DNA of 64,000 nt, taken from the NCBI RefSeq assembly GCF_020618775.1, contig NZ_JAESVB010000017.1:1-64000 (forward strand), in the 5' to 3' direction. The notes below the pieces were generated by a model that saw nothing but the letters and a program-made list of their open reading frames with translations, was not told the DNA's origin and did not search any database. Position numbers and translations under genes: made by a program. Each line of letters starts with the position of its first letter. Position 1 is the stretch's first letter. Source of the DNA: Acidisoma silvae. GTDB lineage: Bacteria; Pseudomonadota; Alphaproteobacteria; Acetobacterales; Acetobacteraceae. Of the stretch, positions 1 to 64,000 are shown piece after piece.

Positions 1-44
1 ACGGGATCCCGAAGCCACCGGCGGACCTGCCCCTGTGCCGCAGC

Positions 45-1361
45 ATGGCGCGCGCAGCCTTGTCGGCCAATATTCCACGAGAAGCCGAAGCTGCCGAGAA
101 GCTTCGCATCTGTCTGCTGGATTTTCTGACCTGTGCGCTGGAGTCACGCGACCTGCCGATTTCCGGCCAGGCGATCCGCTTCGCGGCGATGGAGCAGGGA
201 TCGGCACCGGTTCTATTTACCGATCATCGCGTGCCAGTGCCCCAGGCGGCCTTCGCCAATGCGGTCATGGGTCATGGCCTGGTTCGGGAGGATATGCATA
301 CCGGCAGCGTCAGCCACATGGGCGTCGTCATCATGCCGACCTTGCTGGCCTTGGCGGCACGTCGACCCATTAAGGGGCGCGATTTCATTCGCGCCGCCAT
401 TTTAGGCTATGAGGCAGGGGGGAGATTCGGGCGCGCGCTCATCAATGCCGATTTCGCGCGTTTCTTCCGTCCCACCGGATTTGCAGGGCCGGTAGCCGGC
501 GCCATTGCCGGTGGCAGCCTGATGGGATTGAGTGAAGACGAAATAACAAGTGCCCTATCTCTTGCCGTGAATACTATGAGCGGGCTGAATGAATGGCCGG
601 CAACGGGCAGTGATGAGATGTTCTTTCATCCGGGCTTCGCCGCGCGCAATGCCGTGACAGCGGTGGAGCTAGCGGCGCTCGGTGCCCGCTCGTCCGAGCG
701 CGCGCTGGATGGGGCGGCCGGTCTGTTCGCAGCCTATCGCCCTGGCCTGCCACTGCCAGAGATTGCATTTTTCAGCGATGGCACGCCAGAGCTGCTGACG
801 GTCTATAACAAGCCGGTTCCTGCCTGCAATTATGCCCAGACGCCATGCCAGGCGATGCTCGCTTTGGCACGGCAAGACGGCGTGCGGCCGGATGACGTGA
901 CAGAAATCCTTGTGCGAGGCACGAGGGCGATGAAACTTTATCCTGGCTGTGACTATGCGGGCCCATTCGGTCGCATCCTGCAAGCCAAGATGAGCATTCA
1001 TTTTGGTGTGGCTGCGGCCTTGGTTCATGGCGGTGTCACAGAACAGAATTATCGTGTGCTTGATGACCCGGCGATCATGCGTTTGGCACAATGTCTGACG
1101 GTGGAGGAGGGGGCGGAGTTTAACGCCGCCTATCCGGCACAGCAGGGGGCATCCGTCGAAGTCACGCTGAAGGACGGCAGCACGCGCAAGCGCAGTCTGG
1201 CGGATGTCGTGCCTGCTACGCCGGAAGGCGTGTATGGCCGCTTTCGCGAGGCCGCGACGACAATTCTTGGTGTTGGTCGGGCATCCAAACTGGAAGACGC
1301 GGTCGCACGCCTGGAGACGCTCGAGGATGTCAGTATCCTTGGCACAATGACACAAAGCTAG
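45..1361 (+). CDS. MmgE/PrpD family protein (5' end uncertain)
   Basis: Seen: a 438-residue frame with the MmgE/PrpD fold signature: LLDFLTCALE near residue 25, then FRPTGFAGPVAGAIAGG around 145 and the conserved HPGFAARNAVTA at about 200, followed by the C-terminal small domain. The family includes 2-methylcitrate dehydratase and aconitate decarboxylase; many members act on unknown substrates in catabolic operons, so the reaction cannot be named. No Shine-Dalgarno precedes the ATG and the frame stays open to the left edge with no other start codon, so the real start may lie outside the window. It begins a forward cluster with the decarboxylase-like, lactonase-like, MFS and dehydrogenase genes that follow. 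Confidence 0.88.
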   Translation: MARAALSANIPREAEAAEKLRICLLDFLTCALESRDLPISGQAIRFAAMEQGSAPVLFTDHRVPVPQAAFANAVMGHGLVREDMHTGSVSHMGVVIMPTLLALAARRPIKGRDFIRAAILGYEAGGRFGRALINADFARFFRPTGFAGPVAGAIAGGSLMGLSEDEITSALSLAVNTMSGLNEWPATGSDEMFFHPGFAARNAVTAVELAALGARSSERALDGAAGLFAAYRPGLPLPEIAFFSDGTPELLTVYNKPVPACNYAQTPCQAMLALARQDGVRPDDVTEILVRGTRAMKLYPGCDYAGPFGRILQAKMSIHFGVAAALVHGGVTEQNYRVLDDPAIMRLAQCLTVEEGAEFNAAYPAQQGASVEVTLKDGSTRKRSLADVVPATPEGVYGRFREAATTILGVGRASKLEDAVARLETLEDVSILGTMTQS

Positions 1362-1376
1362 ATCATGGAGAGTATG

Positions 1377-1763
1377 ATGAACAAGGACATGTTCGAAAAG
1401 GGCCTTGAGATCCGCAAGTCTGTACTCGGGGCGGAGTTTGTTGAAAATTCCCTCAAGACGGCTGACGATTTCAATATGCCGATGCAGGAACTGACGACGG
1501 AATATTGCTGGGGCACTGTATGGGGACGCGAAGGGCTTTCCCGGAAAACCCGCAGCATGCTCAATATTGCCATGCTGAGCGCTCTCAACCGTCCGCATGA
1601 GTTGAAGATGCATCTGAAGGGTGCACTCAAGAACGGTGTCACAAAGGACGAGATTCGGGAAATCCTCCTGCAGGTCGCGATCTACTGCGGCATTCCGGCC
1701 GGCGTGGATTCCTTTCGCATCGCACGAGAAGCCTTTGCCGACGTCGCCAAGGCTGCCGAATAA
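1377..1763 (+). CDS. carboxymuconolactone decarboxylase family protein
   Basis: A 128-residue CMD/AhpD-fold protein: the EYCWGTVWGREGLS and LNRPHELKMHLKGALKNG stretches and the end EIREILLQVAIYCGIPAG match the PcaC-like family (gamma-carboxymuconolactone decarboxylase, EC 4.1.1.44, and relatives). The AhpD-type CxxC pair is absent, so a peroxidase-linked role is unlikely. The start at 1377 is chosen because GGAG at 1367-1370 sits six bases ahead; ATGs at 1365 and 1374 are alternatives. It starts 15 bases after the MmgE/PrpD stop. No other beta-ketoadipate gene is present, so the true substrate is probably another lactone or keto acid; that is inference. Confidence 0.85.
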   Translation: MNKDMFEKGLEIRKSVLGAEFVENSLKTADDFNMPMQELTTEYCWGTVWGREGLSRKTRSMLNIAMLSALNRPHELKMHLKGALKNGVTKDEIREILLQVAIYCGIPAGVDSFRIAREAFADVAKAAE

Positions 1764-1831
1764 CCTGCCTCGGCCAGAGCTTCGGCATGACCGGAGTTCT
1801 GGCCGCCCATCTATCATGAGGCGTGCTGACG

Positions 1832-2635
1832 ATGCCCAATGAATTGCCAAAATACGAGCTTTACGCCATTCGATATGCAACCCGCGAAGGCCGGCGCGCT
1901 GACAGTTTTATCGGTGGCGATCCGCATGACGGACCGATGCGGATGGATTACTTCATGTGGGTCGCCATCGGCCCCGAGCGAAGTTTTGTCATCGATTCTG
2001 GTTTCACCGCGGAGATGGCGGTCAAGCGAAAGCGTGAATTTTTGCGCTGCCCGGTTGAAGCCCTTGAATTGCTCGGTTTGTCTGCGGCATCAACCAAGGA
2101 TGTCGTTCTGACCCATCTCCATTATGATCATGTCGGCAATTTCGCGAAATTTCCTGTGGCGCAGTTTCACCTTCAGGAGCCTGAAATTCACTTCGCGACC
2201 GGTCGCTATATGCGCCATCATTGCATCAATCACTCCTTTGAAGTTGAAGATGTCGTTGGCATTGTTCGGCTGAACTATGGCGGACGGGTGACCTTCTACA
2301 GAGGCAATGAAGAACTCGCGCCGGGGATTACCCTACATCTGGCGGGCGGGCATTCCGGCGGCCTCCAGTTTCTGCGCATCCATACGCAACGTGGCTGGGT
2401 CGTACTGGCCTCCGATGTGCTGCATTATTTTGAGAATATGGATAGCGGTCGGCCCTTCACGACCGTCTTCAATATTGGCGATGCCGCAGAAGCCTTTGAC
2501 CTTGTCCGCCGCCAGGCGCCGAGCCGTGATCACATCATTCCGGGCCATGATCCTCTGGTGATGGATATGTATCCGCCTCCGCGGCCCGATCTCGCCGGGA
2601 TTATTGCGCGACTAGATGTCCCGCCCGTCAAATAA
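1832..2635 (+). CDS. metallo-beta-lactamase-fold hydrolase, N-acyl homoserine lactonase-like
   Basis: A 267-residue MBL-fold protein with the zinc motif THLHYDH (His95, His97, Asp99, His100), a further metal His in GGHSGG, Asp in LASDVLHYF and a final His in IIPGHDP. The spacing matches the AHL-lactonase/AttM branch, so a lactone is the most likely substrate. There is no signal peptide, so it is cytoplasmic. ATG 1832 is preferred: GAGG at 1818-1821 lies ten bases upstream, whereas the in-frame GTG 1823 has no room for a ribosome site. Its place between a CMD-family gene and a permease suggests a catabolic lactone-opening step rather than quorum quenching, but the sequence cannot separate the two. 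Confidence 0.85.
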   Translation: MPNELPKYELYAIRYATREGRRADSFIGGDPHDGPMRMDYFMWVAIGPERSFVIDSGFTAEMAVKRKREFLRCPVEALELLGLSAASTKDVVLTHLHYDHVGNFAKFPVAQFHLQEPEIHFATGRYMRHHCINHSFEVEDVVGIVRLNYGGRVTFYRGNEELAPGITLHLAGGHSGGLQFLRIHTQRGWVVLASDVLHYFENMDSGRPFTTVFNIGDAAEAFDLVRRQAPSRDHIIPGHDPLVMDMYPPPRPDLAGIIARLDVPPVK

Positions 2636-2665
2636 GTAAAAAAAGAAAAGCAAGGAAATAGTCCG

Positions 2666-4000
2666 GTGTCATACTCCCAGACTTTAGCGGTCGGGGCAGC
2701 CGACCAGACGATGGACGAAAAAAGAAGAAGCGCTGTCAAAGGCGCCTTTTTCTCGGAATTCATCGATATGTTCGACATCTACCTTCCTGTTGTGGTGCTG
2801 TCGCCGGTTCTGTTCTTCTTTCAGCCGAGGCATCTCTCGCCGGGAGTGGAAGCGATCCTCGCCTCTCTAGTTTTTATTACGACGCTGCTTGGCCGTCCTG
2901 TGGGTGCGCTGCTCTTCGGAATGATCGCCGACCGCATCGGTCGCCGCATGGCGTCGATCTACTCTGTATCCGGTTTTGGAATCATAACTTTTCTGATCGC
3001 GCTCCTCCCTGGATATAATAGCATCGGTATCAGTTCCTACTTTCTTCTTGTGGCCCTTCGCTTTCTCGACGGCATCTGCCTTGGTGGCGGTTATACGGGT
3101 GCGATGCCGCTGGCCATCGAGTATTCACGCAAAGATCAGCGCGGCTTTGTCGGTGGTCTGATCATTGCCGGCTTCCCGGCGGCTTATGTGACGATCAACC
3201 TTATTGCCATGCTCATGTTCGCGCTTTTTCCTTTGCATGGTTTGGACTCGCCCTACGCTCGATGGGGCTGGCGCATTCCCTTCGTGATCGGCGCGATCCT
3301 CGCCGGCTTCCTGGCTTTTTACTATATTTTTAAGGTCTCCGAATCCGAGATCTGGAAAGCCGAGATCGGCGAGCGGCCGGAGAAGTTGCCGTTTATGGAT
3401 CTGCTGCGTGGCAAAAGTGCACGCAACCTTGCGCAGGTCCTCATTCTGATGAGCGGATTCTGGCTGACCCAGAATATCATCACGATTTTTGTGCCGACAA
3501 CATTGCTGAGCCGCTTTCTACATCTGTCCCATTTGCAGCTGACCTCGACGCTGTTGATGTCCTATGCGGTACTTTTCTTCAGCTATATCGGGTCGGGCCT
3601 GATCGGGCAGCGCATCGGCCGCCGCCGCTTCTTTGTGGTAATGGGCCCTGTTATCGCGACAGTCGGGGCTGGGATCCTCTATGTGTTGGTGAGCACAGAC
3701 GGGTTGAGTCTGCCGGTGATCATGCTGCTGGTTTGCGCATTGTCTGTCATCGTGACATCGCCCTGGGGCGTGATTGTCACCTATATCAATGAAAGATTTG
3801 TCACAGACGTGCGCGCGACCGGATTTGGGGTCGGTTTCAGCCTTTCCGTCATTATTCCGTCCTTTTACGCCTTCTACATGAACTGGCTGAGCGCACTCAT
3901 GCCGTTCCACCTGACGCCAGTCTTTCTGCTTTGCATCGGTGGTTTGATCGGCATGGTCGGTGCCCTAATGGGGCCAGAAACCAGGGATGTGGATTTCTGA
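2666..4000 (+). CDS. MFS transporter (metabolite:H+ symporter type)
   Basis: A 444-residue hydrophobic protein with about twelve membrane segments. The loop-2/3 signature appears as RPVGALLFGMIADRIGRR (about residues 80-97), followed by DGICLGGGYTGAMPLAIEYS, typical of the sugar/metabolite-H+ symporter branch. The start is GTG, with AAGGAAA about ten bases upstream. It lies 30 bases after the lactonase-like gene and 60 before the aldehyde dehydrogenase gene, so it probably imports the carboxylate or lactone that this cluster degrades. No substrate can be read from the sequence. Confidence 0.9.
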   Translation: MSYSQTLAVGAADQTMDEKRRSAVKGAFFSEFIDMFDIYLPVVVLSPVLFFFQPRHLSPGVEAILASLVFITTLLGRPVGALLFGMIADRIGRRMASIYSVSGFGIITFLIALLPGYNSIGISSYFLLVALRFLDGICLGGGYTGAMPLAIEYSRKDQRGFVGGLIIAGFPAAYVTINLIAMLMFALFPLHGLDSPYARWGWRIPFVIGAILAGFLAFYYIFKVSESEIWKAEIGERPEKLPFMDLLRGKSARNLAQVLILMSGFWLTQNIITIFVPTTLLSRFLHLSHLQLTSTLLMSYAVLFFSYIGSGLIGQRIGRRRFFVVMGPVIATVGAGILYVLVSTDGLSLPVIMLLVCALSVIVTSPWGVIVTYINERFVTDVRATGFGVGFSLSVIIPSFYAFYMNWLSALMPFHLTPVFLLCIGGLIGMVGALMGPETRDVDF

Positions 4001-4060
4001 CTCCAACCGTCTGAGCGACAAATCGAGCCAGTTTGACGCAAGAGATTGAGGAAATGAGAT

Positions 4061-5539
4061 ATGCTTGAAACGGTGACCAAGCTGCCGCTGAAGGATTCGT
4101 CGCTTCTGCGGCAGGCCAATCTGCTGGATGGGGCCTGGGTGCAGGCCGATAGCGGCAAAACGATTCGTGTTACCAATCCGGCAACGGCCGAGGTGATCGG
4201 TCTTATTCCTGCGATGGAGACCGCAGAGACGAAACGGGCCATCGATGCGGCCTATCGTGCGCAAAAAGTCTGGGGTGCAATGCTGGCCAAAGACCGCAGC
4301 GCCGTCCTGCGAAAGCTCTTTACCTTGATGATGGAAAACCAGGATGACCTCGCCATCATCATGACGGCAGAGCAAGGCAAGCCGCTTGGGGAATCGAAGG
4401 GCGAGATCGCCTATGCGGCGAGCTTCATAGAATGGTTTGCCGAGGAAGCTAAGCGTGTCTACGGCGATATCATTCCTGAACCAGCGCCGAACCGCCGCAT
4501 ATTGGTGACGAAAGAGCCGATCGGCGTCTTTGCGGCCATCACGCCCTGGAATTTTCCGGCTGCGATGATTACCCGAAAGGCAGGTCCGGCCTGGGCCGCA
4601 GGCTGCGCCGGTGTCATTCGTCCAGCCACCGAGACCCCCTTCTCGGCGCTGGCTCTGGGCGTGCTCGCGGAACGCGCAGGCCTGCCGGCCGGTGTCTGCA
4701 ATATCCTGACCGGCCCGGGGCGTGTAATGGGGGCTGAACTGACGGGCAATCCGAAGGTCAGAAAGCTGTCCTTCACGGGTAGCACAGAGGTAGGGGCACA
4801 ATTGCTGGCACAATGTGCGCCGACGATCAAGAAAACGAGCATGGAACTGGGTGGTAACGCGCCGTTCATTGTCTTTGACGATGCTGATCTTGATGCCGCC
4901 GTGCAGGGGGCGATGGTCTCTAAATTTCGCAATACCGGCCAGACTTGCGTCTGCGCCAATCGTATTCTGGTGCAGGACAGCGTTTTCGAGGTATTTGCTG
5001 AGAAGCTGAAGGTTGCAGTCGAGGCTTTAAAAGTCTCCAATGGCATGGAACCGGGAGCGACACAGGGGCCGCTGATCAATCCAGCAGCGGTCGAGAAGGT
5101 GGCGGAGCATATCGCCGATGCTGTCAGCCGTGGCGCACGTATCGTCACAGGTGGTAAGCCGCATGCGCTTGGCGGCAATTTCTTCGAACCCACGGTGCTG
5201 GCTGATGTGCCGCGCGCGGCAAAAATCTTTGGTGAGGAGACTTTCGGTCCGGTGGCGCCCCTGTTCCGTTTCAGCACGGAGGCGGAGGCAATTCAACTTG
5301 CCAATGATACCGAGTTTGGCTTGGCATCCTACTTCTACGCCCGCGATGTCGGACGTATCTTTCGCGTGTCAGCGGCATTGGAATACGGCATTGTCGGTGT
5401 CAATGAAGGGATCATCAGCACGGAAGTCGCACCTTTCGGCGGCGTGAAGTCTTCGGGTCTCGGCCGCGAGGGCAGTAAATACGGTATCGAGGACTATCTC
5501 GAAATCAAATACATCGCCCTCGGCGGCCTGGGGCAATAA
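4061..5539 (+). CDS. gabD: NAD(P)-dependent succinate-semialdehyde dehydrogenase family
   Basis: A 492-residue aldehyde dehydrogenase of the GabD/DavD group, oxidising an omega-semialdehyde such as succinate or glutarate semialdehyde. The general base Glu262 is in MELGGNAPF and the nucleophile Cys296 in NTGQTCVCANR; the PWNFPAAMITRK coenzyme stretch and the C-terminal GREGSKYGIEDYLEIKY are GabD-like. GAGG precedes the ATG. Closely related enzymes act on 2,5-dioxopentanoate, the product of the KdgD enzyme encoded at 24599-25537, so it could finish that pathway too; this is inference because the two genes are 19 kb apart. Confidence 0.88.
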   Translation: MLETVTKLPLKDSSLLRQANLLDGAWVQADSGKTIRVTNPATAEVIGLIPAMETAETKRAIDAAYRAQKVWGAMLAKDRSAVLRKLFTLMMENQDDLAIIMTAEQGKPLGESKGEIAYAASFIEWFAEEAKRVYGDIIPEPAPNRRILVTKEPIGVFAAITPWNFPAAMITRKAGPAWAAGCAGVIRPATETPFSALALGVLAERAGLPAGVCNILTGPGRVMGAELTGNPKVRKLSFTGSTEVGAQLLAQCAPTIKKTSMELGGNAPFIVFDDADLDAAVQGAMVSKFRNTGQTCVCANRILVQDSVFEVFAEKLKVAVEALKVSNGMEPGATQGPLINPAAVEKVAEHIADAVSRGARIVTGGKPHALGGNFFEPTVLADVPRAAKIFGEETFGPVAPLFRFSTEAEAIQLANDTEFGLASYFYARDVGRIFRVSAALEYGIVGVNEGIISTEVAPFGGVKSSGLGREGSKYGIEDYLEIKYIALGGLGQ

Positions 5540-5590
5540 TCGCTTCACAATGAACCTAATAAAAGCCCGAAAGGGCCAGTAGAGAGTAAG

Positions 5591-6367
5591 ATGAACGTCA
5601 TTTATGATTTTACCGGTAAAACGGTGCTGATTATCGGCGGCACGACTGGCATTGGCCGCGCGACGGCTTTGGCTTTCGCGAAAGCCGGGGCCAATCTTGT
5701 GGTTGCCGGCATCGGCGCCACGCAGGGCGAGAGCTTGGTCGCGGAGGTTACCAACTCAAGCCAGGCGCAAATCGAATTTGCGGAAGTCGATGTCAGGGTT
5801 GAGGCTCAGGTCAAAGCCCTGGTCGAACGGGCGGTTGCGCGATTCGGCGGTATTGATGTCGCTTTCAATAATGCTGGCGTTCCAGGCAAGACAGCGCCCA
5901 TCCAGGATCTGGAAGAGAGTGATTTTGACTATATTCTTGATATAAATCTGAAGGGCATTTTCTTCGGGTTGAAATATCAGGTTCCGCAAATGCTGGCACA
6001 GGGCGGTGGGGTTATTGTCAACACGGCCTCCCTGTTCGGTGTCATGGGCTATGCGACGACCGCGACCTATTGCGCGTCGAAATGGGGTGTTATCGGCTTG
6101 ACCAATTCCGTCGCGCTTGAAGTGGCCAAGTCGAATATCCGCGTCAATGCCATCGCGCCAGGCTCCACCATGACACCGCTGCTAAGTGGCATGTTCGGTG
6201 GGGAGCAGACGGCACGCGACAAGGTAACGCATCTGATCCCCATGGGCCGTATCGCCGATCCCAAAGAGATTGCGCAGTTGGTTCTGTTTTTATCTTCTGA
6301 TGCGGCATCATATATCACAGGGCAGGCGGTTGTTGTCGACGGTGGTGGATTTGTGCCGGGAGGTTGA
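5591..6367 (+). CDS. SDR family oxidoreductase
   Basis: A 258-residue classical short-chain dehydrogenase: cofactor motif GGTTGIGRA near residue 17, NNAG at about 90, catalytic Ser in NTASLFG and the YCASK Tyr-Lys pair near 157-161, and the FLSSDAASYITGQ / VDGGG ending. It is of the glucose 1-dehydrogenase/FabG-like kind; the substrate is unknown. It starts 51 bases after the gabD-like gene and is probably the last gene of the first forward cluster, giving that cluster two dehydrogenases. GAGAG precedes the ATG. Confidence 0.88.
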   Translation: MNVIYDFTGKTVLIIGGTTGIGRATALAFAKAGANLVVAGIGATQGESLVAEVTNSSQAQIEFAEVDVRVEAQVKALVERAVARFGGIDVAFNNAGVPGKTAPIQDLEESDFDYILDINLKGIFFGLKYQVPQMLAQGGGVIVNTASLFGVMGYATTATYCASKWGVIGLTNSVALEVAKSNIRVNAIAPGSTMTPLLSGMFGGEQTARDKVTHLIPMGRIADPKEIAQLVLFLSSDAASYITGQAVVVDGGGFVPGG

Positions 6368-7329
6368 GGTCATATCATGGGATGGTTTAACGATAACCCG
6401 GCAGTCCTTCTGGCCATTGAGCAATAAAGGCGGAAAATTCCAAATTTATGCGAATCTGACCGGCCGATCACGGAAGCCAGCGCCTATCTTTTAGATGAGC
6501 CAACGCTGGCCTACGTTTTGGCAATGTGGCCCGCCTTTGATCACCGTCTCGAGATAGCAAGGTCAACTCGCAGCACTTCTGATGTTGGCAGCGACTGGCA
6601 GCCGCAGCGCTCAGGACCATCCGGCTTTTGGGACAGCCTGCGCTGACCAAGCGGCTGCCTTTGACCGAGTTGAGTCCGCGCGAACACCTCACAGAGCGCT
6701 GCATTATTATCACCATTTGCGTGCCAGCACGGAAGCACTCGGGGCTGCTTGTCAAGTAGCGACAGCCACTCTTCACGAAGGCCATAGTGAGACGGCTTTG
6801 ACCTTCTTGCGAGAGGGATTGCGGCAGCTGCAACTTGCGGCAGGTGCGCTGCCAGGTTTCAAGATGGTCGCCTTTGGCCAATCATTCTGCGCCACTCGCG
6901 CTTCAATCACTGGGTAAAACAAGAGAGCATCCATGGCTGACTACTCGATTTGGGTTATGGAATCGCGATGGTCAGATAGGAAAGCTTGTTGTTTGCAAAG
7001 GATGCAATGATTAATGCAGCAGGCGACGAATATCGGCGCGTGGTGCCGCCGCATGAGGAGCAAGTCGGCGCGGTGCTTCCTTCGCGTGCCACCAGGACTG
7101 GTTTGCGCATTACTGAAATTGCACTCGGACAAGGTGAGACAAGCCTCACTACATGAGCAGGATGCGTTTCGGCCGCAGGCGACCTTGGAACCAAAATCGA
7201 CGACGCCCTGCGGCTTCGGATCTCAATAGCTGTCGCCGTACCCCCCTTCGCCGCGGTGATCATCCTCACCCCCAGAACGGGCTAGGTCGCCTGATGGCAA
7301 ACCAAGGATGCACATGCCACCGATTGTCG
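6368..7329. other. relic zone without a convincing intact gene
   Basis: About 1 kb of decayed-looking sequence. Short frames are broken by stops and none starts with a good ribosome site. One forward stretch, about 7010-7144, reads EYRRVVPPHEEQ ... RITEIALGQGET and then stops; it resembles the start of a small cupin-domain protein cut off before its metal-binding histidines, but the match is too short to name. With the transposase remnant just downstream, the zone looks like a site of past insertion and gene loss. Confidence 0.4.
6582..6917 (+). CDS. doubtful hypothetical ORF, 111 residues
   Basis: An open forward frame with a helix-rich, Ala/Leu-rich second half (LTFLREGLRQLQLAAGALPG) and no recognisable motif. 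No Shine-Dalgarno lies ahead of the ATG, and a frame of similar length runs on the opposite strand, so it may be chance or a gene remnant. It is listed because no other feature explains the stretch. Confidence 0.2.
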   Translation: MLAATGSRSAQDHPAFGTACADQAAAFDRVESARTPHRALHYYHHLRASTEALGAACQVATATLHEGHSETALTFLREGLRQLQLAAGALPGFKMVAFGQSFCATRASITG

Positions 7330-7711
7330 CTTCAGCGCTTTGCATCAAACCACGCGGGTTGCGGACCAAAGCCCAAGGCGAAAAAGTGGATGACTTGAAG
7401 GAGATCTCGACTAAGCTCGCCGCAATACGGGTCCTCAGCATGCGTTTTCGTGGGCTTCTGACGCGCGGCAATATTGAATTGTTGAATACTTGGCTACAGG
7501 ACGCAGCCTGCTTCGGCATTCATGCGATGCGACAGTTTGCAGCGACGTTTCGCCGAGACATTGGTGCCGTCCGCGACGCCATCCTGGATCCTTGGAGCAA
7601 CGGTCAGACAGAGGGGCAAATCGACCGCCTAAAACCCTCAAGCGTGCATTGCATGGTCTTGCTAGCGTCAAGTTGCTCCGTGCGAGGATGCTTACCCTTT
7701 ATACAACTTAA
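7330..7711 (+). mobile_element. ISL3-family transposase remnant, 5'-truncated and frameshifted
   Basis: The frame reads GIHAMRQFAATFRRDIGAVRD then PWSNGQTEGQIDRLK, the hallmark C-terminal block of ISL3 transposases. After RLK the family continues in another frame as TLKRALHGLASVKLLRARML, so a one-base loss in the A-run near 7628-7632 has shifted it. Only the last third of a normal transposase (about 400 residues) is present, and no terminal inverted repeats were found, so the element cannot move. It separates the first forward cluster from the ABC1 operon. Confidence 0.75.
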
Positions 7712-7791
7712 CATCACATCCTTGAGCCAGACCCCCACACTATGAGGAAGACCGGCGGATCGTGTTCACGACGATATGACAATGGGCGTGT

Positions 7792-8790
7792 TCACTTGAT
7801 AATGCCAATTTTCTTGCGGTCAATCGTCACGAAAACAGCGCAGATCAAAACAGCTCCTTTGATAATGTTTTGTAGGTAGGGATCGACACCCGCCATATTC
7901 ATTCCGCTTGAAAGCAATGTGATGATCAACACGCCCAGCATGGTATTGATGATGCTCCCAAGGCCGCCTGTCAGTGGCGTTCCGCCGACGACGACGGCAG
8001 CGATGACATCCAGTTCAAGGCCTAGCCCGAGCTGCGAGGTGGCTGCCATTGTCCGAGCCCCTTGCAGCAGGCCTGCCATTCCAGCCAAGGTGCCTAGCAG
8101 GACGAACATCATTATTTTGACGCGTGTGACGGCTATACCGGTCAGGATCGAGACGCGTTCCCCGCCGCCAATGGCACGAACCTCGCGGCCAAAAACCGTG
8201 TAGTTGATGATGCACCAGGCAAGCACCGCCAAGGCGAGGCCGATCATGACGGAATGTGGGATGCCCCACGAATAGTCTGAATATGTCCAGAGAAATCCGT
8301 TATCGTCGATCGACACCGGCGCGCCGCGCGTGAAATAGAGGACAAGGCCGCGATAGACGACCATGGTGCCCATCGTCGCGATGAAGGAGGGCACTTTGCC
8401 GACGGCCAGCAGAAGCCCATTGATAAGCCCGCAGACCGCTCCGGCGGCGATGGCGGGAATGATCGCCCAGATGCCTAGTGTGTCTGCTGTCAGTGCGGCA
8501 ACTAGGGCCGAGACAGCGACGATCGCCCCGACCGAGATATCGATCGATCCGGCCATGATAATGAAAGTCATGCCGAGTGCGGCGACGAGCAGAACCATAC
8601 CTTGTTCGAGCACCGTGGAGAGATTGTCGAGAGACAGGAAGCGCGGCGACATGATCGTGAAAATAGCGATCAGGATGACCAAAAAGATGAGGGGAAAGCC
8701 ACGGCGAAGCTGATCCACCTGGATTCTGCGGTGCCACGGACTTTGGGGAACCTTGTCGCCTACGGCGGTCGTGGTGCTGACTTCATTCAT
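7792..8790 (-). CDS. sugar ABC transporter permease, RbsC-like (ABC1)
   Basis: A 332-residue membrane protein of the ribose/xylose/arabinose permease family, with the family hallmarks IMAGSIDISVGAIVA near residue 80, the cytoplasmic EAA-like loop GREVRAIGGGERVSILTGI at about 200, and VVGGTPLTGGLGS at about 265. It forms the membrane channel for the ATPase and binding protein encoded upstream. It is the last gene of the reverse run regulator-aldA-binding protein-ATPase-permease, nine bases after the ATPase stop. The substrate is not readable; the neighbouring aldA suggests a sugar yielding lactaldehyde. Confidence 0.92.
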   Translation of the reverse strand: MNEVSTTTAVGDKVPQSPWHRRIQVDQLRRGFPLIFLVILIAIFTIMSPRFLSLDNLSTVLEQGMVLLVAALGMTFIIMAGSIDISVGAIVAVSALVAALTADTLGIWAIIPAIAAGAVCGLINGLLLAVGKVPSFIATMGTMVVYRGLVLYFTRGAPVSIDDNGFLWTYSDYSWGIPHSVMIGLALAVLAWCIINYTVFGREVRAIGGGERVSILTGIAVTRVKIMMFVLLGTLAGMAGLLQGARTMAATSQLGLGLELDVIAAVVVGGTPLTGGLGSIINTMLGVLIITLLSSGMNMAGVDPYLQNIIKGAVLICAVFVTIDRKKIGIIK

Positions 8791-8799
8791 CTTGCTGCC

Positions 8800-10287
8800 T
8801 CAGGTCATATACTGAACGACGTCATGTTCTTCGATGCCGCTGACCGAAGCGAATTCGTGCGCGACCACGCCCTGGCGAAGAACGATCAGTCGGTCCGACA
8901 TGCCGATCAATTCCGGCATGTCCTCCGACGACAGAATGATGGCGAGACCTTCGGCCGCTTTCTGTCGGATGAGCCGGTAGATTTCGACCCGCGCGCCGAC
9001 ATCCACGCCGCGCGTCGGATTGTTCAGAAGCAGTAGCGCGGGCTGTACGGCCAAGCATTTTCCGAGCACCACCTTCTGCATATTGCCTCCCGACAGCGAG
9101 CGACAAGGCGAGTCGGCGCTGGCGGTACGGATGCCGATCTGCTTGATCAGATCGTTGGATATTGTCCGTGCCCTCGATCGGTCGAAGAATGGGCCGCGTG
9201 TGGGTGGCCGCGCCATCACCAGATTGTCGAGCACTGAAAAGCCGGCGATTAACCCCTCATTGCCGCGATCACCCGGCAGATGCGCGATGCCACGCTGCCA
9301 AGCGCTGCGAGGGTTGCTGGGGGGATAGGGTGCGTCGTTCATGTCGAGCGACCCTTGACGCAAGGGCTCGTCGCCGACGATGCCGGCGAATAGTGCTTCC
9401 GCTCCCGCGCCTTTCAGCCCGGCGAGACCAAGGATTTCGCCGCGTCCCACAGTCAGGCTGATGTCGTTCAACTCTCGGCCGACCGCTAGTTGCTTGGCCT
9501 GCAGAACGATCGGGACCTGGATATCGGCGCGCTGAGGGTGCGGGGGATAGGTGCCGTGTGACAGATCGCGCCCGACCATAAGACGGTGAATTTCGTTCGC
9601 CTCGATTTCGCTGGCGGCAAAAGAGCCAACAAACTGTCCGTCCTTGAGGATCGTCAGATCGTCTGCGGCGGCCAGAACTTCGCTAAGATGGTGGGAAACG
9701 AAACCGATGGTCATGCCCTGAGATTTCAACTCCTGCATGACGGTCAGTACGGCATCGACTTCGCGGTGGTCGAGATAGGCCGTCGATTCATCAAGCAGCA
9801 GGGTTTTGGGGTTGGATGAGATTGCCCTGGCGATCTCGATGCATTTGAGCTCGCCGAGATTGAGCCGGTCGATATTGGTAGAGACGGAGATTTTGACGCC
9901 GATGCGATCGAGAACGGCCTGGGCCAACTCGGCCATCCGCCTGCGCTTCATGATCCCGAAAACCCGGGCATGGCTACGCAGATTCCCGATGAAGACATTC
10001 TCGGCAATGTTCAGTGACCGGTTGATCGTGATTTCCTGATGCACGAGCGCGACGCCGCGCGCGGCAGCCTCGACGATCGACTGCGGTGCATAAGGTGCGT
10101 CGTCCAGCGTCATGTGGCCGCTATCCGGCCGCACAGCGCCCGCCAGCATCCGTAAAGTTGTTGACTTTCCGGCGCCGTTTTCGCCGACGATGGCGTGAAC
10201 CGTGCCCGCACGAAGAGTAATTGACACGTCGCTGGCCGCTCGTGTTGGTCCAAATTGCTTGTAAAGATGACTAGCCAAAAGAGTCAT
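8800..10287 (-). CDS. sugar ABC transporter ATP-binding protein, RbsA-like (ABC1)
   Basis: A 495-residue double-ATPase protein. Domain 1 has Walker A GENGAGKST, a divergent signature (LNLGELKCIEIAR in place of LSGGQ), and LLLDESTAYLD (Ser for the usual Pro). Domain 2 has the customary degenerate P-loop GLKGAGAEAL and signature LSGGNMQKVVLGK, but its Walker B reads LLLNNPTRGVD: both acidic residues (usually Asp-Glu) are Asn. The second site therefore cannot hydrolyse ATP in the usual way, and domain 1 is expected to do the work. It lies between the binding-protein gene (67 bases upstream, with a stem-loop in the gap) and the permease gene. Confidence 0.92.
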   Translation of the reverse strand: MTLLASHLYKQFGPTRAASDVSITLRAGTVHAIVGENGAGKSTTLRMLAGAVRPDSGHMTLDDAPYAPQSIVEAAARGVALVHQEITINRSLNIAENVFIGNLRSHARVFGIMKRRRMAELAQAVLDRIGVKISVSTNIDRLNLGELKCIEIARAISSNPKTLLLDESTAYLDHREVDAVLTVMQELKSQGMTIGFVSHHLSEVLAAADDLTILKDGQFVGSFAASEIEANEIHRLMVGRDLSHGTYPPHPQRADIQVPIVLQAKQLAVGRELNDISLTVGRGEILGLAGLKGAGAEALFAGIVGDEPLRQGSLDMNDAPYPPSNPRSAWQRGIAHLPGDRGNEGLIAGFSVLDNLVMARPPTRGPFFDRSRARTISNDLIKQIGIRTASADSPCRSLSGGNMQKVVLGKCLAVQPALLLLNNPTRGVDVGARVEIYRLIRQKAAEGLAIILSSEDMPELIGMSDRLIVLRQGVVAHEFASVSGIEEHDVVQYMT

Positions 10288-10305
10288 GAACCGAACCGCC
10301 GATTT

Positions 10306-10344
10306 GGCCGCGTCGCCGGGCGAGATGAGCCTGACGACGCGGCC
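10306..10344 (-). promoter_or_regulatory. perfect inverted repeat between ABC1 binding-protein and ATPase genes
   Basis: GGCCGCGTCG at 10306-10315 and its exact complement CGACGCGGCC at 10335-10344 form a 10-bp GC-rich stem with a 19-base loop, in the gap after the binding-protein stop. No T-run follows on the transcribed strand. By analogy with other binding-protein operons, such a hairpin can protect the upstream mRNA or trim downstream expression so that the binding protein is made in excess; that role is inferred. Confidence 0.55.
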
Positions 10345-10354
10345 TTGCTTATTT

Positions 10355-11422
10355 TTAGCTGGAGTAGTGCAACTCGTAGGCTGGTGAGGGCGCGTTCTTG
10401 TTATAGACTTTGGAGTGCGCCTTGAAATCGTAAGAAGGCTGTCCGCCCGGATAGTCTTTCACATAGCGATCAACATCCGCTTTCGTCATCGGCAGCAGCT
10501 TCAGCTTGATGGTCGCGTCGCTGGCCGGAAGTTTGATGCCGTGAATATAGTCATACATGATCACGAGCGCGATCCCACCTTGGACCCAATGGCCGCCGAT
10601 ATCGTAAAGCTGTTCGCCGCTTTTGACTTCATCGACGTTTTCTGGGTTGAGATCCATGGCAGAGATCAGGACGTCCTTGCCAGGAACTTTGCCTTTGCTT
10701 TTCAAGGCGGCGATGACGCCCATCGCTTCGGCGTCATTGCCTGCCCAGACGCCAGTAATTTCGGGATGGCCCTGATACAGTGCCTCGAAAGCCGTCTGGG
10801 ATTGATCGCGCACGAAGTTGCCGTCGACTTCACCGGCAATCTGAACATTGCCGTCTTCGGCGATAGCTTTTGCGAGACCTTTGCGGCGGTCGATGGCGAC
10901 AGACGTGCCGGCGGTGCCGTTGACCACGCCGATCACCTTTTTGCCGTTCGGGCCAGGTTTCATTTGCGCCAAAAGTGCTTTGCCCATGCGGTATCCTGCA
11001 TCCTCATCGCTGGGGCCGACGAACGCAATATAGTTAGTGTATTTCCCCGTTTGTGGTGAGAACTTCGGATAGCTATCCGTTAAAATAACGGGAATGTTCT
11101 TCCGCTTGGCATAAACGATCGTCGGTGCGCCTGTGGACCAATAGCCCACGGATATGATCCCATCAACTTTGCGCGCAATGAGATCCTGAATATTTTGGAT
11201 CATCTTGTCGGGGTTGTTGTCGGCATTGAGCACAATCAGATTGACGCCAAGCTGCGCCGCCCCAGTCTTAAGGAAACTGATATCTTTGTTCCAGAACTGT
11301 GCGTCCAGCGTCGGGACGACGACGCCGATCGTGGGTAGAGTTGCAGCCATGCTAGCGGCGGAAAAGCCGAGCGTGACAGTTGCCGTAGCTAGGGCAAGTC
11401 TAAAACGAGGCAAGCGGGGCAT
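10355..11422 (-). CDS. sugar ABC transporter substrate-binding protein (ABC1)
   Basis: A 355-residue periplasmic binding protein type 1 (ribose-binding-like) with a 26-residue signal peptide ending at SMAA. The family pattern is clear: PTLDAQFWNKD, NADNNPDKMIQNIQDLIARKVDGI, WAGNDAEAMGV and AMDLNPENV. AAAGGA lies 9-14 bases before the ATG. It is the first gene of the transporter part, after aldA and a 95-base gap. The ligand cannot be predicted from sequence alone. Confidence 0.92.
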   Translation of the reverse strand: MPRLPRFRLALATATVTLGFSAASMAATLPTIGVVVPTLDAQFWNKDISFLKTGAAQLGVNLIVLNADNNPDKMIQNIQDLIARKVDGIISVGYWSTGAPTIVYAKRKNIPVILTDSYPKFSPQTGKYTNYIAFVGPSDEDAGYRMGKALLAQMKPGPNGKKVIGVVNGTAGTSVAIDRRKGLAKAIAEDGNVQIAGEVDGNFVRDQSQTAFEALYQGHPEITGVWAGNDAEAMGVIAALKSKGKVPGKDVLISAMDLNPENVDEVKSGEQLYDIGGHWVQGGIALVIMYDYIHGIKLPASDATIKLKLLPMTKADVDRYVKDYPGGQPSYDFKAHSKVYNKNAPSPAYELHYSS

Positions 11423-11450
11423 GATTCGTTTCCTTTATGGTTCTTCTTGA

Positions 11451-11476
11451 GAGCGCACACCGTTTGGCTTGCGCTC
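11451..11476 (-). promoter_or_regulatory. inverted repeat between aldA and the ABC1 binding-protein gene
   Basis: GAGCGCA (11451-11457) pairs exactly with TGCGCTC (11470-11476) around a 12-base loop, in the 95-base gap between the aldA stop and the binding-protein start. There is no following T-run, so it is a weak terminator at best; an mRNA processing or stability element or an operator are alternatives. Confidence 0.35.
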
Positions 11477-11517
11477 CTTATTGTCGTTCAGCTTCGCTCT
11501 TCCGCTTCGGCTGGGTG

Positions 11518-13002
11518 CTATCGTCCCTGCATATAGACGACATGGGTTTCCATGAACTCATACAGCCCATGCTTGCCGTCCGCGCCACCGATTCCCGACT
11601 GCCGACGCCCGGCATGAAAGCCTTGCATCGCCTCGAAACTTTCTCGGTTGATATAGGTCTCGCCGAATTTCAGTTCACGGCTTGCCTTAAGGGCAGCATT
11701 GATATCGCGAGTGAAAATCGCCGAGGTCAATCCATAGTTGGAATCATTGGCCAGTGCGATCGCTTCGTCCACGTCGTTGACGGACTGGATGGGCAAAACG
11801 GGACCGAAGATTTCCTGCCGCATGATGTTCATCTCGGCACGGCCGCCGGTAATGATGGTCGGCTCAAAGTGAAAGCCTTGGCCCAGGTCGGCGATTTTGC
11901 CACCACAGACGATCGTGGCACCGTCTTTCTTGGCTTGCTCAACCGCCGCATTCACCTTGTCGAGCCCAGCCTGATTGATGAGAGGGCCCATGGCCACGTC
12001 GCTTTCCGTCGAAGGGTCGCCGTAACGCGTCGCCTCGAACAGAGCTTTAAGCCTTGCCACCAAGGCGTCATGCGCTGGGTGCTCGACATAGACCCGCTCG
12101 GTGCAGTTGCAGACCTGGCCCGTGTTGATGATGCGCGAGTCGTAAATGGCTTTGGCTGCCAGGTCGAGATCCGCGTCGGCCAGAACGATCGTCGGTGCCT
12201 TGCCGCCGAGCTCCAGATTAACACGGGTTAAATTGCGGCTGGCTACCTGCATGATATGCGATCCGGTCTTGACGCTCCCGGTGAAGGTAATGAGATCAAC
12301 GTCCGGATGGCTGATCAGCGCTTCACCGCAGGTCGCACCGCGACCGCCGACGAGATTGAACACGCCGGGGGGAAGATCGGTCTCGGCCACCAATTCGGCA
12401 AAAGCAAAGGCGTTGAGCGGCGTCTCTTCGCTTGGCTTGATGACGATGGTATTGCCTGTCACCAAGGCAGGCGCCAGTTTTCGCGCGATCAAGAAAAATG
12501 GAAAATTCCATGCCAATATGCCGGCGACGACGCCGATGGGCTTTCGGAGCAGCAATACTGTCTCGCCCGGCCGGTCGCTGGTCAGCACCTCGCCTTCGAT
12601 CCGGCGGGCCCATTCAGCCATGTAGTCAATGTAATCGGCCGCGAAATCCACTTCGATCTGCGCCAGGCTGCGAATCTTGCCTTGCTCGCGGACGATGAGA
12701 TCGGCGAGGTCCGTGCGGCGCTCGCGCAGCTTTGCGGCGATGGCTCTGAGATGCTTCGCACGCTGGATAGCCGGTGTTTTTTCCCAGTCGGACTGGGCTT
12801 TGCGTGCAGCGCTGACGGCGTCCGCGACCGCCGCCGCGTCGCTATCGGGAATATGGCCCAGCAGCGCGCCCGTGGCCGGGTTGGTCACCGCGATCTTGCC
12901 GGAGGTATTTTCGATGAAGCGTCCGCCAACGAAGTTCCGATAGTCATGGCTGCTATCGGCATAATATTGAGGTAAATAGTCCGGCGCGGCTTTGGCACTC
13001 AT
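11518..13002 (-). CDS. aldA: lactaldehyde dehydrogenase (NAD+)
   Basis: A 494-residue aldehyde dehydrogenase very close to E. coli AldA, which oxidises L-lactaldehyde to L-lactate and glycolaldehyde to glycolate. Shared blocks are FPFFLIARKLAPAL, LELGGKAP, the nucleophile Cys298 in NTGQVCNCTERVYV, and the C-terminal FGETYINRESFEAMQGFHAG with GIGGADGKHGL. The start at 13002 has GGGAG about nine bases upstream; the frame extends nine residues further without a ribosome site. Lactaldehyde comes from L-fucose, L-rhamnose or 1,2-propanediol. With ABC1 downstream and the lactate racemase operon divergent, the locus reads as a lactaldehyde/lactate module. Confidence 0.9.
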   Translation of the reverse strand: MSAKAAPDYLPQYYADSSHDYRNFVGGRFIENTSGKIAVTNPATGALLGHIPDSDAAAVADAVSAARKAQSDWEKTPAIQRAKHLRAIAAKLRERRTDLADLIVREQGKIRSLAQIEVDFAADYIDYMAEWARRIEGEVLTSDRPGETVLLLRKPIGVVAGILAWNFPFFLIARKLAPALVTGNTIVIKPSEETPLNAFAFAELVAETDLPPGVFNLVGGRGATCGEALISHPDVDLITFTGSVKTGSHIMQVASRNLTRVNLELGGKAPTIVLADADLDLAAKAIYDSRIINTGQVCNCTERVYVEHPAHDALVARLKALFEATRYGDPSTESDVAMGPLINQAGLDKVNAAVEQAKKDGATIVCGGKIADLGQGFHFEPTIITGGRAEMNIMRQEIFGPVLPIQSVNDVDEAIALANDSNYGLTSAIFTRDINAALKASRELKFGETYINRESFEAMQGFHAGRRQSGIGGADGKHGLYEFMETHVVYMQGR

Positions 13003-13171
13003 CAACCGTCTCCCTTGGCCGGACTGCACTTGTCCGTTTTATGCCTTGGGATGACCTTGCCTCGTCCCGCCTCAAGCGTCATCAGGTGGCGCAAGGGTGG
13101 AACTCTGGAGTGGGTCAATTATGAGCCACATCGGGGCGGCTGGTGTTGCGGAAGCGCCTGAAGTGATGCCG

Positions 13172-14137
13172 TCAGACGGGACGGCGTAGGTCGTATTGTT
13201 TGACCTTGCGCTTCATCGTCGCGCGGCTGATTTCGAGAGACTTCGCAGATGCGGAAATATTGCCTTTGCTGCGCGCCATGGCGCGTCTAAAGGTTCCGCG
13301 CTCCGCCTTTGCAATTGTATCGTAGCCAACCATGACGGCACTCTGAAGATCTGCCGCAGGAATACCATCACGCAAGGCGTTGTCGGAGACGCCCAGGATC
13401 TGTCTGGCTCCGCGTGTCGCGCCCAGAACCATGTCGTCTTCGTCCACCGCGATAAGTCCAACGCAGGCTCTTGTTGCATCGGGCACGGAGATCAGGCGCA
13501 TATTCGGGAAAGCCTGTCGGAAATGTGCAGTCTCGATCTGCCAGGCGGCTTCGCGCACGGCAAAGGTCAGCAGGCCGATCAACCCCTCCGACGGCGCGCC
13601 ACCGTAATAGGCGACGTCCAGCGCTGCCGCCAATTGGCCGCGATGATCGAAAATCGGCGCGACGACACAGCTGAGTTCGACATCGCGAGCGTGAAAATGA
13701 TCTTCGCGCTGAATCGCCAGTTCACGCTTTTCGATCAGGCAGGTGCCGATTCCGTTGGTACCTTCGTGCTGCTCGCTCCAGTCGACGCCGGGCCATAGGC
13801 CGAGATGACGCAGATCCTCGACATCGGCATCGCGCCCCCGCCAATGGGCCGGAACGCCATCGAGGCCGGCGAGAAGGATGCAGCAGCCCATGCCGGACAC
13901 GACCGATTGCAGACGGTCAAGCGTCGCCGTGGCTGCAAACAGCATCGGTTCCAGGCGCTCGGCGGAGTCTTTCATTTCAGGGCCAGACAAGATGCGGCGC
14001 GGAACCTTTCCGCTCGGATCAAGACCATAGTTGAAGGTGCAGCGGCGCCAGGAAGCGACGATGGACGACCGCGTAGCCTCATCGGAATTGACGGCAGTCC
14101 GGACGCGCTGGATGTGTTTGCCGATCGTATAAGTCAT
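13172..14137 (-). CDS. GAF-domain, Fis-type HTH regulator without an AAA+ domain
   Basis: A 321-residue regulator resembling the N-terminal half of AcoR: an SIVASWRRC start, a GAF region with the typical DWSEQHEGTNGIGTCL (about residues 125-140), then a linker and a C-terminal Fis HTH, RAMARSKGNISASAKSLEIS. The central sigma-54 AAA+ module present in AcoR is absent, so it must act as a repressor or sigma-70-type activator. The ATG at 14137 has AGGA upstream; a longer frame to 14200 is less likely. It heads the reverse aldA-ABC1 run and is divergent from larA, so it probably controls both. Confidence 0.82.
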   Translation of the reverse strand: MTYTIGKHIQRVRTAVNSDEATRSSIVASWRRCTFNYGLDPSGKVPRRILSGPEMKDSAERLEPMLFAATATLDRLQSVVSGMGCCILLAGLDGVPAHWRGRDADVEDLRHLGLWPGVDWSEQHEGTNGIGTCLIEKRELAIQREDHFHARDVELSCVVAPIFDHRGQLAAALDVAYYGGAPSEGLIGLLTFAVREAAWQIETAHFRQAFPNMRLISVPDATRACVGLIAVDEDDMVLGATRGARQILGVSDNALRDGIPAADLQSAVMVGYDTIAKAERGTFRRAMARSKGNISASAKSLEISRATMKRKVKQYDLRRPV

Positions 14138-14529
14138 GTATCCATCCTGTGCCGGCGTCAAAATTGCCTTGTCGCATCTGCCCGGCGGACATTTGTTCAA
14201 GAAACTAAATCACGCCGTTGCAATTGCTCTACAATCCGCTTCGCGGGCGGCGTTACAGGGTCAACGGCAATCGCGCATCTGTTCGGCACTTATCCTCTTG
14301 ATTGCGCTCAGCCTGTGCAGATCACGTTTCCATTAAGGATCACATGTCGAAGATCTTGTCGTGTCAAGCCGGCAATAGGCAAGGGCCTTTTATTCCGTCG
14401 GCGCTACTCCCGCAGCGACCGGGTTTCCCTTGTCGTGCATCCTGTGTCTATCATGCTTGGGGGAAATGGCGGTGCACACAGGACGCGGCAGCAATAGCGT
14501 CGTGGTTCCGCCATCAAGGGAGCAGGCCA
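14138..14529. promoter_or_regulatory. divergent control region of the regulator/aldA and lar operons
   Basis: About 390 bases with no gene. AAGGGAG at 14515-14521 is a strong ribosome site eight bases before the larA TTG and decides that start. A GCAATTGC palindrome at 14220-14227 lies within a wider repeat, GCCGTTG (14214-14220) and CAACGGC (14262-14268), a possible regulator site. No convincing sigma-54 -24/-12 element was seen, consistent with a regulator that lacks the AAA+ domain. Confidence 0.45.
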
Positions 14530-15843
14530 TTGCCGCAAGATAAGATCGCACTGTCCTTTGGACGGACGCCGCTTGAGATCACGCCGCCAAGCGGCTGCCT
14601 GCCCACGATCATCCGTAAAGCGGCGATGACCAAACTGGCTGACGGTGCCGCTGCCATCCGTCGGGCCTTCGATGCGCCCATCGGTTCGACCAAGCTCTCT
14701 GACCTTTCGAGAGGAAAAACAAGCGCCTGCATCCTGATTTGCGATATTACGCGCCCGGTTCCCAACGGGCTGTTTTTGCGGCCGATGATTGAGACCATGG
14801 TCGCTGCGGGCGTTCCGCTCTCCGCGATCACCGTTCTCGTCGCGACCGGGCTGCATCGTCCGAACGAAGGCGCTGAACTGCAGGAATTGGTTGGCGACCG
14901 TTGGGTTCTTGATCATGTGAGCGTTGAAAATCATTTTGCGCGGGATGACGCAGCCCATATAGACCTTGGGACGACGGCCACGCGCGGCACTCCAATCGGT
15001 ATCGATCGCCGCTTTGCCGAAGCCGATCTGAGGATCGCGACCGGTCTGGTGGAGCCGCATTTCATGGCCGGCTGGTCGGGCGGTCGGAAGGTTGTGGCGC
15101 CTGGCGTCGCGCATCACACCACCATCCGCACGTTTCATTCCGCGCGGTTCATGGAAGATCCCCTGGCGGTGCAATGCAATCTGACCGGCAACCCCTTGCA
15201 CGAGGAACAACTTGAGATCATTCGCCGCTTGGGGGACGTTTACGCCCTGAATACGGTTATCGACGAAGATCGGGATCTGGTTCACGTGACGTTTGGGGAG
15301 ATCATCGCCAGCCATCTGGCGGCGGTGGATTTCATTGCGGGCGTCACCCGGATCGCGGTGCCGCGCCGCTTTAAAACGGTCGTCACATCCTCGGCCGGCT
15401 ATCCGCTCGACAAGACCTATTATCAGACGATCAAGGGCATGGTGACGCCGCTGGACATTCTGGCGCCCGGCGGTACGCTGATCATCGCCTCGCAGTGCTC
15501 GGAAGGTTTCGGGTCACCGGAATTCCGTGAGGCGCAGGAGCGCCTGACGGAATTGGGGCCCGAGCGCTTCCTGGCGACGCTGACCGCCAAATCCCTCGCC
15601 GAGATCGATGAATGGCAGACGGAAATGCAGCTGAAGGCGACCCGCCTTGGCCAGGTTGAGCTTTATACCGAAGGCCTGACCGATGAGGAAAGGCGAATCA
15701 CCTGTGTGACTCTGTCGGCCGATATCCATGCCTCCATTCTGGCCAGCATGGCCCGGCACGAAGATCCACATGTCGCCTTCATTCCCGAAGGTCCTTACGT
15801 TGTTCCAGTCTATGTGCCGACGGCCGGAGATCTTGCGGCTTGA
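14530..15843 (+). CDS. larA: nickel-dependent lactate racemase (LarA family)
   Basis: A 437-residue LarA-family enzyme that racemises a 2-hydroxyacid with the Ni-pincer nucleotide (NPN) cofactor. Active-site positions agree within three residues with Lactobacillus plantarum LarA: Asp72 and Arg75 (DITRPVP), His109 (TGLHRP), His177 in EPHFMAGWSGGRK, the cofactor-binding Lys187, and His203. The start is TTG with AAGGGAG eight bases ahead; this makes the length family-like, whereas the longer open frame to 14302 adds 76 unrelated residues. LarA paralogues act on lactate or other 2-hydroxyacids, so lactate is favoured by the aldA neighbour, not proven. It overlaps larC by four bases. Confidence 0.9.
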   Translation: MPQDKIALSFGRTPLEITPPSGCLPTIIRKAAMTKLADGAAAIRRAFDAPIGSTKLSDLSRGKTSACILICDITRPVPNGLFLRPMIETMVAAGVPLSAITVLVATGLHRPNEGAELQELVGDRWVLDHVSVENHFARDDAAHIDLGTTATRGTPIGIDRRFAEADLRIATGLVEPHFMAGWSGGRKVVAPGVAHHTTIRTFHSARFMEDPLAVQCNLTGNPLHEEQLEIIRRLGDVYALNTVIDEDRDLVHVTFGEIIASHLAAVDFIAGVTRIAVPRRFKTVVTSSAGYPLDKTYYQTIKGMVTPLDILAPGGTLIIASQCSEGFGSPEFREAQERLTELGPERFLATLTAKSLAEIDEWQTEMQLKATRLGQVELYTEGLTDEERRITCVTLSADIHASILASMARHEDPHVAFIPEGPYVVPVYVPTAGDLAA

Positions 15844-16994
15844 GCAAAACGGCGATCATGCTCGATGCGGTCGGCGGTGTCGCCGGCGACATGTTCGTTG
15901 CCGCAATGCTGGATGCGCTGCCGGCCCTTCGCGATCGGGTTATGGCGGATGCCTTGGCCGTCCTGCCGGCAGGCGTAGGCGTGCCAAGGCTGGAAGCGGG
16001 GATGAGCAGCGGCTTGTCTTGCCTGCGCTTTGGTCTGACGGAAACAGGGCACTACCACCATGACCGCCACGCATCGCATTTCACCGATATGGTGGCGCGG
16101 ATCGAGGCTGCGCCCCTTTCTGTCGGCACGGGTGCCGAGGCGATTGCCATCCTGCGCCTGCTGGCGGAGACGGAGGCGGCCATTCATGGCGTTCCGGTGG
16201 AGGCTGTGCATTTCCATGAAATCGGCGACTGGGATTCCCTGATGGACGTGGTGGCCGCCGGCAGCATTGCGGCCGCGCTACCCGGGGCGGACTGGGCCGT
16301 GTCCGATCTGCCACGTGGCGGTGGGCTGGTGCGCACGGCGCATGGACTGCTGCCAGTGCCGGCACCCGCGACCGCGCGGCTGCTGACCGGCTTTGCTTGG
16401 CGCGACGACGGTGTCAGCGGGGAGCGCGTCACGCCGACAGGAGCCGCGATCTTGCGCCATTTGGTGTCCGTGCCCGCGGTCGCGGGCCAGTTGCAGGCCA
16501 GCGGAACCGGTGCCGGCACGCGCACATTGCCGGATATGCCGAACATCTTGCGGGCAATGGTGTTGGATACGGTTGCGCCGGGTCATGGGGAAGAGATTCT
16601 CGTCCTCAGCTTCGATATCGACGACATGACCGGTGAGGAGATCGGGATTGCCGCAGACCGTCTGCGCGCCTCGGCCGGGGTGCGGGATCTCGTCATCAGC
16701 ACCGCCATTGGCAAGAAAGGGCGCTTGGTGAATGTCTTCCGCCTGATGCTTCTGGCCGAGGATCAGGCGGTTGTGGCAGCAGCCTGTTTCTCCGAGACCT
16801 CCACCATCGGTCTGCGCTGGCATGTGGAGCGGCGCAAGACGCTGCCGCGTCATGCGGTCAATGTGGATGGGGTGAGGGTCAAGGCCGTGACGCGTGGCGA
16901 CGGGGTGAGCCGCAAGGCCGAGAGCGACGATCTCGCCAGCGGAACAACTTTGGAAGAACGGCGGGCCGCGAAGCGTCGGGCGGAGGAGGGCTGA
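15840..16994 (+). CDS. larC: nickel insertase for the Ni-pincer cofactor (LarC)
   Basis: A 384-residue LarC: DAVGGVAGDMFVAAMLDAL at the N-terminus, the metal-binding VHFHEIGDWDSLMDV at about residues 122-136 and the C-terminal domain starting near ILVLSFDIDDMTGEEIG. It inserts Ni into the pyridinium dithiocarboxylate nucleotide using CTP. In L. plantarum larC is split and needs a programmed frameshift; here both halves are one continuous frame. The start is TTG, whose bases overlap the larA stop (TTGA), showing tight translational coupling. Confidence 0.92.
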   Translation: MSKTAIMLDAVGGVAGDMFVAAMLDALPALRDRVMADALAVLPAGVGVPRLEAGMSSGLSCLRFGLTETGHYHHDRHASHFTDMVARIEAAPLSVGTGAEAIAILRLLAETEAAIHGVPVEAVHFHEIGDWDSLMDVVAAGSIAAALPGADWAVSDLPRGGGLVRTAHGLLPVPAPATARLLTGFAWRDDGVSGERVTPTGAAILRHLVSVPAVAGQLQASGTGAGTRTLPDMPNILRAMVLDTVAPGHGEEILVLSFDIDDMTGEEIGIAADRLRASAGVRDLVISTAIGKKGRLVNVFRLMLLAEDQAVVAAACFSETSTIGLRWHVERRKTLPRHAVNVDGVRVKAVTRGDGVSRKAESDDLASGTTLEERRAAKRRAEEG

Positions 16995-17743
16995 TGCTGG
17001 AGGCTGTGCTTGACCAATATGAAGGCCTTGCCGTCGCCGTCAGCGGCGGCGTTGACAGCATGACGCTGGCCCATGTGGCGCATCGGCGCTTGGCCGATGT
17101 CATCATGGTCCATGCTGTCTCGCCGGCGGTACCGGATCATGCGACCGCCAGGGTGCGCGCGCATGCGGCACGGGAAGGCTGGAACCTGATCGTGACCGGT
17201 GCGGGGGAGTTCGGCGATCCGCGCTATCGCCTGAATCCGGTTAACCGCTGCTACTTCTGCAAGACCAACCTTTATGCGCGGATCGCCCAGGTAACGGATA
17301 AGACGATCGCCTCAGGCGCCAATCTTGACGATCTCTCCGACTATCGGCCGGGCCTGACGGCTGCCGCCGAGCATGGGGTTGTGCATCCCTATGTTCTGGC
17401 TGGCATGAACAAGGTCGCCGTGCGGGCATTCGCACGCAGCTATGACTTGGCTGAGATCGCTGAACTTCCAGCTCAACCTTGCCTTTCCAGTCGCGTGGAA
17501 ACGGGCCTCGCGATCCGTGCCGAGGATCTGGCCTTCATCGATCGGATGGAACGCCTGCTGGCGGCGACGTCGCCCAAGACGGCAAATATTCGCTGTCGGA
17601 TCACCCACGCCGGCGTGGTGATCGAAGGCGATCCAGGTCTTGATGAAGCGGTAGCGAAGGCACTATGCCTGGACGAGGGGCGTTCCTACGGGGGCTTGCG
17701 TCCCTATAGGCGTGGCGCCGCTTTTTTGCATGAGGTGACATGA
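16994..17743 (+). CDS. larE: sulfur insertase for the Ni-pincer cofactor (LarE)
   Basis: A 249-residue PP-loop enzyme that adenylates the cofactor carboxylates and adds sulfur. The PP-loop SGGVDS is at residues 17-22. Three cysteines stand out: Cys87 and Cys90 in NRCYFCK, and Cys163 in AQPCLSSR, the position of the sacrificial cysteine (Cys176) of L. plantarum LarE. A CxxC plus a third Cys is the pattern of the [4Fe-4S] LarE type, which uses a cluster rather than destroying its own cysteine; assignment to that type is inference. It overlaps the larC stop by one base and larB by four. Confidence 0.92.
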   Translation: MLEAVLDQYEGLAVAVSGGVDSMTLAHVAHRRLADVIMVHAVSPAVPDHATARVRAHAAREGWNLIVTGAGEFGDPRYRLNPVNRCYFCKTNLYARIAQVTDKTIASGANLDDLSDYRPGLTAAAEHGVVHPYVLAGMNKVAVRAFARSYDLAEIAELPAQPCLSSRVETGLAIRAEDLAFIDRMERLLAATSPKTANIRCRITHAGVVIEGDPGLDEAVAKALCLDEGRSYGGLRPYRRGAAFLHEVT

Positions 17744-18393
17744 GTTTCGTTCTAGACTGGGAGCGTACTGGCCGCACGGGCGTGGCGGAGGCCGTATTGT
17801 GCGACAGCAAGCTGCCTGAACAGATCGCAGCCATTCTGGATCAGGCGATTGCCGACCGACGCCGCCTGTTGTTAACCCGATTGCGCCCGGATCAGTTTCA
17901 CGCGCTGCCCCATTCCTGCCGCTCTGGTCTCGATTTTGATCCGTCATCGCGTACCGCTATCCTCGGTGCGCCGAGGCCGGGTAGGGAGCCGAAGACAGGA
18001 GCGGTGATCGTCGCGGCCGGCACCTCCGATTTGGCGGTCGCGAGCGAAGCGGCAAGGACGCTCAGCTTTCACGGCTATGCGGCGCCGGTCATCGCCGATG
18101 TCGGGGTGGCAGGCCTGTGGCGGCTGATGGCGCGACTAGAGGAGATCCGGACCGCCCGAGTGGTGATTGCCATCGCTGGCATGGAGGGTGCCCTGTTTAG
18201 CGTGCTCGCGGGACTGGTGGAGGCACCAGTCATCGCCCTGCCTTCGTCTGTCGGTTATGGCGTGGCGGCGAATGGACAGGCAGCCCTTCATTCTGCCTTG
18301 GCGAGTTGTGCACCGGGGGTGTTGGCGGTCAACATCGACAATGGGTTCGGGGCAGCCGCGGCAGCGATCAAGATTTTGAACCTTTCAAGCTGA
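17740..18393 (+). CDS. larB: nicotinate dinucleotide carboxylase/hydrolase of the Ni-pincer pathway (LarB)
   Basis: A 217-residue LarB with a PurE-like C-terminal half: VIVAAGTSDLAVASEAARTL, then VVIAIAGMEGALFSVLAGLV, APVIALPSSVGYG and the Gly/Ala-rich end NIDNGFGAAAAAIKI. It makes pyridinium-3,5-biscarboxylate mononucleotide from nicotinic acid adenine dinucleotide, the first step of NPN synthesis. ATGA overlap with larE places all four lar genes in one transcript in the order A-C-E-B. No nickel or lactate transporter gene is attached. Confidence 0.92.
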   Translation: MSFVLDWERTGRTGVAEAVLCDSKLPEQIAAILDQAIADRRRLLLTRLRPDQFHALPHSCRSGLDFDPSSRTAILGAPRPGREPKTGAVIVAAGTSDLAVASEAARTLSFHGYAAPVIADVGVAGLWRLMARLEEIRTARVVIAIAGMEGALFSVLAGLVEAPVIALPSSVGYGVAANGQAALHSALASCAPGVLAVNIDNGFGAAAAAIKILNLSS

Positions 18394-18888
18394 TGTTTGC
18401 AGGCCGGACGCGCGCCTACGCTTATACGGTGCCTGCCATGGCAGCCTTCGACGCGAGCGATCCCTTGGCGGCCATGGTAGGAAGGTGGCTTTGGCATCCG
18501 CTTCCTTCTTCCAAGAGACGATGCCCACTGGAACAAGCGCCATCACTGCGTCGGAAAGGGAATTGACATCGACGATGCTGTTGCCACTGTTTTACGATCG
18601 AGGGGTCAGTAGCAGGAAACAACAGTGCCGAACGGATTTTGGAAAGCCAGAAAGCCGTTCGCGTAATCTTAAGCAGTTTAAGTGACGATGGTGATGTCTG
18701 CAGATGGTCTCATGATTGAATGCAAGACATTCCCGTAGCCATAACGTTTTCTTTTTCGGAATCTGTAAATATATCACAATTAATCAGGGACACGAGAAGA
18801 ATTATTACTATAAGTTATTAGAGAAATACAATAGAACGTTAAAAAACTCGACGTCTGAATTCAACGGTTGTTGTGTCGTTAAAAAATT
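18394..18888. other. gene-free gap, markedly AT-rich in its second half
   Basis: No gene was found. From about 18720 the composition falls to long A/T runs, unlike the GC-rich surroundings, continuing to the 3' end of the orphan protein gene at 18889. No clear hairpin with a T-run follows larB, so the lar terminator is not visible. The composition change suggests acquired DNA or a scar. Confidence 0.4.
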
Positions 18889-19284
18889 TCATAGTGTTTC
18901 TAGGTCTGTATCGAGCTCGTCAGGCCCAATGCTGTCCCAGTAGATTGTCTGGTTGAGAGCGTAGCGGAGGTCGTGAAAGCGAGAATCATCACTCCCGTGC
19001 TCGACGAACTTTCGAGACGAAATATCGTTGGATATGGGCGTTATATCGAATAAAAATCCCAGCTGATCGCGAACAACCGAATATGCGGTCAGTGAGAGTG
19101 CTTTATCGACGAGCCAACCTCGCACGGCAGTGGATCCTGGATGCGCAATAACCCACATATCGACGTTGCCATGCGGGTCATTGCGATGGGGCTTCCAATA
19201 GTTCAACGAAACAGGGCGATAGGGAACAGGAACGGCATCAACGAGCCGCCGCACAATCTCAGCCGCATATTCCGTCTGGTTCAC
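18889..19284 (-). CDS. hypothetical protein, 131 residues
   Basis: Not recognised. The frame starts with GTG, with GGGGAG nine bases upstream, so translation is credible. The protein is soluble, acidic toward its C-terminus and rich in aromatic residues (VSLNYWKPHRNDPHGN, NQTIYWDSIGPDELD), with no signal peptide or membrane segment. It stands alone between the AT-rich gap and the GntR gene, transcribed in reverse. Small orphan genes beside an AT-rich scar are often acquired; its function cannot be inferred. Confidence 0.55.
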   Translation of the reverse strand: MNQTEYAAEIVRRLVDAVPVPYRPVSLNYWKPHRNDPHGNVDMWVIAHPGSTAVRGWLVDKALSLTAYSVVRDQLGFLFDITPISNDISSRKFVEHGSDDSRFHDLRYALNQTIYWDSIGPDELDTDLETL

Positions 19285-19446
19285 TTTGGTATCTCCCCTT
19301 CTTGATCCTTTACGAACGGATCTTTTTTAACCGACGATCCATTGGAACAGGGACGCCTTGGATCGACTATGCTAACTTGAACTACTATCGTCTAGTAACT
19401 TTAGGCGTGTGCCGACGCCTTTGGATCGGTGGCGTCTTGTTCCGTG

Positions 19447-20187
19447 TCAGCGGGGATGCATCGACGCCAGTTTTCGATAGCGGTCGCGGCTTGCCAGAAG
19501 ATGTTCCCGTACACAGCGACGGGCAGACTCAACGTCGCCTTTTCTTACCGATTCAAAGAGAAGTCGATGCTCTTTCTGGACCTGACTGACATAGAAGCGC
19601 CGCTCATCTGGAGTTTCAAGGCCAAATCGAATGGTCTGCCGCGGAATGATGACGGGTCCAAGAAACTGTATGAACCGTTTAAAATAGGGATTCCCAGTCG
19701 CTGCCGATATCGCGCAATGAAAGTCGAGATCTTCTTTGACGGCAGATACCCCTTTCGCTATCGCCTCGTCGATTTTCTCCAAGGTCCGGTTAATCTCACA
19801 GAGATCGTTATCGGTGCGTCGCTCGGCCGCGAGCCCGGCGGCTTCGACTTCGACTGCCAAGCGTAGTTGAAGGACATTCTCAATTTCAACGAGCGACTGC
19901 ACTTCTTCGGTCACGATACGGAACGGGCGTGCCGCAGTGTGATCTGCCACAAAAACACCCGCGCCCTGGCGGCTTACGATAAGACCTTCTGTGCGGAGCG
20001 TTGCCATAGCTTCCCTGACAACGGTGCGGCTTACGCGATACTGCGCGATCAGTTCTTGCTCCGTCGGAAGTTTTTGGCCTGGCTGCAAACGTCCGCCACG
20101 GATGTCCTTCCCAATCCGCTCGGCAAGTTGCGCGGTGCGGGTGGGGGAGGGAGGGATCCGAAGGTCTTGAACCGGTAATTCAGGCAT
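19447..20187 (-). CDS. GntR family regulator, FadR/FCD subfamily
   Basis: A 246-residue regulator with an N-terminal winged HTH, DIRGGRLQPGQKLPTEQELI then YRVSRTVVREAMATLR (about residues 29-66), and a helical FCD ligand domain with metal-type residues in DLDFHCAISAATGNPYF and a later EHRLLFESV. FCD regulators usually bind sugar acids or related carboxylates. It lies 55 bases after the aldo/keto reductase gene in the same direction, so it is probably cotranscribed and autoregulated from the 21.3 kb promoter region, which holds an 18-bp palindrome. Confidence 0.9.
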   Translation of the reverse strand: MPELPVQDLRIPPSPTRTAQLAERIGKDIRGGRLQPGQKLPTEQELIAQYRVSRTVVREAMATLRTEGLIVSRQGAGVFVADHTAARPFRIVTEEVQSLVEIENVLQLRLAVEVEAAGLAAERRTDNDLCEINRTLEKIDEAIAKGVSAVKEDLDFHCAISAATGNPYFKRFIQFLGPVIIPRQTIRFGLETPDERRFYVSQVQKEHRLLFESVRKGDVESARRCVREHLLASRDRYRKLASMHPR

Positions 20188-20242
20188 AGTCCGTTCCTAG
20201 AGGTAACCCTTGTCTTCCGATTAGACCAGGAATTGTCAATAT

Positions 20243-21277
20243 TTATGCGCCAACCGGCACCCTGACGTCGATCAAACCTTCCGACTTGAGTTCCAGCCAG
20301 AAATCTAAAGGCACGGGATGGCGCACATAACGCGCATTCGCCGACAATTCTTCCACGGACCGGGCACCCGGAATGATACTGGCCACTACCGGATTCAGAA
20401 GCGGAAACTGTAAGGCGGCGGCCTGAAGCGGAATGCGATAGCGGTGGCAGACAGCTTCGATGGCCGCGACCTTCCGTTTGATCGCCTCGCTCGCAGGCCG
20501 ATAATCATATGTCGAGTCAGGGGTAGCGCCAGTTGCAAGAATCCCGGAATTGTAAGGGCCGCCGACGATCAGGCTAATGCCATTCTTTTCACAAAGCGGC
20601 AGAAGCCGATCCATCGAATCTTGATCGAGCAAGGTATATCGGCCTGCCAGAAGAAAGTAATCGAAGTCTCCGGCTTCAGCGAAATCGCATAGCATTTGCC
20701 ATTGATTGATGCCGACGCCTATTGCCTTAATAACGCCTTGCGAGCGGAGCTCAGCAAGTGTCGGAAACGCACCATCCATCGCCGCCTTGAAATGGCTTTT
20801 GCTAAATGGATCGATGCCAGCGCTAACATCGACGGCTTCATCAGGGTCATGGATCGCAAGCATATCGATATAAGAGGTTTTTAGCCGATTGAGGCTTTTT
20901 TCGATGCCACGCAGTACGGCGTCGCGCGTGTAGTCAAAATCGGCGCGCATGGCCGGCGGTTCGGCCCAAAGTTGCGGCTTGAGTTCAGCCTGCGGAATGG
21001 GCACCAGACTGTATCCGACCTTGGATGAGACAACAATTTCAGAGCGTTGCAGGTCATGAATGCCTTCTCCAAGGCGCGTTTCGCTTAGGCCGAAACCATA
21101 AACGGGCGCAGTGTCGAAGTAGCGTACGCCGACATCGATGGCCGTGCGAACAGTCGCCGTAACGTCCTTTGGGTCCATGGGGCGATACATGTTGCCGAAA
21201 GGGGTGCCACCCAACCCAAGTTCAGTCACATGGAGATCTGTCTTCCCGACCGCACGGGTAGCAAAGCGTTCGCTCAT
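20243..21277 (-). CDS. aldo/keto reductase, aldose 1-dehydrogenase / L-fucose dehydrogenase type
   Basis: A 344-residue AKR with the catalytic Asp-Tyr in RYFDTAPVYGFG, Lys in VVSSKVGYS and His in MLAIHDPDE. GVGINQ, LAGRYTLLDQ and YNSGILATG place it with D-threo-aldose 1-dehydrogenase, L-fucose dehydrogenase and pyridoxal 4-dehydrogenase, which oxidise C1 of free sugars to lactones. It is a paralogue of the protein at 33049-34059. It is divergent from the ABC2 operon and cotranscribed with the GntR gene, so it probably oxidises the sugar brought in by ABC2. Confidence 0.87.
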   Translation of the reverse strand: MSERFATRAVGKTDLHVTELGLGGTPFGNMYRPMDPKDVTATVRTAIDVGVRYFDTAPVYGFGLSETRLGEGIHDLQRSEIVVSSKVGYSLVPIPQAELKPQLWAEPPAMRADFDYTRDAVLRGIEKSLNRLKTSYIDMLAIHDPDEAVDVSAGIDPFSKSHFKAAMDGAFPTLAELRSQGVIKAIGVGINQWQMLCDFAEAGDFDYFLLAGRYTLLDQDSMDRLLPLCEKNGISLIVGGPYNSGILATGATPDSTYDYRPASEAIKRKVAAIEAVCHRYRIPLQAAALQFPLLNPVVASIIPGARSVEELSANARYVRHPVPLDFWLELKSEGLIDVRVPVGA

Positions 21278-21328
21278 TTTTTCTTCTTTCGTCCCTCGCG
21301 GCCTTGCCAGCCGTCATCTAAATCAACA

Positions 21329-21360
21329 TTGACATAAAATTTGTCATATTACAATATGAC
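21329..21360. promoter_or_regulatory. promoter with overlapping 18-bp palindromic operator
   Basis: TTGACA at 21329-21334 is followed after 17 bases by CAATAT (21352-21357), a plausible sigma-70 promoter toward ABC2. Over the -10 lies GTCATATT-AC-AATATGAC (21343-21360), eight perfectly paired bases each side of a two-base centre, the form bound by GntR/FadR dimers. It sits midway between the divergent reductase and ABC2 genes. The likely ligand-responsive repressor is the GntR protein at 19447-20187; this link is inferred. Confidence 0.55.
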
Positions 21361-21432
21361 CGGATTACAGGGGCGGGTGGCGTCGTCAGCGCCAATTCTG
21401 ACTCCAAAGAAAAAAAGAAACGGGAGGCTCGG

Positions 21433-22503
21433 ATGGATCGAGACGATGATCTTGGCATCGGCCAGGCAATGATGAGGGATATGGGCCGGCGATCGGCTGC
21501 ACGCATCTTGGCGGCGGCGGGCGTGGGCGCGATCGGTGTCGCTGGCGCCGCCGATAAGGCGCTCGCGCAGTCGGGGCCTTATCCTGGTCTGCCCAAGAAG
21601 CCCTTCAAATTCGTCTTTGTATGTCATGTAACGTTGGATCAGTTCTTTGTTCCCGCCCAATATGGCATTCAGGACGCTTGCGCGGCCTTTGGGTGCCGTT
21701 ATCAATGGACGGGTTCTCAGAACAATGTCGTCTCTGAGATGGTCAATGCGATGGAAACGGCCATCGACGAAAAGGCTGACGGAATCGCGGTATGCCTCGT
21801 TGACCCGACAGCGTTTGACGCCGCGACAGCACGCGCGGTTGCGGCCGGTATTCCGGTCGTCGCGTTCAATGCCGACGTGCCTAGAGGAAGCCCCAATAAG
21901 CGCCTGTCCTATATCGGCCAGCCTCTTTTTGCTGCTGGGTATAATATCGCACAGAAGTGGCTGAAAATGGTGCCCAAGGGCAGTCACGTGATGCTGTCCA
22001 TTGGGATGCCCGGTTCATTGAACGAGCAGCCGCGACTTGACGGTTATATCCAGTGCATCAAGGACAACGGCAATCCAGTTACTTACGATGTCATCAATAC
22101 TGGCGTCGACGCCGCAACCGAAATCTCGCGTATCGGAAGCTATGTGCTGAGCCACAAGAACGTCGCCGGCATCTTCACCACGGGCGGCTCTGACACCTAC
22201 GCTGCCGGCTTCGTTTCAGCGCAATATGGCCTGGCCAAGAAAGGTGTGATTGTTGCAGGCTTTGATCTGTTCCCACAAACCCTCGGCTATATCAAATCCG
22301 GGGACATGACCTTCACGACCGATCAGCAATCCTATCTGCAGGGATTCCTGCCGGTGCAACAAATGTACATGTGGAAGCTGTCGCAGGGATTAGTGGGCAC
22401 CGCCGACACCAATACCAGCGAAGCCTATGTGACCAAAGACAATATCGATCAGTATTTGGGCAAGTCGCGCTTCGAAGGGACGGCGCGCGCGGAACCCGTC
22501 TGA
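21433..22503 (+). CDS. sugar ABC transporter substrate-binding protein (ABC2)
   Basis: A 356-residue periplasmic binding protein type 1. The long N-terminus has a twin Arg (MGRRSAARIL) and a hydrophobic Ala/Gly stretch ending in ALAQ, so export, perhaps by Tat, is expected. Ligand-domain features are FVCHVTLDQFFVPAQYGI, VVAFNADVP, FTTGGSDTYAAGF and AGFDLFPQTL. The ATG is supported by GGGAGG six bases ahead. It opens the forward run ABC2-kdgD-udh, which points to a hexuronate or related acid as ligand. Confidence 0.9.
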   Translation: MDRDDDLGIGQAMMRDMGRRSAARILAAAGVGAIGVAGAADKALAQSGPYPGLPKKPFKFVFVCHVTLDQFFVPAQYGIQDACAAFGCRYQWTGSQNNVVSEMVNAMETAIDEKADGIAVCLVDPTAFDAATARAVAAGIPVVAFNADVPRGSPNKRLSYIGQPLFAAGYNIAQKWLKMVPKGSHVMLSIGMPGSLNEQPRLDGYIQCIKDNGNPVTYDVINTGVDAATEISRIGSYVLSHKNVAGIFTTGGSDTYAAGFVSAQYGLAKKGVIVAGFDLFPQTLGYIKSGDMTFTTDQQSYLQGFLPVQQMYMWKLSQGLVGTADTNTSEAYVTKDNIDQYLGKSRFEGTARAEPV

Positions 22504-22606
22504 AATCGGGCCTGACGTCTTTTGCTCTGCCGGAAATTTAGTCGAGGCGGGGCCGGACGGTCGCTCGATCAAAAGAAATCACGGTGATGATTAGGAAACG
22601 AGGACC

Positions 22607-23707
22607 GTGGGCATAGTGTCGAATATAAAAAATAATCCCGGCCGCTTGATGAGTGGGAATGGTAAGCGTAGCGTCGGTTTTCATACGCCGACGACGCCTG
22701 TCGAGAAGATTCTGGCATTACTATCCCGATACCGGGAGGCCAGCATTCTCGTAGTGGCCATTCTTCTCGTTATCTATTTCCAGATCGGAAGCGACGGTCA
22801 ATTTCTGACATCACAGTTTTTGAGTGTTGTTCTCCGTGATACCGGACGACTTGGCCTGATTGCGATCGCCGAAGTGATGTTGATGATTACGGGCGAGATT
22901 GATCTGTCGGTCAGCAGCGTATTTTCCTTCGCCCCTTATGCCATGGTGCTAATGGCCAATTCGCTCGGTGTACCACTGGTCCTGGCGGCTATCATCAGCC
23001 TCGTCATGGGCGTGTTGGTGGGTGTTCTCAATGGTGTGGTTACGGTGCGGTTTCGCGTTCCATCCCTTATCACGACGGTTGGAACACTGTTTTTGTTTCA
23101 GGGACTTGTGGTTTGGATCAACGATAGCCAGCCGATTGTGGCGCCCATTCAAGAGCCGTTTAACGCGTTTTTTGGGCAGAATCTGTTTCAGCCGAACGAC
23201 TCACTATTGTCCTGGCATAGCGTGACGGCCTTCACGCCCTTTCTCTGGACTTTGGCCGCTGTCGTCATCATTGCCCTGGTTTTGAACAGGACCACATTCG
23301 GCCTGCATACCATTGCGACTGGCAGCAATATCGTGGGCGCCAGAGAAATTGGCGTCAGAACTGACCGCATCAAAATCTACAACTTCATGCTCGCAGGCGG
23401 ACTTGCGGCTTTCGCCGGCATCATCAACACAGTTCAGTTTTCATCAGCTGACCCCCAAGCAGGAAGCCCGTTTCTGACCCTGCAAGCGATCGCGGCGGCG
23501 GTTATCGGCGGCACATCCCTGCTTGGCGGCTCGGGCACTGTTGTCGGCGCGCTCATCGGCGCCTTTGTCGTGGCAACGCTCAATAACGGTCTTGTCATGG
23601 TGGGCGCTCAGGCAACGGTCTCCGATATCTATCTCGGTGCCGCGATCCTGGGGGCGATGATCCTCAATGTTCAAGTCAACCGGCTACGCGCGCGGAGGCG
23701 GATCTAA
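22607..23707 (+). CDS. sugar ABC transporter permease (ABC2)
   Basis: A 366-residue RbsC/FrcC-type permease: MITGEIDLSVSSVFSFAPY near residue 93, EIGVRTDRIKIYNFMLAGG in the coupling loop and VIGGTSLLGGSGTVVGALIG near the end. The start is GTG. It overlaps the ATPase start by one base (TAATG-type junction), so the two are translationally coupled. The gap of 103 bases after the binding-protein gene holds only a weak, interrupted inverted repeat. Confidence 0.9.
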   Translation: MGIVSNIKNNPGRLMSGNGKRSVGFHTPTTPVEKILALLSRYREASILVVAILLVIYFQIGSDGQFLTSQFLSVVLRDTGRLGLIAIAEVMLMITGEIDLSVSSVFSFAPYAMVLMANSLGVPLVLAAIISLVMGVLVGVLNGVVTVRFRVPSLITTVGTLFLFQGLVVWINDSQPIVAPIQEPFNAFFGQNLFQPNDSLLSWHSVTAFTPFLWTLAAVVIIALVLNRTTFGLHTIATGSNIVGAREIGVRTDRIKIYNFMLAGGLAAFAGIINTVQFSSADPQAGSPFLTLQAIAAAVIGGTSLLGGSGTVVGALIGAFVVATLNNGLVMVGAQATVSDIYLGAAILGAMILNVQVNRLRARRRI

Positions 23708-24537
23708 TGCTGCACAACACCATTTCACCGCCGCTGAGCAATGATGCGCCGGTCGTGCTTGAAATGTCGCATGTCAGCAAAAGCTTTGGCGCGGTGACGG
23801 CGTTGGTCGACGTCAGCGTCAAGCTTCGCAAGGGCGAGGTGCTGGCGCTGGTGGGTGACAATGGGGCCGGAAAATCGACCCTCATCAAAGTACTGTCCGG
23901 ATACCACAAGCCTGATGCCGGAACGATTACGTCCAAAGGCAGGCCTGTTCGTTTCCAATCGCCGCGTGATGCAAGGGCCGAAGGAATTGAGACGGTCTAT
24001 CAGGATCTGGCATTGATCGGAGATCTGAGCATCTACCACAATATGTTCATCGGCCGCGAATATCACAAGCGTGTCCTTGGGATGCGGATGCTCGACAATG
24101 ACAGAATGCGCGGTATGGCGGAAGAATACCTGAGCACCCTCGGCATCAATATTCCCAACGTCAACAGCACGGTTGATCGCCTCTCGGGCGGTCAGCGCCA
24201 ATGCGTCGCGGTGGCGCGGTCGATCTATTCATCGCCGAGTGTGCTTATTCTGGATGAGCCGCTGGCCGCCCTCGGCGTGCGCGAAAGCGCCCATGTACTC
24301 GGGCTGGTTCAAAAGCTAAGGCGCGAGAGAGAGGTTTCGATCATCCTTATCGTCCACAACTACAGCCAAATCTTCGAAGTGTGCGACCGCATCAACTTCC
24401 TGCATTCGGGTGAGATTGTCTTGGACGCAGCGACCTCGGATATCACCGAGGAGGAATTGACGCGGACTGTCAAATCCGGCCTCGGCCGGCTTCTGCGCCC
24501 GGAGGAACGAGCGGTCCCGATGGCGGCCACGCCATGA
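23707..24537 (+). CDS. single-domain sugar ABC ATPase, FrcA-like (ABC2)
   Basis: A 276-residue ATPase with one nucleotide domain, unlike the ~500-residue double-domain ATPases of ABC1, 4, 5 and 6. Walker A is GDNGAGKST, the signature LSGGQRQCVAVAR, Walker B VLILDEPLAALG, and the switch His is in IVHNYSQIF. This is the arrangement of the rhizobial fructose transporter FrcBCA, so the active complex probably has two copies. The next gene, kdgD, starts 61 bases on. Confidence 0.9.
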   Translation: MLHNTISPPLSNDAPVVLEMSHVSKSFGAVTALVDVSVKLRKGEVLALVGDNGAGKSTLIKVLSGYHKPDAGTITSKGRPVRFQSPRDARAEGIETVYQDLALIGDLSIYHNMFIGREYHKRVLGMRMLDNDRMRGMAEEYLSTLGINIPNVNSTVDRLSGGQRQCVAVARSIYSSPSVLILDEPLAALGVRESAHVLGLVQKLRREREVSIILIVHNYSQIFEVCDRINFLHSGEIVLDAATSDITEEELTRTVKSGLGRLLRPEERAVPMAATP

Positions 24538-24598
24538 ACGCCTCTGCGTTCGACAATCATTCCGGCGTCTCGACAACAGTCTGCAAAACGGCAGACAC

Positions 24599-25537
24599 AT
24601 GGAGTTCGGATCTGTGACCTTTTCTCCGACCGAGTTGGCAACATGCGTGACAAGCGGGCTCCTGTCGTTTCCGGTGACCTATTTCGACGAGTCAGGTGCA
24701 TTTAACGAGGCCGGCTATCGCGATCATGTTGCGCGCCAGGGTGTTTCGGGAGCGGTAGCCTTGTTCGCGGCTGGCGGAACCGGTGAATTCTTCTCCCTCA
24801 CAGCCGATGAGTATAAGCGCGTCGTGCGTGCGGCGGCTGAGGAAGTGCCTGAGCGCATGCCGTTATTGGCCGGCGTCGGCTACGGCACAGCCATGGCGGT
24901 CGATATGGCTAAGGCCGCTGAAGCGGCAGGTGCCGACGGAATTCTGGTGCTGCCGCCTTATCTCGTCAATTCCGAACAGGAAGGGCTGCGCCGGCATCTG
25001 GAAGCCGTTTGCCGGGGCGTGGGGATTGGCGTCATCGCCTATAATCGTGACAACGCCGTCTATTCCGCCGAGACGCTTCTGGCGGTCGCAGAGCGCTGCC
25101 CTAATCTGATCGGCGTCAAAGACGGCGTGGGCACGACGGAGATGCTCGTTAATCTTCGCTATCGTCTCGAAGATCGCTTCATTTTTATCGGTGGCATGCC
25201 AACGGCGGAAGTCTATGCCAGTGCCACACCGAACGCGGGCATTTCGACTTACTCCTCAGCCATCTACAATTTCGCACCGGAAGCAGCACTTGCCTTTTTT
25301 GAGGCATGGCGCGCTGGCGAACACAGCATCGTCGATGAGCAGATGCGGCGTTTCTTTCTCCCGTACCTGGCTATCCGCAACCGGCGTGCGGGTTATGCGG
25401 TCTCCATCGTCAAGGCCGGCGTTCGCATTGGGGGCAGCCAATGCGGCGCAGTGCGGACCCCTTTGCTTGATCTGACGGTACAAGAGGAGAGATCCTTGAG
25501 GCAGCTGATGGAACAATGCGGCATGCCGGTCGGCTAG
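24599..25537 (+). CDS. kdgD: 5-dehydro-4-deoxyglucarate dehydratase
   Basis: A 312-residue member of the dihydrodipicolinate synthase fold. GLLSFPVTYFDESGAF, LFAAGGTGEFFSLT, GVIAYNRDNAVY, the Schiff-base Lys174 in IGVKDG and STYSSAIYNFAPE are diagnostic for EC 4.2.1.41, which converts 5-dehydro-4-deoxy-D-glucarate to 2,5-dioxopentanoate with loss of CO2 and water. This is a late step of the oxidative galacturonate/glucuronate and glucarate pathways. Uronate dehydrogenase is encoded next; the sugar-acid dehydratase between them is not nearby. Confidence 0.92.
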   Translation: MEFGSVTFSPTELATCVTSGLLSFPVTYFDESGAFNEAGYRDHVARQGVSGAVALFAAGGTGEFFSLTADEYKRVVRAAAEEVPERMPLLAGVGYGTAMAVDMAKAAEAAGADGILVLPPYLVNSEQEGLRRHLEAVCRGVGIGVIAYNRDNAVYSAETLLAVAERCPNLIGVKDGVGTTEMLVNLRYRLEDRFIFIGGMPTAEVYASATPNAGISTYSSAIYNFAPEAALAFFEAWRAGEHSIVDEQMRRFFLPYLAIRNRRAGYAVSIVKAGVRIGGSQCGAVRTPLLDLTVQEERSLRQLMEQCGMPVG

Positions 25538-25561
25538 CCTCACAGGTCGCGGGGAATGTGC

Positions 25562-26386
25562 ATGTCGTTTGAGCGTCGGCCAACGGCCTTGTTAACCGGA
25601 GCGGCCGGGCATTTGGGTGGTGTGTTGGCACGCCGCCTGGCTGCCTGCGGCTGGCATATGCGCCTGACCGATATCAAACCATTCGAGGGGCCTTTGCCAG
25701 ATGGTGCGACCTTCCTCACGGTTGATCTGGAGGATAAGCGCGCCGTGCAGGATGCGGCTGCTGGATGTGATCTCATCCTCCATTTTGGCGGGATATCAAC
25801 GGAGCAGTCTTTCGAGGATATCATTGGCCCCAATTATCGCGGTTCTTTTCATATCTACGAAGCCGCTCGGTATCACCGCGCGCGGGTTGTGTTCCCATCA
25901 TCAGTCCATGTTGTCGGGCTTTATGAACGCGGTGACAAGCTCGATCAGGATTGTGTGCTGAGGCCGGATGGGTATTACGGCCTATCTAAAGCCTACGGCG
26001 AAATGCTTGCACGGATGTATTGGGAGAAGCACGAGGTTGAAAGCTTGATCGTTCGGATCGGCTCCACACTTTCCGAGCCAACCGATCGGCGCTTTTTGTC
26101 GACCTGGCTTTCCTATGACGATTTCATCGCTCTTGTACGATGCAGCGCGGAAGCGGAGCGCTTGGCGTTTACCGTCATATGGGGCGCATCCAATAATAGC
26201 CGGAGTTTTTGGCGGGACGATGGGCGCGCCCGCATCGGCTGGCAGCCCGAGGATAGTTCCGACGGCTATATCGAGCGCTTAGACGCGGTCGTGACGCATG
26301 ACGCCATTGCAGAAGGGTTGCAGGGCGGCCGCTTCGTAACGGTTGATTACACACGGGAGGGTCTTCCACCGAAAGATTTGTTCTGA
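25562..26386 (+). CDS. udh: uronate dehydrogenase
   Basis: A 274-residue extended SDR: the cofactor loop TGAAGHLGG, FGGISTEQSFEDII, catalytic Tyr139 and Lys143 in YYGLSKAYGE, and the Udh-typical LSTWLSYDDFIALVRCS and VIWGASNNSRSFW. It oxidises D-galacturonate or D-glucuronate at C1 to the aldaro-lactone (EC 1.1.1.203). ATG 25562 is taken as start; GTG 25556 is possible. It is 24 bases after kdgD, forming with ABC2 an uptake-plus-oxidation set for uronates. Confidence 0.9.
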   Translation: MSFERRPTALLTGAAGHLGGVLARRLAACGWHMRLTDIKPFEGPLPDGATFLTVDLEDKRAVQDAAAGCDLILHFGGISTEQSFEDIIGPNYRGSFHIYEAARYHRARVVFPSSVHVVGLYERGDKLDQDCVLRPDGYYGLSKAYGEMLARMYWEKHEVESLIVRIGSTLSEPTDRRFLSTWLSYDDFIALVRCSAEAERLAFTVIWGASNNSRSFWRDDGRARIGWQPEDSSDGYIERLDAVVTHDAIAEGLQGGRFVTVDYTREGLPPKDLF

Positions 26387-26456
26387 CGGAAACAGCGAGC
26401 CTGAGACTGACAATAAGAAGAAGCCAAAGGTCGGGAACCAAAGGGACGATGTTAAC

Positions 26457-27695
26457 ATGAAACTAGCACATATGGGCGTGGGCCTGGCCATGATGGGCCT
26501 GGCCGCGCTGACGGCGGGGAAGGCGAAGGCGGAGGACCAAGAGCTCAAAATCGGGGTCGTCGCAGCTGAATCCGGATCTTTTGTATCGGCCGGCAATACG
26601 ATCGCTGCCGCCGCGAAGCTTGCCGCTGCCAAGATCAATGATGACGGTGGCATCAAGGTCGGTGACAAAACGTACAAGATAAAGCTTTATATCCGCGACA
26701 ATCGAACGGATGTGAACGTTACCATCGCGGCCGCGCAAGAACTGGTCAACGATATCGGCGTTAGCGCCATCTGGGGGACCGAGACCCATGACTTCTCGAT
26801 CGCTATGGCCAAAATCACCGGTCCTGCGAAGGTCCTGCAATTCTCCGGCAATAGTTCTCTGGGCAGCGCCCTCAATACGACATCTGTCGCACCCGACGGC
26901 TGGTTGCATTATGCCTTCCAGACGGAGCCACAGGAATGGCAGCGCAGTGGCAGCACGGCGCGCGGTGTATTGGCGCTGCTGACGCCGCTGATGAAGACGA
27001 AACCCGTGCACTCCGTCGTGCTCGTGGGCAATGACGCTACCGGGCAATATCTGTCCTCCCACTACGTGAAGGCTTTGGAGGGTGACGGCCAGCAGGTTGA
27101 TCTGGTTAAATATCCACCGGATACGACGGATTTCCTGCCGATCCTGACGCGTATCAAAGGCATGCATCCCGATATCGTGCATTTTTGGTACAATGGCGAT
27201 TCAACGCTCACCGCTTTTCCGCAGGCCGAGCAAATTCATGTTGCACCGGCCTATTTCCTGTTCGGCGTCGACCCGGGCATTTATGAGCAGCGGCATTTGA
27301 CGGCATCCGTGCCGGTGACCATGAGCTGCGTGCCTGAATGCTGGGGCGGCCCAAAACGGCCGGATGTGGACCAATATTTCGCTAAATACTTCGGATCGGG
27401 TGCCTCGAAAGGTCCACAATCCTCCGTTTCTCTTTTGTATTACGATTATTTCTTTATGTATGCCAAAGCTCTGGCGGAGGCCGGAAAGGTCGATGATCCT
27501 GATGCGGTTGTGAACAACCTGCTGAAGATGAGCTATCAGGGGGTCGTCTCTCCCGTGCCGCTGACCTTCAACAGCAATCATCAGGTCACCTTCGCGACCG
27601 AGGTTTGTGTCGTGAAACCCAATACCTCCGACGATTTTACCTGCACGACCGAGCAGCCGCCGGCCGCACCGCCGGCCGGTGATCCGGGCGGCTGA
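26457..27695 (+). CDS. ABC transporter substrate-binding protein, LivK-like (ABC3)
   Basis: A 412-residue periplasmic protein with a signal peptide (LTAGKAKAE) and the LivK/amide-binding features IGVVAAESGSFVSAG, AKINDDGGIKVG, VLVGNDATGQYLSSHYVKAL and PDIVHFWYNGDS. AAGGGA lies ten bases ahead of ATG 26457; an in-frame ATG at 26343 overlaps udh and is unlikely. The C-terminus is an odd Pro/Ala tail, EQPPAAPPAGDPGG. Family members bind amino acids, amides, urea or aromatic acids; the sugar-oxidising genes downstream suggest a sugar-related ligand here. Confidence 0.88.
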   Translation: MKLAHMGVGLAMMGLAALTAGKAKAEDQELKIGVVAAESGSFVSAGNTIAAAAKLAAAKINDDGGIKVGDKTYKIKLYIRDNRTDVNVTIAAAQELVNDIGVSAIWGTETHDFSIAMAKITGPAKVLQFSGNSSLGSALNTTSVAPDGWLHYAFQTEPQEWQRSGSTARGVLALLTPLMKTKPVHSVVLVGNDATGQYLSSHYVKALEGDGQQVDLVKYPPDTTDFLPILTRIKGMHPDIVHFWYNGDSTLTAFPQAEQIHVAPAYFLFGVDPGIYEQRHLTASVPVTMSCVPECWGGPKRPDVDQYFAKYFGSGASKGPQSSVSLLYYDYFFMYAKALAEAGKVDDPDAVVNNLLKMSYQGVVSPVPLTFNSNHQVTFATEVCVVKPNTSDDFTCTTEQPPAAPPAGDPGG

Positions 27696-27706
27696 TTGGG
27701 TCTGAC

Positions 27707-27737
27707 CGCTGCCCGGACCGGCAAGGTACGGGCAGCG
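27707..27737 (+). promoter_or_regulatory. perfect inverted repeat between ABC3 binding-protein and permease genes
   Basis: CGCTGCCCG (27707-27715) and CGGGCAGCG (27729-27737) form a perfect 9-bp GC-rich stem with a 13-base loop in the 77-base gap after the binding-protein stop. There is no T-run. Placement matches the repeat in ABC1 and ABC6 and suggests mRNA stabilisation or attenuation that favours the binding protein. Confidence 0.55.
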
Positions 27738-27772
27738 CATGGCCGTGACACTAACAACGGATTTCGCCACCT

Positions 27773-28642
27773 ATGGAAATCTTCCTTCAGCAACTTATTA
27801 ACAGCCTCTCGGTCGCGAGCGTCACCATCCTGATCGGCATGGGCATTACGCTGATTTTCGGACTCGCTGGCATCGTCAACTTTGCTCAGGGCGAGTTCCT
27901 GATGGTGGGCGGAATGATCACCTGGGCTTTGGTCATGGCCGGCGTGAATTTCTTCGTGGCCATGGTCGTCGCCATGCTGGCCGTGGGTCTGCTGGGGCTC
28001 ACGGCTGAGCGCACGTTGTTTCGATTCACGCTGACGCGACCGATGAACGGTTTCATCATGTCCATCGGACTGAGCGTGATTTTGCAAAATGTCGTAATCC
28101 GCACGTTGAACGAAGTGCAGAAAAGCATCACCCCGCCCGTCACGGCGGTTTGGACCGTCGGCGGGGTGGATATCATCGCCATGCGGGCCATCGTGGTGGC
28201 GATCACGGCGGTCGTCGTCGCGGTCACCTATTTCGGCATCTCTCGCAGCCGCTACGGCGTGGCGCTCCGCGCAAGCGTCGCGGATCAAGATACGGCCGCC
28301 CTGATGGGCATTCCAGTGAAACGCTATGTCACCGGTGTTTTCGTCTATGGCAGCGTGCTCGCCGGGCTGGGCGGCGCGCTGATGATCGCGCTTTTCCCCA
28401 TTACGCCGTTCACGGGCAGTGTCATCATCATTCGTGGCTTCGCGGTCTCCCTCATCGGCGGGCTTGGCAATGTCGGGGGGGCCGTCGTCGGTGGTCTGAT
28501 CCTGGGTCTGGTCGATGCTTTGGCCGCACAATACGGCTTTCCGCAATGGACGGACGCCTATTCTCTGATCGTTATGATCGTCATTCTGATCCTGCGTCCA
28601 CAGGGATTGCTGGGCGGCACAATGGGGCCGCGCGCCACATGA
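27773..28642 (+). CDS. branched-chain-type ABC permease LivH (ABC3)
   Basis: A 289-residue membrane protein: IGMGITLIFGLAGIVNFAQGEFLMVGG at the N-terminus, the coupling loop RYGVALRASVADQDTAALMGI near residue 160 and AVVGGLILGLVDALAAQY near 245 are LivH hallmarks. It forms the channel with LivM, whose start codon overlaps its stop (ATGA). Confidence 0.93.
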   Translation: MEIFLQQLINSLSVASVTILIGMGITLIFGLAGIVNFAQGEFLMVGGMITWALVMAGVNFFVAMVVAMLAVGLLGLTAERTLFRFTLTRPMNGFIMSIGLSVILQNVVIRTLNEVQKSITPPVTAVWTVGGVDIIAMRAIVVAITAVVVAVTYFGISRSRYGVALRASVADQDTAALMGIPVKRYVTGVFVYGSVLAGLGGALMIALFPITPFTGSVIIIRGFAVSLIGGLGNVGGAVVGGLILGLVDALAAQYGFPQWTDAYSLIVMIVILILRPQGLLGGTMGPRAT

Positions 28643-29709
28643 CCAATCACAACATGCAGAGCCCGACACAGCCGGTGACTGCCCGCGTGTCCTTGCCGGA
28701 AGCAAAGCCGCGCTATATGCGCGGCATCAAGGAGCCGACGCGCGAGGAATGGTGTCTGGGCATTCTCATTCTGGCCGGGTTGATTGCTTTTCCCTTCTTC
28801 GACCCGGGATACCGGTTCCTGTCACTCGCGGTCTCGACGATCTTCACGGCGATTGCGCTTTACGGCCTCTCTCTCCAATTCGGCCAGGCCGGCATCATGT
28901 CTGTCGGACATGCGGGCATCATGGGTGTAGGGGGCTATACGGCGGCTATTCTCGCCAATCAGCTCGGCCTGGGCTTTTGGGAATCCTTGCCTTTGGCGAT
29001 GCTGCTGTCGGCGCTGGCGGCGGCGGTGGTCGGGCTGCCGTCGCTGCGCGTCGGCGGACAGCATTATATTATCATCACCTTCTGCTTTTGCGCGCTTCTG
29101 GTGATTGCCTTGACGAATGGCGGAACCTTTACAGGGGCTGCTACAGGCCTTGATGTCGGGCCGATCCCTGGGGTCTTCGGCATCCGCTTCGCCAAGCTCG
29201 ACAATATGTATTTTCTTTGCCTCGCCGCGCTGACGATCTCAATCGCGGTGACCTTCGCAATCGTGCATTCGCCCTATGGCCGCACGCTGTGGTCCATCCG
29301 CGAGAATGAGCCGCTGGCCCGCGCGGTCGGTATCAATACCAATCTGCATAAGATCGGCGTCTTTGCAATTTCCGGCGCTTTCGCAGGATTGGGCGGCATC
29401 CTGCAGACTTACTACCTGCGACATATCTCACCGGAACTCTATGGTGCTTTCCCGAGCCTCTACCTCGCTCTCATGATCATGCTGGGCGGTGCGCGCCCGC
29501 TCTACGGGCCTCTCATCGGCTCGATCATCGTCAACTTCCTGCCGGAACTGGGTGGCCTGGACCCCATCGACAGCCGCATCGCCTATGGCGTCGGCCTGTT
29601 GCTGGTAATTTTGCTGCTGCCGGGCGGGGTCAGCGGCGGCCTGCTGTCGCTCTACCGCAGAGGCACCAAAACTCGCCACCGGCTGGAGAAGGGTAGAGGC
29701 CTGTCATGA
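28639..29709 (+). CDS. branched-chain-type ABC permease LivM (ABC3)
   Basis: A 356-residue LivM: SLQFGQAGIMSVGHAGIMGVGGY near residue 75, the coupling loop SPYGRTLWSIRENEPLARAVGIN at about 215, and GARPLYGPLIGSIIVNFLPE. The start at 28639 overlaps the livH stop by four bases and follows family length; the reading frame continues far upstream inside livH but that part is not coding. Its stop overlaps the livG start. Confidence 0.92.
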   Translation: MTNHNMQSPTQPVTARVSLPEAKPRYMRGIKEPTREEWCLGILILAGLIAFPFFDPGYRFLSLAVSTIFTAIALYGLSLQFGQAGIMSVGHAGIMGVGGYTAAILANQLGLGFWESLPLAMLLSALAAAVVGLPSLRVGGQHYIIITFCFCALLVIALTNGGTFTGAATGLDVGPIPGVFGIRFAKLDNMYFLCLAALTISIAVTFAIVHSPYGRTLWSIRENEPLARAVGINTNLHKIGVFAISGAFAGLGGILQTYYLRHISPELYGAFPSLYLALMIMLGGARPLYGPLIGSIIVNFLPELGGLDPIDSRIAYGVGLLLVILLLPGGVSGGLLSLYRRGTKTRHRLEKGRGLS

Positions 29710-30425
29710 CGCAACTCGAAATTCGCGGCCTCGCGAAGCGCTTCGGCGGCGTGCAGGCGCTCAATGGGATCGACATAGCGATCGACGGCGACGGCATTAC
29801 CGGCGTGATCGGTCCGAACGGGTCAGGCAAGACCACGCTGTTCAATACGATTATGGGCGTCCACAAGCCGACCGCCGGCCAAGTGATTTGGGACGGGCGG
29901 GATATTACAGGCTGGCCGGCTTATCGCATCGCGGCTACAGGCCTGGTTCGAACCTACCAACAGGCAATGTCCTTTCCGGGCATCTCGGTGCTCGACAATG
30001 TCTCAATCGGGTTTGAGCATGGCTGCGATCGCGCGGCGCCGCGCCGTTGGACATCGCCTGAGAGCCTTCTGGGCTTCGTCGGGTTGGACGGGCGCGGTGA
30101 CGAGATTGCCGGGTCCTTGTCCTTCGGCAATCTGCGTCGGTTGGGTATTGCGGTGGCGCTGGCCGCCCAGCCCCGGATGCTGCTGCTGGATGAACCTGGG
30201 GCGGGCCTGAACGACCATGAAGCGCTGGCGCTGCGGGATCTGATCCTGCAATTCCCCGGCATGGGCATGGGCGTCTGCCTGATCGATCATGACATGGCGC
30301 TGATGGGCGCCGTTTGCAGCCGCTTCATCGTGCTCAATTTCGGCACCAAGATCGCAGATGGCACGCCGGCGGACGTGTTGCAGGATCGCAAGGTCCTTGA
30401 AGTCTATTTGGGAGAGGACGCATGA
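29706..30425 (+). CDS. branched-chain-type ABC ATPase LivG (ABC3)
   Basis: A 239-residue ATPase: Walker A GPNGSGKTT near residue 38, VRTYQQAMSFPGISVLDNV for the Q-loop, the LivG-type signature LSFGNLRRLGIAVAL, Walker B LLLDEPGAGLN and a switch His in LIDHDM. Four-base overlaps on both sides tie it to livM and livF. Confidence 0.93.
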   Translation: MTQLEIRGLAKRFGGVQALNGIDIAIDGDGITGVIGPNGSGKTTLFNTIMGVHKPTAGQVIWDGRDITGWPAYRIAATGLVRTYQQAMSFPGISVLDNVSIGFEHGCDRAAPRRWTSPESLLGFVGLDGRGDEIAGSLSFGNLRRLGIAVALAAQPRMLLLDEPGAGLNDHEALALRDLILQFPGMGMGVCLIDHDMALMGAVCSRFIVLNFGTKIADGTPADVLQDRKVLEVYLGEDA

Positions 30426-31150
30426 ACCTCCTGACCGTCGAAAACCTGCGCACCGGCTATGGCCCTGTCACCGTCAACCGGGATGTTTCAATCACGGTGG
30501 ACGCGGCTGAGATTGTGACCGTGCTTGGTCCGAACGGCGCCGGCAAATCGACCTTGCTGCGCGCCATTTCCGGCCTTTTAAAGCCGCGCGCCGGACGTAT
30601 TAGCTTCGATGGTGAAGATGTCACCAATCTGCCTGCCGACCGGGCGGTAAGCCGTGGCATCGTGATGGTGCCGGAAGGGCGGCGTATTTTCGTGGATATG
30701 ACGGTCCAGGAAAATCTGCGCCTCGGCGCCTATGGCCGCCGCGACCGCGACAAGGTGGAGGCGGACCTTCGCCGTATGGAGGCGTATTTCGAAATTCTTG
30801 CGCAGAAGCGCCAGCAAAAAGGCGGAGAGTTGAGCGGCGGGCAGCAACAGATGCTGGCCATCGCGCGTGGCCTTATGGCGCGGCCCCGCATTCTTTTGTT
30901 GGATGAACCATCGCTCGGTCTGTCGCCGAAACTGGTCAAGGATCTGCGGGGCGTCATTTTGGATGTGAAGGCAACGTTCAACGCGGCCGTACTGCTGGTG
31001 GAGCAAAATGCTGGGCTGGCCATGAGTGTCGCCGCACGAGGCTATTTGCTGCATCATGGCCGATTTGTCGCGTCCGGCCCTATAGAGAACTTACGCGACG
31101 ATCAGATGATGCGTGATCTTTATCTTGGTGCTGCACAAAAAGTCGCATGA
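30422..31150 (+). CDS. branched-chain-type ABC ATPase LivF (ABC3)
   Basis: A 242-residue ATPase: Walker A GPNGAGKST, VPEGRRIFVDMTVQENL (the LivF Q-loop region), signature LSGGQQQMLAIARGL, Walker B LLLDEPSLGLSP and VEQNAGLAM. It completes the second half of the LivGF pair. The next gene, an aldo/keto reductase, follows after 46 bases in the same direction, so transporter and enzymes probably share a transcript. Confidence 0.93.
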   Translation: MNLLTVENLRTGYGPVTVNRDVSITVDAAEIVTVLGPNGAGKSTLLRAISGLLKPRAGRISFDGEDVTNLPADRAVSRGIVMVPEGRRIFVDMTVQENLRLGAYGRRDRDKVEADLRRMEAYFEILAQKRQQKGGELSGGQQQMLAIARGLMARPRILLLDEPSLGLSPKLVKDLRGVILDVKATFNAAVLLVEQNAGLAMSVAARGYLLHHGRFVASGPIENLRDDQMMRDLYLGAAQKVA

Positions 31151-31196
31151 GCAACAGGCGCGTCGATTATACGTTTTTTGAAATGTGAGAGATGAC

Positions 31197-32183
31197 ATGA
31201 AAACCAGAACCTTCGGCAAGACCGGCAGAACCATTAGCGAGGTCGGCTTTGGCGCTTGGGCCATTGGTGCGAGCTGGGGCGATGTCGATGATGGGGCGTC
31301 GCGCAAAGCCCTTCATGCGGCGCTCGATTCAGGTGTCACCTTCATCGACACCGCTGATGTCTATGGTGACGGCCACTCAGAACGGTTGATTGCCGGCGTG
31401 TTGAAGGAGAGGGGTGGGGATCGTCCCTATATTGCCACAAAGGCGGGCCGCAGGCTGGCGCAGCAGACGGTCGAGGGGTACAGCCGGGCTAATATTTTGG
31501 CTTGGATCGACCGCAGCCGAAAGAACCTCGACGTCGATACGCTCGACCTCGTGCAGCTGCATTGTCCGCCGACCGATCTTTATTATCAGCCAGAGGTCTT
31601 CGACACGTTGGAAGAGATTAAGGCCGCGGGCAAGATCCGCGACTATGGCGTAAGCGTTGAGCGGGTGGAGGAAGCGCTGAAAACGCTGGATTATCCGGGC
31701 GTCGTCAGCATCCAGATCATCTTCAACATTTTCCGCCGCCGCCCGATCGACTTGCTGTTTGATCAGGTAAAGAAGCACGATGTTGCCATCGTGGCGCGGG
31801 TGCCGCTGGCAAGTGGACTTTTGTCCGGCAAGTTTACGGCCGACTCGCAATTCGAAGACACTGACCATCGGAAATTCAACCGGAAGGGGGAAGCCTTCGA
31901 CGTGGGCGAAACCTTCTCGGGCGTGCCCTATGAGGTCGGGCTTGCGGCCGTCGCGAAAATCCGCCCTCTCGTCGCCGGAGACACGACGATGGCGCGCCTG
32001 GCCTTGCGCTGGATTTTGATGTTCGACGCTGTGTCGGTGGTTATTCCCGGCGCGCGCAATCCCGAACAGGCGCAATCGAACGCCGCCGCCTCAGCACTGC
32101 CCGCGCTGTCGGATCAGGATATGGACACGCTGAAGGCGATCTATGACGAGGATATTCGTCCATACGTTCATGCCCGCTGGTGA
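31197..32183 (+). CDS. aldo/keto reductase
   Basis: A 328-residue AKR: N-terminal KTRTFGKTGRTISEVGFGAW, catalytic Asp and Tyr in FIDTADVYGDG, Lys in IATKAGRR, His in LVQLHCPP, and the C-terminal SVVIPGARNPEQ loop. The start is placed at 31197, where GAGAGATGAC precedes the ATG. It belongs to the broad AKR group acting on sugars and aldehydes and differs clearly from the two L-fucose-dehydrogenase-like AKRs in this window. It is in one run with ABC3 and the lactonase-like gene. Confidence 0.87.
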   Translation: MKTRTFGKTGRTISEVGFGAWAIGASWGDVDDGASRKALHAALDSGVTFIDTADVYGDGHSERLIAGVLKERGGDRPYIATKAGRRLAQQTVEGYSRANILAWIDRSRKNLDVDTLDLVQLHCPPTDLYYQPEVFDTLEEIKAAGKIRDYGVSVERVEEALKTLDYPGVVSIQIIFNIFRRRPIDLLFDQVKKHDVAIVARVPLASGLLSGKFTADSQFEDTDHRKFNRKGEAFDVGETFSGVPYEVGLAAVAKIRPLVAGDTTMARLALRWILMFDAVSVVIPGARNPEQAQSNAAASALPALSDQDMDTLKAIYDEDIRPYVHARW

Positions 32184-32188
32184 TGCGC

Positions 32189-33052
32189 ATGAAAGCTCCG
32201 GTCATCGACGCGCATCAGCATTTCTGGGACCCTGATCGCGGTGACTACGGCTGGTTGAGCGGTCCGTTCCAGCCGATCCGCCGGTCGTTCGTGCCGGCCG
32301 ATCTGGCGCCGTCGCTCGAAGCCTCCGGTATTGATGGCACAGTACTGGTGCAGACCTGGCATAGTCTTGCGGAAAGCTGGGAATATCTGGCGATCGCTGC
32401 GGCAACGCCTTTTGTCGCCGGTGTTGTCGCGTGGGTAGATCTCACAGATCCCGCCGTTGATAAGGTTCTGTCGACGCTCACGGCCAGTCCGCACGGGCGC
32501 TGGCTGGTCGGTATCCGCCATCTGCTGCATGAGGAGCCCGACCCCGATTGGCTGCTGCGGGATGATGTTCGCCGGGGCCTGGGCAAGGTCGCGGAGGCCG
32601 GACTGGTCTATGACCTCGTCGGCAAAACGCATCACCTGCCGGCAATGCTGAAGACCGTCGCGGACTTTCCGCAGCTGCGCTTCGTGCTGGACCATATCGC
32701 CAAACCCGAGATCGCGGGGGCCGTGATGGAACCCTGGCGGGAGAGGATGCGCCAATTCACACCGCATCGCGGCCATGTCTGGTGCAAGCTTTCCGGCATG
32801 ATTACGGAGGCCGATTGGCCAAGCTGGCAGGCATCGCACCTCAAACCCTATGTCGATGAAGTGCTGTCCATTTTCGGCGCGGATCGGTGCCTGTTCGGGA
32901 GTGATTGGCCGGTCTGCCTGGTCGCGGGAAGTTACGAGCGGATGCGGGAGGCGCTTCTGATCTGTCTGGAGGCCCGGACCGAGGATGAGTGCGCACAGAT
33001 ATTCGGCCGTTCCGCCGTCGAAGTCTATCGGTTGCCGGAGTTCGGTGCATGA
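32189..33052 (+). CDS. amidohydrolase family, sugar lactonase-like
   Basis: A 287-residue amidohydrolase-2 (COG3618) protein: VIDAHQHFWDP gives the metal HxH, the middle holds ICRH-like GIRHLLHEEP and FVLDHIAKP, and the end LFGSDWPVCL supplies the metal Asp. Relatives are L-fucono-1,5-lactonase, L-rhamnono-lactonase and D-galactarolactone isomerase. ATG 32189 is taken as start; ATG 32183 and GTG 32180 are possible, all touching the preceding stop. Between two AKRs that make lactones, lactone opening or isomerisation is the natural role. Confidence 0.85.
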   Translation: MKAPVIDAHQHFWDPDRGDYGWLSGPFQPIRRSFVPADLAPSLEASGIDGTVLVQTWHSLAESWEYLAIAAATPFVAGVVAWVDLTDPAVDKVLSTLTASPHGRWLVGIRHLLHEEPDPDWLLRDDVRRGLGKVAEAGLVYDLVGKTHHLPAMLKTVADFPQLRFVLDHIAKPEIAGAVMEPWRERMRQFTPHRGHVWCKLSGMITEADWPSWQASHLKPYVDEVLSIFGADRCLFGSDWPVCLVAGSYERMREALLICLEARTEDECAQIFGRSAVEVYRLPEFGA

Positions 33053-34059
33053 CGGCCGGATCCCGCATCGGCTTCAAATCCCGCCTGGGCCTGGGCGGCA
33101 GCGGTCTCGGCACGCTGTATCGGGACGTGTCAGAAAGGCAGGCGGAAGACATTTTGATCGCCGCCTATGATAGCGGGTTGCGCTATTTCGATACGGCACC
33201 GTTTTACGGCTACGGCTTGAGCGAACTACGCCTCGGCCGCTTTCTGCGCACTGTGCCGAGAGACAGTTTTACCCTCTCGACCAAGGTCGGTCGTTATCTG
33301 ACGCCTCCGCTCGGCAAGCCGCTGGATTATGGAAGCTGGGCACGTCCGCTGCATCTGCGTCCGGTCTTCGACTATAGCTATGACGGCACCATGCGCGCTT
33401 TTGAGCAGTCCGCCAGCCGGCTTGGCTTCTCCGATGTCGATATTCTTTATATCCATGACGTTGATCGCTTCACGCATGGTGAGCAGTATGAGCGGCGCTT
33501 CGCAGAGGCGATGGACGGATGCTATCGGGCTTTGAGCGAACTCAGGGCTGCGGGCCATGTTCGTGCCATCGGGGTCGGGATTAATGAAAGCGATGTCGCC
33601 GCCCGGTTTCTGCGCGCGGGTGAGTTTGATGTGGCCTTGATTGCAGGCCGCTATACCCTTCTGGATCAGGCGGCGATGATCGATTTCCTGCCAGAAGCCG
33701 AACGTCGTGGCGTCGAAGTGGTCGCCGGTGGGGTCTTTAACTCCGGCATCCTGGCGGCCGAGGGCAGCCAAAAGGCAACCTATGACTATAAGCCGGCATC
33801 GAGCGAGATTGCCGACCGGGTTGGGACGATCAGAGCCATTTGCGCAAAGCACCACGTGCCGGTTCAAGCTGTCGCATTGCAATTTCCGACGGCACATCCG
33901 AGTATTTCCGCGATCCTTGTTGGAATGGATCAGCCTGATCAGGCCATGGAAAACTCGCGCTGGAGCAAGATGGACATTCCAGCTGAGCTTTGGGCGGAAC
34001 TCAAATCTCAGTCCTGCCTACCGCCGGACGCGCCCGTGGCGGTCGAACCGCTCGGTTAA
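33049..34059 (+). CDS. aldo/keto reductase, L-fucose dehydrogenase type
   Basis: A 336-residue AKR paralogous to the one at 20243-21277: RYFDTAPFYGYGLSELRLG, STKVGRYL, ILYIHDVD, GVGINES, IAGRYTLLDQ and FNSGILAAEG. These features mark aldose 1-dehydrogenases that yield the lactone. ATG 33049 overlaps the stop of the lactonase-like gene by four bases, a strong sign of a joint pathway: sugar to lactone to acid. It is the last gene of the ABC3 run. Confidence 0.87.
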   Translation: MTAGSRIGFKSRLGLGGSGLGTLYRDVSERQAEDILIAAYDSGLRYFDTAPFYGYGLSELRLGRFLRTVPRDSFTLSTKVGRYLTPPLGKPLDYGSWARPLHLRPVFDYSYDGTMRAFEQSASRLGFSDVDILYIHDVDRFTHGEQYERRFAEAMDGCYRALSELRAAGHVRAIGVGINESDVAARFLRAGEFDVALIAGRYTLLDQAAMIDFLPEAERRGVEVVAGGVFNSGILAAEGSQKATYDYKPASSEIADRVGTIRAICAKHHVPVQAVALQFPTAHPSISAILVGMDQPDQAMENSRWSKMDIPAELWAELKSQSCLPPDAPVAVEPLG

Positions 34060-34155
34060 CGAATGGCTGTGTGACTTTGTGCAATCCTTATTTTGTTCAC
34101 GCGGAGAGCGCCGATCTACAGAGGTTCCGTCTGACATTTGACGTTTTAAGACACC

Positions 34156-34296
34156 GACCGATTGGTCAGGCTTGCCCAAGTTCCAAGCAATGGCTAGACT
34201 TGTTCAGTCGAAGGGTTGCCCTACAAGTTCGCTGCCGTCGGGCAGCGATGTAAGGCAATAAGATCCGACCAAATATAAGAACGACCAAAAGGTCGT
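34156..34296. promoter_or_regulatory. two GACC-N4-GGTC operator-like palindromes before ABC4
   Basis: The 255-base gap before the ABC4 binding-protein gene carries GACC-GATT-GGTC at 34156-34167 and ACGACC-AAAA-GGTCGT at 34281-34296, centres about 127 bases apart. A further half site, ATCCGACCA, is at 34263-34271. GACC/GGTC dyads of this size suit a dimeric GntR-type regulator; the GntR gene ending the ABC4 run (39011-39745) is the obvious candidate. The second copy lies just ahead of the start codon and would block transcription or translation. Confidence 0.45.
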
Positions 34297-34314
34297 CTTC
34301 GGGGGATGCGCAGA

Positions 34315-35406
34315 ATGGCGTATGATCACACACTGTTTCGGGCCGCGGTCGATCGTCGGCGGTTTTTGGCTGGAAGTGCTGCTTTGGGCGCCGGCGTACT
34401 GACGATGGGCATACCGCGGCTTGCGCGCGCGGATTCTCCGCCGCTGCTGGTAACCTCAATCCGTTCGCTATCCAATCCCTATCATGCCGTATGGAAGGTG
34501 GGTGCGGATGCTTTCGCGAAGCAGATGGGTCTTGAGCACGTGACGCTTGTGACCGAAGGCAATTCCGAGAAAGGCATTTCCGACATCAATGCCATGATCG
34601 CCAAGACGAATGGCCATATGGTGCTGAACGTCGACCCCAATAATACGCCTGACGCCCGGCCGATTGTGGAAGCCTGTGCCAAGGCGGGGGTCTTTGTGGT
34701 GACATGGTGGAACAAGCCCGCGGACCTGCATCCCTGGGACTTCAATCCGCACTATATTTCCCACATCGAATTCGATGGCACGAGCAGCGGTGCCTATATC
34801 GCCGAGGAACTTTTCAAGGCGATGGGGGGCACAGGCGGTTTTGTCGCGATCGGCGGCATCATCTCTGACTCCGCATCCATAGACAGGCGTCGCGGCATGT
34901 TGGCGGCGCTGAAAAAAAATCCAAAAATCACGCTGCTGGACTGGCAGACGGGTGAATGGCAGTCTCAAAAGGCTTTCGATATCACGAGTTCCTGGCTGAC
35001 ACGCTTCGGCCCGAAGATCAAAGGCATCTGGGCCGCGAATGACGACATGGGCACCGGCGCGCTGGAAGCCCTGCGGTCTCAGGGCCTGGCCGGGCAGATT
35101 CCGGTTGTCGGTATCGATGGGATCAAAGCAGCGGTCGAGGCGGTGAAAGCCGGTGAATTTGCCTGCACGGTGTCCTCCGATCCCTATTGGCAGGGTGGCA
35201 TCGGCCTATCGATGGGGCTCGAAGCGGCGCAGGGCAAGTTTGATCCGTCGAAGGAGCCGAAACTACATCGTGAATTCAATGCTTCGACCGTCAAGATCAC
35301 GAGCGCTAATGTCGATGCTTACATCAAGACGCAGGTCGACACCCATCCGCAGATCGATTGGACCAATTTGTGGGATCGCGTGGCAAGTCCGATTACCTAT
35401 AGCTGA
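34315..35406 (+). CDS. sugar ABC transporter substrate-binding protein (ABC4)
   Basis: A 363-residue periplasmic binding protein with a Tat-like leader, DRRRFLAGSAALGAG ending LARADS. Ligand-domain marks are SIRSLSNPYHAVWKVGAD, NVDPNNTPDARPIVEAC, VAIGGIISDSASIDRR and WAANDDMGTGALEAL. ATG 34315 has GGGGG nine bases upstream; ATG 34306 directly abuts that run and is less likely. The Trp-rich VVTWWNKPADLHPWDF segment is unusual for the family and may shape the ligand site. First gene of a run binding protein-permease-ATPase-permease-GntR. Confidence 0.9.
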   Translation: MAYDHTLFRAAVDRRRFLAGSAALGAGVLTMGIPRLARADSPPLLVTSIRSLSNPYHAVWKVGADAFAKQMGLEHVTLVTEGNSEKGISDINAMIAKTNGHMVLNVDPNNTPDARPIVEACAKAGVFVVTWWNKPADLHPWDFNPHYISHIEFDGTSSGAYIAEELFKAMGGTGGFVAIGGIISDSASIDRRRGMLAALKKNPKITLLDWQTGEWQSQKAFDITSSWLTRFGPKIKGIWAANDDMGTGALEALRSQGLAGQIPVVGIDGIKAAVEAVKAGEFACTVSSDPYWQGGIGLSMGLEAAQGKFDPSKEPKLHREFNASTVKITSANVDAYIKTQVDTHPQIDWTNLWDRVASPITYS

Positions 35407-35426
35407 GATAGGCCGGCGAGAGCGTG

Positions 35427-36458
35427 ATGGACGCCAGGGTGTCTGTGGTTGAAACAACCAAGGAGATTGCAGGGACAGAGGCGCGCGCATCCGCTCGTTC
35501 CTCCTTCTTAAAGAAACGTCTGGGGCGCTTTGCGCCGCTTCTCGTGCTCGGGGCGCTTTGCCTGCTGCTGGGCCTGCTCAATCCATCGTTCTTCAGTCTT
35601 CGCAATCTTATCTGGGGTGTCGCCAATCAGGCCGCGATTCCCCTCATTCTATCGATGGGCGCTACGTTTATCATCATTATGGGCAGCATTGATCTCTCGA
35701 TCGAAGGCGTGCTCTGCGTGGGCGCCATGATCGTGGCGCTGCTTTGCACGAATGACGCGAACAGCCATCATTTCGGCTGGTGGGGTCCGCTATTGGCTTT
35801 GTTGGCTTGCACGGCGTTGGGACTGCTTAATGGCCTTGTGCATGTCGGACTGCGCATTCCGTCCTTCATGGCAACTCTCGGCCTGTGGTTCGTCGGACTT
35901 GGCATCGGCACCGTCATTCTAGGCGGGACCGCGGTTCGGGTGCTCGACCCCCATATACGCGGCATTGCATTTACACGCATCCTGGACGTGCCAATGGCCG
36001 TCTGGATCGCGATCGCGGCTTTTCTGCTGGCGCTGTTGATTGAACGATGTACACGCTTTGGTCGATACGTTTTTGCCATCGGCGGCGGAGAGGACATCGC
36101 GAAACTCTCTGGCGTTCCCGTCGCCCGGACGCGCATTCTGGCCTTCACGCTGGCGGGTTTTTTCACCGGCATCGCCTCCCTGCTTGCGAGCGCGCAACTT
36201 GGTCAGGCCAATACAACCATCGCCGACGGGCGGCTGTTCATGACCATCACAGCGGTCGTCGTTGGGGGCACCGCGTTGACCGGCGGTTACGGCAGTGTGG
36301 TCAATTCCCTGGTCGGCACGCTGACGGTTGTGGTACTGGCTAATGGCATGGTGCTGCTGGGTATCTCGCCCTATGTGCATGAGACGGTGCAAGGGCTGAT
36401 GATTATCGCGGCCGTCGCGCTGTCTGTCCGTCGCGGCGCTCAACTCGTGATCAAGTAA
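35427..36458 (+). CDS. sugar ABC transporter permease 1 (ABC4)
   Basis: A 343-residue RbsC-type permease: FIIIMGSIDLSIEGVLCVGAM near residue 77, RFGRYVFAIGGGEDIAKLSGV in the coupling loop, and VVVGGTALTGGYGSVVNSLVG. It begins 20 bases after the binding-protein stop (GTG 35424 is an alternative start). A second, different permease is encoded after the ATPase, so the channel is probably a heterodimer. Confidence 0.9.
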   Translation: MDARVSVVETTKEIAGTEARASARSSFLKKRLGRFAPLLVLGALCLLLGLLNPSFFSLRNLIWGVANQAAIPLILSMGATFIIIMGSIDLSIEGVLCVGAMIVALLCTNDANSHHFGWWGPLLALLACTALGLLNGLVHVGLRIPSFMATLGLWFVGLGIGTVILGGTAVRVLDPHIRGIAFTRILDVPMAVWIAIAAFLLALLIERCTRFGRYVFAIGGGEDIAKLSGVPVARTRILAFTLAGFFTGIASLLASAQLGQANTTIADGRLFMTITAVVVGGTALTGGYGSVVNSLVGTLTVVVLANGMVLLGISPYVHETVQGLMIIAAVALSVRRGAQLVIK

Positions 36459-36466
36459 GGCCAGCG

Positions 36467-37972
36467 ATGTTAACGGTCGAACACATCAGCAAACGTTATG
36501 GTCCCGTGCAAGCGTTGCGGGATGTCTCGATCGACGTGAGGCCGCATGAGGTCGTAGGGTTGATCGGTGAAAACGGGGCCGGCAAGTCCACCCTCATGCG
36601 TATTCTGGCGGGGACGGTGCAGCCGGACCAGGGTGTCATTCGGGTCAACGGCACAGCCGTCACATTGCGGGACAGCCGCCACGCCAAAGCCTGCGGAATA
36701 GCGATGGTCTTTCAGGAGCAGTCGCTGCTTCTCAACATGACCGTCGCCGAAAACCTCCATCTCACACAGGAGGGTGAGTTCACGCGGATGGGCTTGCTTC
36801 AGAAGCGGCGTATGAACGCTGCCGCACGGGCTCACCTCAGTCGTGTGGGGCTTGATGTCGATCCCCGCACGCAAGTGGGCGAACTCACATTCGCTGCACG
36901 GCAGATGGTGGAACTTGCCAAGGCTCTGGCGCTTGAAGAGCGGACGACGGCGCCGCTGACCATATTTCTCGATGAACCGACATCCGTCTTGGAAACGCGT
37001 GACATCGGGATTCTGTTCGACCGCATGCGGTCTCTGAAGTCTCGGGCGAGTTTCATCTTCGTCTCGCACCGATTGGACGAGGTGCTGCAGATCAGCGATC
37101 GCGTCTATGTGATGAAAGACGGCGCGGTGGTGGCCGAACGGCCAGCAGATGCGGTCACCGTGTCCGAATTGCACGAGATGATGGTGGGGCAGGAACTGCA
37201 TGCCGGGTACTACAGAGAGGATCGGCAGGGCTTGCCACAGGAGGGAGAACCGGCGCTGGAAGCGCGCGGTTTGACGGTGCGCGGCGTCTTCCAGGGCGTG
37301 GATTTTGCGCTGCGGCGTGGTGAGGTGCTGGGCGTTGCTGGCGTTATCGGGTCCGGTCGCGAAGAACTCATGCGAACACTGTTCGGTTTTCTGCCCCAGA
37401 CTGCGGGAACTTTGACGGTCAATGGCCGCGATCTTGTGCTGCGTTCGCCAACCGAGGCCGTGGCGGCCGGTATCGGCTATATCCCGCGGGAGCGCCGACT
37501 GGAGGGGCTCGTGATGGACCTATCGGTCGCTGTCAACATGACGCTTGCCAATCTGGATGTCGCCATGAGCCGCAATATCATTGATCGGACGCGGGAGCGG
37601 GCGATCGCGAAGGATTGGATAGAGCGGCTGCATATCCGGACGCCCAATGCCAATCAGGTCTGCCGCAACCTCAGTGGCGGCAATCAGCAAAAAATCGTGC
37701 TTGCCCGATGGATGACGGCGAAATCACGCATCCTGATACTCGATCACCCGACGCGGGGCTTGGATGTCGGCGCCAAAGGCGAGGTCTACGACTTGATCCG
37801 TGCGCTATCGGAGGATGGCGCCAGCATCATTCTGACGTCCGACACGCTCGAAGAAACCATCGGGCTCTGTCACACCATCCTGGTCATGCGGGATGGTTCG
37901 ATCACCGGCAGATTCGACGCGCCAGCGGGCGCCAAGCCGAGTCAGGTGGCGCTGCTGGAACAAATGGTTTGA
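36467..37972 (+). CDS. sugar ABC transporter ATP-binding protein, RbsA-like (ABC4)
   Basis: A 501-residue double ATPase. Domain 1 is complete: Walker A GENGAGKST, Walker B IFLDEPTSVLE, switch His in FVSHRLDEV; its signature region reads LTFAARQMVELAK, off the LSGGQ norm. Domain 2 has the usual degenerate P-loop (GVIGSGREEL), signature LSGGNQQKIVLAR, but Walker B LILDHPTRGLD with His for the catalytic Glu. Site 2 should be inactive, as in ABC1. It lies between the two permease genes, 8 and 10 bases away. Confidence 0.92.
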   Translation: MLTVEHISKRYGPVQALRDVSIDVRPHEVVGLIGENGAGKSTLMRILAGTVQPDQGVIRVNGTAVTLRDSRHAKACGIAMVFQEQSLLLNMTVAENLHLTQEGEFTRMGLLQKRRMNAAARAHLSRVGLDVDPRTQVGELTFAARQMVELAKALALEERTTAPLTIFLDEPTSVLETRDIGILFDRMRSLKSRASFIFVSHRLDEVLQISDRVYVMKDGAVVAERPADAVTVSELHEMMVGQELHAGYYREDRQGLPQEGEPALEARGLTVRGVFQGVDFALRRGEVLGVAGVIGSGREELMRTLFGFLPQTAGTLTVNGRDLVLRSPTEAVAAGIGYIPRERRLEGLVMDLSVAVNMTLANLDVAMSRNIIDRTRERAIAKDWIERLHIRTPNANQVCRNLSGGNQQKIVLARWMTAKSRILILDHPTRGLDVGAKGEVYDLIRALSEDGASIILTSDTLEETIGLCHTILVMRDGSITGRFDAPAGAKPSQVALLEQMV

Positions 37973-37982
37973 GGAGCCATTT

Positions 37983-38960
37983 ATGGCCAATGCAGGAATA
38001 GACCGGATGTCGCCAGGCCTCCTTTTCGACCGCGTGCGTCCCTACACGCCGGTGCTACTGCTCATCTTGCTGCTCCTGGGCATAGGTATTGCGCAGCCGG
38101 ATTTCCTGCGTCCCAAGGATCTGTCGGTCATTCTGTCGGACGCGGCTGTACTGTTCGAATTAGCTGCCGGAATGACATTCGTCATCATGCTCGGCGGCAT
38201 CGACCTTTCGGTGCAGGCCGGGGCGTCCTTCGCCAGTATGGTTGTGGCGGAACTTCTGCCGAGTGTCGGTTATCTGGCCTTTCCGATCACGATCCTTATC
38301 GGGCTCGTCGCCGGATTAAGCAGCGGTTTCGTGCATGTTCGGTTACGGATTCCGTCCTTCATCGCGACCCTTGCGACTGGCGGTATCATGACGGGGCTGT
38401 CTCTCCTGATGGAGGCGGGGCAGTCCGTATCCTTGCAGCAGGCGGGACGATATCAATGCGTTTGGATTACCGGCAATCTGATCCTGGGCATTCCCAACGT
38501 CATCCCGATCGCTTGTGTGGTTGCGCTCGGCGGCCTTTTTTTGCAGCGCTATACCCGCTTCGGTCGCTTCAGCGCGGCCATTGGTGCTGGGGAGCCGGCG
38601 GCACGGGCGGCGGGCATTTCGGTCGCCCGTTACAAGATTATGGCCTTTGGCCTTTCAGGGGCATGTGCAGCCTTTGGCGGTGTGCTGCTGGCCGCAAAGC
38701 TGGGCAGTGGCTCTCCCGATCTCGCGAACCAGTTGCTGCTGCCGACGATCGCCGCGGTGGTGGTCGGCGGAACCGCCATTACCGGTGGAATCGGGAATAT
38801 CGGCTTGACGGTTGTTGGCACACTGATTGTATCGATCGTGCGGATCGGCATGACATTCCTTGGCGTGGATATTTTCGCCCAGCAAATTGTCTTCGGCACT
38901 GCACTCGTTTTTGCCGTCTTCGTCACTATTGATCGCAGCAAAATAGCGATCATCAAATAA
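37983..38960 (+). CDS. sugar ABC transporter permease 2 (ABC4)
   Basis: A 325-residue RbsC-type permease with FVIMLGGIDLSVQAGASFASM, RFGRFSAAIGAGEPAARAAGI and VVVGGTAITGGIGNIGLTVVG. AGGAG stands seven bases before the ATG. It is clearly different in sequence from permease 1 of the same run, and ends FVTIDRSKIAIIK, close to the end of the ABC1 permease (FVTIDRKKIGIIK), hinting that these two are nearest relatives within the window. Confidence 0.9.
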   Translation: MANAGIDRMSPGLLFDRVRPYTPVLLLILLLLGIGIAQPDFLRPKDLSVILSDAAVLFELAAGMTFVIMLGGIDLSVQAGASFASMVVAELLPSVGYLAFPITILIGLVAGLSSGFVHVRLRIPSFIATLATGGIMTGLSLLMEAGQSVSLQQAGRYQCVWITGNLILGIPNVIPIACVVALGGLFLQRYTRFGRFSAAIGAGEPAARAAGISVARYKIMAFGLSGACAAFGGVLLAAKLGSGSPDLANQLLLPTIAAVVVGGTAITGGIGNIGLTVVGTLIVSIVRIGMTFLGVDIFAQQIVFGTALVFAVFVTIDRSKIAIIK

Positions 38961-39010
38961 GATGATGATGCAGCGCGTTGTTAGGGCAGACGAATAGGCA
39001 TAGGCAAGTT

Positions 39011-39745
39011 ATGGCGCTGACACTCGGGCGTTTAGATCGGGGTCCACATTTGCCGACGCTGGTCGCCAGTTCGATCACGCGGGAAATCGCACAGGGACGA
39101 CTGAAACCGGGGGACCAGTTGCCGACGGAGCAATCCTTGGCGGAGACATTCGGTGTCAGCCGTAACGTCGTGCGAGAAGCTATCGCGCGACTGAGAGTGG
39201 AGGGGCGGGTGTGGTCTCGCCAGGGGCGCGGGGCGTTTGTTTCTGCCACCCCGCAGACAAATCTTCTCACCATTGAACATGACGATGCGCAGCCCGAAGA
39301 TGTCTTTGCTGCGCTATTTCAATTTCGCGGTATTTTGGAAGTGCAGGGCGCGGCTTTGGCGGCCCAGTTGAGAACGCCGGATGATCTAGACCGGATACGT
39401 GAGGCTGTAGAGGCCATGGCGGCCGCACCATATGGCAGCATTCTATGGCTCAACGGAGATCTTGCTTTTCATCACGCGATTGCATCGGCGACCCACAACA
39501 CATATTTCGTTCAGGTCCTTGCGTTCGTCGCAGAAAAGGTCCGAGAAAGTATCCTTTCAGCGGGAGGGCAGAGCCATTCGGAAAATATGGCTCAGGCGAC
39601 GGAGCGGGAGCATCGCTCCATTCTCGCCGCAATCGAGATGCAGGATGAGGCCGCGGCACGAAATGCGATGAAGGATCACTTGGCCGGTGCTGCTAGCCGT
39701 ATTGGCACAACCATTGCCACCGAGGGCATGAAGAGTTCGTTATAG
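39011..39745 (+). CDS. GntR family regulator, FadR/FCD subfamily
   Basis: A 244-residue regulator with the winged HTH EIAQGRLKPGDQLPTEQSLA, then FGVSRNVVREAIARLRVEG, and an FCD domain with LAFHHAIASATHNTYFV and EREHRSILAAIE as its metal/ligand elements. It follows ABC4 by 50 bases in the same direction and probably controls it through the paired sites at 34.2-34.3 kb. The start at 39011 is family-like; an upstream in-frame TTG is possible. Confidence 0.88.
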   Translation: MALTLGRLDRGPHLPTLVASSITREIAQGRLKPGDQLPTEQSLAETFGVSRNVVREAIARLRVEGRVWSRQGRGAFVSATPQTNLLTIEHDDAQPEDVFAALFQFRGILEVQGAALAAQLRTPDDLDRIREAVEAMAAAPYGSILWLNGDLAFHHAIASATHNTYFVQVLAFVAEKVRESILSAGGQSHSENMAQATEREHRSILAAIEMQDEAAARNAMKDHLAGAASRIGTTIATEGMKSSL

Positions 39746-40099
39746 TCGAAGGCTAGGGTAAGTCTTTCATTTGATTGAAGCGTGTCGATCAGATATGATG
39801 GAAATTACTGGACGGGGCCGTCAAGTATTCTCGATTGTAGTAAAACAGGGGAAATGGACCGTAGTCGCGTTTTGGCTTTGGTCCGAAAATCTGAGCTAAA
39901 TGTACTAAACTAGCTAAAAATTATCTGAATTCGGCTTTGATGTATCACATTACGCGGCCTTTTTTAGCGCCTCTTGAGCCAAGAGCGAATTAGTTCGCCA
40001 TTCCCGATAGTGAGGCGGCCCTGAAAAAGCGCCGTAACCTCTCTATGGAGCAATTTGCGCGGGAGCCGCTGTTGCAACGCCTGCGCAAATTGTTGAATT
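39746..40099. other. gap with a perfect 10-bp inverted repeat
   Basis: No gene. The gap lies between convergent genes. CAATTTGCGC (40051-40060) and GCGCAAATTG (40083-40092) pair perfectly around a 22-base loop, with two more paired G/C bases after one mismatch inside. It is eight bases past the stop of the reverse SDR gene, so it may end that transcript or the forward GntR one, though no long T-run follows on either side. The rest shows nothing. Confidence 0.45.
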
Positions 40100-40855
40100 T
40101 CAGCCGCTGTGATAGCCACCGTCGACCGGCAGAATAATGCCGGTCACGAACGCCGCGGCGGGTGAGGCCAGGAACAGGGTCGGACCGATCAGGTCTTCGG
40201 CGAGACCCCAGCGTTTCAGCGCGGCGCGCTCGGCGATCTTTTCTTTGGACGGCGAATTTTCCCAGAGCGCGCGCGTCATATCGGTCTTGTGATAGCCGGG
40301 CGCGATGGCGTTTACCCGAACGCCGCTTGGGCCATAGCGATGGGCCATAGCGCGGGTCAGCCCAACGATGCCAGTCTTGCTTGCGGTGTAGGCGGGCACC
40401 GCCTCATCGGCCAGATAGCTCAGCATCGACGCGACGTTAATGATATTGCCTTGACTTTTTAGAAGCAGCGGCAGGGCGCTGCGGGAGAGGCGCATGGCGC
40501 TGTTAAGGTTGATGTCGATCACTGTGAGGAAATCGGCTTCCTCCCACTCAGCACCCGGTTTGGCGACGCCCTGGCAATTCACTAGAACGTCCAACTGTGA
40601 AAGACCGCGGAAAAAGGTGTCGATAGCGGCACTGTCCTGCACGTCTAGCCGAGCGAAGGTAACGCCAGGACGGGCAGGGGCTGCGGTTAGCGCGGCAATC
40701 TTTGTCTCAGAGCTGCCGGTAGCGAGCACGATCGCCCCTGCGGCGGCAAAACCTTCCGCCATGGCTAGGCCGATGCCGCTGGTGCCTCCGGAGACCACAA
40801 CGTGTTTGTCGCGCAAAGCGGCCGCGAAACTCCCTGCGATTTCATCTATGCTCAT
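40100..40855 (-). CDS. SDR family oxidoreductase
   Basis: A 251-residue classical SDR: SGGTSGIGLAMAEGF, VNCQGVAKPG (Cys in place of the usual NNAG Asn-Ala), catalytic Ser in NVASMLSY, YTASKTGIVG with Tyr and Lys, and FLASPAAAFVTGIILPVDGGY. It is 3-oxoacyl reductase-like in sequence, probably a sugar or sugar-acid dehydrogenase given the setting. It stands alone in reverse, downstream of and convergent with the ABC4-GntR run. Confidence 0.87.
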   Translation of the reverse strand: MSIDEIAGSFAAALRDKHVVVSGGTSGIGLAMAEGFAAAGAIVLATGSSETKIAALTAAPARPGVTFARLDVQDSAAIDTFFRGLSQLDVLVNCQGVAKPGAEWEEADFLTVIDINLNSAMRLSRSALPLLLKSQGNIINVASMLSYLADEAVPAYTASKTGIVGLTRAMAHRYGPSGVRVNAIAPGYHKTDMTRALWENSPSKEKIAERAALKRWGLAEDLIGPTLFLASPAAAFVTGIILPVDGGYHSG

Positions 40856-41246
40856 GTATTTCTTCCTTTTTATCTAGCGTTGACGATTTGAATACCGTCT
40901 GCCTGCCTAGCTGTCACGTGTGTCTCGTTGCAGAAACCCAGATTCCCCTCAATGGTAAGCTGTCTAGGGCCATCGCTGCGATCCGAGCACTCTCGAACCA
41001 AAAGCATTCTCGTTCTGGACGGAGGGTGGCGATATAACCGCCCATCGCCTTCCCTGTCGCGTGATGCCATGAGATCGCATCACGAGCCTGCGCATGACAA
41101 AAATCTCCAGCTAGGCATCTTTCAAAAGGTGCGTTTTTTTACGACCCGACGTGGTGTTAGCAGCCTATGCGGTTTCATGATTGTCTTGTGAAAGCTCCCA
41201 ACCAGCCGTGAGAAAGGTTGATCGGGAACGTAGGCGGCAGGTCGAT
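40856..41246. other. gap, nothing recognised
   Basis: About 390 bases ahead of the reverse SDR gene. Short open frames have no family likeness or ribosome site. The region presumably holds the SDR promoter; no clear -35/-10 pair or dyad was found. Confidence 0.3.
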
Positions 41247-41329
41247 TCAGTGCTTCGGATTGCTAGCGGCCTCCAGCCGATCCATCGCAGGGAAAAGCAC
41301 ACCGGACACAACAGATCCGAGATGGATGG

Positions 41330-41539
41330 CTAAGTGCCAAGCAACGTCTTGCTTAGAGTAATTTGATATGCTCGCGAATGTCCGGAGAGGATGAGTCGCG
41401 GATATCGCAACAATGAGCCCGATGAGTTTGATCGCAAGCGGAACATGATCTCTCTGCAGAGCGCATTCATTGCCCAAAGAAGCCAGGTCAGAGCCAGTAT
41501 AACCCAACTATTGCGCGCCGCCATAATGCGCAGGTTCAT
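41330..41539 (-). pseudogene. truncated MFS transporter remnant
   Basis: The reverse frame starts MNLRIMAARNSWVILALTWL and continues LWAMNALCREIMFRL, the first helix and loop of an MFS permease, with AAGGAAG seven bases before the ATG. After about 28 residues the likeness is lost; an overlapping reverse frame (41247-41507) carries hydrophobic text (LAIKLIGLIVAISAT) that may be the frameshifted continuation. It then stops, far short of 400 residues. It follows the galactonate-type operon and may be the remains of its exit or uptake permease. Confidence 0.35.
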
Positions 41540-41582
41540 CGCAGAGCTTCCTTGAAGAGGGCGTGCAGGCACGGGCGGCCCG

Positions 41583-42359
41583 TCATTCGTGATAGAGCAC
41601 GGAACGGCCGCCATCGATTGCAATGCTGGCGGCGTTGATAAAGGGCGCTTCGTCGGAGGCAAGGAAAAGCGCCGTCATGGCGACTTCGTCTGGCCGGCCG
41701 ATGCGCTTGGGCGGGTGGAGATCATAAGCTTTACGGCGCTCAGCTTCCGGGTCAGGGAAGGTTGCCCAATAGTCGCGCGCAATATCAGTCTCGATATAGC
41801 CCGGAGCGATTGCATTAACACGCACGCCTTTCGCTGCATATTGAATGCCGAGAGAACGGGTAAGGCCAAGAAGCCCGTGTTTTGCGACTGGATACGGGAA
41901 TGTATCCGGGATGATGGTCGTGGAATGACTGGATGCAATATTGACGATGCTGCCGGCGCCCCCCGCGAGCATCGCGGGCAGTGCGGCTTTGCACATATGC
42001 CAGACGCCATCGAGGTCAACCGCGAAGCAGCGTCGCCATTCTTCGTCGGTCGTTGCCAGCGGCTCATGAAAGACATTGATCCCTGCGTTATTGACGAGGA
42101 TATCCAGCTTCCCGAAAGCAGCAAGCGTCTGTCGCACGCTATCAGCCGCAGCGATTGGGTCCGCTACATCGGTTCGCACAAAGAGGCTTCTGCCACCCTG
42201 GGCCGCCAAGGCCGATGCCATAGAGGCGCCAGTTTCCGCGTCCCGCTCAGCGATGACCACAGCGGCACCTTCGCGTGCAAAGGCTTGGGCGATGGCGGCC
42301 CCGATGCCGCGTCCTGAACCGGTGACAATCGCGATCTTGTCTTGTAAACGACCGCTCAT
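41583..42359 (-). CDS. SDR family oxidoreductase, galactose 1-dehydrogenase-like
   Basis: A 258-residue classical SDR: VTGSGRGIGAAIAQAF, NNAGINVFHEPLATT, catalytic Ser in IASSHSTTI, Tyr and Lys in YPVAKHGLLG, and the end AIDGGRSVLYHE, which recurs in rhizobial sugar 1-dehydrogenases. It starts just after the dehydratase stop (gap five bases). In this operon the likely step is aldose to aldonolactone. ATG 42359 is taken as start; GTG 42368 is possible. Confidence 0.87.
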   Translation of the reverse strand: MSGRLQDKIAIVTGSGRGIGAAIAQAFAREGAAVVIAERDAETGASMASALAAQGGRSLFVRTDVADPIAAADSVRQTLAAFGKLDILVNNAGINVFHEPLATTDEEWRRCFAVDLDGVWHMCKAALPAMLAGGAGSIVNIASSHSTTIIPDTFPYPVAKHGLLGLTRSLGIQYAAKGVRVNAIAPGYIETDIARDYWATFPDPEAERRKAYDLHPPKRIGRPDEVAMTALFLASDEAPFINAASIAIDGGRSVLYHE

Positions 42360-42364
42360 TGCAC

Positions 42365-43537
42365 TCACCAATCCACCACTGTTCCGTCAGGCATAACCGC
42401 CTCGGTTGCCGTCATAATTTCCTGCTTGAAAGGGTGCTTTGCCGCAACAGCTTCGTCTATCTCAATTCCCAGGCCCGGAGCTTCGGGGATTTGCCAATGG
42501 CCGTCTACCATGCGGATGGGACCTTGCAGAACGTCTCCATACCAAGGCACGGCCCCAACCATTTCTTCTTGAATCACGAAGTTTGGCGTCGCAATATCGA
42601 AATGTAAGGCGGCGACGCCGGCCAAGGGCCCAAGCGGATTATGCGGCGCGATGCCTGCGCCTGCGAGTTCAGCCATGGCAGCGATCTTCCGCGCCTCGGT
42701 AAAGCCGCCCACATGGCAGAGATCAGGTTGCGCGATGTCGAGAATGCGCGCCTGGAAGAAGGGCTCAAATTCCCACCGGTCGACCAGACGCTCACCGGCG
42801 GCAATTGGCACATGCGTGCGCTGAGCGATCGATTTTAGTCCAGCGATATCATGCGGCGGGAGCGGCTCTTCCACGAAAAGTGGGCGGCCAGGCGCCAGCG
42901 CATCGATATAGTGGAGTGCTGCACCGGCCGAGGCGCAGCGGCCATGAAAATCGACCATAAGCTCTACGTCATTCCCGACGGCGGCGCGCAAATCCTGCAT
43001 CATACGGGCGACATCGTCGATGGCGCGGTTTGGTGCCGTATAATGGGTGTAGGGGATAAAGACGACCTTCATGGCGCGGTAGCCACGCTCCAGCACTTCA
43101 TGGGCTCGCTCGATCAAAGGGCCTGCAGACATGCTGTTATAGACGGCGTCGATCTGTCCCAGGCCCAGATGGGTGTAGACGGGCACACGATCACGCATCT
43201 TTCCGCCGAGAAGACGCCAGACGGGGAGGCCCACGCTTTTGCCAAAGATGTCCCAAAGTGCCACTTCGATTCCGGCAATGGCGCTGCTACCGATGACACC
43301 GATGCGCCAGAACCCATGCTTGTGCATGGTCCGCACCAGATTTTCGATATCGCGAGGATCCTTTCCAATGATGAGTGGAGCAATGTCGTCGACAGCGCCT
43401 GTTACTGCGCGCGTTTTCCACTCCAGCGTCGCTTCGCCCCAGCCATAGAGGCCGGGTTGGTCAGTGTCGACTCGCACGAAGATCCAGTTACGCATCTCGG
43501 CGTTGACGACAACGGTACGAATACCCGTGATCTTCAT
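42365..43537 (-). CDS. mandelate racemase/enolase superfamily dehydratase, galactonate dehydratase-like
   Basis: A 390-residue enolase-superfamily enzyme. Metal ligands are visible in VDFHGR (Asp), FVEEPLPP (Glu) and IAAGER (Glu), and the catalytic His in APHNPLGP. LYGWGEATLEWKTRAV at the start and WDIFGKSVGLPVWRLLGG match the D-galactonate dehydratase group, which removes water from an aldonate to give 2-keto-3-deoxy acid. Related members use gluconate, arabinonate or fuconate. The DgoR-like regulator and mutarotase favour galactonate. It overlaps the mutarotase gene by four bases. Confidence 0.87.
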   Translation of the reverse strand: MKITGIRTVVVNAEMRNWIFVRVDTDQPGLYGWGEATLEWKTRAVTGAVDDIAPLIIGKDPRDIENLVRTMHKHGFWRIGVIGSSAIAGIEVALWDIFGKSVGLPVWRLLGGKMRDRVPVYTHLGLGQIDAVYNSMSAGPLIERAHEVLERGYRAMKVVFIPYTHYTAPNRAIDDVARMMQDLRAAVGNDVELMVDFHGRCASAGAALHYIDALAPGRPLFVEEPLPPHDIAGLKSIAQRTHVPIAAGERLVDRWEFEPFFQARILDIAQPDLCHVGGFTEARKIAAMAELAGAGIAPHNPLGPLAGVAALHFDIATPNFVIQEEMVGAVPWYGDVLQGPIRMVDGHWQIPEAPGLGIEIDEAVAAKHPFKQEIMTATEAVMPDGTVVDW

Positions 43538-44448
43538 GTCAGTGTTTCCTCGGGTGTGAACAGGACGCGGCTTTGCAGTGCATCGCCAGGAGCCAACAGC
43601 ATGAGACCACCCAAATTAGCCAAGTGGTGGCCATTGGCCTGATGGGTCATAGGTTCAAAACAGAAGTAATCGCCTGCAAAATCGGGCTCAAATGTCTTGT
43701 CGGACATGAAGACAAAATAGTCACGAAAAGCCGTGTCTGCCGCGATGCTGAGGGCCAAACCTCGATCGGGCCAAGCGATACGCGCGTCGCCAGTCCAGCC
43801 AGTAAAGCCATTATTAATCCACCGGCGGGGCAAAGCACGCGATTGCACGAAATCAAGATCCAATGGCACGGCGCTGCGCAAGCCAGGCAAAAAATCTGCT
43901 TCCTCAGCAAAGAACGCCTCGGCTGGTGCTCTCAGTTCTGTTTGCGGCGTCAAGGGAAAATAGGGATGCAAGCCGAGGCCGAAGGGAAGGGGGGCGGTTC
44001 CGCAATTACGAACTTCTATTCCGACAGCCAGTGCGCCGTCCCGGGTTAATTCATAGATGATCCGAGCGTCATAACCATAAGGCCGGCCGGTTGCCGCCTT
44101 ATGGCTGAGCGCGAGATTTATCTGTGTGTCAGTCGCTAGCGTGACCGACCATTCGCTTAACCAGCCGTCGCCATGCAGGTAATGCCGATCCCATGGTTGA
44201 TTGGGTGTGAAATCGTAAGTTCGGTCCGCGATGCTGAAGTGGTTGCCAGCGACTCGGTTGCCGAATGGCACAAGTGGGAAGCAACTTGCCGTCAGCGGAT
44301 TGCCTGCATAGTTCTCAGCTGAACGCATCAGCGGGAACGACAATCCACCAGGTTGGTTCCAAGTGAAGCCGGTGACAACGGCGCCGCGCCGGTCGACGTC
44401 GAGCGTGAGCGGGCCGCGCTGCAGCCTGATGGCGAAGGGTGCCATCAA
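43534..44448 (-). CDS. aldose 1-epimerase (mutarotase)
   Basis: A 304-residue GalM-fold protein: FPLVPFGNRVAG, the active-site HYLHGDGWLSEW, GLGLHPYFPLTP with its His, and a late FCFEPMTHQANGHH carrying the conserved Glu. It speeds alpha/beta interconversion of the free sugar ahead of the C1 dehydrogenase. Four-base overlaps with genes on both sides show tight coupling with the dehydratase and the alcohol dehydrogenase. Confidence 0.88.
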   Translation of the reverse strand: MMAPFAIRLQRGPLTLDVDRRGAVVTGFTWNQPGGLSFPLMRSAENYAGNPLTASCFPLVPFGNRVAGNHFSIADRTYDFTPNQPWDRHYLHGDGWLSEWSVTLATDTQINLALSHKAATGRPYGYDARIIYELTRDGALAVGIEVRNCGTAPLPFGLGLHPYFPLTPQTELRAPAEAFFAEEADFLPGLRSAVPLDLDFVQSRALPRRWINNGFTGWTGDARIAWPDRGLALSIAADTAFRDYFVFMSDKTFEPDFAGDYFCFEPMTHQANGHHLANLGGLMLLAPGDALQSRVLFTPEETLT

Positions 44449-45491
44449 TCTTCAAGCCGAATAATGACTTTGCCTGCGCGACCGCTGGCTGCGAGAGCAT
44501 AAGCAGCAGGGGCTTCGACCAAGGAAAAGCGGTCAGTGATGATGTCACGTGGATAGCGTTTCCAATCGGCCAAATCCTCTGCGCACTGGTCCATATTGTG
44601 CAAGCTGGTGACCCAGGAACCGATGATCCGTCGCTGCTGGTGCATAAGGTCATCACTGACCTTGAAAGTAACCTCACCGGTTTCACCGATATAGACGCAT
44701 CGGCCCCAGCTATGGGTACCCTGTAACGCCAGCAGGCGTCCCCGAGGATTACCCGAGCAATCAAGCGTGACATTGGCTCCGCCGCGCGTCACTTCCCGCA
44801 CGGCCGAGAGGGTTTCCGTATTGGCGAGAAAGCCGTGGGTGACCAGTCCGAGGCGCCTGGCTACATCGACACGCTCCTGCTGAGTGTCCACGCCGATGGT
44901 CATTTTGGCGCCGCGCCCCTGCGCCAGCATGAGGGCGGCGAGGCCGACAGGGCCGAGACCTACGACCATAACGCTATCGCTGCCGGAGACTTCGCCGCGC
45001 AGGATGCCCTCATAGGCAGTGCCGACGCCGCAGGAAATGAAGCAGCCATCCTCGTAGGTGAGGCTGTCCGGCAGTTTTACGAGATCCTTCTCATCGGCGA
45101 TGAGATATTCGGCGTGGCCGCCGTCGCGCTGCCAGCCGTAAGCTGCACGTAGGGGATCGGTGCAGCTGATCTGATAGCCCTTGCGGCAGCTCCGGCAGAA
45201 GCCACAGCCTGAGATGTGATAGACTGCAACGCGGTCACCCGGCTTGAAATGGCGGCATCCCGGGCCGAGTGTTTCGACCTGGCCACTTGGCTCATGTCCG
45301 GCAATCACGCCCAGATATTTAGCCCCGCCTTCTCCGATGTGCTTGTGGTAGATGTAGTGAATATCGCTACCGCAGAGGCCGGAAGCCTTCATGCGCAGCC
45401 GAACTTGACCGATTCCGGGTTCTGGAATGTTAATCTCTCGGAGATCGACGCGATCGTCGCCAGGAAGAAAAGCAGCTATCATTTTCGTCAT
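44445..45491 (-). CDS. zinc-dependent alcohol dehydrogenase (MDR family)
   Basis: A 348-residue medium-chain dehydrogenase: catalytic Cys in GLCGSDIHYIY, GHEPSGQVE with His-Glu, the structural zinc cysteines in CGFCRSCRKGYQISC, and the cofactor loop VVGLGPVGLAALML. It resembles L-idonate, sorbitol and threonine dehydrogenases; no closer function can be read. It stands between the ABC5 permease gene and the mutarotase gene in the same direction, so it probably oxidises a polyol or sugar acid entering the same route. Confidence 0.88.
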   Translation of the reverse strand: MTKMIAAFLPGDDRVDLREINIPEPGIGQVRLRMKASGLCGSDIHYIYHKHIGEGGAKYLGVIAGHEPSGQVETLGPGCRHFKPGDRVAVYHISGCGFCRSCRKGYQISCTDPLRAAYGWQRDGGHAEYLIADEKDLVKLPDSLTYEDGCFISCGVGTAYEGILRGEVSGSDSVMVVGLGPVGLAALMLAQGRGAKMTIGVDTQQERVDVARRLGLVTHGFLANTETLSAVREVTRGGANVTLDCSGNPRGRLLALQGTHSWGRCVYIGETGEVTFKVSDDLMHQQRRIIGSWVTSLHNMDQCAEDLADWKRYPRDIITDRFSLVEAPAAYALAASGRAGKVIIRLED

Positions 45492-45508
45492 GGTGCGGTT
45501 CCTGAGTT

Positions 45509-46501
45509 TTAGTGTCTGCCGCGGCCAGACCGGCGCAGAGCGGCGACATTGAGCAGAACGGCGGCGACAATGATGACGCCACGCACCATGTCCTGCACGA
45601 ATGAATTGATGCCGTAGAGTACAAGACCGTCGCCGATGACGGTAATGGCGAGTACGCCGAGTAGCGTGCCGAGCATGGAGCCGCGGCCGCCGGACAAAGC
45701 CGTTCCCCCCACGACAACGCCCGCGATAACGTCGAACTCTAGGCCTTCCGCCGCACCCGCGTTACCTGTGCCGAGGCGCGCGAGCAGCATGACGGCAGTG
45801 ATGGCCGCCATGAGGCCAGACAAAGTGAAGACCAGAATACGAATCCGTGTGACATTGATACCGCAAAGCCGAGCTGCACTGGCGTTGCCACCGACTGCGT
45901 AGACTGAACGCCCGAAGGCAGTCTTGCGGGAAACAAAAACGAAGAGCCCAAACAGAATAATCATGACAACGGCTGAGACTGGAAGGCCGAAGACATTGTC
46001 TCCCATCCAATCCAGCGTGTCATTGTCATCGAAACTCACCGGCAGTGCATTGGTCATAAACAAGGCGAGACCACGCAATGCGCTCCAGAGACCGAGAGTC
46101 GCTACGAAGGAGGGCACATTGAAGACGCCCCGAAGGGCGCCGGCGACACTGCCGAGCGCGGCGCCGAGGACGAGCCCTGCACCAAGCGAAATGGCCAACG
46201 GCTCATGCCATTTGAGGAGAAAGGCCATGACCACTGAAATGAATGCGACCATCGGGCCGACGCTAATGTCGATCTCGCCAGCCACAATCACAAGCGTTTG
46301 AGCCCAGGCCGCAATGCCAATGGTCGAGCCATCGCGTAAGATATTTACCTGGTTATTTGCGCTGAGAAATCCGGGTGAGATAATGCCGAAAATTACATAA
46401 AGAACGACGATGATGGCTATGAGACCGAATTCATTGACATGGCCAGATAACCTATTGGTTTTTTGGCGTGCCGTCGGGGGTGCGATCGCTGATGCAGTCA
46501 T
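45509..46501 (-). CDS. sugar ABC transporter permease, RbsC-like (ABC5)
   Basis: A 330-residue permease: VIVAGEIDISVGPMVAFISVV near residue 80, AFGRSVYAVGGNASAARLCGI in the coupling loop and VVVGGTALSGGRGSMLGTLLG. It lies 11 bases after the ATPase stop and 17 before the alcohol dehydrogenase start, so the transporter and the sugar-oxidising enzymes form one reverse operon. Confidence 0.91.
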   Translation of the reverse strand: MTASAIAPPTARQKTNRLSGHVNEFGLIAIIVVLYVIFGIISPGFLSANNQVNILRDGSTIGIAAWAQTLVIVAGEIDISVGPMVAFISVVMAFLLKWHEPLAISLGAGLVLGAALGSVAGALRGVFNVPSFVATLGLWSALRGLALFMTNALPVSFDDNDTLDWMGDNVFGLPVSAVVMIILFGLFVFVSRKTAFGRSVYAVGGNASAARLCGINVTRIRILVFTLSGLMAAITAVMLLARLGTGNAGAAEGLEFDVIAGVVVGGTALSGGRGSMLGTLLGVLAITVIGDGLVLYGINSFVQDMVRGVIIVAAVLLNVAALRRSGRGRH

Positions 46502-46512
46502 GGGTCTGATCC

Positions 46513-48006
46513 TCAGCCGATGCAGGCGGCCAGCAGCCGCTCAGCATCGATTTTTGGGGCGGCGTGTTCCTCGGCAATCTGGCCGTTACGCAGAACAAGG
46601 ACGCGATCGCAAACGTGATCGAGTTCTTCTATCTCGCTGGAAACGAAAAGAATGGATTTCCCTTCGCGCGCCAGGCTGCGGATGATGTCATAGATCTGGT
46701 TCTTGGCTTCGACATCGACGCCACGCGTTGGTTCATCCAGCAGTAGGATGCGGGAGCCGGCATGAATCCAGCGGCCGATGACCACCTTCTGCTGGTTGCC
46801 ACCGGACAAGGTGGCAATTGGCGTTGTTGTTGCAGCGGTTTTGACGTGCAGCCTGCTGATGATGGCGCGCGTTGCTTCGGCGATGACCTTGTTGGAAAGA
46901 ATGCCGGCGCGGTCGACCTGCCGAAAGTCGGTGGCAACCGTATTCTCGTCCACGCCCAGCATCGGGATGATGCCGTCTTCCTTTCGACTTTCCGGCGTAT
47001 AGCCGAAGCCCAACTGAATCATGTCAGTGTAACGACGTGGAGCCGGCGCACCGGCCACCAGAACTTGACCGGAGAGCGGCTTGCTTAGCCCCATAATGCT
47101 TTCAAACAGTTCGGTGCGGCCGGAGCCGAGCAGACCGGCAATCCCCAGGACTTCGCCACGCCGCAGGGCGAAAGTAACGCCATTGAGCTTCGGCGGCACG
47201 GCAAGATTCCGAACTTCCAGCACGGTCTCACCACCCGATTGGGGTATGATGGTCCGGGTTTGCTCGCTGCGCCCGAGCATCATCTGCACAATATCTTCAG
47301 TGCGCGCTTCCGCGACCGGCAAGGTAGAGATGATGCGGCCGTCGCGCAGGACTGTCGCAGTATCGGCAAGACGCCGGATTTCGTTCATGCGATGGCTGAC
47401 ATAAAGAACTGCGACGCCCTGGGCCGCGACCTCGCGCACGGCGGCGCAGACCTGATCAACTTCTGCCGCGGCAAGCGAGCTTGTCGGCTCATCGAGAATA
47501 ACAAGGCGTGGCGAGCCCTGAAACGCGCGTGCGATTTCCACCATTTGCTGCGCGGCGGGGCTGAGTGCCGAAATGAGCAGGAAAGGATCGAGTTTAAGAC
47601 CGAGCCTTAACAGCGCATGGCGAGTCGCCTCTGCCATGCTGCGATGGTCAAGAATACCATGGGCACGGGGCCAGGCACCGAGGAACATATTCTCGGCGAT
47701 GCTCATGCTGGGTACCAGGCTCAGTTCTTGATAGACAGCGCGCAGGCCGCGCCCCGCAGCTTCCCGCGTACGGCCTGCCCCTTGTATCGCGAGCGGCTTG
47801 CCATTCAGCAGCACCACACCCTCATCTGGAGTTTCCGCACCGGTCAGCAGCCGGATAAGCGTTGACTTGCCGGCGCCGTTTTTGCCTAGAATGGCACGCA
47901 CCTCGCCGGGCTGAACTGAGAAGGCCACGCCATCGAGCGCAAGCACACCGGGATAGCGACGAGTGGCGCGGCGCAGTTCAGCAATGGGGGGAATCGTCTG
48001 GCTCAT
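46513..48006 (-). CDS. sugar ABC transporter ATP-binding protein, RbsA-like (ABC5)
   Basis: A 497-residue double ATPase. Domain 1: Walker A GKNGAGKST, LVILDEPTSSLA, LYVSHRMNEI. Domain 2: the usual degenerate P-loop GLLGSGRTEL, LSGGNQQKVVIGR and a standard Walker B LLLDEPTRGVDV, unlike the altered ones in ABC1 and ABC4. The start at 48006 (MSQTIPP) gives the family length; the open frame reaches 48141 but overlaps the binding-protein gene. Only a weak GAGG-type site is visible upstream. Confidence 0.91.
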   Translation of the reverse strand: MSQTIPPIAELRRATRRYPGVLALDGVAFSVQPGEVRAILGKNGAGKSTLIRLLTGAETPDEGVVLLNGKPLAIQGAGRTREAAGRGLRAVYQELSLVPSMSIAENMFLGAWPRAHGILDHRSMAEATRHALLRLGLKLDPFLLISALSPAAQQMVEIARAFQGSPRLVILDEPTSSLAAAEVDQVCAAVREVAAQGVAVLYVSHRMNEIRRLADTATVLRDGRIISTLPVAEARTEDIVQMMLGRSEQTRTIIPQSGGETVLEVRNLAVPPKLNGVTFALRRGEVLGIAGLLGSGRTELFESIMGLSKPLSGQVLVAGAPAPRRYTDMIQLGFGYTPESRKEDGIIPMLGVDENTVATDFRQVDRAGILSNKVIAEATRAIISRLHVKTAATTTPIATLSGGNQQKVVIGRWIHAGSRILLLDEPTRGVDVEAKNQIYDIIRSLAREGKSILFVSSEIEELDHVCDRVLVLRNGQIAEEHAAPKIDAERLLAACIG

Positions 48007-48025
48007 CGCGTTTAGGTCCACTGCC

Positions 48026-48997
48026 TCAGGGCAGACCGTCGCTATGGGCCGAGAGCCAAGCGTTTGCTGCGTCAGGTGTGGTGTAAAGACCGATCGCCGC
48101 CGGCACGATCGGATTCGCCGGGGTTTTGCCATCGACGGCATCTATCGCTTCCTGAATTGCAAGATGGCCGACCGCCTTGCCGGATATATCGACGACAGCC
48201 TTCAGCACCTTGTGCTCAGCCAGGGAATGGGCGATGTCGGTTGTCATATCGCTACCAAAAACCACGACGCTTTTGCCGCTTTGCTGAACGGCGCGCGTCG
48301 CTCCCAGTGTGGCGCCCCCAGACTCACCGAAGAAAGCGTTAAGATCGGGGTGCGCGGTCAGGATCTTCTCCGATACCGCAAGAGAAGCATCGACTGTCGT
48401 GCCCTGCTGGTTGTCGACAAGGGTTGCATCCGGCACGCGCTTGAGGAGCGCGGCTTGGAACCCCTTGCGGCGGTTGATGCAGACCTCGACGAATTCACAG
48501 TTAACGACGCCGATTTTCGGAGACTTGACGCCGGCCTTGATGAAATAGTCAGCAGCGGCGTCGCCCAGCTTGGCCCCGAAAGCCACAGGATCGCCTACAA
48601 CATAGGCATAGACATATTTCTTCATGGCCACGTCGTTGACGCAGGTATTATAGCAGACGACAGGAATACCGGCTTGATGCGCGCGGCGGATAGCATGGAC
48701 AGAGCCATCCGCGGACACAGCCGACAACAGAATGGCCTTCACATTCGCTGAAATCAGCGTATCGATGAAAGCGCTCTCTTTTGACGGATCATCCTGAGCT
48801 GTCGTCTCGACAAGCCGGATGGAGCGATGCATGCCAGCGGCACCGTCCTGCACGCCTTTTCGCACGCCGGCATAATAGCCCTGCGAGTCGAGATAGATTG
48901 CGCCGATGCCAACCTGGGGCGCCGCGTGTGCCGCAATGCTGCCGATAACGATTACAAAGCTGCCGATCGCTGCGGCGAAAAAGCCAAGAAAACGCAT
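48026..48997 (-). CDS. sugar ABC transporter substrate-binding protein (ABC5)
   Basis: A 323-residue periplasmic binding protein with a classical signal peptide (MRFLGFFAAAIGSF to AAHAA). The family body shows FIDTLISANVKAILLSAVSA, VVCYNTCVND, INRRKGFQAAL, FFGESGGATLGA and VFGSDMTTDIAH. GGGAGGGGG shortly before the ATG supports 48997. It heads the operon ABC5-ADH-mutarotase-dehydratase-SDR and faces the DgoR-like regulator across 89 bases. Confidence 0.9.
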   Translation of the reverse strand: MRFLGFFAAAIGSFVIVIGSIAAHAAPQVGIGAIYLDSQGYYAGVRKGVQDGAAGMHRSIRLVETTAQDDPSKESAFIDTLISANVKAILLSAVSADGSVHAIRRAHQAGIPVVCYNTCVNDVAMKKYVYAYVVGDPVAFGAKLGDAAADYFIKAGVKSPKIGVVNCEFVEVCINRRKGFQAALLKRVPDATLVDNQQGTTVDASLAVSEKILTAHPDLNAFFGESGGATLGATRAVQQSGKSVVVFGSDMTTDIAHSLAEHKVLKAVVDISGKAVGHLAIQEAIDAVDGKTPANPIVPAAIGLYTTPDAANAWLSAHSDGLP

Positions 48998-49086
48998 ATT
49001 ATCCCCCTCCCTGATCCGCATTTTTTGTTTCCCTTGATCCAGGATGCGGTATGATTTAATTTAAAGACTAGTCGGATGAATGAAGA
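48998..49086. promoter_or_regulatory. divergent control region of ABC5 and the DgoR-like gene
   Basis: This 89-base gap must hold both promoters. GACTAGTC (49066-49073) is a perfect 8-bp palindrome about 14 bases before the regulator start, within TAGTCGGAT (49069-49077), a near copy of TGGTCGGAT found before ABC6 (49862-49870). It is a candidate operator for the regulator; the short length makes it tentative. Confidence 0.3.
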
Positions 49087-49806
49087 ATGCAAGTCGGAAA
49101 TCAAACACGTCCTCGGGTTCATCAGAATGTCGTCGCGGAGCTAGCGCGCAGGATATTGTCGGGAGAGATCCCATCTGGAGGCATTCTGGCCAGCATGCAG
49201 GACCTGGCTGATGAGTTGAGCGTCAGCCGTTCTGCTCTGCGGGAGGCAATCAAAGTTCTGAGTGCGAAAGGCATGGTTGAGGTACGGCCGCGGATTGGCA
49301 CGCGTGTCCGGCCCAGATCTGGCTGGAACCTGATGGACCCGGAGCTTCTGTCCTGGTGCGGGCTCGACTTCGATCATCACCTTCTGGAAAGCCTGCTCAA
49401 ATGCCGGCAGTTGATTGAGCCAGGGGCAGCAGCGATGGCAGCAGCCAATGCGAATGCCGGTCAGCTCGCGATGATAGAAAACGCTTTCTTAAGAATGAAG
49501 GCGGCGACCTCACTTGCTGAGCGCCTGCAAGCAGATTTGGATTTTCACGTCTCGGTCTTATCTGCGAGCGGCAATATATTTTTGGAGCAATGGGGAGGCA
49601 CTATTTCGTCAATTTTGCTCGCCGCATTCCGCATTTCGACCGAGACCGCGCCATCGGATGACGAGGCTTTCGACGTTCATGCGGAAGTTCTGGATGCGAT
49701 CCGCCTCAGGAACGCGCCCAGAGCCGACCGTGCGATGCGGCGTCTCCTGACAGTTGCTGCAAAAGACCTGCACGTAGCGGAGGGTGCGGTTCAAAAGGCG
49801 TCTTAA
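49087..49806 (+). CDS. GntR family regulator, DgoR-like
   Basis: A 239-residue FadR-type regulator: HTH RILSGEIPSGGILASMQDLA and LSVSRSALREAIKVLSAKG, then GWNLMDPELLSWCGLD, a phrase close to that of the galactonate repressor DgoR, and an FCD domain with DLDFHVSVLSASGNIFL. It is divergent from the ABC5/galactonate-type operon, which it most likely represses until the sugar acid is present. It could also act on ABC6, whose first gene begins 155 bases further on. Confidence 0.88.
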   Translation: MQVGNQTRPRVHQNVVAELARRILSGEIPSGGILASMQDLADELSVSRSALREAIKVLSAKGMVEVRPRIGTRVRPRSGWNLMDPELLSWCGLDFDHHLLESLLKCRQLIEPGAAAMAAANANAGQLAMIENAFLRMKAATSLAERLQADLDFHVSVLSASGNIFLEQWGGTISSILLAAFRISTETAPSDDEAFDVHAEVLDAIRLRNAPRADRAMRRLLTVAAKDLHVAEGAVQKAS

Positions 49807-49848
49807 GTGGAGCGAACGATTGTTACAACGCAAGACAAATAACCACAC

Positions 49849-49870
49849 TTGACACATTTAATGGTCGGAT
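49849..49870 (+). promoter_or_regulatory. possible -35 and operator half-site before ABC6
   Basis: TTGACA at 49849-49854 is a consensus -35, but the bases 17 positions on give no good -10. TGGTCGGAT (49862-49870) lies just inside and recurs in inverted form as ATCCGACCA before ABC4 (34263-34271). A shared regulator is possible; the evidence is slight. Confidence 0.25.
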
Positions 49871-49961
49871 GTTTGTCTGCGGCAGCTTCCTGATATGAGC
49901 GCCGGCGAAAGTCACTGCCGGCAAAACAACAATGATAAGAAACGTCCAGAAGGAGTGGCTT

Positions 49962-50951
49962 ATGTCTGATCGCATTTGGCGACTTGCAGCGTCGCTTGCC
50001 GTGGCAGCGGGGCTTGGCGGGGCAGGGGCGCATGCCGCCTTCGCCCAGGATCCGTCATTGACGATCGCCTATATCCAAAAGCAAGGCGACCAGCAGTATT
50101 TTGTCGATGAGGCGCAGGGGGCAAAGGATGAGGCCAAAGCGCTCGGCCATGTCAAAGTGAATGTTGTCAACGTTCAGATGGACGCAAATGCCGCCATCAG
50201 CGCGATGAATGTCATGGTCGGGCAGAAGGTGAGCGGGATCGCCATCGTGGTGCCGGATCAGCAGATAGGCCCGCAGGTAATCGACATGGCGACTCAGGCC
50301 AAGATTCCGCTTGTCTCCTCTGATGACCCGATTAAAAGCGGCACCGGGTCGCTTGCTCCTTTTGTCGGCTTCGATGGTTATCAGATGGGCTATAAGGTTG
50401 GGCAAGCAGCGGGCGCGTTATATAAGAAAGCTGGCTGGACGGCATCGACAACCCGTGTGGCGGCCGCCTTCGAAGAACAGCTTTCAGTCTGCCAGGACCG
50501 CGAGCACGGCGAAGAAGATGGATTCAAGGCCGCCGGCGGGGATGTGCCAACGATCGTCAAGATCGGCACGGATAATTCCGTGGTTGATGCCCAGAACCGA
50601 ACCGGTGCCGTTGTCACGGCTAATCCGCAAATCAAGCACTGGGTGGTCTGGGGCTGTAACGATGAGAACGAGACAGGTGCTGTAACGGCGCTCGCCAATG
50701 CGGGCCTGCCTGCGGACAACATCATCGGCGTCGGGCTTGGTGCTTATCTCACTTGCAAGGATTGGCAGGCGGGCCAGACGTCAGGCAACAAGGCTGCGCT
50801 TTTTATCAGTGGTCACGATGTCGGAAGTGCTGCCATCAAAGTTCTGGTAGAAAGTATCCGTAATCACACGCCGCTCCCAGCAAAAACGATTGCCAATACG
50901 ACGATCGTGACACCCGCTAATTGGAAGGGCGTCATGGGCGGCTGCAGCTAG
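49962..50951 (+). CDS. sugar ABC transporter substrate-binding protein, arabinose-binding-like (ABC6)
   Basis: A 329-residue periplasmic binding protein with a signal peptide ending AAFAQ. IAYIQKQGDQQYFVDEAQGA, QKVSGIAIVVPDQQIGPQVI, VSSDDPI and WGCNDENETGAVTAL resemble the L-arabinose-binding protein AraF more than the ribose group. AAGGAG eight bases upstream fixes the ATG at 49962. First gene of ABC6; no enzymes accompany this transporter. Confidence 0.89.
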   Translation: MSDRIWRLAASLAVAAGLGGAGAHAAFAQDPSLTIAYIQKQGDQQYFVDEAQGAKDEAKALGHVKVNVVNVQMDANAAISAMNVMVGQKVSGIAIVVPDQQIGPQVIDMATQAKIPLVSSDDPIKSGTGSLAPFVGFDGYQMGYKVGQAAGALYKKAGWTASTTRVAAAFEEQLSVCQDREHGEEDGFKAAGGDVPTIVKIGTDNSVVDAQNRTGAVVTANPQIKHWVVWGCNDENETGAVTALANAGLPADNIIGVGLGAYLTCKDWQAGQTSGNKAALFISGHDVGSAAIKVLVESIRNHTPLPAKTIANTTIVTPANWKGVMGGCS

Positions 50952-50957
50952 GTCTGA

Positions 50958-51007
50958 ATCGGAGAGGCGTGCTCTACGCGCGACTTCCCGTTTTCCTTAT
51001 CTCCGAT
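50958..51007 (+). promoter_or_regulatory. inverted repeat between ABC6 binding-protein and ATPase genes
   Basis: ATCGGAGA (50958-50965) and TCTCCGAT (51000-51007) pair perfectly across 34 bases, and a small inner stem (GCGT/ACGC) lies within. It is in the 74-base gap after the binding-protein stop, the same place as the repeats of ABC1 and ABC3. No T-run follows. Confidence 0.45.
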
Positions 51008-51025
51008 AATGAAAGAACCTCAGCA

Positions 51026-52525
51026 ATGACAGGTGCTGTGCTCCTGCACATGGATGACGTTGCCAAGCGCTTCGGCCCAGTTCAGGCGCTTCGCGGCGTG
51101 TCACTCAATGCCCGCGCTGGAGAGGTTCTGGCCCTGATGGGAGAGAACGGCGCGGGCAAGTCTACTTTGCTTCGCTTGATGAGCGGCGTGCATCAGCCAG
51201 ACGGCGGCAATATTACCGTGGACGGACAGCGCGTAGTCTTCGCGACGCCTCAGGCGGCGCGTGCGGCCGGGGTGCGTGTAGTGGCGCAGGAGCCGGAGAT
51301 TATCCCCGATGTTTCGGTCGCCGAGAATGTCTATGCCGGGGCGCTTCCGCGGCGCGGGTGCATTTTCGACCGTGCCGGGCTGCGCGCGCAATTGGAGCAG
51401 GATTTGGCCCGTTACGGTTTTACCGGCGTGCTGGACCCCGCACAGCTCGGACGAAGCCTATCGCCAGCGCAAAGGCAAGTCATCGAAATTCTCCGTGCAC
51501 TCACCGGTGGCGCGCGCGTTATCGCTTTCGACGAGCCGACGTCCTCACTCTCAGATCATGAGGTCGAAAGCCTATTCCGCCTCATTGCGCAACTGAAGGC
51601 CGAGGACATTGCCGTCATCTATGTCTCGCATCGCATGAAGGAGATTTTCCGTATAGCCGACCGCATCCTTGTTCTTCGTGACGGCGCCTCGGTGGGAGAA
51701 CGGCAGGCAGCAGAGACGGATGAGCCTGAACTGGTGCGGATGATGGTAGGGCGTGATCTCTCTGCACTTTTTCCACGCAGTCCCCGCAGCGTGGGGGCTC
51801 CCGTGTTGAGCCTCCACAATATCACCACTGAGGATGTGACGAGTGTGAGTTTTAATGTGCGCGCAGGAGAAATCGTGGCGCTCGCCGGGCTGGTTGGGGC
51901 AGGCCGCACTGAACTCGCGCATGCCATTATCGGCGATACACCCATTGCGTCTGGTCATATTGAGGTTGAAGGCAGGCAGCTGACGCTTCGCTCCCCGCGG
52001 GACGCGGTGAAGGCGGGCCTGGCGCTGGCGCCGGAAGAGCGCAAGCAGCAAGCCCTGCTGATGAAGCGCTCGGTGCGGGACAATATCTGCCTCGCCATTC
52101 TTGGCCGTCTCCAGCGCTGGCGGGTCGTCAGCCGAACAGAAGAAGGGCGTATTGCGCGCCGCTATGTTCAGGAACTCCGCGTACGCACACCGACGATCGA
52201 TCAAGAAGTTGCCACGTTGTCCGGTGGCAACCAGCAGAAAACGGTCCTCGCACGATGGCTTGCGCGGGAAGCGAAATTGCTCATCCTGGACGAGCCAACA
52301 CGCGGCGTGGATGTCGGCGCCAAGGCCGATATTTATGCCATCATCGACAAGCTCGCGGCCCAGGGAAGCGCCATCTTGGTGATATCTTCTGAATTGCCGG
52401 AGGTGCTGGGTTTGGCCGACCGCATCCTTGTCATGCAAGGTGGCCGTATCCGCGGGGAGATAAGTCGAGCTGAGGCGACAGAAGAAAAGATACTCAGCCT
52501 CGCTATATTGGAGAATGCAGCGTGA
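51026..52525 (+). CDS. sugar ABC transporter ATP-binding protein, RbsA-like (ABC6)
   Basis: A 499-residue double ATPase. Domain 1: Walker A GENGAGKST, VIAFDEPTSSLS, IYVSHRMKEI. Domain 2: degenerate P-loop GLVGAGRTEL, LSGGNQQKTVLAR and intact Walker B LILDEPTRGVDV. The ATG at 51026 matches family length; the frame runs on upstream into the binding-protein gene without a ribosome site. Its stop overlaps the permease start (GTGA). Confidence 0.91.
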   Translation: MTGAVLLHMDDVAKRFGPVQALRGVSLNARAGEVLALMGENGAGKSTLLRLMSGVHQPDGGNITVDGQRVVFATPQAARAAGVRVVAQEPEIIPDVSVAENVYAGALPRRGCIFDRAGLRAQLEQDLARYGFTGVLDPAQLGRSLSPAQRQVIEILRALTGGARVIAFDEPTSSLSDHEVESLFRLIAQLKAEDIAVIYVSHRMKEIFRIADRILVLRDGASVGERQAAETDEPELVRMMVGRDLSALFPRSPRSVGAPVLSLHNITTEDVTSVSFNVRAGEIVALAGLVGAGRTELAHAIIGDTPIASGHIEVEGRQLTLRSPRDAVKAGLALAPEERKQQALLMKRSVRDNICLAILGRLQRWRVVSRTEEGRIARRYVQELRVRTPTIDQEVATLSGGNQQKTVLARWLAREAKLLILDEPTRGVDVGAKADIYAIIDKLAAQGSAILVISSELPEVLGLADRILVMQGGRIRGEISRAEATEEKILSLAILENAA

Positions 52526-53544
52526 CAACTTCCGCACAAACCCCCGTCAAGGCAGCACGTGGAGCCAACTTTATATTGGCACGACGTATCCTTGCGGTTG
52601 TCGGCGTGCAGAATATGAGCCTCATACTGGCGCTGGTCCTGCTGGTAATTTTTATCGGCGTGCAAAACAGCAATTTTTTTTATGCGAGCAATATCGCGAC
52701 GATTGGCACGACCATCGCCATCGTCGGTGTGTTGGCGGTGGTGCAAACCGTCGTAATGCTGTTAGGCGGACTCGATATATCAGTTGGCAGCCAGGCGGGG
52801 CTGACCTCCGTCGTTTCGGCAATGGTTTTCATGTCGACTGGCAGCGCGTTGGCAGGAATTGCAGCAGCCCTCGTCCTCGGTCTTTGCCTCGGACTGCTTA
52901 ACGGTATTGTGATCATCTACGGACGCGTGAATGCCGTCATCGCAACGCTAGCGACATTTGCGGCGTTTCGCGGGGCTGCAAATCTCATCTCGGATGGCCG
53001 CGCGCAGGGCTATACAGGAATGAACCATCTTTTTGTCTTTCTGGCGCGCGGCGATATTGTGGGCGTCCCCGTGCTGATCTGGATTCTGCTTGTCGTGGCA
53101 TTATTGGTGCAATTGATGCTGCATTTTACGGATATTGGTCGCAATATCTACGCCGTTGGTGGCAATGCCATAGCGGCTCGTCTGGCCGGCATTCCGCTGA
53201 ACCGGTATATCGTTGGATGCTACATGCTGGTGGGGCTCGTCGCCGCGCTGGCGGGCATTCTGCTGACGGCCCGCACCGGGTCAGGGCAGCCAACATCTGG
53301 CAGCCAAGGTCTGGAGCTGCAATCCATTACCGCGGCGGCGCTCGGTGGTGTCGCCTTGCAGGGCGGGCGTGGCACGATCGTCGGCACGATTCTCGCGGTC
53401 ATCTTGCTCGGTGTGCTGGAGAACGGTTTGATCATCCTGAATGTCAACAGTTTTTGGCAGGATATTGCACAGGGTGCACTTCTCGTCGTCGCTGTCGTTA
53501 TCCAGCAACGTCGGGCGGGAACCAAGGGCGTCGGCTTGCCATAA
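52522..53544 (+). CDS. sugar ABC transporter permease, RbsC-like (ABC6)
   Basis: A 340-residue permease: VMLLGGLDISVGSQAGLTSVV, DIGRNIYAVGGNAIAARLAGI in the coupling loop and AALGGVALQGGRGTIVGTILA. The GTG start overlaps the ATPase stop by four bases. It ends the ABC6 run; no terminator hairpin is obvious after it. Confidence 0.91.
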   Translation: MTTSAQTPVKAARGANFILARRILAVVGVQNMSLILALVLLVIFIGVQNSNFFYASNIATIGTTIAIVGVLAVVQTVVMLLGGLDISVGSQAGLTSVVSAMVFMSTGSALAGIAAALVLGLCLGLLNGIVIIYGRVNAVIATLATFAAFRGAANLISDGRAQGYTGMNHLFVFLARGDIVGVPVLIWILLVVALLVQLMLHFTDIGRNIYAVGGNAIAARLAGIPLNRYIVGCYMLVGLVAALAGILLTARTGSGQPTSGSQGLELQSITAAALGGVALQGGRGTIVGTILAVILLGVLENGLIILNVNSFWQDIAQGALLVVAVVIQQRRAGTKGVGLP

Positions 53545-54358
53545 GGGATCGACGTGGGCTCTAAGGGCAGAAAGCGACGCCTTGCCTTGTTTTGTCGGGA
53601 CGGTGACCAATCCTGTTCCTCAAACTGCGGCACGGGGCGGTCAGTGCATTCATGTCTTGACCCTGGTGTTGTACTGCATGATTTTCTGGGAATCATCGAC
53701 GTTCTCAAAATGAGCTACGCATTATATGAGAATACATAGTGTTTCAGTCTTAATCTAACAGCAAATATCAGACTAAGCGCCGGCGTGACCGTTGCCCAAT
53801 AGGCTAAGGAATCCGTGCAGGTCAGCCACACTGTTCCATGGGCAGCTTGCTAAAAGCTCTGTTTGCGGACGCCGAGTGTGCCTGTGACGTTGCATGTCAC
53901 GCAGTCTCAAATTGGCAGCAGCTCATTTTGCTCATTCTCAATCTAAACGCTTTGCGTCATTGCATCTTGGCTTCAGAATTTAACGCTAATCTTCCAATTC
54001 CGCGTCGCAATGTTCGATACAGCGTGACATACGGCTCAGCCCGAAAGATCTGCCCAAAAAGAAGGCGCGCTCAAAAATTGTGCAAAACTTAAATTAAATG
54101 CACTGCCGAAAAAAGGTATTGACGGGTGGGCGTTTGTTAACGATGTAGAATCCCATCTTCATTCGAGCTGGCGCCCGCCGCGAGGACTGCTTTGCTGAAA
54201 TCGTGCCCCGCTGGATCGCGTCTTATGCGCTCGCCCAACCTTGCGTCAGTCCAAACCTCTAGGCGAGTCTTGGTCGTCGCTTCGGCGTATTGCAGCCGTT
54301 GCTTTAGCGCCGGGATAGTCATGCTTTCGATCTCGGCCTCTCTTCTGGTTTCAGTTAT
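53545..54358. other. gap of about 800 bases, no supported gene
   Basis: Short frames (for example forward 53838-54092 and reverse 54137-54322) have no ribosome site or family likeness. The part from about 53700 is less GC-rich than the genes around it. It must hold the promoter of the osmoprotectant-type operon; TTGACG near 54119 is the only -35-like element seen, without a fitting -10. It may be old intergenic relic DNA. Confidence 0.35.
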
Positions 54359-55471
54359 ATGATCGTCTTCAAGAACGTCACGAAGCGGTATGACAACGGC
54401 ACGATTGCAGTCGATGATCTGTCGCTGGAGGCACCGAAAGGGCGGATTACGATTTTCGTTGGCCCGTCCGGCTGCGGCAAGACCACGTCTCTGCGCATGA
54501 TCAATCGGCTTATCGCCCCAACCTCGGGTTCAATCCTGCTGGACGGCCAGCCGACGGAGGCGATGAACCTCGCGCAGCTGCGGCGAAAGATCGGCTATGT
54601 TATCCAGCACGCCGGGCTCTTTCCGCATCTTAATGTGGTGCAAAATATCGCGACGACCGCCCGGCTGAAAGGCATCGCCAAAAAGCAGGCTTTGCTCATC
54701 GCCTCGGAATTGCTGGAGCGTGTGGGACTGGATCTTTCTTTCGGCAACCGCTATCCCTGGCAGCTCTCTGGTGGGCAGCAGCAGCGCGTGGGTGTGGCGC
54801 GCGCGCTGGCGTCCGATCCTGAGTTCATGCTCATGGACGAGCCGTTCAGCGCAGTCGATCCAGTCGTGCGCCACCAGCTACAGGAAGAGTTTCTGCGGCT
54901 GCAGCGCGATATCGGCAAAACGATCATCATGGTGACGCATGACATCGATGAGGCGCTGAAGTTGGGCGACCAGGTCGCTGTGTTGCGCACCGGCGGCGTC
55001 CTAGCCCAAGTCGCGTCCCCCAAGGAACTGCTGTCCAATCCTGCCGACTCTTTCGTAGCTGATTTCGTGGGGCGTGATCGCGGATATCGCTATCTGAGCT
55101 TTGTCGATGCCGCTTCGTCCCTGGCCGTGATGATTGAGCCCGTAGTCGCGCTTGGAACTGAGGCGGCGGCGGCCCGCATTGTCGCGAAGGACCAGTGGAT
55201 ACTGGTTGTCAATGCTGCGGCCCAACCGCTTGGCTGGGTTGATCTTGACCGTCAGAGCGGTCCCCTACGGGAAAGCGATCTCAATCTTAGCGGTACGCTG
55301 GCATCTCAGGACCATAGCCTGCGGCAGGTGCTCGATGCAGCGCTCAGCGCGCCGTCCGGCCGCGGCGTGATCGTGGATGCGGGCCGCGTGCTAGCCGGCT
55401 CGGTGCGTCTCTCGGACGTCGTGGCGGCTATCCAGAGCGCGAAAGCCGCTGGATGGGGAGGGCGGCCGTGA
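54359..55471 (+). CDS. osmoprotectant-type ABC ATPase (ABC7; OpuCA/OsmV-like)
   Basis: A 370-residue ATPase: Walker A GPSGCGKTT at about residue 36, signature LSGGQQQRVGVAR, Walker B FMLMDEPFSAVDP, switch His in VTHDIDEAL, then a C-terminal region in the place of the CBS pair of OpuCA. It powers uptake of quaternary amines such as glycine betaine, choline or carnitine. No clear Shine-Dalgarno stands before the ATG. Its stop overlaps the next start (GTGA). Confidence 0.9.
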   Translation: MIVFKNVTKRYDNGTIAVDDLSLEAPKGRITIFVGPSGCGKTTSLRMINRLIAPTSGSILLDGQPTEAMNLAQLRRKIGYVIQHAGLFPHLNVVQNIATTARLKGIAKKQALLIASELLERVGLDLSFGNRYPWQLSGGQQQRVGVARALASDPEFMLMDEPFSAVDPVVRHQLQEEFLRLQRDIGKTIIMVTHDIDEALKLGDQVAVLRTGGVLAQVASPKELLSNPADSFVADFVGRDRGYRYLSFVDAASSLAVMIEPVVALGTEAAAARIVAKDQWILVVNAAAQPLGWVDLDRQSGPLRESDLNLSGTLASQDHSLRQVLDAALSAPSGRGVIVDAGRVLAGSVRLSDVVAAIQSAKAAGWGGRP

Positions 55472-56109
55472 ATTTCGATTGGCTCGCCGGTGAAGTCGAC
55501 GATATCGGCAATTTTTTTGCATGGCATGTCGCCCTGTCCGTCATTCCCGTTTTAGTGGCACTCGTGCTCGCAGTGCCAATCGGCTGGCTTGTCAAGCAAT
55601 CGGGTTTTTTGCGGCCCGCGCTTCTGGGCACAGTCGGGCTTCTTTATACGATCCCATCGCTGGCGCTCTTTGTGCTTTTGCCGCTTGTGCTCGGCACGCA
55701 GATCCTGGATCCGCTTAATGTTGTAGTAGCGCTGACCGTCTACACGCTGGCTTTGCTGGTGCGGACCGTCTGTGACGGGCTGGAAGCGGTGTCTTCTGAT
55801 GTCTTGCAAGCCGCAAACGCCATGGGGTACCGGCGCATTGCCCGCTTTTTCCGTGTTGAGCTGCCGCTGGCTGTTCCGGTCATCGGCGCCGGGCTGCGTG
55901 TGGCAGTCGTCTCGAACGTCAGCATCGTCTCGATTGCAGCGCTGATCGGCACGCCGCAGCTCGGATCGCTTTTCACCGAAGGGCTGGAACTGCACTTCCT
56001 GACACCGATTTTTACGGGAATTATTCTGTGCGTCGCCTTGGCGGTTCTGCTCGACAGTCTTGTTCTCATCATCACGCGTCAGTTGACGGGCTGGCAGCCG
56101 CGGACATGA
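55468..56109 (+). CDS. osmoprotectant-type ABC permease (ABC7, first)
   Basis: A 213-residue permease of the OpuCB/OsmW type: LAVPIGWLVKQSGFLRPAL, TVGLLYTIPSLALFVLLP and the EAA loop with NAMGYRRIARFFRVELPLAVP. The GTG at 55468, overlapping the ATPase stop, has GGGGAGG just upstream. About six membrane segments. Pairs with the second permease encoded four bases on. Confidence 0.9.
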   Translation: MNFDWLAGEVDDIGNFFAWHVALSVIPVLVALVLAVPIGWLVKQSGFLRPALLGTVGLLYTIPSLALFVLLPLVLGTQILDPLNVVVALTVYTLALLVRTVCDGLEAVSSDVLQAANAMGYRRIARFFRVELPLAVPVIGAGLRVAVVSNVSIVSIAALIGTPQLGSLFTEGLELHFLTPIFTGIILCVALAVLLDSLVLIITRQLTGWQPRT

Positions 56110-56113
56110 GATC

Positions 56114-56779
56114 GTGATCCCTTGGTTCACCGATCCCCAGCATTGGAACGGATCGGATGCGATCGGGCTGCTGATCGGACAACACCTGATCTATAGCGCG
56201 GCGGCATTGGCTATTGCCCTGCTGATCGGCTTTCCCATTGGACTTTACGTGGGGCATACGCGGCGTGGCGTGGTGATAGTTGCAGGCACCGCAAACGCGT
56301 TGCGGTCGCTGCCTAGCCTCGGCCTGATTGTCATGTTGGTCATCTTGTTTGGGCCGGTTTTCAAGTCGGATCTCGCCTACTTGGTTCCTTGTCTCATCGT
56401 GCTGGTGTTGTTGGCTGTCCCTCCGATTATGACAAATACTTATGCTGGTATTGCGGCCGTAGACCCGGCATCCGTCGATGCTGCGCGCGGTATGGGATAT
56501 TCGCCGTTGGGTGTTCTGCTACATGTGGAATTGCCGTGCGCGCTGCCGCTTATTTTCTCAGGCATCAGAAGCGCAGCCCTCCAGGTCATCTCGACGGCAA
56601 CAATCGCGGCCTATGTGTCGCTGGGTGGCCTTGGCCGACTTATTATCGATGGCCTAGCGCAGCGCGACTATTACGAAATGGTCGCTGGCGCGATTTTGGT
56701 CGGTCTTCTCACGCTTGCCGTCGACCTTGCCATTGCTCTTGCATCCCGCTTGGCCCTGTCCCGGGGGCTGGTCCGCTGA
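56114..56779 (+). CDS. osmoprotectant-type ABC permease (ABC7, second)
   Basis: A 221-residue permease of the OpuCD/OsmY-partner type: ALLIGFPIGLYVGHTRRG, ANALRSLPSLGLIVMLVI, and the EAA loop ARGMGYSPLGVLLHVELPCALP. GTG start. Together with the first permease it forms a heterodimeric channel; the binding-protein gene begins 45 bases after its stop. Confidence 0.9.
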   Translation: MIPWFTDPQHWNGSDAIGLLIGQHLIYSAAALAIALLIGFPIGLYVGHTRRGVVIVAGTANALRSLPSLGLIVMLVILFGPVFKSDLAYLVPCLIVLVLLAVPPIMTNTYAGIAAVDPASVDAARGMGYSPLGVLLHVELPCALPLIFSGIRSAALQVISTATIAAYVSLGGLGRLIIDGLAQRDYYEMVAGAILVGLLTLAVDLAIALASRLALSRGLVR

Positions 56780-56824
56780 TGCGAAGTTTCTGTCTTTTCC
56801 TAAAACCTCATCAGGATCGCTGAG

Positions 56825-57739
56825 ATGACCATGACCATCCTGCGCCGGGCAATCTACGCCTGCGCCGCCCTGTCAGTGACGACATTGCCTGCGCTTGCGG
56901 CCGATCCCTTCGGCTCGCCCGTGCCGAAGCGCCATTCGAAGAGTACCATCATCGTGGGCTCTGCCAACTTTCCGGAAAGCCAGTTGATCGCCACGATCTA
57001 TGCCAAGGCCCTGAAGGACGCTGGTCTTTCGGTACAGACGCATATGAATATCGGCAGCCGAGAGGTTTATATCCCCGCGTTGGAGGATGGTTCCATCGAC
57101 TTGCTGCCCGAATATTCCGGCAGCATGCTGACATATCTCGATAAAAATGCGACAGCGAGCTCACCATCCGATGTCGTATCCGCGCTGAAAGCCGCGCTGC
57201 CCAAGGGTGTTTCAATGCTGACGCCATCTGCTGCCCAGGACGCCGATACGGTAACGGTGACGGCGGCGACAGCTGCGAAGTACCATCTGAAGTCGATCGC
57301 CGATTTGAATCCAGTCGCCGATGAAATGGTATCGGGCGGAGCGCCGGAATGGCAGACGCGTGAGGAGGGTGCTGTCGGTCTTACCAAAATCTACGGAGTG
57401 ACTTTTAAATCCTTCAAAGATTTGGACGAGGCGGGCCCATTGACACTTTCAGCACTGGTCAACGGCCAGATTCAAGCGGCAGACGTTTATTCGACCGATC
57501 CGTCGATGTCAGCGGATCATCTTGTCGCGCTAAGCGATCCGAAATCGCTGTTTCCGGCACAGAATGTCGTGCCGATCATCGCGGCCGCAAAGGTGAGTCT
57601 CGTCGTGACCAAGACATTGGATGCCGTCTCCGCTGCATTGACCACGGATGATCTGGTCAAGATGAATGCGGAACTTGCTAATCATGTAAGCTATGAGAAA
57701 GTTGCAAATGACTGGCTAAGGGCTCACAAAATTCAATAA
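56825..57739 (+). CDS. osmoprotectant-type substrate-binding protein (ABC7; OsmF/OpuCC-like)
   Basis: A 304-residue periplasmic protein with signal peptide ending ALAA. IIVGSANFPESQLIATIYAKAL, THMNIGSREVYIPALEDGSID, LLPEYSGSMLTYLD and ADVYSTDPSM are the type-2 betaine/choline/carnitine-binding pattern. Last gene of the operon, followed 70 bases on by a strong terminator. In OsmF-like proteins the ligand can also be an amine of low affinity, so osmoprotection is inferred. Confidence 0.89.
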   Translation: MTMTILRRAIYACAALSVTTLPALAADPFGSPVPKRHSKSTIIVGSANFPESQLIATIYAKALKDAGLSVQTHMNIGSREVYIPALEDGSIDLLPEYSGSMLTYLDKNATASSPSDVVSALKAALPKGVSMLTPSAAQDADTVTVTAATAAKYHLKSIADLNPVADEMVSGGAPEWQTREEGAVGLTKIYGVTFKSFKDLDEAGPLTLSALVNGQIQAADVYSTDPSMSADHLVALSDPKSLFPAQNVVPIIAAAKVSLVVTKTLDAVSAALTTDDLVKMNAELANHVSYEKVANDWLRAHKIQ

Positions 57740-57808
57740 CTGTGCCGAAGCATTTTTAGCGAATCTCGAGTTCAGGCCCGACTGATAGTAGCCAAAGGCC
57801 TATGTCAT

Positions 57809-57842
57809 CGGCGCCGTCATTTGAAATGGCGGCGCCGTTTTT
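57809..57842 (+). terminator. intrinsic terminator of the ABC7 operon
   Basis: CGGCGCCGTCATT (57809-57821) and AATGGCGGCGCCG (57825-57837) form a 13-pair stem with one T-G wobble and a three-base TGA loop, followed by TTTTT (57838-57842). This is the clearest rho-independent terminator in the window. Confidence 0.88.
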
Positions 57843-58393
57843 AGTTGTTGATCGCTATTGGCTCGCCCCAAAGTGTTGCCTTGCGCGGCGCCTACGAATG
57901 ATGGGGCCTGTTGTCGATATGACGCAAAAGGCGTCTCCCTCAAACTATGGGCAGATGCAGTGGTAACATGCGAACTCGCAGGAGATCTCTGTTGGCCCGC
58001 CCATACATGGAGCGCTTCACCGTCTTCAGTCAGTTGATCTGGCCTCGACTTGGATATTGCTCTATCTCTTGACAATGACGCTGCGAACTTCGGCTATGTC
58101 CATTGCGCAAAGTCAAGACGAAGCGGCGTATAGCGTAGTGGCCAAAGCTGTGCGCTTCCTTCATCCAGTCATCAGGGCGATCCATTCTATTCCCTGGCGC
58201 CGTGCATCCAGCGTCTTAAGGCCAAGATCAAGGTTCCACTCGATTTTCATGGCTTTCTCCTGGCTGCAGGCCACCATCGATATGGCTGTGCTGCAAGACC
58301 CCCCTCCGTTTTGCCCACAGATTGAGGAAAATCCCCTTAAAGGCGCTCTGTATGGTTTTCGGTGCCAGAAAAATTGATTGCGCAGTTCAGCTG
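57843..58393. other. gap, nothing recognised
   Basis: About 550 bases between the terminator and the 3' end of the reverse flavin-oxidase-like gene. Open frames on both strands lack ribosome sites and family likeness. No repeat or structured element was noticed. Confidence 0.3.
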
Positions 58394-59038
58394 CTAAATG
58401 GGATCACACTGTTTTTTCTGCTCCGCCGCAAGCGCTTCACTTAAGCGCTTCACTTCGGCTTCGAGGTCATCGACATGCTTCCGTAGCGGACTGATGGCTT
58501 CCTCAATTTCTGCTTCGGTGAAACGCGGTGTGATGTGCTGCGGGCAGTTCCAGTCGAAGGTCACCAAATGTAGGAGAATGATGTGCTCCACCTTAGCCTT
58601 ATACGCGGGGTCGAGCACTTGTGCCGCAAGCTCCGGCCTTTCTGTCAGTAAGACGCTTTCCGCATGTGCCAAGATCTTCATCCGCGACCGACTTGGATAG
58701 TTCATCAGGATCAATGCGATCCGGTTGTCGGTGCTAAGGTTGCCGAGCGATATATACTGTAAGTTCCCCCGGTAGTCGGGAAAGGCGAGCGTCTTTTCAT
58801 CTATTACCTTGAGAAAGCCAGGTTGGCCGCCCCGGTGCTGAATATAGGGCCATCCGCTTTCGCCCACAGTCGCCATGTAGAAACTGTCGCGCATGCCGAT
58901 GAAAGCCGCCTCGTCCGGGCCAAAGCGGCCGAATTCCCGATGGCCTCTAAAATCTGCCCAGACTTTGTCTGTGCCCATGGTGGTCTGCATAGCCCTTACG
59001 CCGGGCGTCACCATCTGATCCAGAAAACCGTAAGACAT
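58394..59038 (-). CDS. pyridoxamine 5'-phosphate oxidase-family flavoprotein
   Basis: A 214-residue protein with the split-barrel FMN fold: AAFIGMRDSFYMATVGESGWPYIQHRGG, then VIDEKTLAFPDYRGNLQYISLGNL and RIALILMNYPSRSRMKILAHAE. Such proteins are usually flavin reductases or oxidases of unknown substrate rather than PdxH. The C-terminus, about residues 180-210 (DDLEAEVKRLSEALAAEQ), is a predicted coiled coil, partly made by a 13-bp tandem duplication in the gene (58430-58455). It stands alone, reverse, before the sulfur operon, and may be an oxidoreductase partner of it. Confidence 0.87.
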   Translation of the reverse strand: MSYGFLDQMVTPGVRAMQTTMGTDKVWADFRGHREFGRFGPDEAAFIGMRDSFYMATVGESGWPYIQHRGGQPGFLKVIDEKTLAFPDYRGNLQYISLGNLSTDNRIALILMNYPSRSRMKILAHAESVLLTERPELAAQVLDPAYKAKVEHIILLHLVTFDWNCPQHITPRFTEAEIEEAISPLRKHVDDLEAEVKRLSEALAAEQKKQCDPI

Positions 59039-59740
59039 AGCCTTTCTCTCTCTTTAGGGCTGACATAGCACCAACCACTTTCCAGCTAAAATGGTCGTTT
59101 CATTGAGTCGGTGGCTGACCGCAGCCGCGTTTTATCGCTGCCCAATTGCCAGCGCGAAACGCTTCGCCTCGACTATTTGCGCCTCGGCGGTCATGTCCTT
59201 GTTGCTGCTAAGTGTGCGCTCCCCACCTCAACGAAGCCAAGCTATCGCATTCCGACAATCGGCAGAACTAGCGATTTTGCGCGGCTCAATTTCAGATATT
59301 GAAATAAGCGTTAAACTGACGGTGCCGGGCTCGATGTTGGCCTCTCCCCGAAAGGCCGCTCTTGCAGGCGTGACCAACGCATTTAGCTGCCGAAAGGGAA
59401 TGGCGCAGGAGTTTCCCGACCCTGCTGAAGCGGACGCCGCAAAAGGCTGATCCGGTAGGTCGCAGGCGGGTTTACCGCACTCCGGTTGGTCATGAGTTCA
59501 TCGTCCCTCGACGCAAACCGCTACGGCACCGGCTACAGCGAAGGTTTAGGCGGAACCCCTACAATAAATAACACATCAAAGCCGTGAATAATGCGGTCTG
59601 TTGCTGCATATCCAACATTTTACGGTTTTATGCTGCACTATCGCCAGAATATGGTTGAGGATGAACGTTATATGGATATAAATCTAATAAATAACGTTTT
59701 AATAAGTATTACTCTATATTTAAACTATAAAAATAGTGCA
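59039..59740. promoter_or_regulatory. upstream region of the sulfur operon with AT-rich leader
   Basis: No supported gene. The last 100 bases or so (about 59640-59740) are strongly AT-rich, in contrast to their surroundings, and directly precede the regulator start. This suggests a curved or easily melted promoter; the part further left has no recognisable element. The frame of the regulator is open through this AT-rich part back to 59591, but the text there (LINNVLISITLYLNYKNSA) looks non-coding. Confidence 0.4.
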
Positions 59741-61708
59741 ATGGAGTTGGCCATACTTTTCCGTCCCACATTGACAAAAGGCCAGGCCGCAAGCGCTAGC
59801 GCACTGTCCACTACGGGCGTGCCCATTTTCTTTGCGCCTTCCGCTGCGAAAGGTTTGGACGCTTCGCTGCGGCGCCTAGCGGCAGCAGACGCACCAATTC
59901 TTGTCATTGGCGAGATTGGCACAGGAAAAGAGACGGCGGCACGTCATGTCCATGCGTCAGGTAGCCGCTGCCATGGTCCTTTTATCGCCGTAAACTGCCG
60001 GGCATTGTCCGATATGTCAGCAGATGCGGACCTTCTGGGCTATGAGAAAGACGCTTTTCCGGGCGCGTTTACCGGTCAGCGTGGGTGGTTTGAAGCAGCA
60101 AATGGCGGAACACTGTTTCTCGATGAGGTGGGAACCCTCCCTTATTCATCACAGCTGAAACTGCTGCGATCTCTTCAACAACGCGAAGTCATAAGACTGG
60201 GATCAATTACCCCTATTCCTGTGGATGTTCGCGTTATCGCATCGTCAACTCCCGGCTTGCGCAAAGCGATTGACGAGAACCTCTTCAACGAAGAGCTGTA
60301 TTTTGAGCTGAATGTCTTCAACCTGACGATTCCGCCCTTGCGGAGTCGCGTGGAAGAAATTCCCTCTCTGGCCTTCCATTTCTTGAGACTGCATGGCGAC
60401 CTGCTAGCAAAGCCAGTATCAGAAATCAGCGCTTCTGCAATCGATGTTCTCCGTCGCCACTCCTGGCCGGGAAACATGAAAGAGTTCCAGAATACAATTC
60501 AAAATGCGGTCTTCCTTGCAGCGGGTGACATTATCGGCCCGGAAGATCTGCGAATTGTGGAGCAATCCCACTCATCCGGCGATAAGACGTTCGAGGATTC
60601 TCTGCTGATCTTGCTGAGGGAAGCGTATTCCAGGGCAGAACCAGATGTCTTCAATCGCGCCACGAAAAGCATCGTCACGTCGGCCTTCGCCTTTGCAGGC
60701 CAAAATCAGGTGCGAACCGCGGATATTCTGGGTGTTAGCCGAAACACGCTTCGGACTCAGTTGGCCAACTTTGGTTCAATCACACGGCGGCGCAAAGACA
60801 GTATCCCATCCACAAAGCGAGAGTTGAGAATAGGCTATCAACGCTTTGGCACCTTGAGTGTTTTGAAGGCGCTTGGCAGTCTGGATGAGACCCTAGCGGA
60901 AAAGGGCTACAGCATCCGATGGACAAGCTATGCAGCCGGTCCATCACTGCTTGCCGCGCTCCATGCTGGCGAGATCGATTTCGGCGCGACAGGCGACGTA
61001 CCGCCGATCTTTGCTCAAGCGGTTGGCGCGCCGTTGGTTTACGTTGCACATGAACCAGCGGCTCCCGAGAGCGTCGCCCTCGTCGTTCCACACGACAGCA
61101 CAATCCGGTCACTTGGCGACCTTCGCGGCAAACGCATTAAATTCAGTCGTGGCTCGAATGTTCACTACCTGGTCGTGAAAGCCCTGGAGGCTTCCGGTCT
61201 GTCGTTTGACGACATCGAATGTGTTTATGCCGAGCCGTCAGACGCTGCTGGCTATGTCGACGGAGGAGGCGCGGACGTATGGGCTCTCTGGGATCCTCTG
61301 CTGCAAATGGCCCAGCAGGCACGCAAACTCCGCGTCCTCACTGATGGCTCGGGCCTTGTTCAAAATCATCAATTCTACCTCGCGAGCAAGCGCTTCATAG
61401 CCAATATGGAAGAGCTGCTTTCTGTGCTGCTCCAGGAACTGCAAGCGGCCGGGCTTTTTGTGGCAAATCAACCGGTCGAAGCTGCCTACCTTCTTTCAGA
61501 GAAGATCGGCACGGACGCATCAGCCCTGAAGGTGGCGTTCCATAGGCTGACCCACGGGGCGCGCCTTTTATCTCGGCAGGTGATTGAGGAACAGCAAAAG
61601 ATCGCTGACCATTTCTATTCTCTAGGACTCTTGCCGAAATCCATATCTGTTCATGACGCGGTTTTCGGCGCAGGCGCTCAAGGTCGTCGCGCGACGTTGT
61701 CACTATGA
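59741..61708 (+). CDS. AAA+ (sigma-54 activator-like)-HTH-SsuA-like fusion regulator
   Basis: A 655-residue protein. Residues 30-270 are an enhancer-binding-protein AAA+ module: Walker A GEIGTGKE (57-64), Walker B TLFLDEV (124-130), WPGN at 242-245. A Fis-type HTH follows at about 320-345, and 361-640 is an aliphatic-sulfonate-binding (SsuA) domain: LRIGYQRFGTL, GEIDFGATGDVPPIFAQA, GSNVHYLVVKALEASGL, NHQFYLASKRF. The sigma-54 contact loop GAFTGA reads DAFPGA (104-109), and the two arginine-finger positions are Asn183 and Glu189. No N-terminal sensor is present. Start 59741 is preferred over 59591. It probably senses a sulfonate/sulfone signal inside the cell and controls the msuE-sfnG genes downstream; by what mechanism is open. 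Confidence 0.85.
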   Translation: MELAILFRPTLTKGQAASASALSTTGVPIFFAPSAAKGLDASLRRLAAADAPILVIGEIGTGKETAARHVHASGSRCHGPFIAVNCRALSDMSADADLLGYEKDAFPGAFTGQRGWFEAANGGTLFLDEVGTLPYSSQLKLLRSLQQREVIRLGSITPIPVDVRVIASSTPGLRKAIDENLFNEELYFELNVFNLTIPPLRSRVEEIPSLAFHFLRLHGDLLAKPVSEISASAIDVLRRHSWPGNMKEFQNTIQNAVFLAAGDIIGPEDLRIVEQSHSSGDKTFEDSLLILLREAYSRAEPDVFNRATKSIVTSAFAFAGQNQVRTADILGVSRNTLRTQLANFGSITRRRKDSIPSTKRELRIGYQRFGTLSVLKALGSLDETLAEKGYSIRWTSYAAGPSLLAALHAGEIDFGATGDVPPIFAQAVGAPLVYVAHEPAAPESVALVVPHDSTIRSLGDLRGKRIKFSRGSNVHYLVVKALEASGLSFDDIECVYAEPSDAAGYVDGGGADVWALWDPLLQMAQQARKLRVLTDGSGLVQNHQFYLASKRFIANMEELLSVLLQELQAAGLFVANQPVEAAYLLSEKIGTDASALKVAFHRLTHGARLLSRQVIEEQQKIADHFYSLGLLPKSISVHDAVFGAGAQGRRATLSL

Positions 61709-61792
61709 TGACAAGCTCAACACATTTTTGGACATCAGGCCCCCACGCAAGCGTTTGGCGGTTCGGAGTGTTCTCTCGATAGAGGACGGAAA

Positions 61793-62365
61793 ATGGTAAA
61801 AATTATTGGAATATCGGGGAGTGTCAATCACCCTTCCCGAACCGCATCACTGGTGGGAGAAATCCTGGATCAGCTGGGGCAGGATCCGGCTTTCGAAACT
61901 CGGCTGATCGAGTTGTCCGAAGAAGCGCCGGTTCTATTCTCCGCTCTTCGGCGTGAAGATCTGCATGGACGAAGCGCGCAGATTGTTGAAAGTGTCGAAC
62001 AGGCGGACTTGCTCGTGGTCGGCACGCCGGTCTATCGCGCCTCCTACACAGGGGCTCTCAAGCATCTGTTCGATCTGGTGCATCACCGCTATTTCATTGG
62101 TAAGCCTGTCATCCTGGCGGCGACTGGCGGCACGCCACTCCATGGGCTTGTGACTGAACATCAGTTGCGTCCGCTTTTTGGCTTTCTCAACGCGCTATCG
62201 TTGCCGACGGCAATTTACGCAGTTGAGCAAGATTTTTCTGAATATAGACTTAACAACACCGTCGTAAGCCAACGCATTGAAAGAGTGGTAGCAGAAGCGA
62301 GAACACAAATAGCGCTACTTCTCGAATTGCACGGGCATGTGCGTCCGCTCGTCTCTGCCGTTTGA
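61793..62365 (+). CDS. msuE: NADPH-dependent FMN reductase (MsuE/SsuE-like)
   Basis: A 190-residue flavodoxin-like reductase: IIGISGSVNHPSRTASL at the N-terminus, VVGTPVYRASYTGALKHLFDLV near residue 77 and ILAATGGTPLHGLVTEHQLRPLFGF. It supplies reduced FMN to the two-component monooxygenase encoded next (SfnG). In Pseudomonas the equivalents are MsuE and SfnE. It lies 84 bases after the fusion regulator and 26 before sfnG. Confidence 0.9.
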   Translation: MVKIIGISGSVNHPSRTASLVGEILDQLGQDPAFETRLIELSEEAPVLFSALRREDLHGRSAQIVESVEQADLLVVGTPVYRASYTGALKHLFDLVHHRYFIGKPVILAATGGTPLHGLVTEHQLRPLFGFLNALSLPTAIYAVEQDFSEYRLNNTVVSQRIERVVAEARTQIALLLELHGHVRPLVSAV

Positions 62366-62391
62366 ACTAATCTCTCTAAGGAGAAAGCACA

Positions 62392-63513
62392 ATGAGCCAC
62401 AGCACAAACAACAGTCACTCGATCGTTCGTGATCCACTCAAATTTGCGTATTGGGTCCCGAATGTCTCCGGCGGTTTAGTGATCAGTGACATCGAGCAGC
62501 GCACCAGTTGGGACATTGACTATAATCGAAAGCTTGCTCAGATCGCGGAACAAAATGGATTTGAATATGCTCTCAGCCAGATCCGCTTTACCGCTGGATA
62601 TGGTGCAGAATTCCAGCATGAACCGGTGTCCTTTAGCCAAGCGCTTCTTGCAGCCACCGAGAAGCTAAAGGTCATTGCGGCTTTGCTGCCCGGTCCTTGG
62701 AATCCGGCCGTCGCCGCAAAGCAGATCGCCACGATCAACCATCTCAGTCATGGTCGCATCGCTGTGAATGTCGTTAGCGGTTGGTTCAGAGGCGAGTTTA
62801 CGGCGATTGGTGAACATTGGCTCGACCATGACGAACGTTATCGCCGCAGCGAGGAATTCATCCGAGCTCTTCGCGGGATTTGGACTGAAGATAACTTTAC
62901 GTTTCGTGGGGATTTTTATCGGTTCAGTGACTACTCATTGAAGCCCAAGCCGCTTGATCCCCAACCGGAAATCTTCCAGGGCGGGTCGTCGCGCGCGGCA
63001 CGGGATATGGCTGCCCGTGTCTCTGATTGGTATTTCACCAATGGCAATACACCGGAAGAGATCAAAAAGCAGGTTGACGACATTCAGGGTAAAGCTGCCG
63101 AGAATGGGCACAAGGTGCAGGTCGGCGTGAATGCCTTCGCCATCGTTCGCGCGAGCGAAAGCGAGGCGAGAGAGGTTCTCAACGAGATCATCGCAAAAGC
63201 GAATCCGGAGGCCGTCAATGCGTTCGGTCATGAAGTCAAGAATGCAGGCAAAGCTTCTCCGGAAGGCCAAGGAAACTGGGCCAAATCCAGCTTCGAAGAT
63301 CTCGTGCAATACAATGACGGATTCCGTTCGAATCTGATTGGAACACCCCATCAAGTCGCTGAGCGCGTGCTTGCCCTTAAGGACGCAGGAGCAGATCTCA
63401 TTCTGCTGGGTTTTCTACATTTTCAGGAAGAGGTCGAATTTTTCGGCAAGGAAGTCATTCCCTTGGTGCGCGAGTTGGAAGCGGCGCGGCAGCTTTCAAC
63501 GGCAGCAGAATAA
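62392..63513 (+). CDS. sfnG: dimethylsulfone monooxygenase
   Basis: A 373-residue luciferase-fold FMNH2-dependent oxygenase. PLKFAYWVPNVSGGLVISDI, IDYNRKLAQIAEQNGFEYAL, RFTAGYGAEFQHE, NVVSGWFRGEFTAIGEHWL and IFQGGSSRAARDMAARVSDW agree with SfnG of Pseudomonas, which turns dimethylsulfone into methanesulfinate and formaldehyde during sulfur starvation. AAGGAGAAAG just before the ATG is a strong ribosome site. The later steps (MsuD/MsuC-like enzymes) may lie beyond the right edge. Confidence 0.92.
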   Translation: MSHSTNNSHSIVRDPLKFAYWVPNVSGGLVISDIEQRTSWDIDYNRKLAQIAEQNGFEYALSQIRFTAGYGAEFQHEPVSFSQALLAATEKLKVIAALLPGPWNPAVAAKQIATINHLSHGRIAVNVVSGWFRGEFTAIGEHWLDHDERYRRSEEFIRALRGIWTEDNFTFRGDFYRFSDYSLKPKPLDPQPEIFQGGSSRAARDMAARVSDWYFTNGNTPEEIKKQVDDIQGKAAENGHKVQVGVNAFAIVRASESEAREVLNEIIAKANPEAVNAFGHEVKNAGKASPEGQGNWAKSSFEDLVQYNDGFRSNLIGTPHQVAERVLALKDAGADLILLGFLHFQEEVEFFGKEVIPLVRELEAARQLSTAAE

Positions 63514-63522
63514 GCGAGTTCG

Positions 63523-64000
63523 ATGGGACCTGTTCTTCAACTGAGTGATGTGAGCCTGTCGTTCGGTGGCGTTGCGGCGCTGCGCGACGTCAGTATCACT
63601 GTGCGAAAGGAAAATATTCACGCCATCATCGGACCCAATGGCGCCGGCAAAAGCTCTCTTTTGAATGTCATGACTGGAGTTTACATCCCCAGCTCTGGGG
63701 CGATCTTTCTGGCAGGGCAGTCCTTCAAAACCCTGCCGACCGAGCGCCTTGCCCGGCTTGGCGTAGCCCGGACATTTCAGAATATCGCTTTATTCAAAGG
63801 ATTGTCAGTCCTTCAGAATATTGAGATGGGCCAAAGCCATCAAAAACGAGCGAGCACTCTGGAGCAGGTGTTTCACTTGCCACGTGCCCGGAGGGAAGCA
63901 AAGCGATCGCATGAAATCGCTCGAGCGCTGGCGGAGCAGCTGCATTTGACACCTTTCTTAGACAGAACAATTGCCTCTCTACCCTACGGTGTTCAAAAGC
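63523..64000 (+). CDS. ABC transporter ATP-binding protein, LivG-like (ABC8, cut by window end)
   Basis: The reading frame from ATG 63523 runs off the right edge with no stop. It reads VLQLSDVSLSFGGVAALRDV, Walker A GPNGAGKSS (residues 37-45), GVARTFQNIALFKGLSVLQN and then a long insert typical of LivG. It begins nine bases after the sfnG stop, so it belongs to the sulfur operon. SfnG operons with SsuB-type ATPases are usual; a branched-chain-type ATPase is not, suggesting a Liv-type sulfone or sulfonate importer whose remaining genes follow outside. Confidence 0.88.
   Translation, partial: MGPVLQLSDVSLSFGGVAALRDVSITVRKENIHAIIGPNGAGKSSLLNVMTGVYIPSSGAIFLAGQSFKTLPTERLARLGVARTFQNIALFKGLSVLQNIEMGQSHQKRASTLEQVFHLPRARREAKRSHEIARALAEQLHLTPFLDRTIASLPYGVQK

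Follow-up and report, generated by a model that had tools for sequence, protein, structure and literature searches.

A fused AAA+/HTH/SsuA-type regulator beside msuE-sfnG that has probably given up sigma-54

Here, we found in a window of 64,000 nucleotides (the whole stretch of DNA analysed) a regulator that we read as a former sigma-54 activator, now probably regulating organosulfur genes without sigma-54. Because the working parts of its ATPase and the matching promoter are lost, and the sensor, the helix-turn-helix (HTH) and a likely upstream binding site (UAS) are kept, control of the sulfur-scavenging genes at this locus is probably of a different kind. The features of the locus are as follows, in window coordinates.

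59601 to 59618, + strand: predicted UAS, the best match in the 64-kb window at 19.6 of 28.9 bits (matrix from relatives only)
59630 to 59647, + strand: perhaps a second, degraded UAS 29 bp further along, at 1.5 bits, which may be chance (matrix)
59648 to 59740, + strand: AT-rich leader, 21.5% GC (composition)
59741 to 61708, + strand: regulator, AAA+/HTH/SsuA-type fusion of 655 aa with a degenerate AAA+ part (open reading frame, profiles, alignment)
59858 to 60556, + strand: AAA+ domain and lid, aa 40-272, with 21 of 85 family-invariant positions changed
59909 to 59932, + strand: Walker A GEIGTGKE, aa 57-64, intact (sequence, alignment)
60050 to 60067, + strand: L1 loop DAFPGA, aa 104-109, replacing GAFTGA (alignment, codon-for-codon DNA comparison)
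60110 to 60130, + strand: Walker B TLFLDEV, aa 124-130, intact with D128/E129 (sequence, alignment)
60287 to 60307, + strand: arginine-finger segment, N183 and E189 replacing both Arg of FRxDLxxR (alignment, invariant count)
60479 to 60481, + strand: sensor II position, Lys247 replacing Arg (alignment, invariant count)
60701 to 60775, + strand: Fis-type HTH, about aa 321-345, with no family invariant lost in 273-352 (alignment)
60818 to 61666, + strand: SsuA-type domain, aa 360-642, with none of 26 family invariants lost (TIGR01728, invariant count, model)
61709 to 61792, + strand: 84-bp gap between regulator and msuE, lacking the UAS and -24/-12 element seen in the relatives L145 and L053 (scans)
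61793 to 62365, + strand: msuE, FMN reductase, TIGR03566 at 219.9 versus 212.5 (NCBIfam)
62392 to 63513, + strand: sfnG, dimethylsulfone monooxygenase, TIGR04021 at 614.3 versus 382.95 (NCBIfam)
63523 to 64000, + strand: start of an ABC transporter ATP-binding gene; co-directional genes run past the window (Pfam, neighbourhood comparison)

The regulator frame comprises 655 codons without a stop or frameshift, and the order AAA+, Fis-type HTH and SsuA is present within this single frame. Pfam assigns Sigma54_activat to residues 40-195, AAA_lid_14 to 201-272 and NMT1/SBP to 402-581, and the NCBIfam profile SsuA_fam (TIGR01728) scores 168.7 bits on residues 362-641 against a cut-off of 163.5. Residues 360-642 match SsuA 2x26 by sequence (E 9e-53), and their predicted fold matches 3ksj with a TM-score of 0.91 on the target at 35% identity; 3ksx was also matched, and the model lies nearest to SsuA with bound MES/MOPS. 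The profile score and the fold match bear out the earlier note, which had placed an SsuA-type domain behind the HTH. Unlike the periplasmic SsuA proteins (2x26, 3ksj, 3ksx), which it resembles in sequence and fold, the domain here forms the C-terminal end of a protein that binds DNA, and hence has no signal peptide in front of it. Judged by SsuA family membership only, its ligand would be a sulfonate or sulfone. As part of the reading that we hold probable as a whole, the protein would be a one-component regulator that works in the cytoplasm and governs the scavenging of organosulfur compounds.

We aligned the regulator with E. coli PspF and NtrC, two Burkholderia SfnR-like proteins and fused relatives. 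The alignment is ungapped in the loop and finger region and puts DAFPGA (104-109) on GAFTGA, and N183 and E189 on the two arginines of FRxDLxxR; ZraR and FlrC give the same register. The loop DNA of the window, L145 and L053 moreover aligns codon for codon, and on both grounds we rejected a misplaced loop alignment. The earlier note had proposed this very register, with a stray GAFTG (108-112) four residues off it and with Walker A and Walker B kept, and the alignment agrees on each point. The switch Asn N85 is likewise retained, and sensor I is altered (A168S, T169S).

Is the fusion itself unusual? A plasmid search gave 73 records in which a single place covers 80% or more of the regulator, and one genome scan gave the best 80 of 108 confirmed loci, mostly from Enterobacterales. 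We therefore rejected the idea that the fusion is new; the earlier note had implied that it was a novelty, and the same domain order is widespread in other genomes. Across the loci compared, the SfnR-SsuA domain fusion is common, and what is unusual is the degeneracy of the window copy alone. Fusions from Pantoea, Erwinia, Serratia, Klebsiella, Kluyvera, Azospirillum and Methylocystis have the domain order of the window regulator, are about 42-53% identical to it across most of the length, and match its locus in neighbours such as ssuD, sfnG and msuE and in the type of binding site. Those read carry a canonical loop, both fingers, the sensor II Arg and, in nearly all cases, a -24/-12 element, whereas the window copy is without all of these. 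Among the best 80 of 108 loci, all 79 assessable ones have a GAFTGA, GAFSGA or GSFTGA loop together with the finger motif, and the sensor II Arg is present in 79 of 79 relatives. Judged by motifs and promoters, the family members appear to be sigma-54 activators. SfnR of Pseudomonas putida and P. aeruginosa is a sigma-54 activator of sfnFG, an AAA+/HTH protein without an N-terminal sensor. The two Burkholderia SfnR-like proteins align to residues 40-352 of the regulator, with canonical AAA+ motifs and without an SsuA domain, and one of the two (L047) adjoins msuE and sfnG. The closest relative found, L145/L147, is 53% identical, syntenic and from the window's own taxonomic family. Among the matches listed, no second degenerate member was found in the genome samples, which overlap in part and come from larger groups, and this counts against our reading. 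One family copy, L042, is apparently broken. L033, considered as a fusion read through a stop into the SsuA part, was rejected, its frame being that of an ordinary enhancer-binding protein (EBP) of 459 codons. Some loci occur under two names (L051/L053, L052/L111). In the open-licence literature no title or abstract start named such an SfnR-SsuA fusion.

Where does the degeneracy sit? We defined family invariants on 79 relatives (77 of the 80, without L075, L089 and L122, plus L044 and L045), many of which are close kin in Enterobacterales, so that the counts lean on related sequences. The window regulator has lost 21 of 85 invariants in the AAA+ domain, but none of the 10 in the linker/HTH and none of the 26 in the SsuA domain (21/85 versus 0/36, Fisher p = 3.8e-4), and none of nine relatives put to the same test loses more than two in AAA+. 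By this count the loss is confined to the AAA+ domain, where it includes the loop, both fingers and the sensor II Arg. The terminal branch of the window regulator measures 1.335 in AAA+ (L145 0.174, L053 0.196, L054 0.125) and 0.466 in the SsuA domain (0.203, 0.262 and 0.691); in this comparison L146 is the L127 sequence. The HTH branch is raised too, at 0.769 versus 0.346, 0.427 and 0.257, which counts against our reading. The 21 AAA+ substitutions are milder than random codon changes, equal mildness being reached in 4 of 5000 simulations. Under neutral simulation the frame likewise stayed stop-free in 12 to 26% of runs, and the intact frame is thus modest evidence for function.

The promoter has changed as well. 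The search for -24/-12 elements covered, for each relative and in two orientations, the 700 bp ahead of the gene and the 400 bp behind it, at 75 of the 80 loci (L075, L076, L089, L129 and L131, without a match to the Walker A pattern, were omitted). A score of at least 15 out of 17.9 was found in 74 of the 75 relatives. No score like these was found in the window, where the best were 11.3 (59039-59760) and 9.9 (61600-61800). In L145/L147 both the UAS and the -24/-12 element lie between regulator and msuE, and L053 has both in the matching gap; in the window, 61700-61800 contains no GG-N10-GC element scoring at least 3. The earlier note had named a -24/-12 promoter ahead of msuE-sfnG as the observation that would refute it, and the sequence search found none; together with a degeneracy limited to AAA+, this supports its claim that sigma-54 remodelling has been given up. 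One canonical relative, L058, is likewise without a scoring -24/-12 element, which counts against our reading. Loss of rpoN from the genome was rejected, as rpoN was found. The window also scores 12.6 and 11.9 at 61500-61600, inside the regulator's own frame near its 3' end.

A predicted UAS has remained. The relatives' palindromic binding sites read CTGTTGCA-NN-TGCAACAG, a consensus taken by eye before the matrix scan of the window. The site at 59601-59618, just upstream of the regulator gene, has one core mismatch and scores 19.6 bits versus 12.9 for the runner-up in the 64-kb window; when the region was resampled by a Markov model, 1 of 2000 runs attained this score. Three UAS matches of at least 19, in the window and the overlapping loci L005 and L010, were read as one site. 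In L145 the upstream UAS adjoins a divergent -24/-12 element before a gene resembling an LLM monooxygenase. By analogy with this layout, the window UAS could be the relic of a lost divergent promoter, which counts against our reading. A remnant of an LLM gene upstream of the regulator was rejected, tblastn giving only weak, chance-level matches in 57700-59760 (E at least 0.05). The idea of a regulon marked by other UAS-like places in the genome was set aside. Allowing up to one mismatch there are 10 such places, versus 1 for the reversed control; several of the 10 lie, by eye, within apparent reading frames, and they were therefore not used as evidence. The palindrome TTGTCA-N6-TGACAA (61697-61714) was rejected as a family operator: 74 relatives' promoter regions hold no exact copy and two regions approach it at two mismatches, and 235 of 1000 resamplings contained a comparable repeat with six perfectly matching bases.

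The regulator, msuE and sfnG all run in the same direction, in an order syntenic with L147. For a sigma-70-like promoter, a looser scan ahead of the regulator gave one pair versus a mean of 1.2, with at least one pair in 662 of 1000 resamplings; the loose pair in the leader, TTGAGG(59655)-16-TATAAA(59677), is what chance gives, and a pair on the other strand was rejected (1 seen versus 0.9 expected). None above chance was found ahead of the regulator, which counts against our reading, and none in 61650-62400. The earlier note's suggestion that sfnG is controlled by another route stays plausible: a UAS-type site lies upstream of the regulator, the genes are co-directional with a gap of only 84 bp, and no sigma-70-like promoter was found in 61650-62400.

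How do these losses compare with known systems? According to PMC4641369, the identical Thr-to-Pro loop change leaves B. japonicum NifA inactive. PMC10274813 reports that R. capsulatus NtrC acts via sigma-70, with ATP binding essential and hydrolysis not, and says that VpsR (there spelled VspR) works without ATP and that Caulobacter NtrC requires its Walker motifs; these precedents disagree on ATP, which counts against our reading. TyrR, DhaR and HupR are named as sigma-70-dependent in PMC3162934. In these two sources (PMC3162934, PMC10274813), R. capsulatus NtrC, HupR, E. coli TyrR and DhaR, V. cholerae VpsR and Caulobacter NtrC have GAFTGA disabled and sigma-70 action reported or proposed, and the window regulator is like them in its disabled L1 loop and kept DNA-binding part. 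Most of those described there lost the loop by deletion, whereas here it is substituted; TyrR retains its fingers (FREDLYYRL), whereas the window regulator lost both and the sensor II Arg; and, unlike in these relatives, the sensor here is of SsuA type and sits at the C-terminus.

We propose that the ancestor would have been a widespread SfnR-like AAA+/HTH protein with a C-terminal SsuA-type domain, whose sigma-54 partnership was presumably dropped at both ends, by loss of the L1 loop, both fingers and the sensor II Arg in AAA+ and of the operon's -24/-12 element, with the HTH, the SsuA-type domain, Walker A/B, the switch Asn and one strong UAS retained. The regulator would still bind the UAS at 59601-59618, would assemble in a manner dependent on ligand and possibly on ATP binding, without hydrolysis, and would control its own operon (regulator-msuE-sfnG-ABC transporter) from a promoter that is not of the sigma-54 type. 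The ATP-gated oligomerisation suggested in the earlier note would agree with the retained Walker A/B and has a precedent in R. capsulatus NtrC; activation and repression are both compatible with the sequence of the locus, which does not decide between them. Tentatively, and with well under even confidence, we speculate on a ligand-gated, hydrolysis-dead AAA+ ring, in which a cytoplasmic SsuA-type switch would act through ATP-binding assembly at a non-sigma-54 promoter, in an operon leaving sigma-54.

The main rival holds that the regulator is a non-functional relic, with msuE-sfnG constitutive or under another regulator and a frame intact through time only. We consider this rather unlikely, and still a serious competitor: the catalytic residues of AAA+ and the -24/-12 promoter are both gone, no sigma-70-like promoter stands above chance, the genome samples searched yielded no other copy of the degenerate kind, and L042 shows that a family copy elsewhere is apparently broken. 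Against it, the losses fall in one domain with 0 of 36 invariants lost in the HTH and SsuA parts, the AAA+ substitutions are more conservative than random codon change, a strong UAS is present though the -24/-12 element is absent, and 655 codons have gained neither stop nor frameshift.

Two further explanations were weighed. The protein could still be a sigma-54 activator if GAFTG 108-112 served as a re-registered L1 loop and the scan had missed a divergent -24/-12 element; in its favour, an exact GAFTG sits four residues further on in this loop, which is flexible (pLDDT below 50 in the model at 101-105 and 107-109), and rpoN is present. We nevertheless judge it improbable, as the ungapped alignment requires no shift, a shift would leave the lost fingers and sensor II Arg unrepaired, and no GG-N10-GC scores at least 3 at 61700-61800. 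Alternatively, the regulator might join another EBP in a mixed ring, tuning it positively or inhibiting it, for which HrpR/HrpS offer a precedent (PMC7057263) and four further strong EBP-type genes in the genome offer candidates. No SfnR-like partner was seen among the four, however: L002 and L003 look AcoR-like by eye, L001 and L004 may be NtrC/NtrX types, going by position and size, and the operon is without a -24/-12 element, so that a mixed ring seems highly improbable to us.

If the speculative reading of a hydrolysis-dead ring is true, the locus would document, in nature, how an operon departs from sigma-54: the matching parts of protein and promoter would have been lost together, and the sensor, the DNA-binding domain and the binding site would have stayed. 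To our knowledge, regulators turned sigma-54-independent are known mainly as end states (TyrR, HupR, R. capsulatus NtrC). Here, a converted copy and a syntenic relative that still looks fully sigma-54-type (L145/L147, 53%, same taxonomic family) make the change dissectable by domain and promoter. The wider family is useful by itself, since it predicts for many Enterobacterales a one-component sulfonate sensor together with its binding site and promoter layout. Its fusions are annotated as 'sigma-54-dependent Fis family transcriptional regulator' or as 'aliphatic sulfonate ABC transporter substrate-binding protein', so that some records label such regulators as transporter substrate-binding proteins.

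Judged by alignment and site scoring, the window protein lacks the standard motifs of a sigma-54 activator and its operon lacks a matching promoter; the DNA-binding domain, the ligand-type domain and one predicted family binding site are retained. The features concerned are:

59741-61708, + strand: regulator frame, 655 residues, uninterrupted
Regulator aa 40-272: enhancer-binding-type AAA+ domain and lid (Pfam/NCBIfam)
Regulator aa 362-641: SsuA-type domain (TIGR01728, above cut-off)
59601-59618: predicted palindromic binding site (UAS) just upstream of the regulator, 19.6 bits, top match in the 64-kb window

By alignment, an HTH region lies between the AAA+ and SsuA-type parts, and the regulator is followed by msuE and then sfnG, both above the NCBIfam cut-off. 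We aligned the window copy with E. coli PspF and NtrC, two Burkholderia SfnR-like proteins and seven fused relatives. As the earlier note had proposed, the GAFTGA position is occupied by DAFPGA and both arginine-finger positions by N183 and E189, in each case in gapless alignment, and HMMER alignments to ZraR and FlrC gave the same register. Walker A and Walker B were confirmed as retained; the switch Asn is also present, and Lys247 occupies the sensor II Arg position. The exact GAFTG string (60062-60076, aa 108-112) is indeed offset by four residues from the register of the degenerate loop, and the alignment leaves no GAFTG at the canonical site. It consists of the loop's normal Gly-Ala and a Phe-Thr-Gly, at whose positions L145, from the closest relative found, a syntenic locus (L145/L147), has Ile-Arg-Ser; chance could account for the string, as could a short duplication compensated by a loss. 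Mean pLDDT of the predicted structure is 78.9, and values fall below 50 over most of the L1 loop (101-105, 107-109). In this model, the AAA+ part best matches enhancer-binding-type NtrX, ZraR, NtrC1, FlrC and FleQ in the PDB, and the C-terminal part SsuA bound to MES or MOPS.

Is the fusion itself unusual? Its implied novelty was not borne out: by sequence, the AAA+/HTH/SsuA fusion is an ordinary and common architecture. A plasmid tblastn search with the regulator matched 233 records, and in 73 of these a single place spans 80% or more of the protein; the full-length matches listed were about 42-47% identical to the window copy, and five of six retrieved plasmid loci had annotated ssuD, sfnG or msuE nearby. 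The sixth, L042 (CP093281.1, Pseudomonas silvicola plasmid p1, around 6001-7805), has little annotation and seems to hold a broken copy: the relative of the fusion there is matched in four pieces, annotated as separate short genes, in contrast to the intact frame of the window copy. When the HTH-to-SsuA junction was used to scan named bacterial genomes, 108 stretches were confirmed and the best 80 retained, mainly from Enterobacterales, with some from Azospirillum, Methylocystaceae and Acetobacteraceae. In some records, e.g. from Chimaeribacter and Azospirillum, the fused regulator carries the label 'aliphatic sulfonate ABC transporter substrate-binding protein' despite its DNA-binding-regulator domains.

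All 79 assessable loci among these 80 (L075, with an interrupted frame, was left out) carry FRxDLxxR fingers and a GAFTGA-type loop (GAFTGA 71, GAFSGA 7, GSFTGA 1). GAFSGA, found in the Kluyvera loci L083, L087, L089, L097, L101, L104 and L122, is listed as activation-compatible (PMC4641369). In a broader control, both motifs were matched by 23 of 24 other enhancer-binding proteins (EBPs) in the retrieved loci, the lone exception being a 400-residue frame in which only the finger match is missing; 3 of the 27 control loci yielded no frame. Further fusion searches covered 60 mixed relatives and partly overlapping samples of 397, 395, 385 and 376 genomes (family, order, class and family again). 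Among the listed matches, fusions occurred only in the window's genome and in G276, G171, G489 and G529, and the latter four are all canonical; another match, L033, proved on checking to be an ordinary EBP of 459 codons. Family f1 includes both the window copy and G276; the L051 locus of the latter is identical in sequence to L053 (Acetobacteraceae bacterium). The branch length between L146 of G529 and L127 is zero, which marks them as one sequence.

On the residue level, the degeneracy is restricted to the AAA+ domain. Counting departures from residues identical in all 79 relatives used for this count (77 of the 80 loci, plus L044 and L045), the window copy differs at 21 of 85 AAA+ positions, 0 of 10 in the linker/HTH and 0 of 26 in the SsuA domain (21/85 versus 0/36, Fisher's exact test, p = 3.8e-4). 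Nine relatives put to the same test showed at most two AAA+ departures each, and some up to seven in the SsuA domain. Terminal branches (fixed topology, LG+G4, 20 rows, two being one sequence) were as follows:

Terminal branch lengths per domain (query, L145, L053, L054)
AAA+: 1.335, 0.174, 0.196, 0.125
HTH: 0.769, 0.346, 0.427, 0.257
SsuA domain: 0.466, 0.203, 0.262, 0.691

The AAA+/SsuA ratio of the query, 2.87, is the highest of the 20 rows (next, 1.68). The AAA+ fold still seems constrained: compared with simulated random codon changes, the 21 replacements are mild (mean BLOSUM62 0.14 versus -0.87; 4 of 5000 simulations were as mild). The lack of stops alone is weak evidence, since 12 to 26% of neutral simulation runs were also stop-free.

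The promoter, as far as scoring reveals, changed together with the protein in the window lineage. The relatives' -24/-12 promoters are preceded by palindromes resembling CTGTTGCA-NN-TGCAACAG, with at least one predicted UAS in 74/74 regions and at least two in 73/74, spaced by 31 or 32 bp in 64 of the 65 regions holding exactly two. A matrix built from relatives only and run over the window gave the site at 59601-59618, whose score was reached once in 2000 Markov resamplings of the region; the next-best match in the window had 12.9 bits. A possible second UAS, degraded to 1.5 bits, follows 29 bp further on. From there to the start codon GC content is 21.5%, and the one loose sigma-70-like pair there is at chance level (resampling mean 1.2).

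Scored with weights based on the -24/-12 consensus (maximum 17.9), 74 of the 75 relatives examined reach at least 15 at a site that is either upstream of the regulator and divergent or downstream and co-directional; the whole window holds seven sites scoring this high, both strands counted. The -24/-12 promoter sought ahead of msuE-sfnG did not emerge: the 84-bp regulator-msuE gap has neither UAS nor -24/-12. The best -24/-12 scores are 9.9 at 61600-61800 and, upstream of the regulator, 11.3 at 59039-59760. In contrast, L145/L147, with the order regulator-msuE-sfnG-ABC genes, has a UAS (22.2 bits) and a -24/-12 (16.0) between regulator and msuE; its second UAS lies upstream of the regulator, together with a divergent -24/-12. 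L053 has two UAS and one -24/-12 between regulator and msuE. The syntenic relative of the window copy still looks sigma-54-type. The window's genome has one rpoN and four other strong EBP genes.

The loss of sigma-54 remodelling proposed in the earlier note is supported by the motif losses, the AAA+-only degeneracy and the absent -24/-12 at the operon, and the window copy is most likely a sigma-54-independent EBP relative with an SsuA-type sensor. The literature supports this functional reading. Thr-to-Pro in the L1 loop inactivated B. japonicum NifA (PMC4641369). A survey describes about 110 homologues with minor loop deviations, with Pro the preferred residue at this position; it lists TyrR, DhaR and HupR as sigma-70-dependent (PMC3162934). 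R. capsulatus NtrC reportedly acts via sigma-70, with ATP binding but not hydrolysis being essential (PMC10274813); its mode fits the kept Walker motifs and lost fingers of the window copy. The precedents differ, as VpsR (spelt VspR in the source) is said to work without ATP, whereas Caulobacter NtrC depends on its Walker residues (PMC10274813). We infer that the regulator would control, ligand-dependently, a non-sigma-54 promoter upstream of its own gene, with transcription continuing from there into msuE, sfnG and the transporter.

The strongest rival is that the regulator is a relic and no longer functional: the UAS at 59601-59618 may be all that remains of a divergent promoter since lost, and the genome samples examined yielded no other degenerate copy. 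The stray GAFTG might instead serve as the L1 loop of a protein that is still a sigma-54 activator, or the regulator might assemble with another EBP into a mixed ring, but neither is likely, given that the fingers, the sensor II Arg and the promoter have been lost as well.

Some further loci deserve mention. L058, from a Methylocystaceae MAG, has canonical AAA+ motifs, yet no -24/-12 of at least 15 in its locus; its strong UAS (23.7 bits, at 2294) lies about 2.7 kb upstream of the regulator frame. In the window, a perfect palindrome, TTGTCA-N6-TGACAA (61697-61714), overlaps the regulator stop codon about 80 bp before msuE; it has no exact copy in the relatives' promoters and is not beyond chance. 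Divergent from the regulator lies a PPOX-type FMN-binding protein gene (Pfam PNPOx_N, 58394-59038, - strand), where L147 has, by eye, LLM monooxygenase- and FAD-binding protein-like genes. Elsewhere in the window's own genome, upstream of a gene that by eye resembles one for a RutA-type luciferase-like monooxygenase, there is a UAS-like palindrome (15.4 bits, one core mismatch; L141, C14 near 93773).
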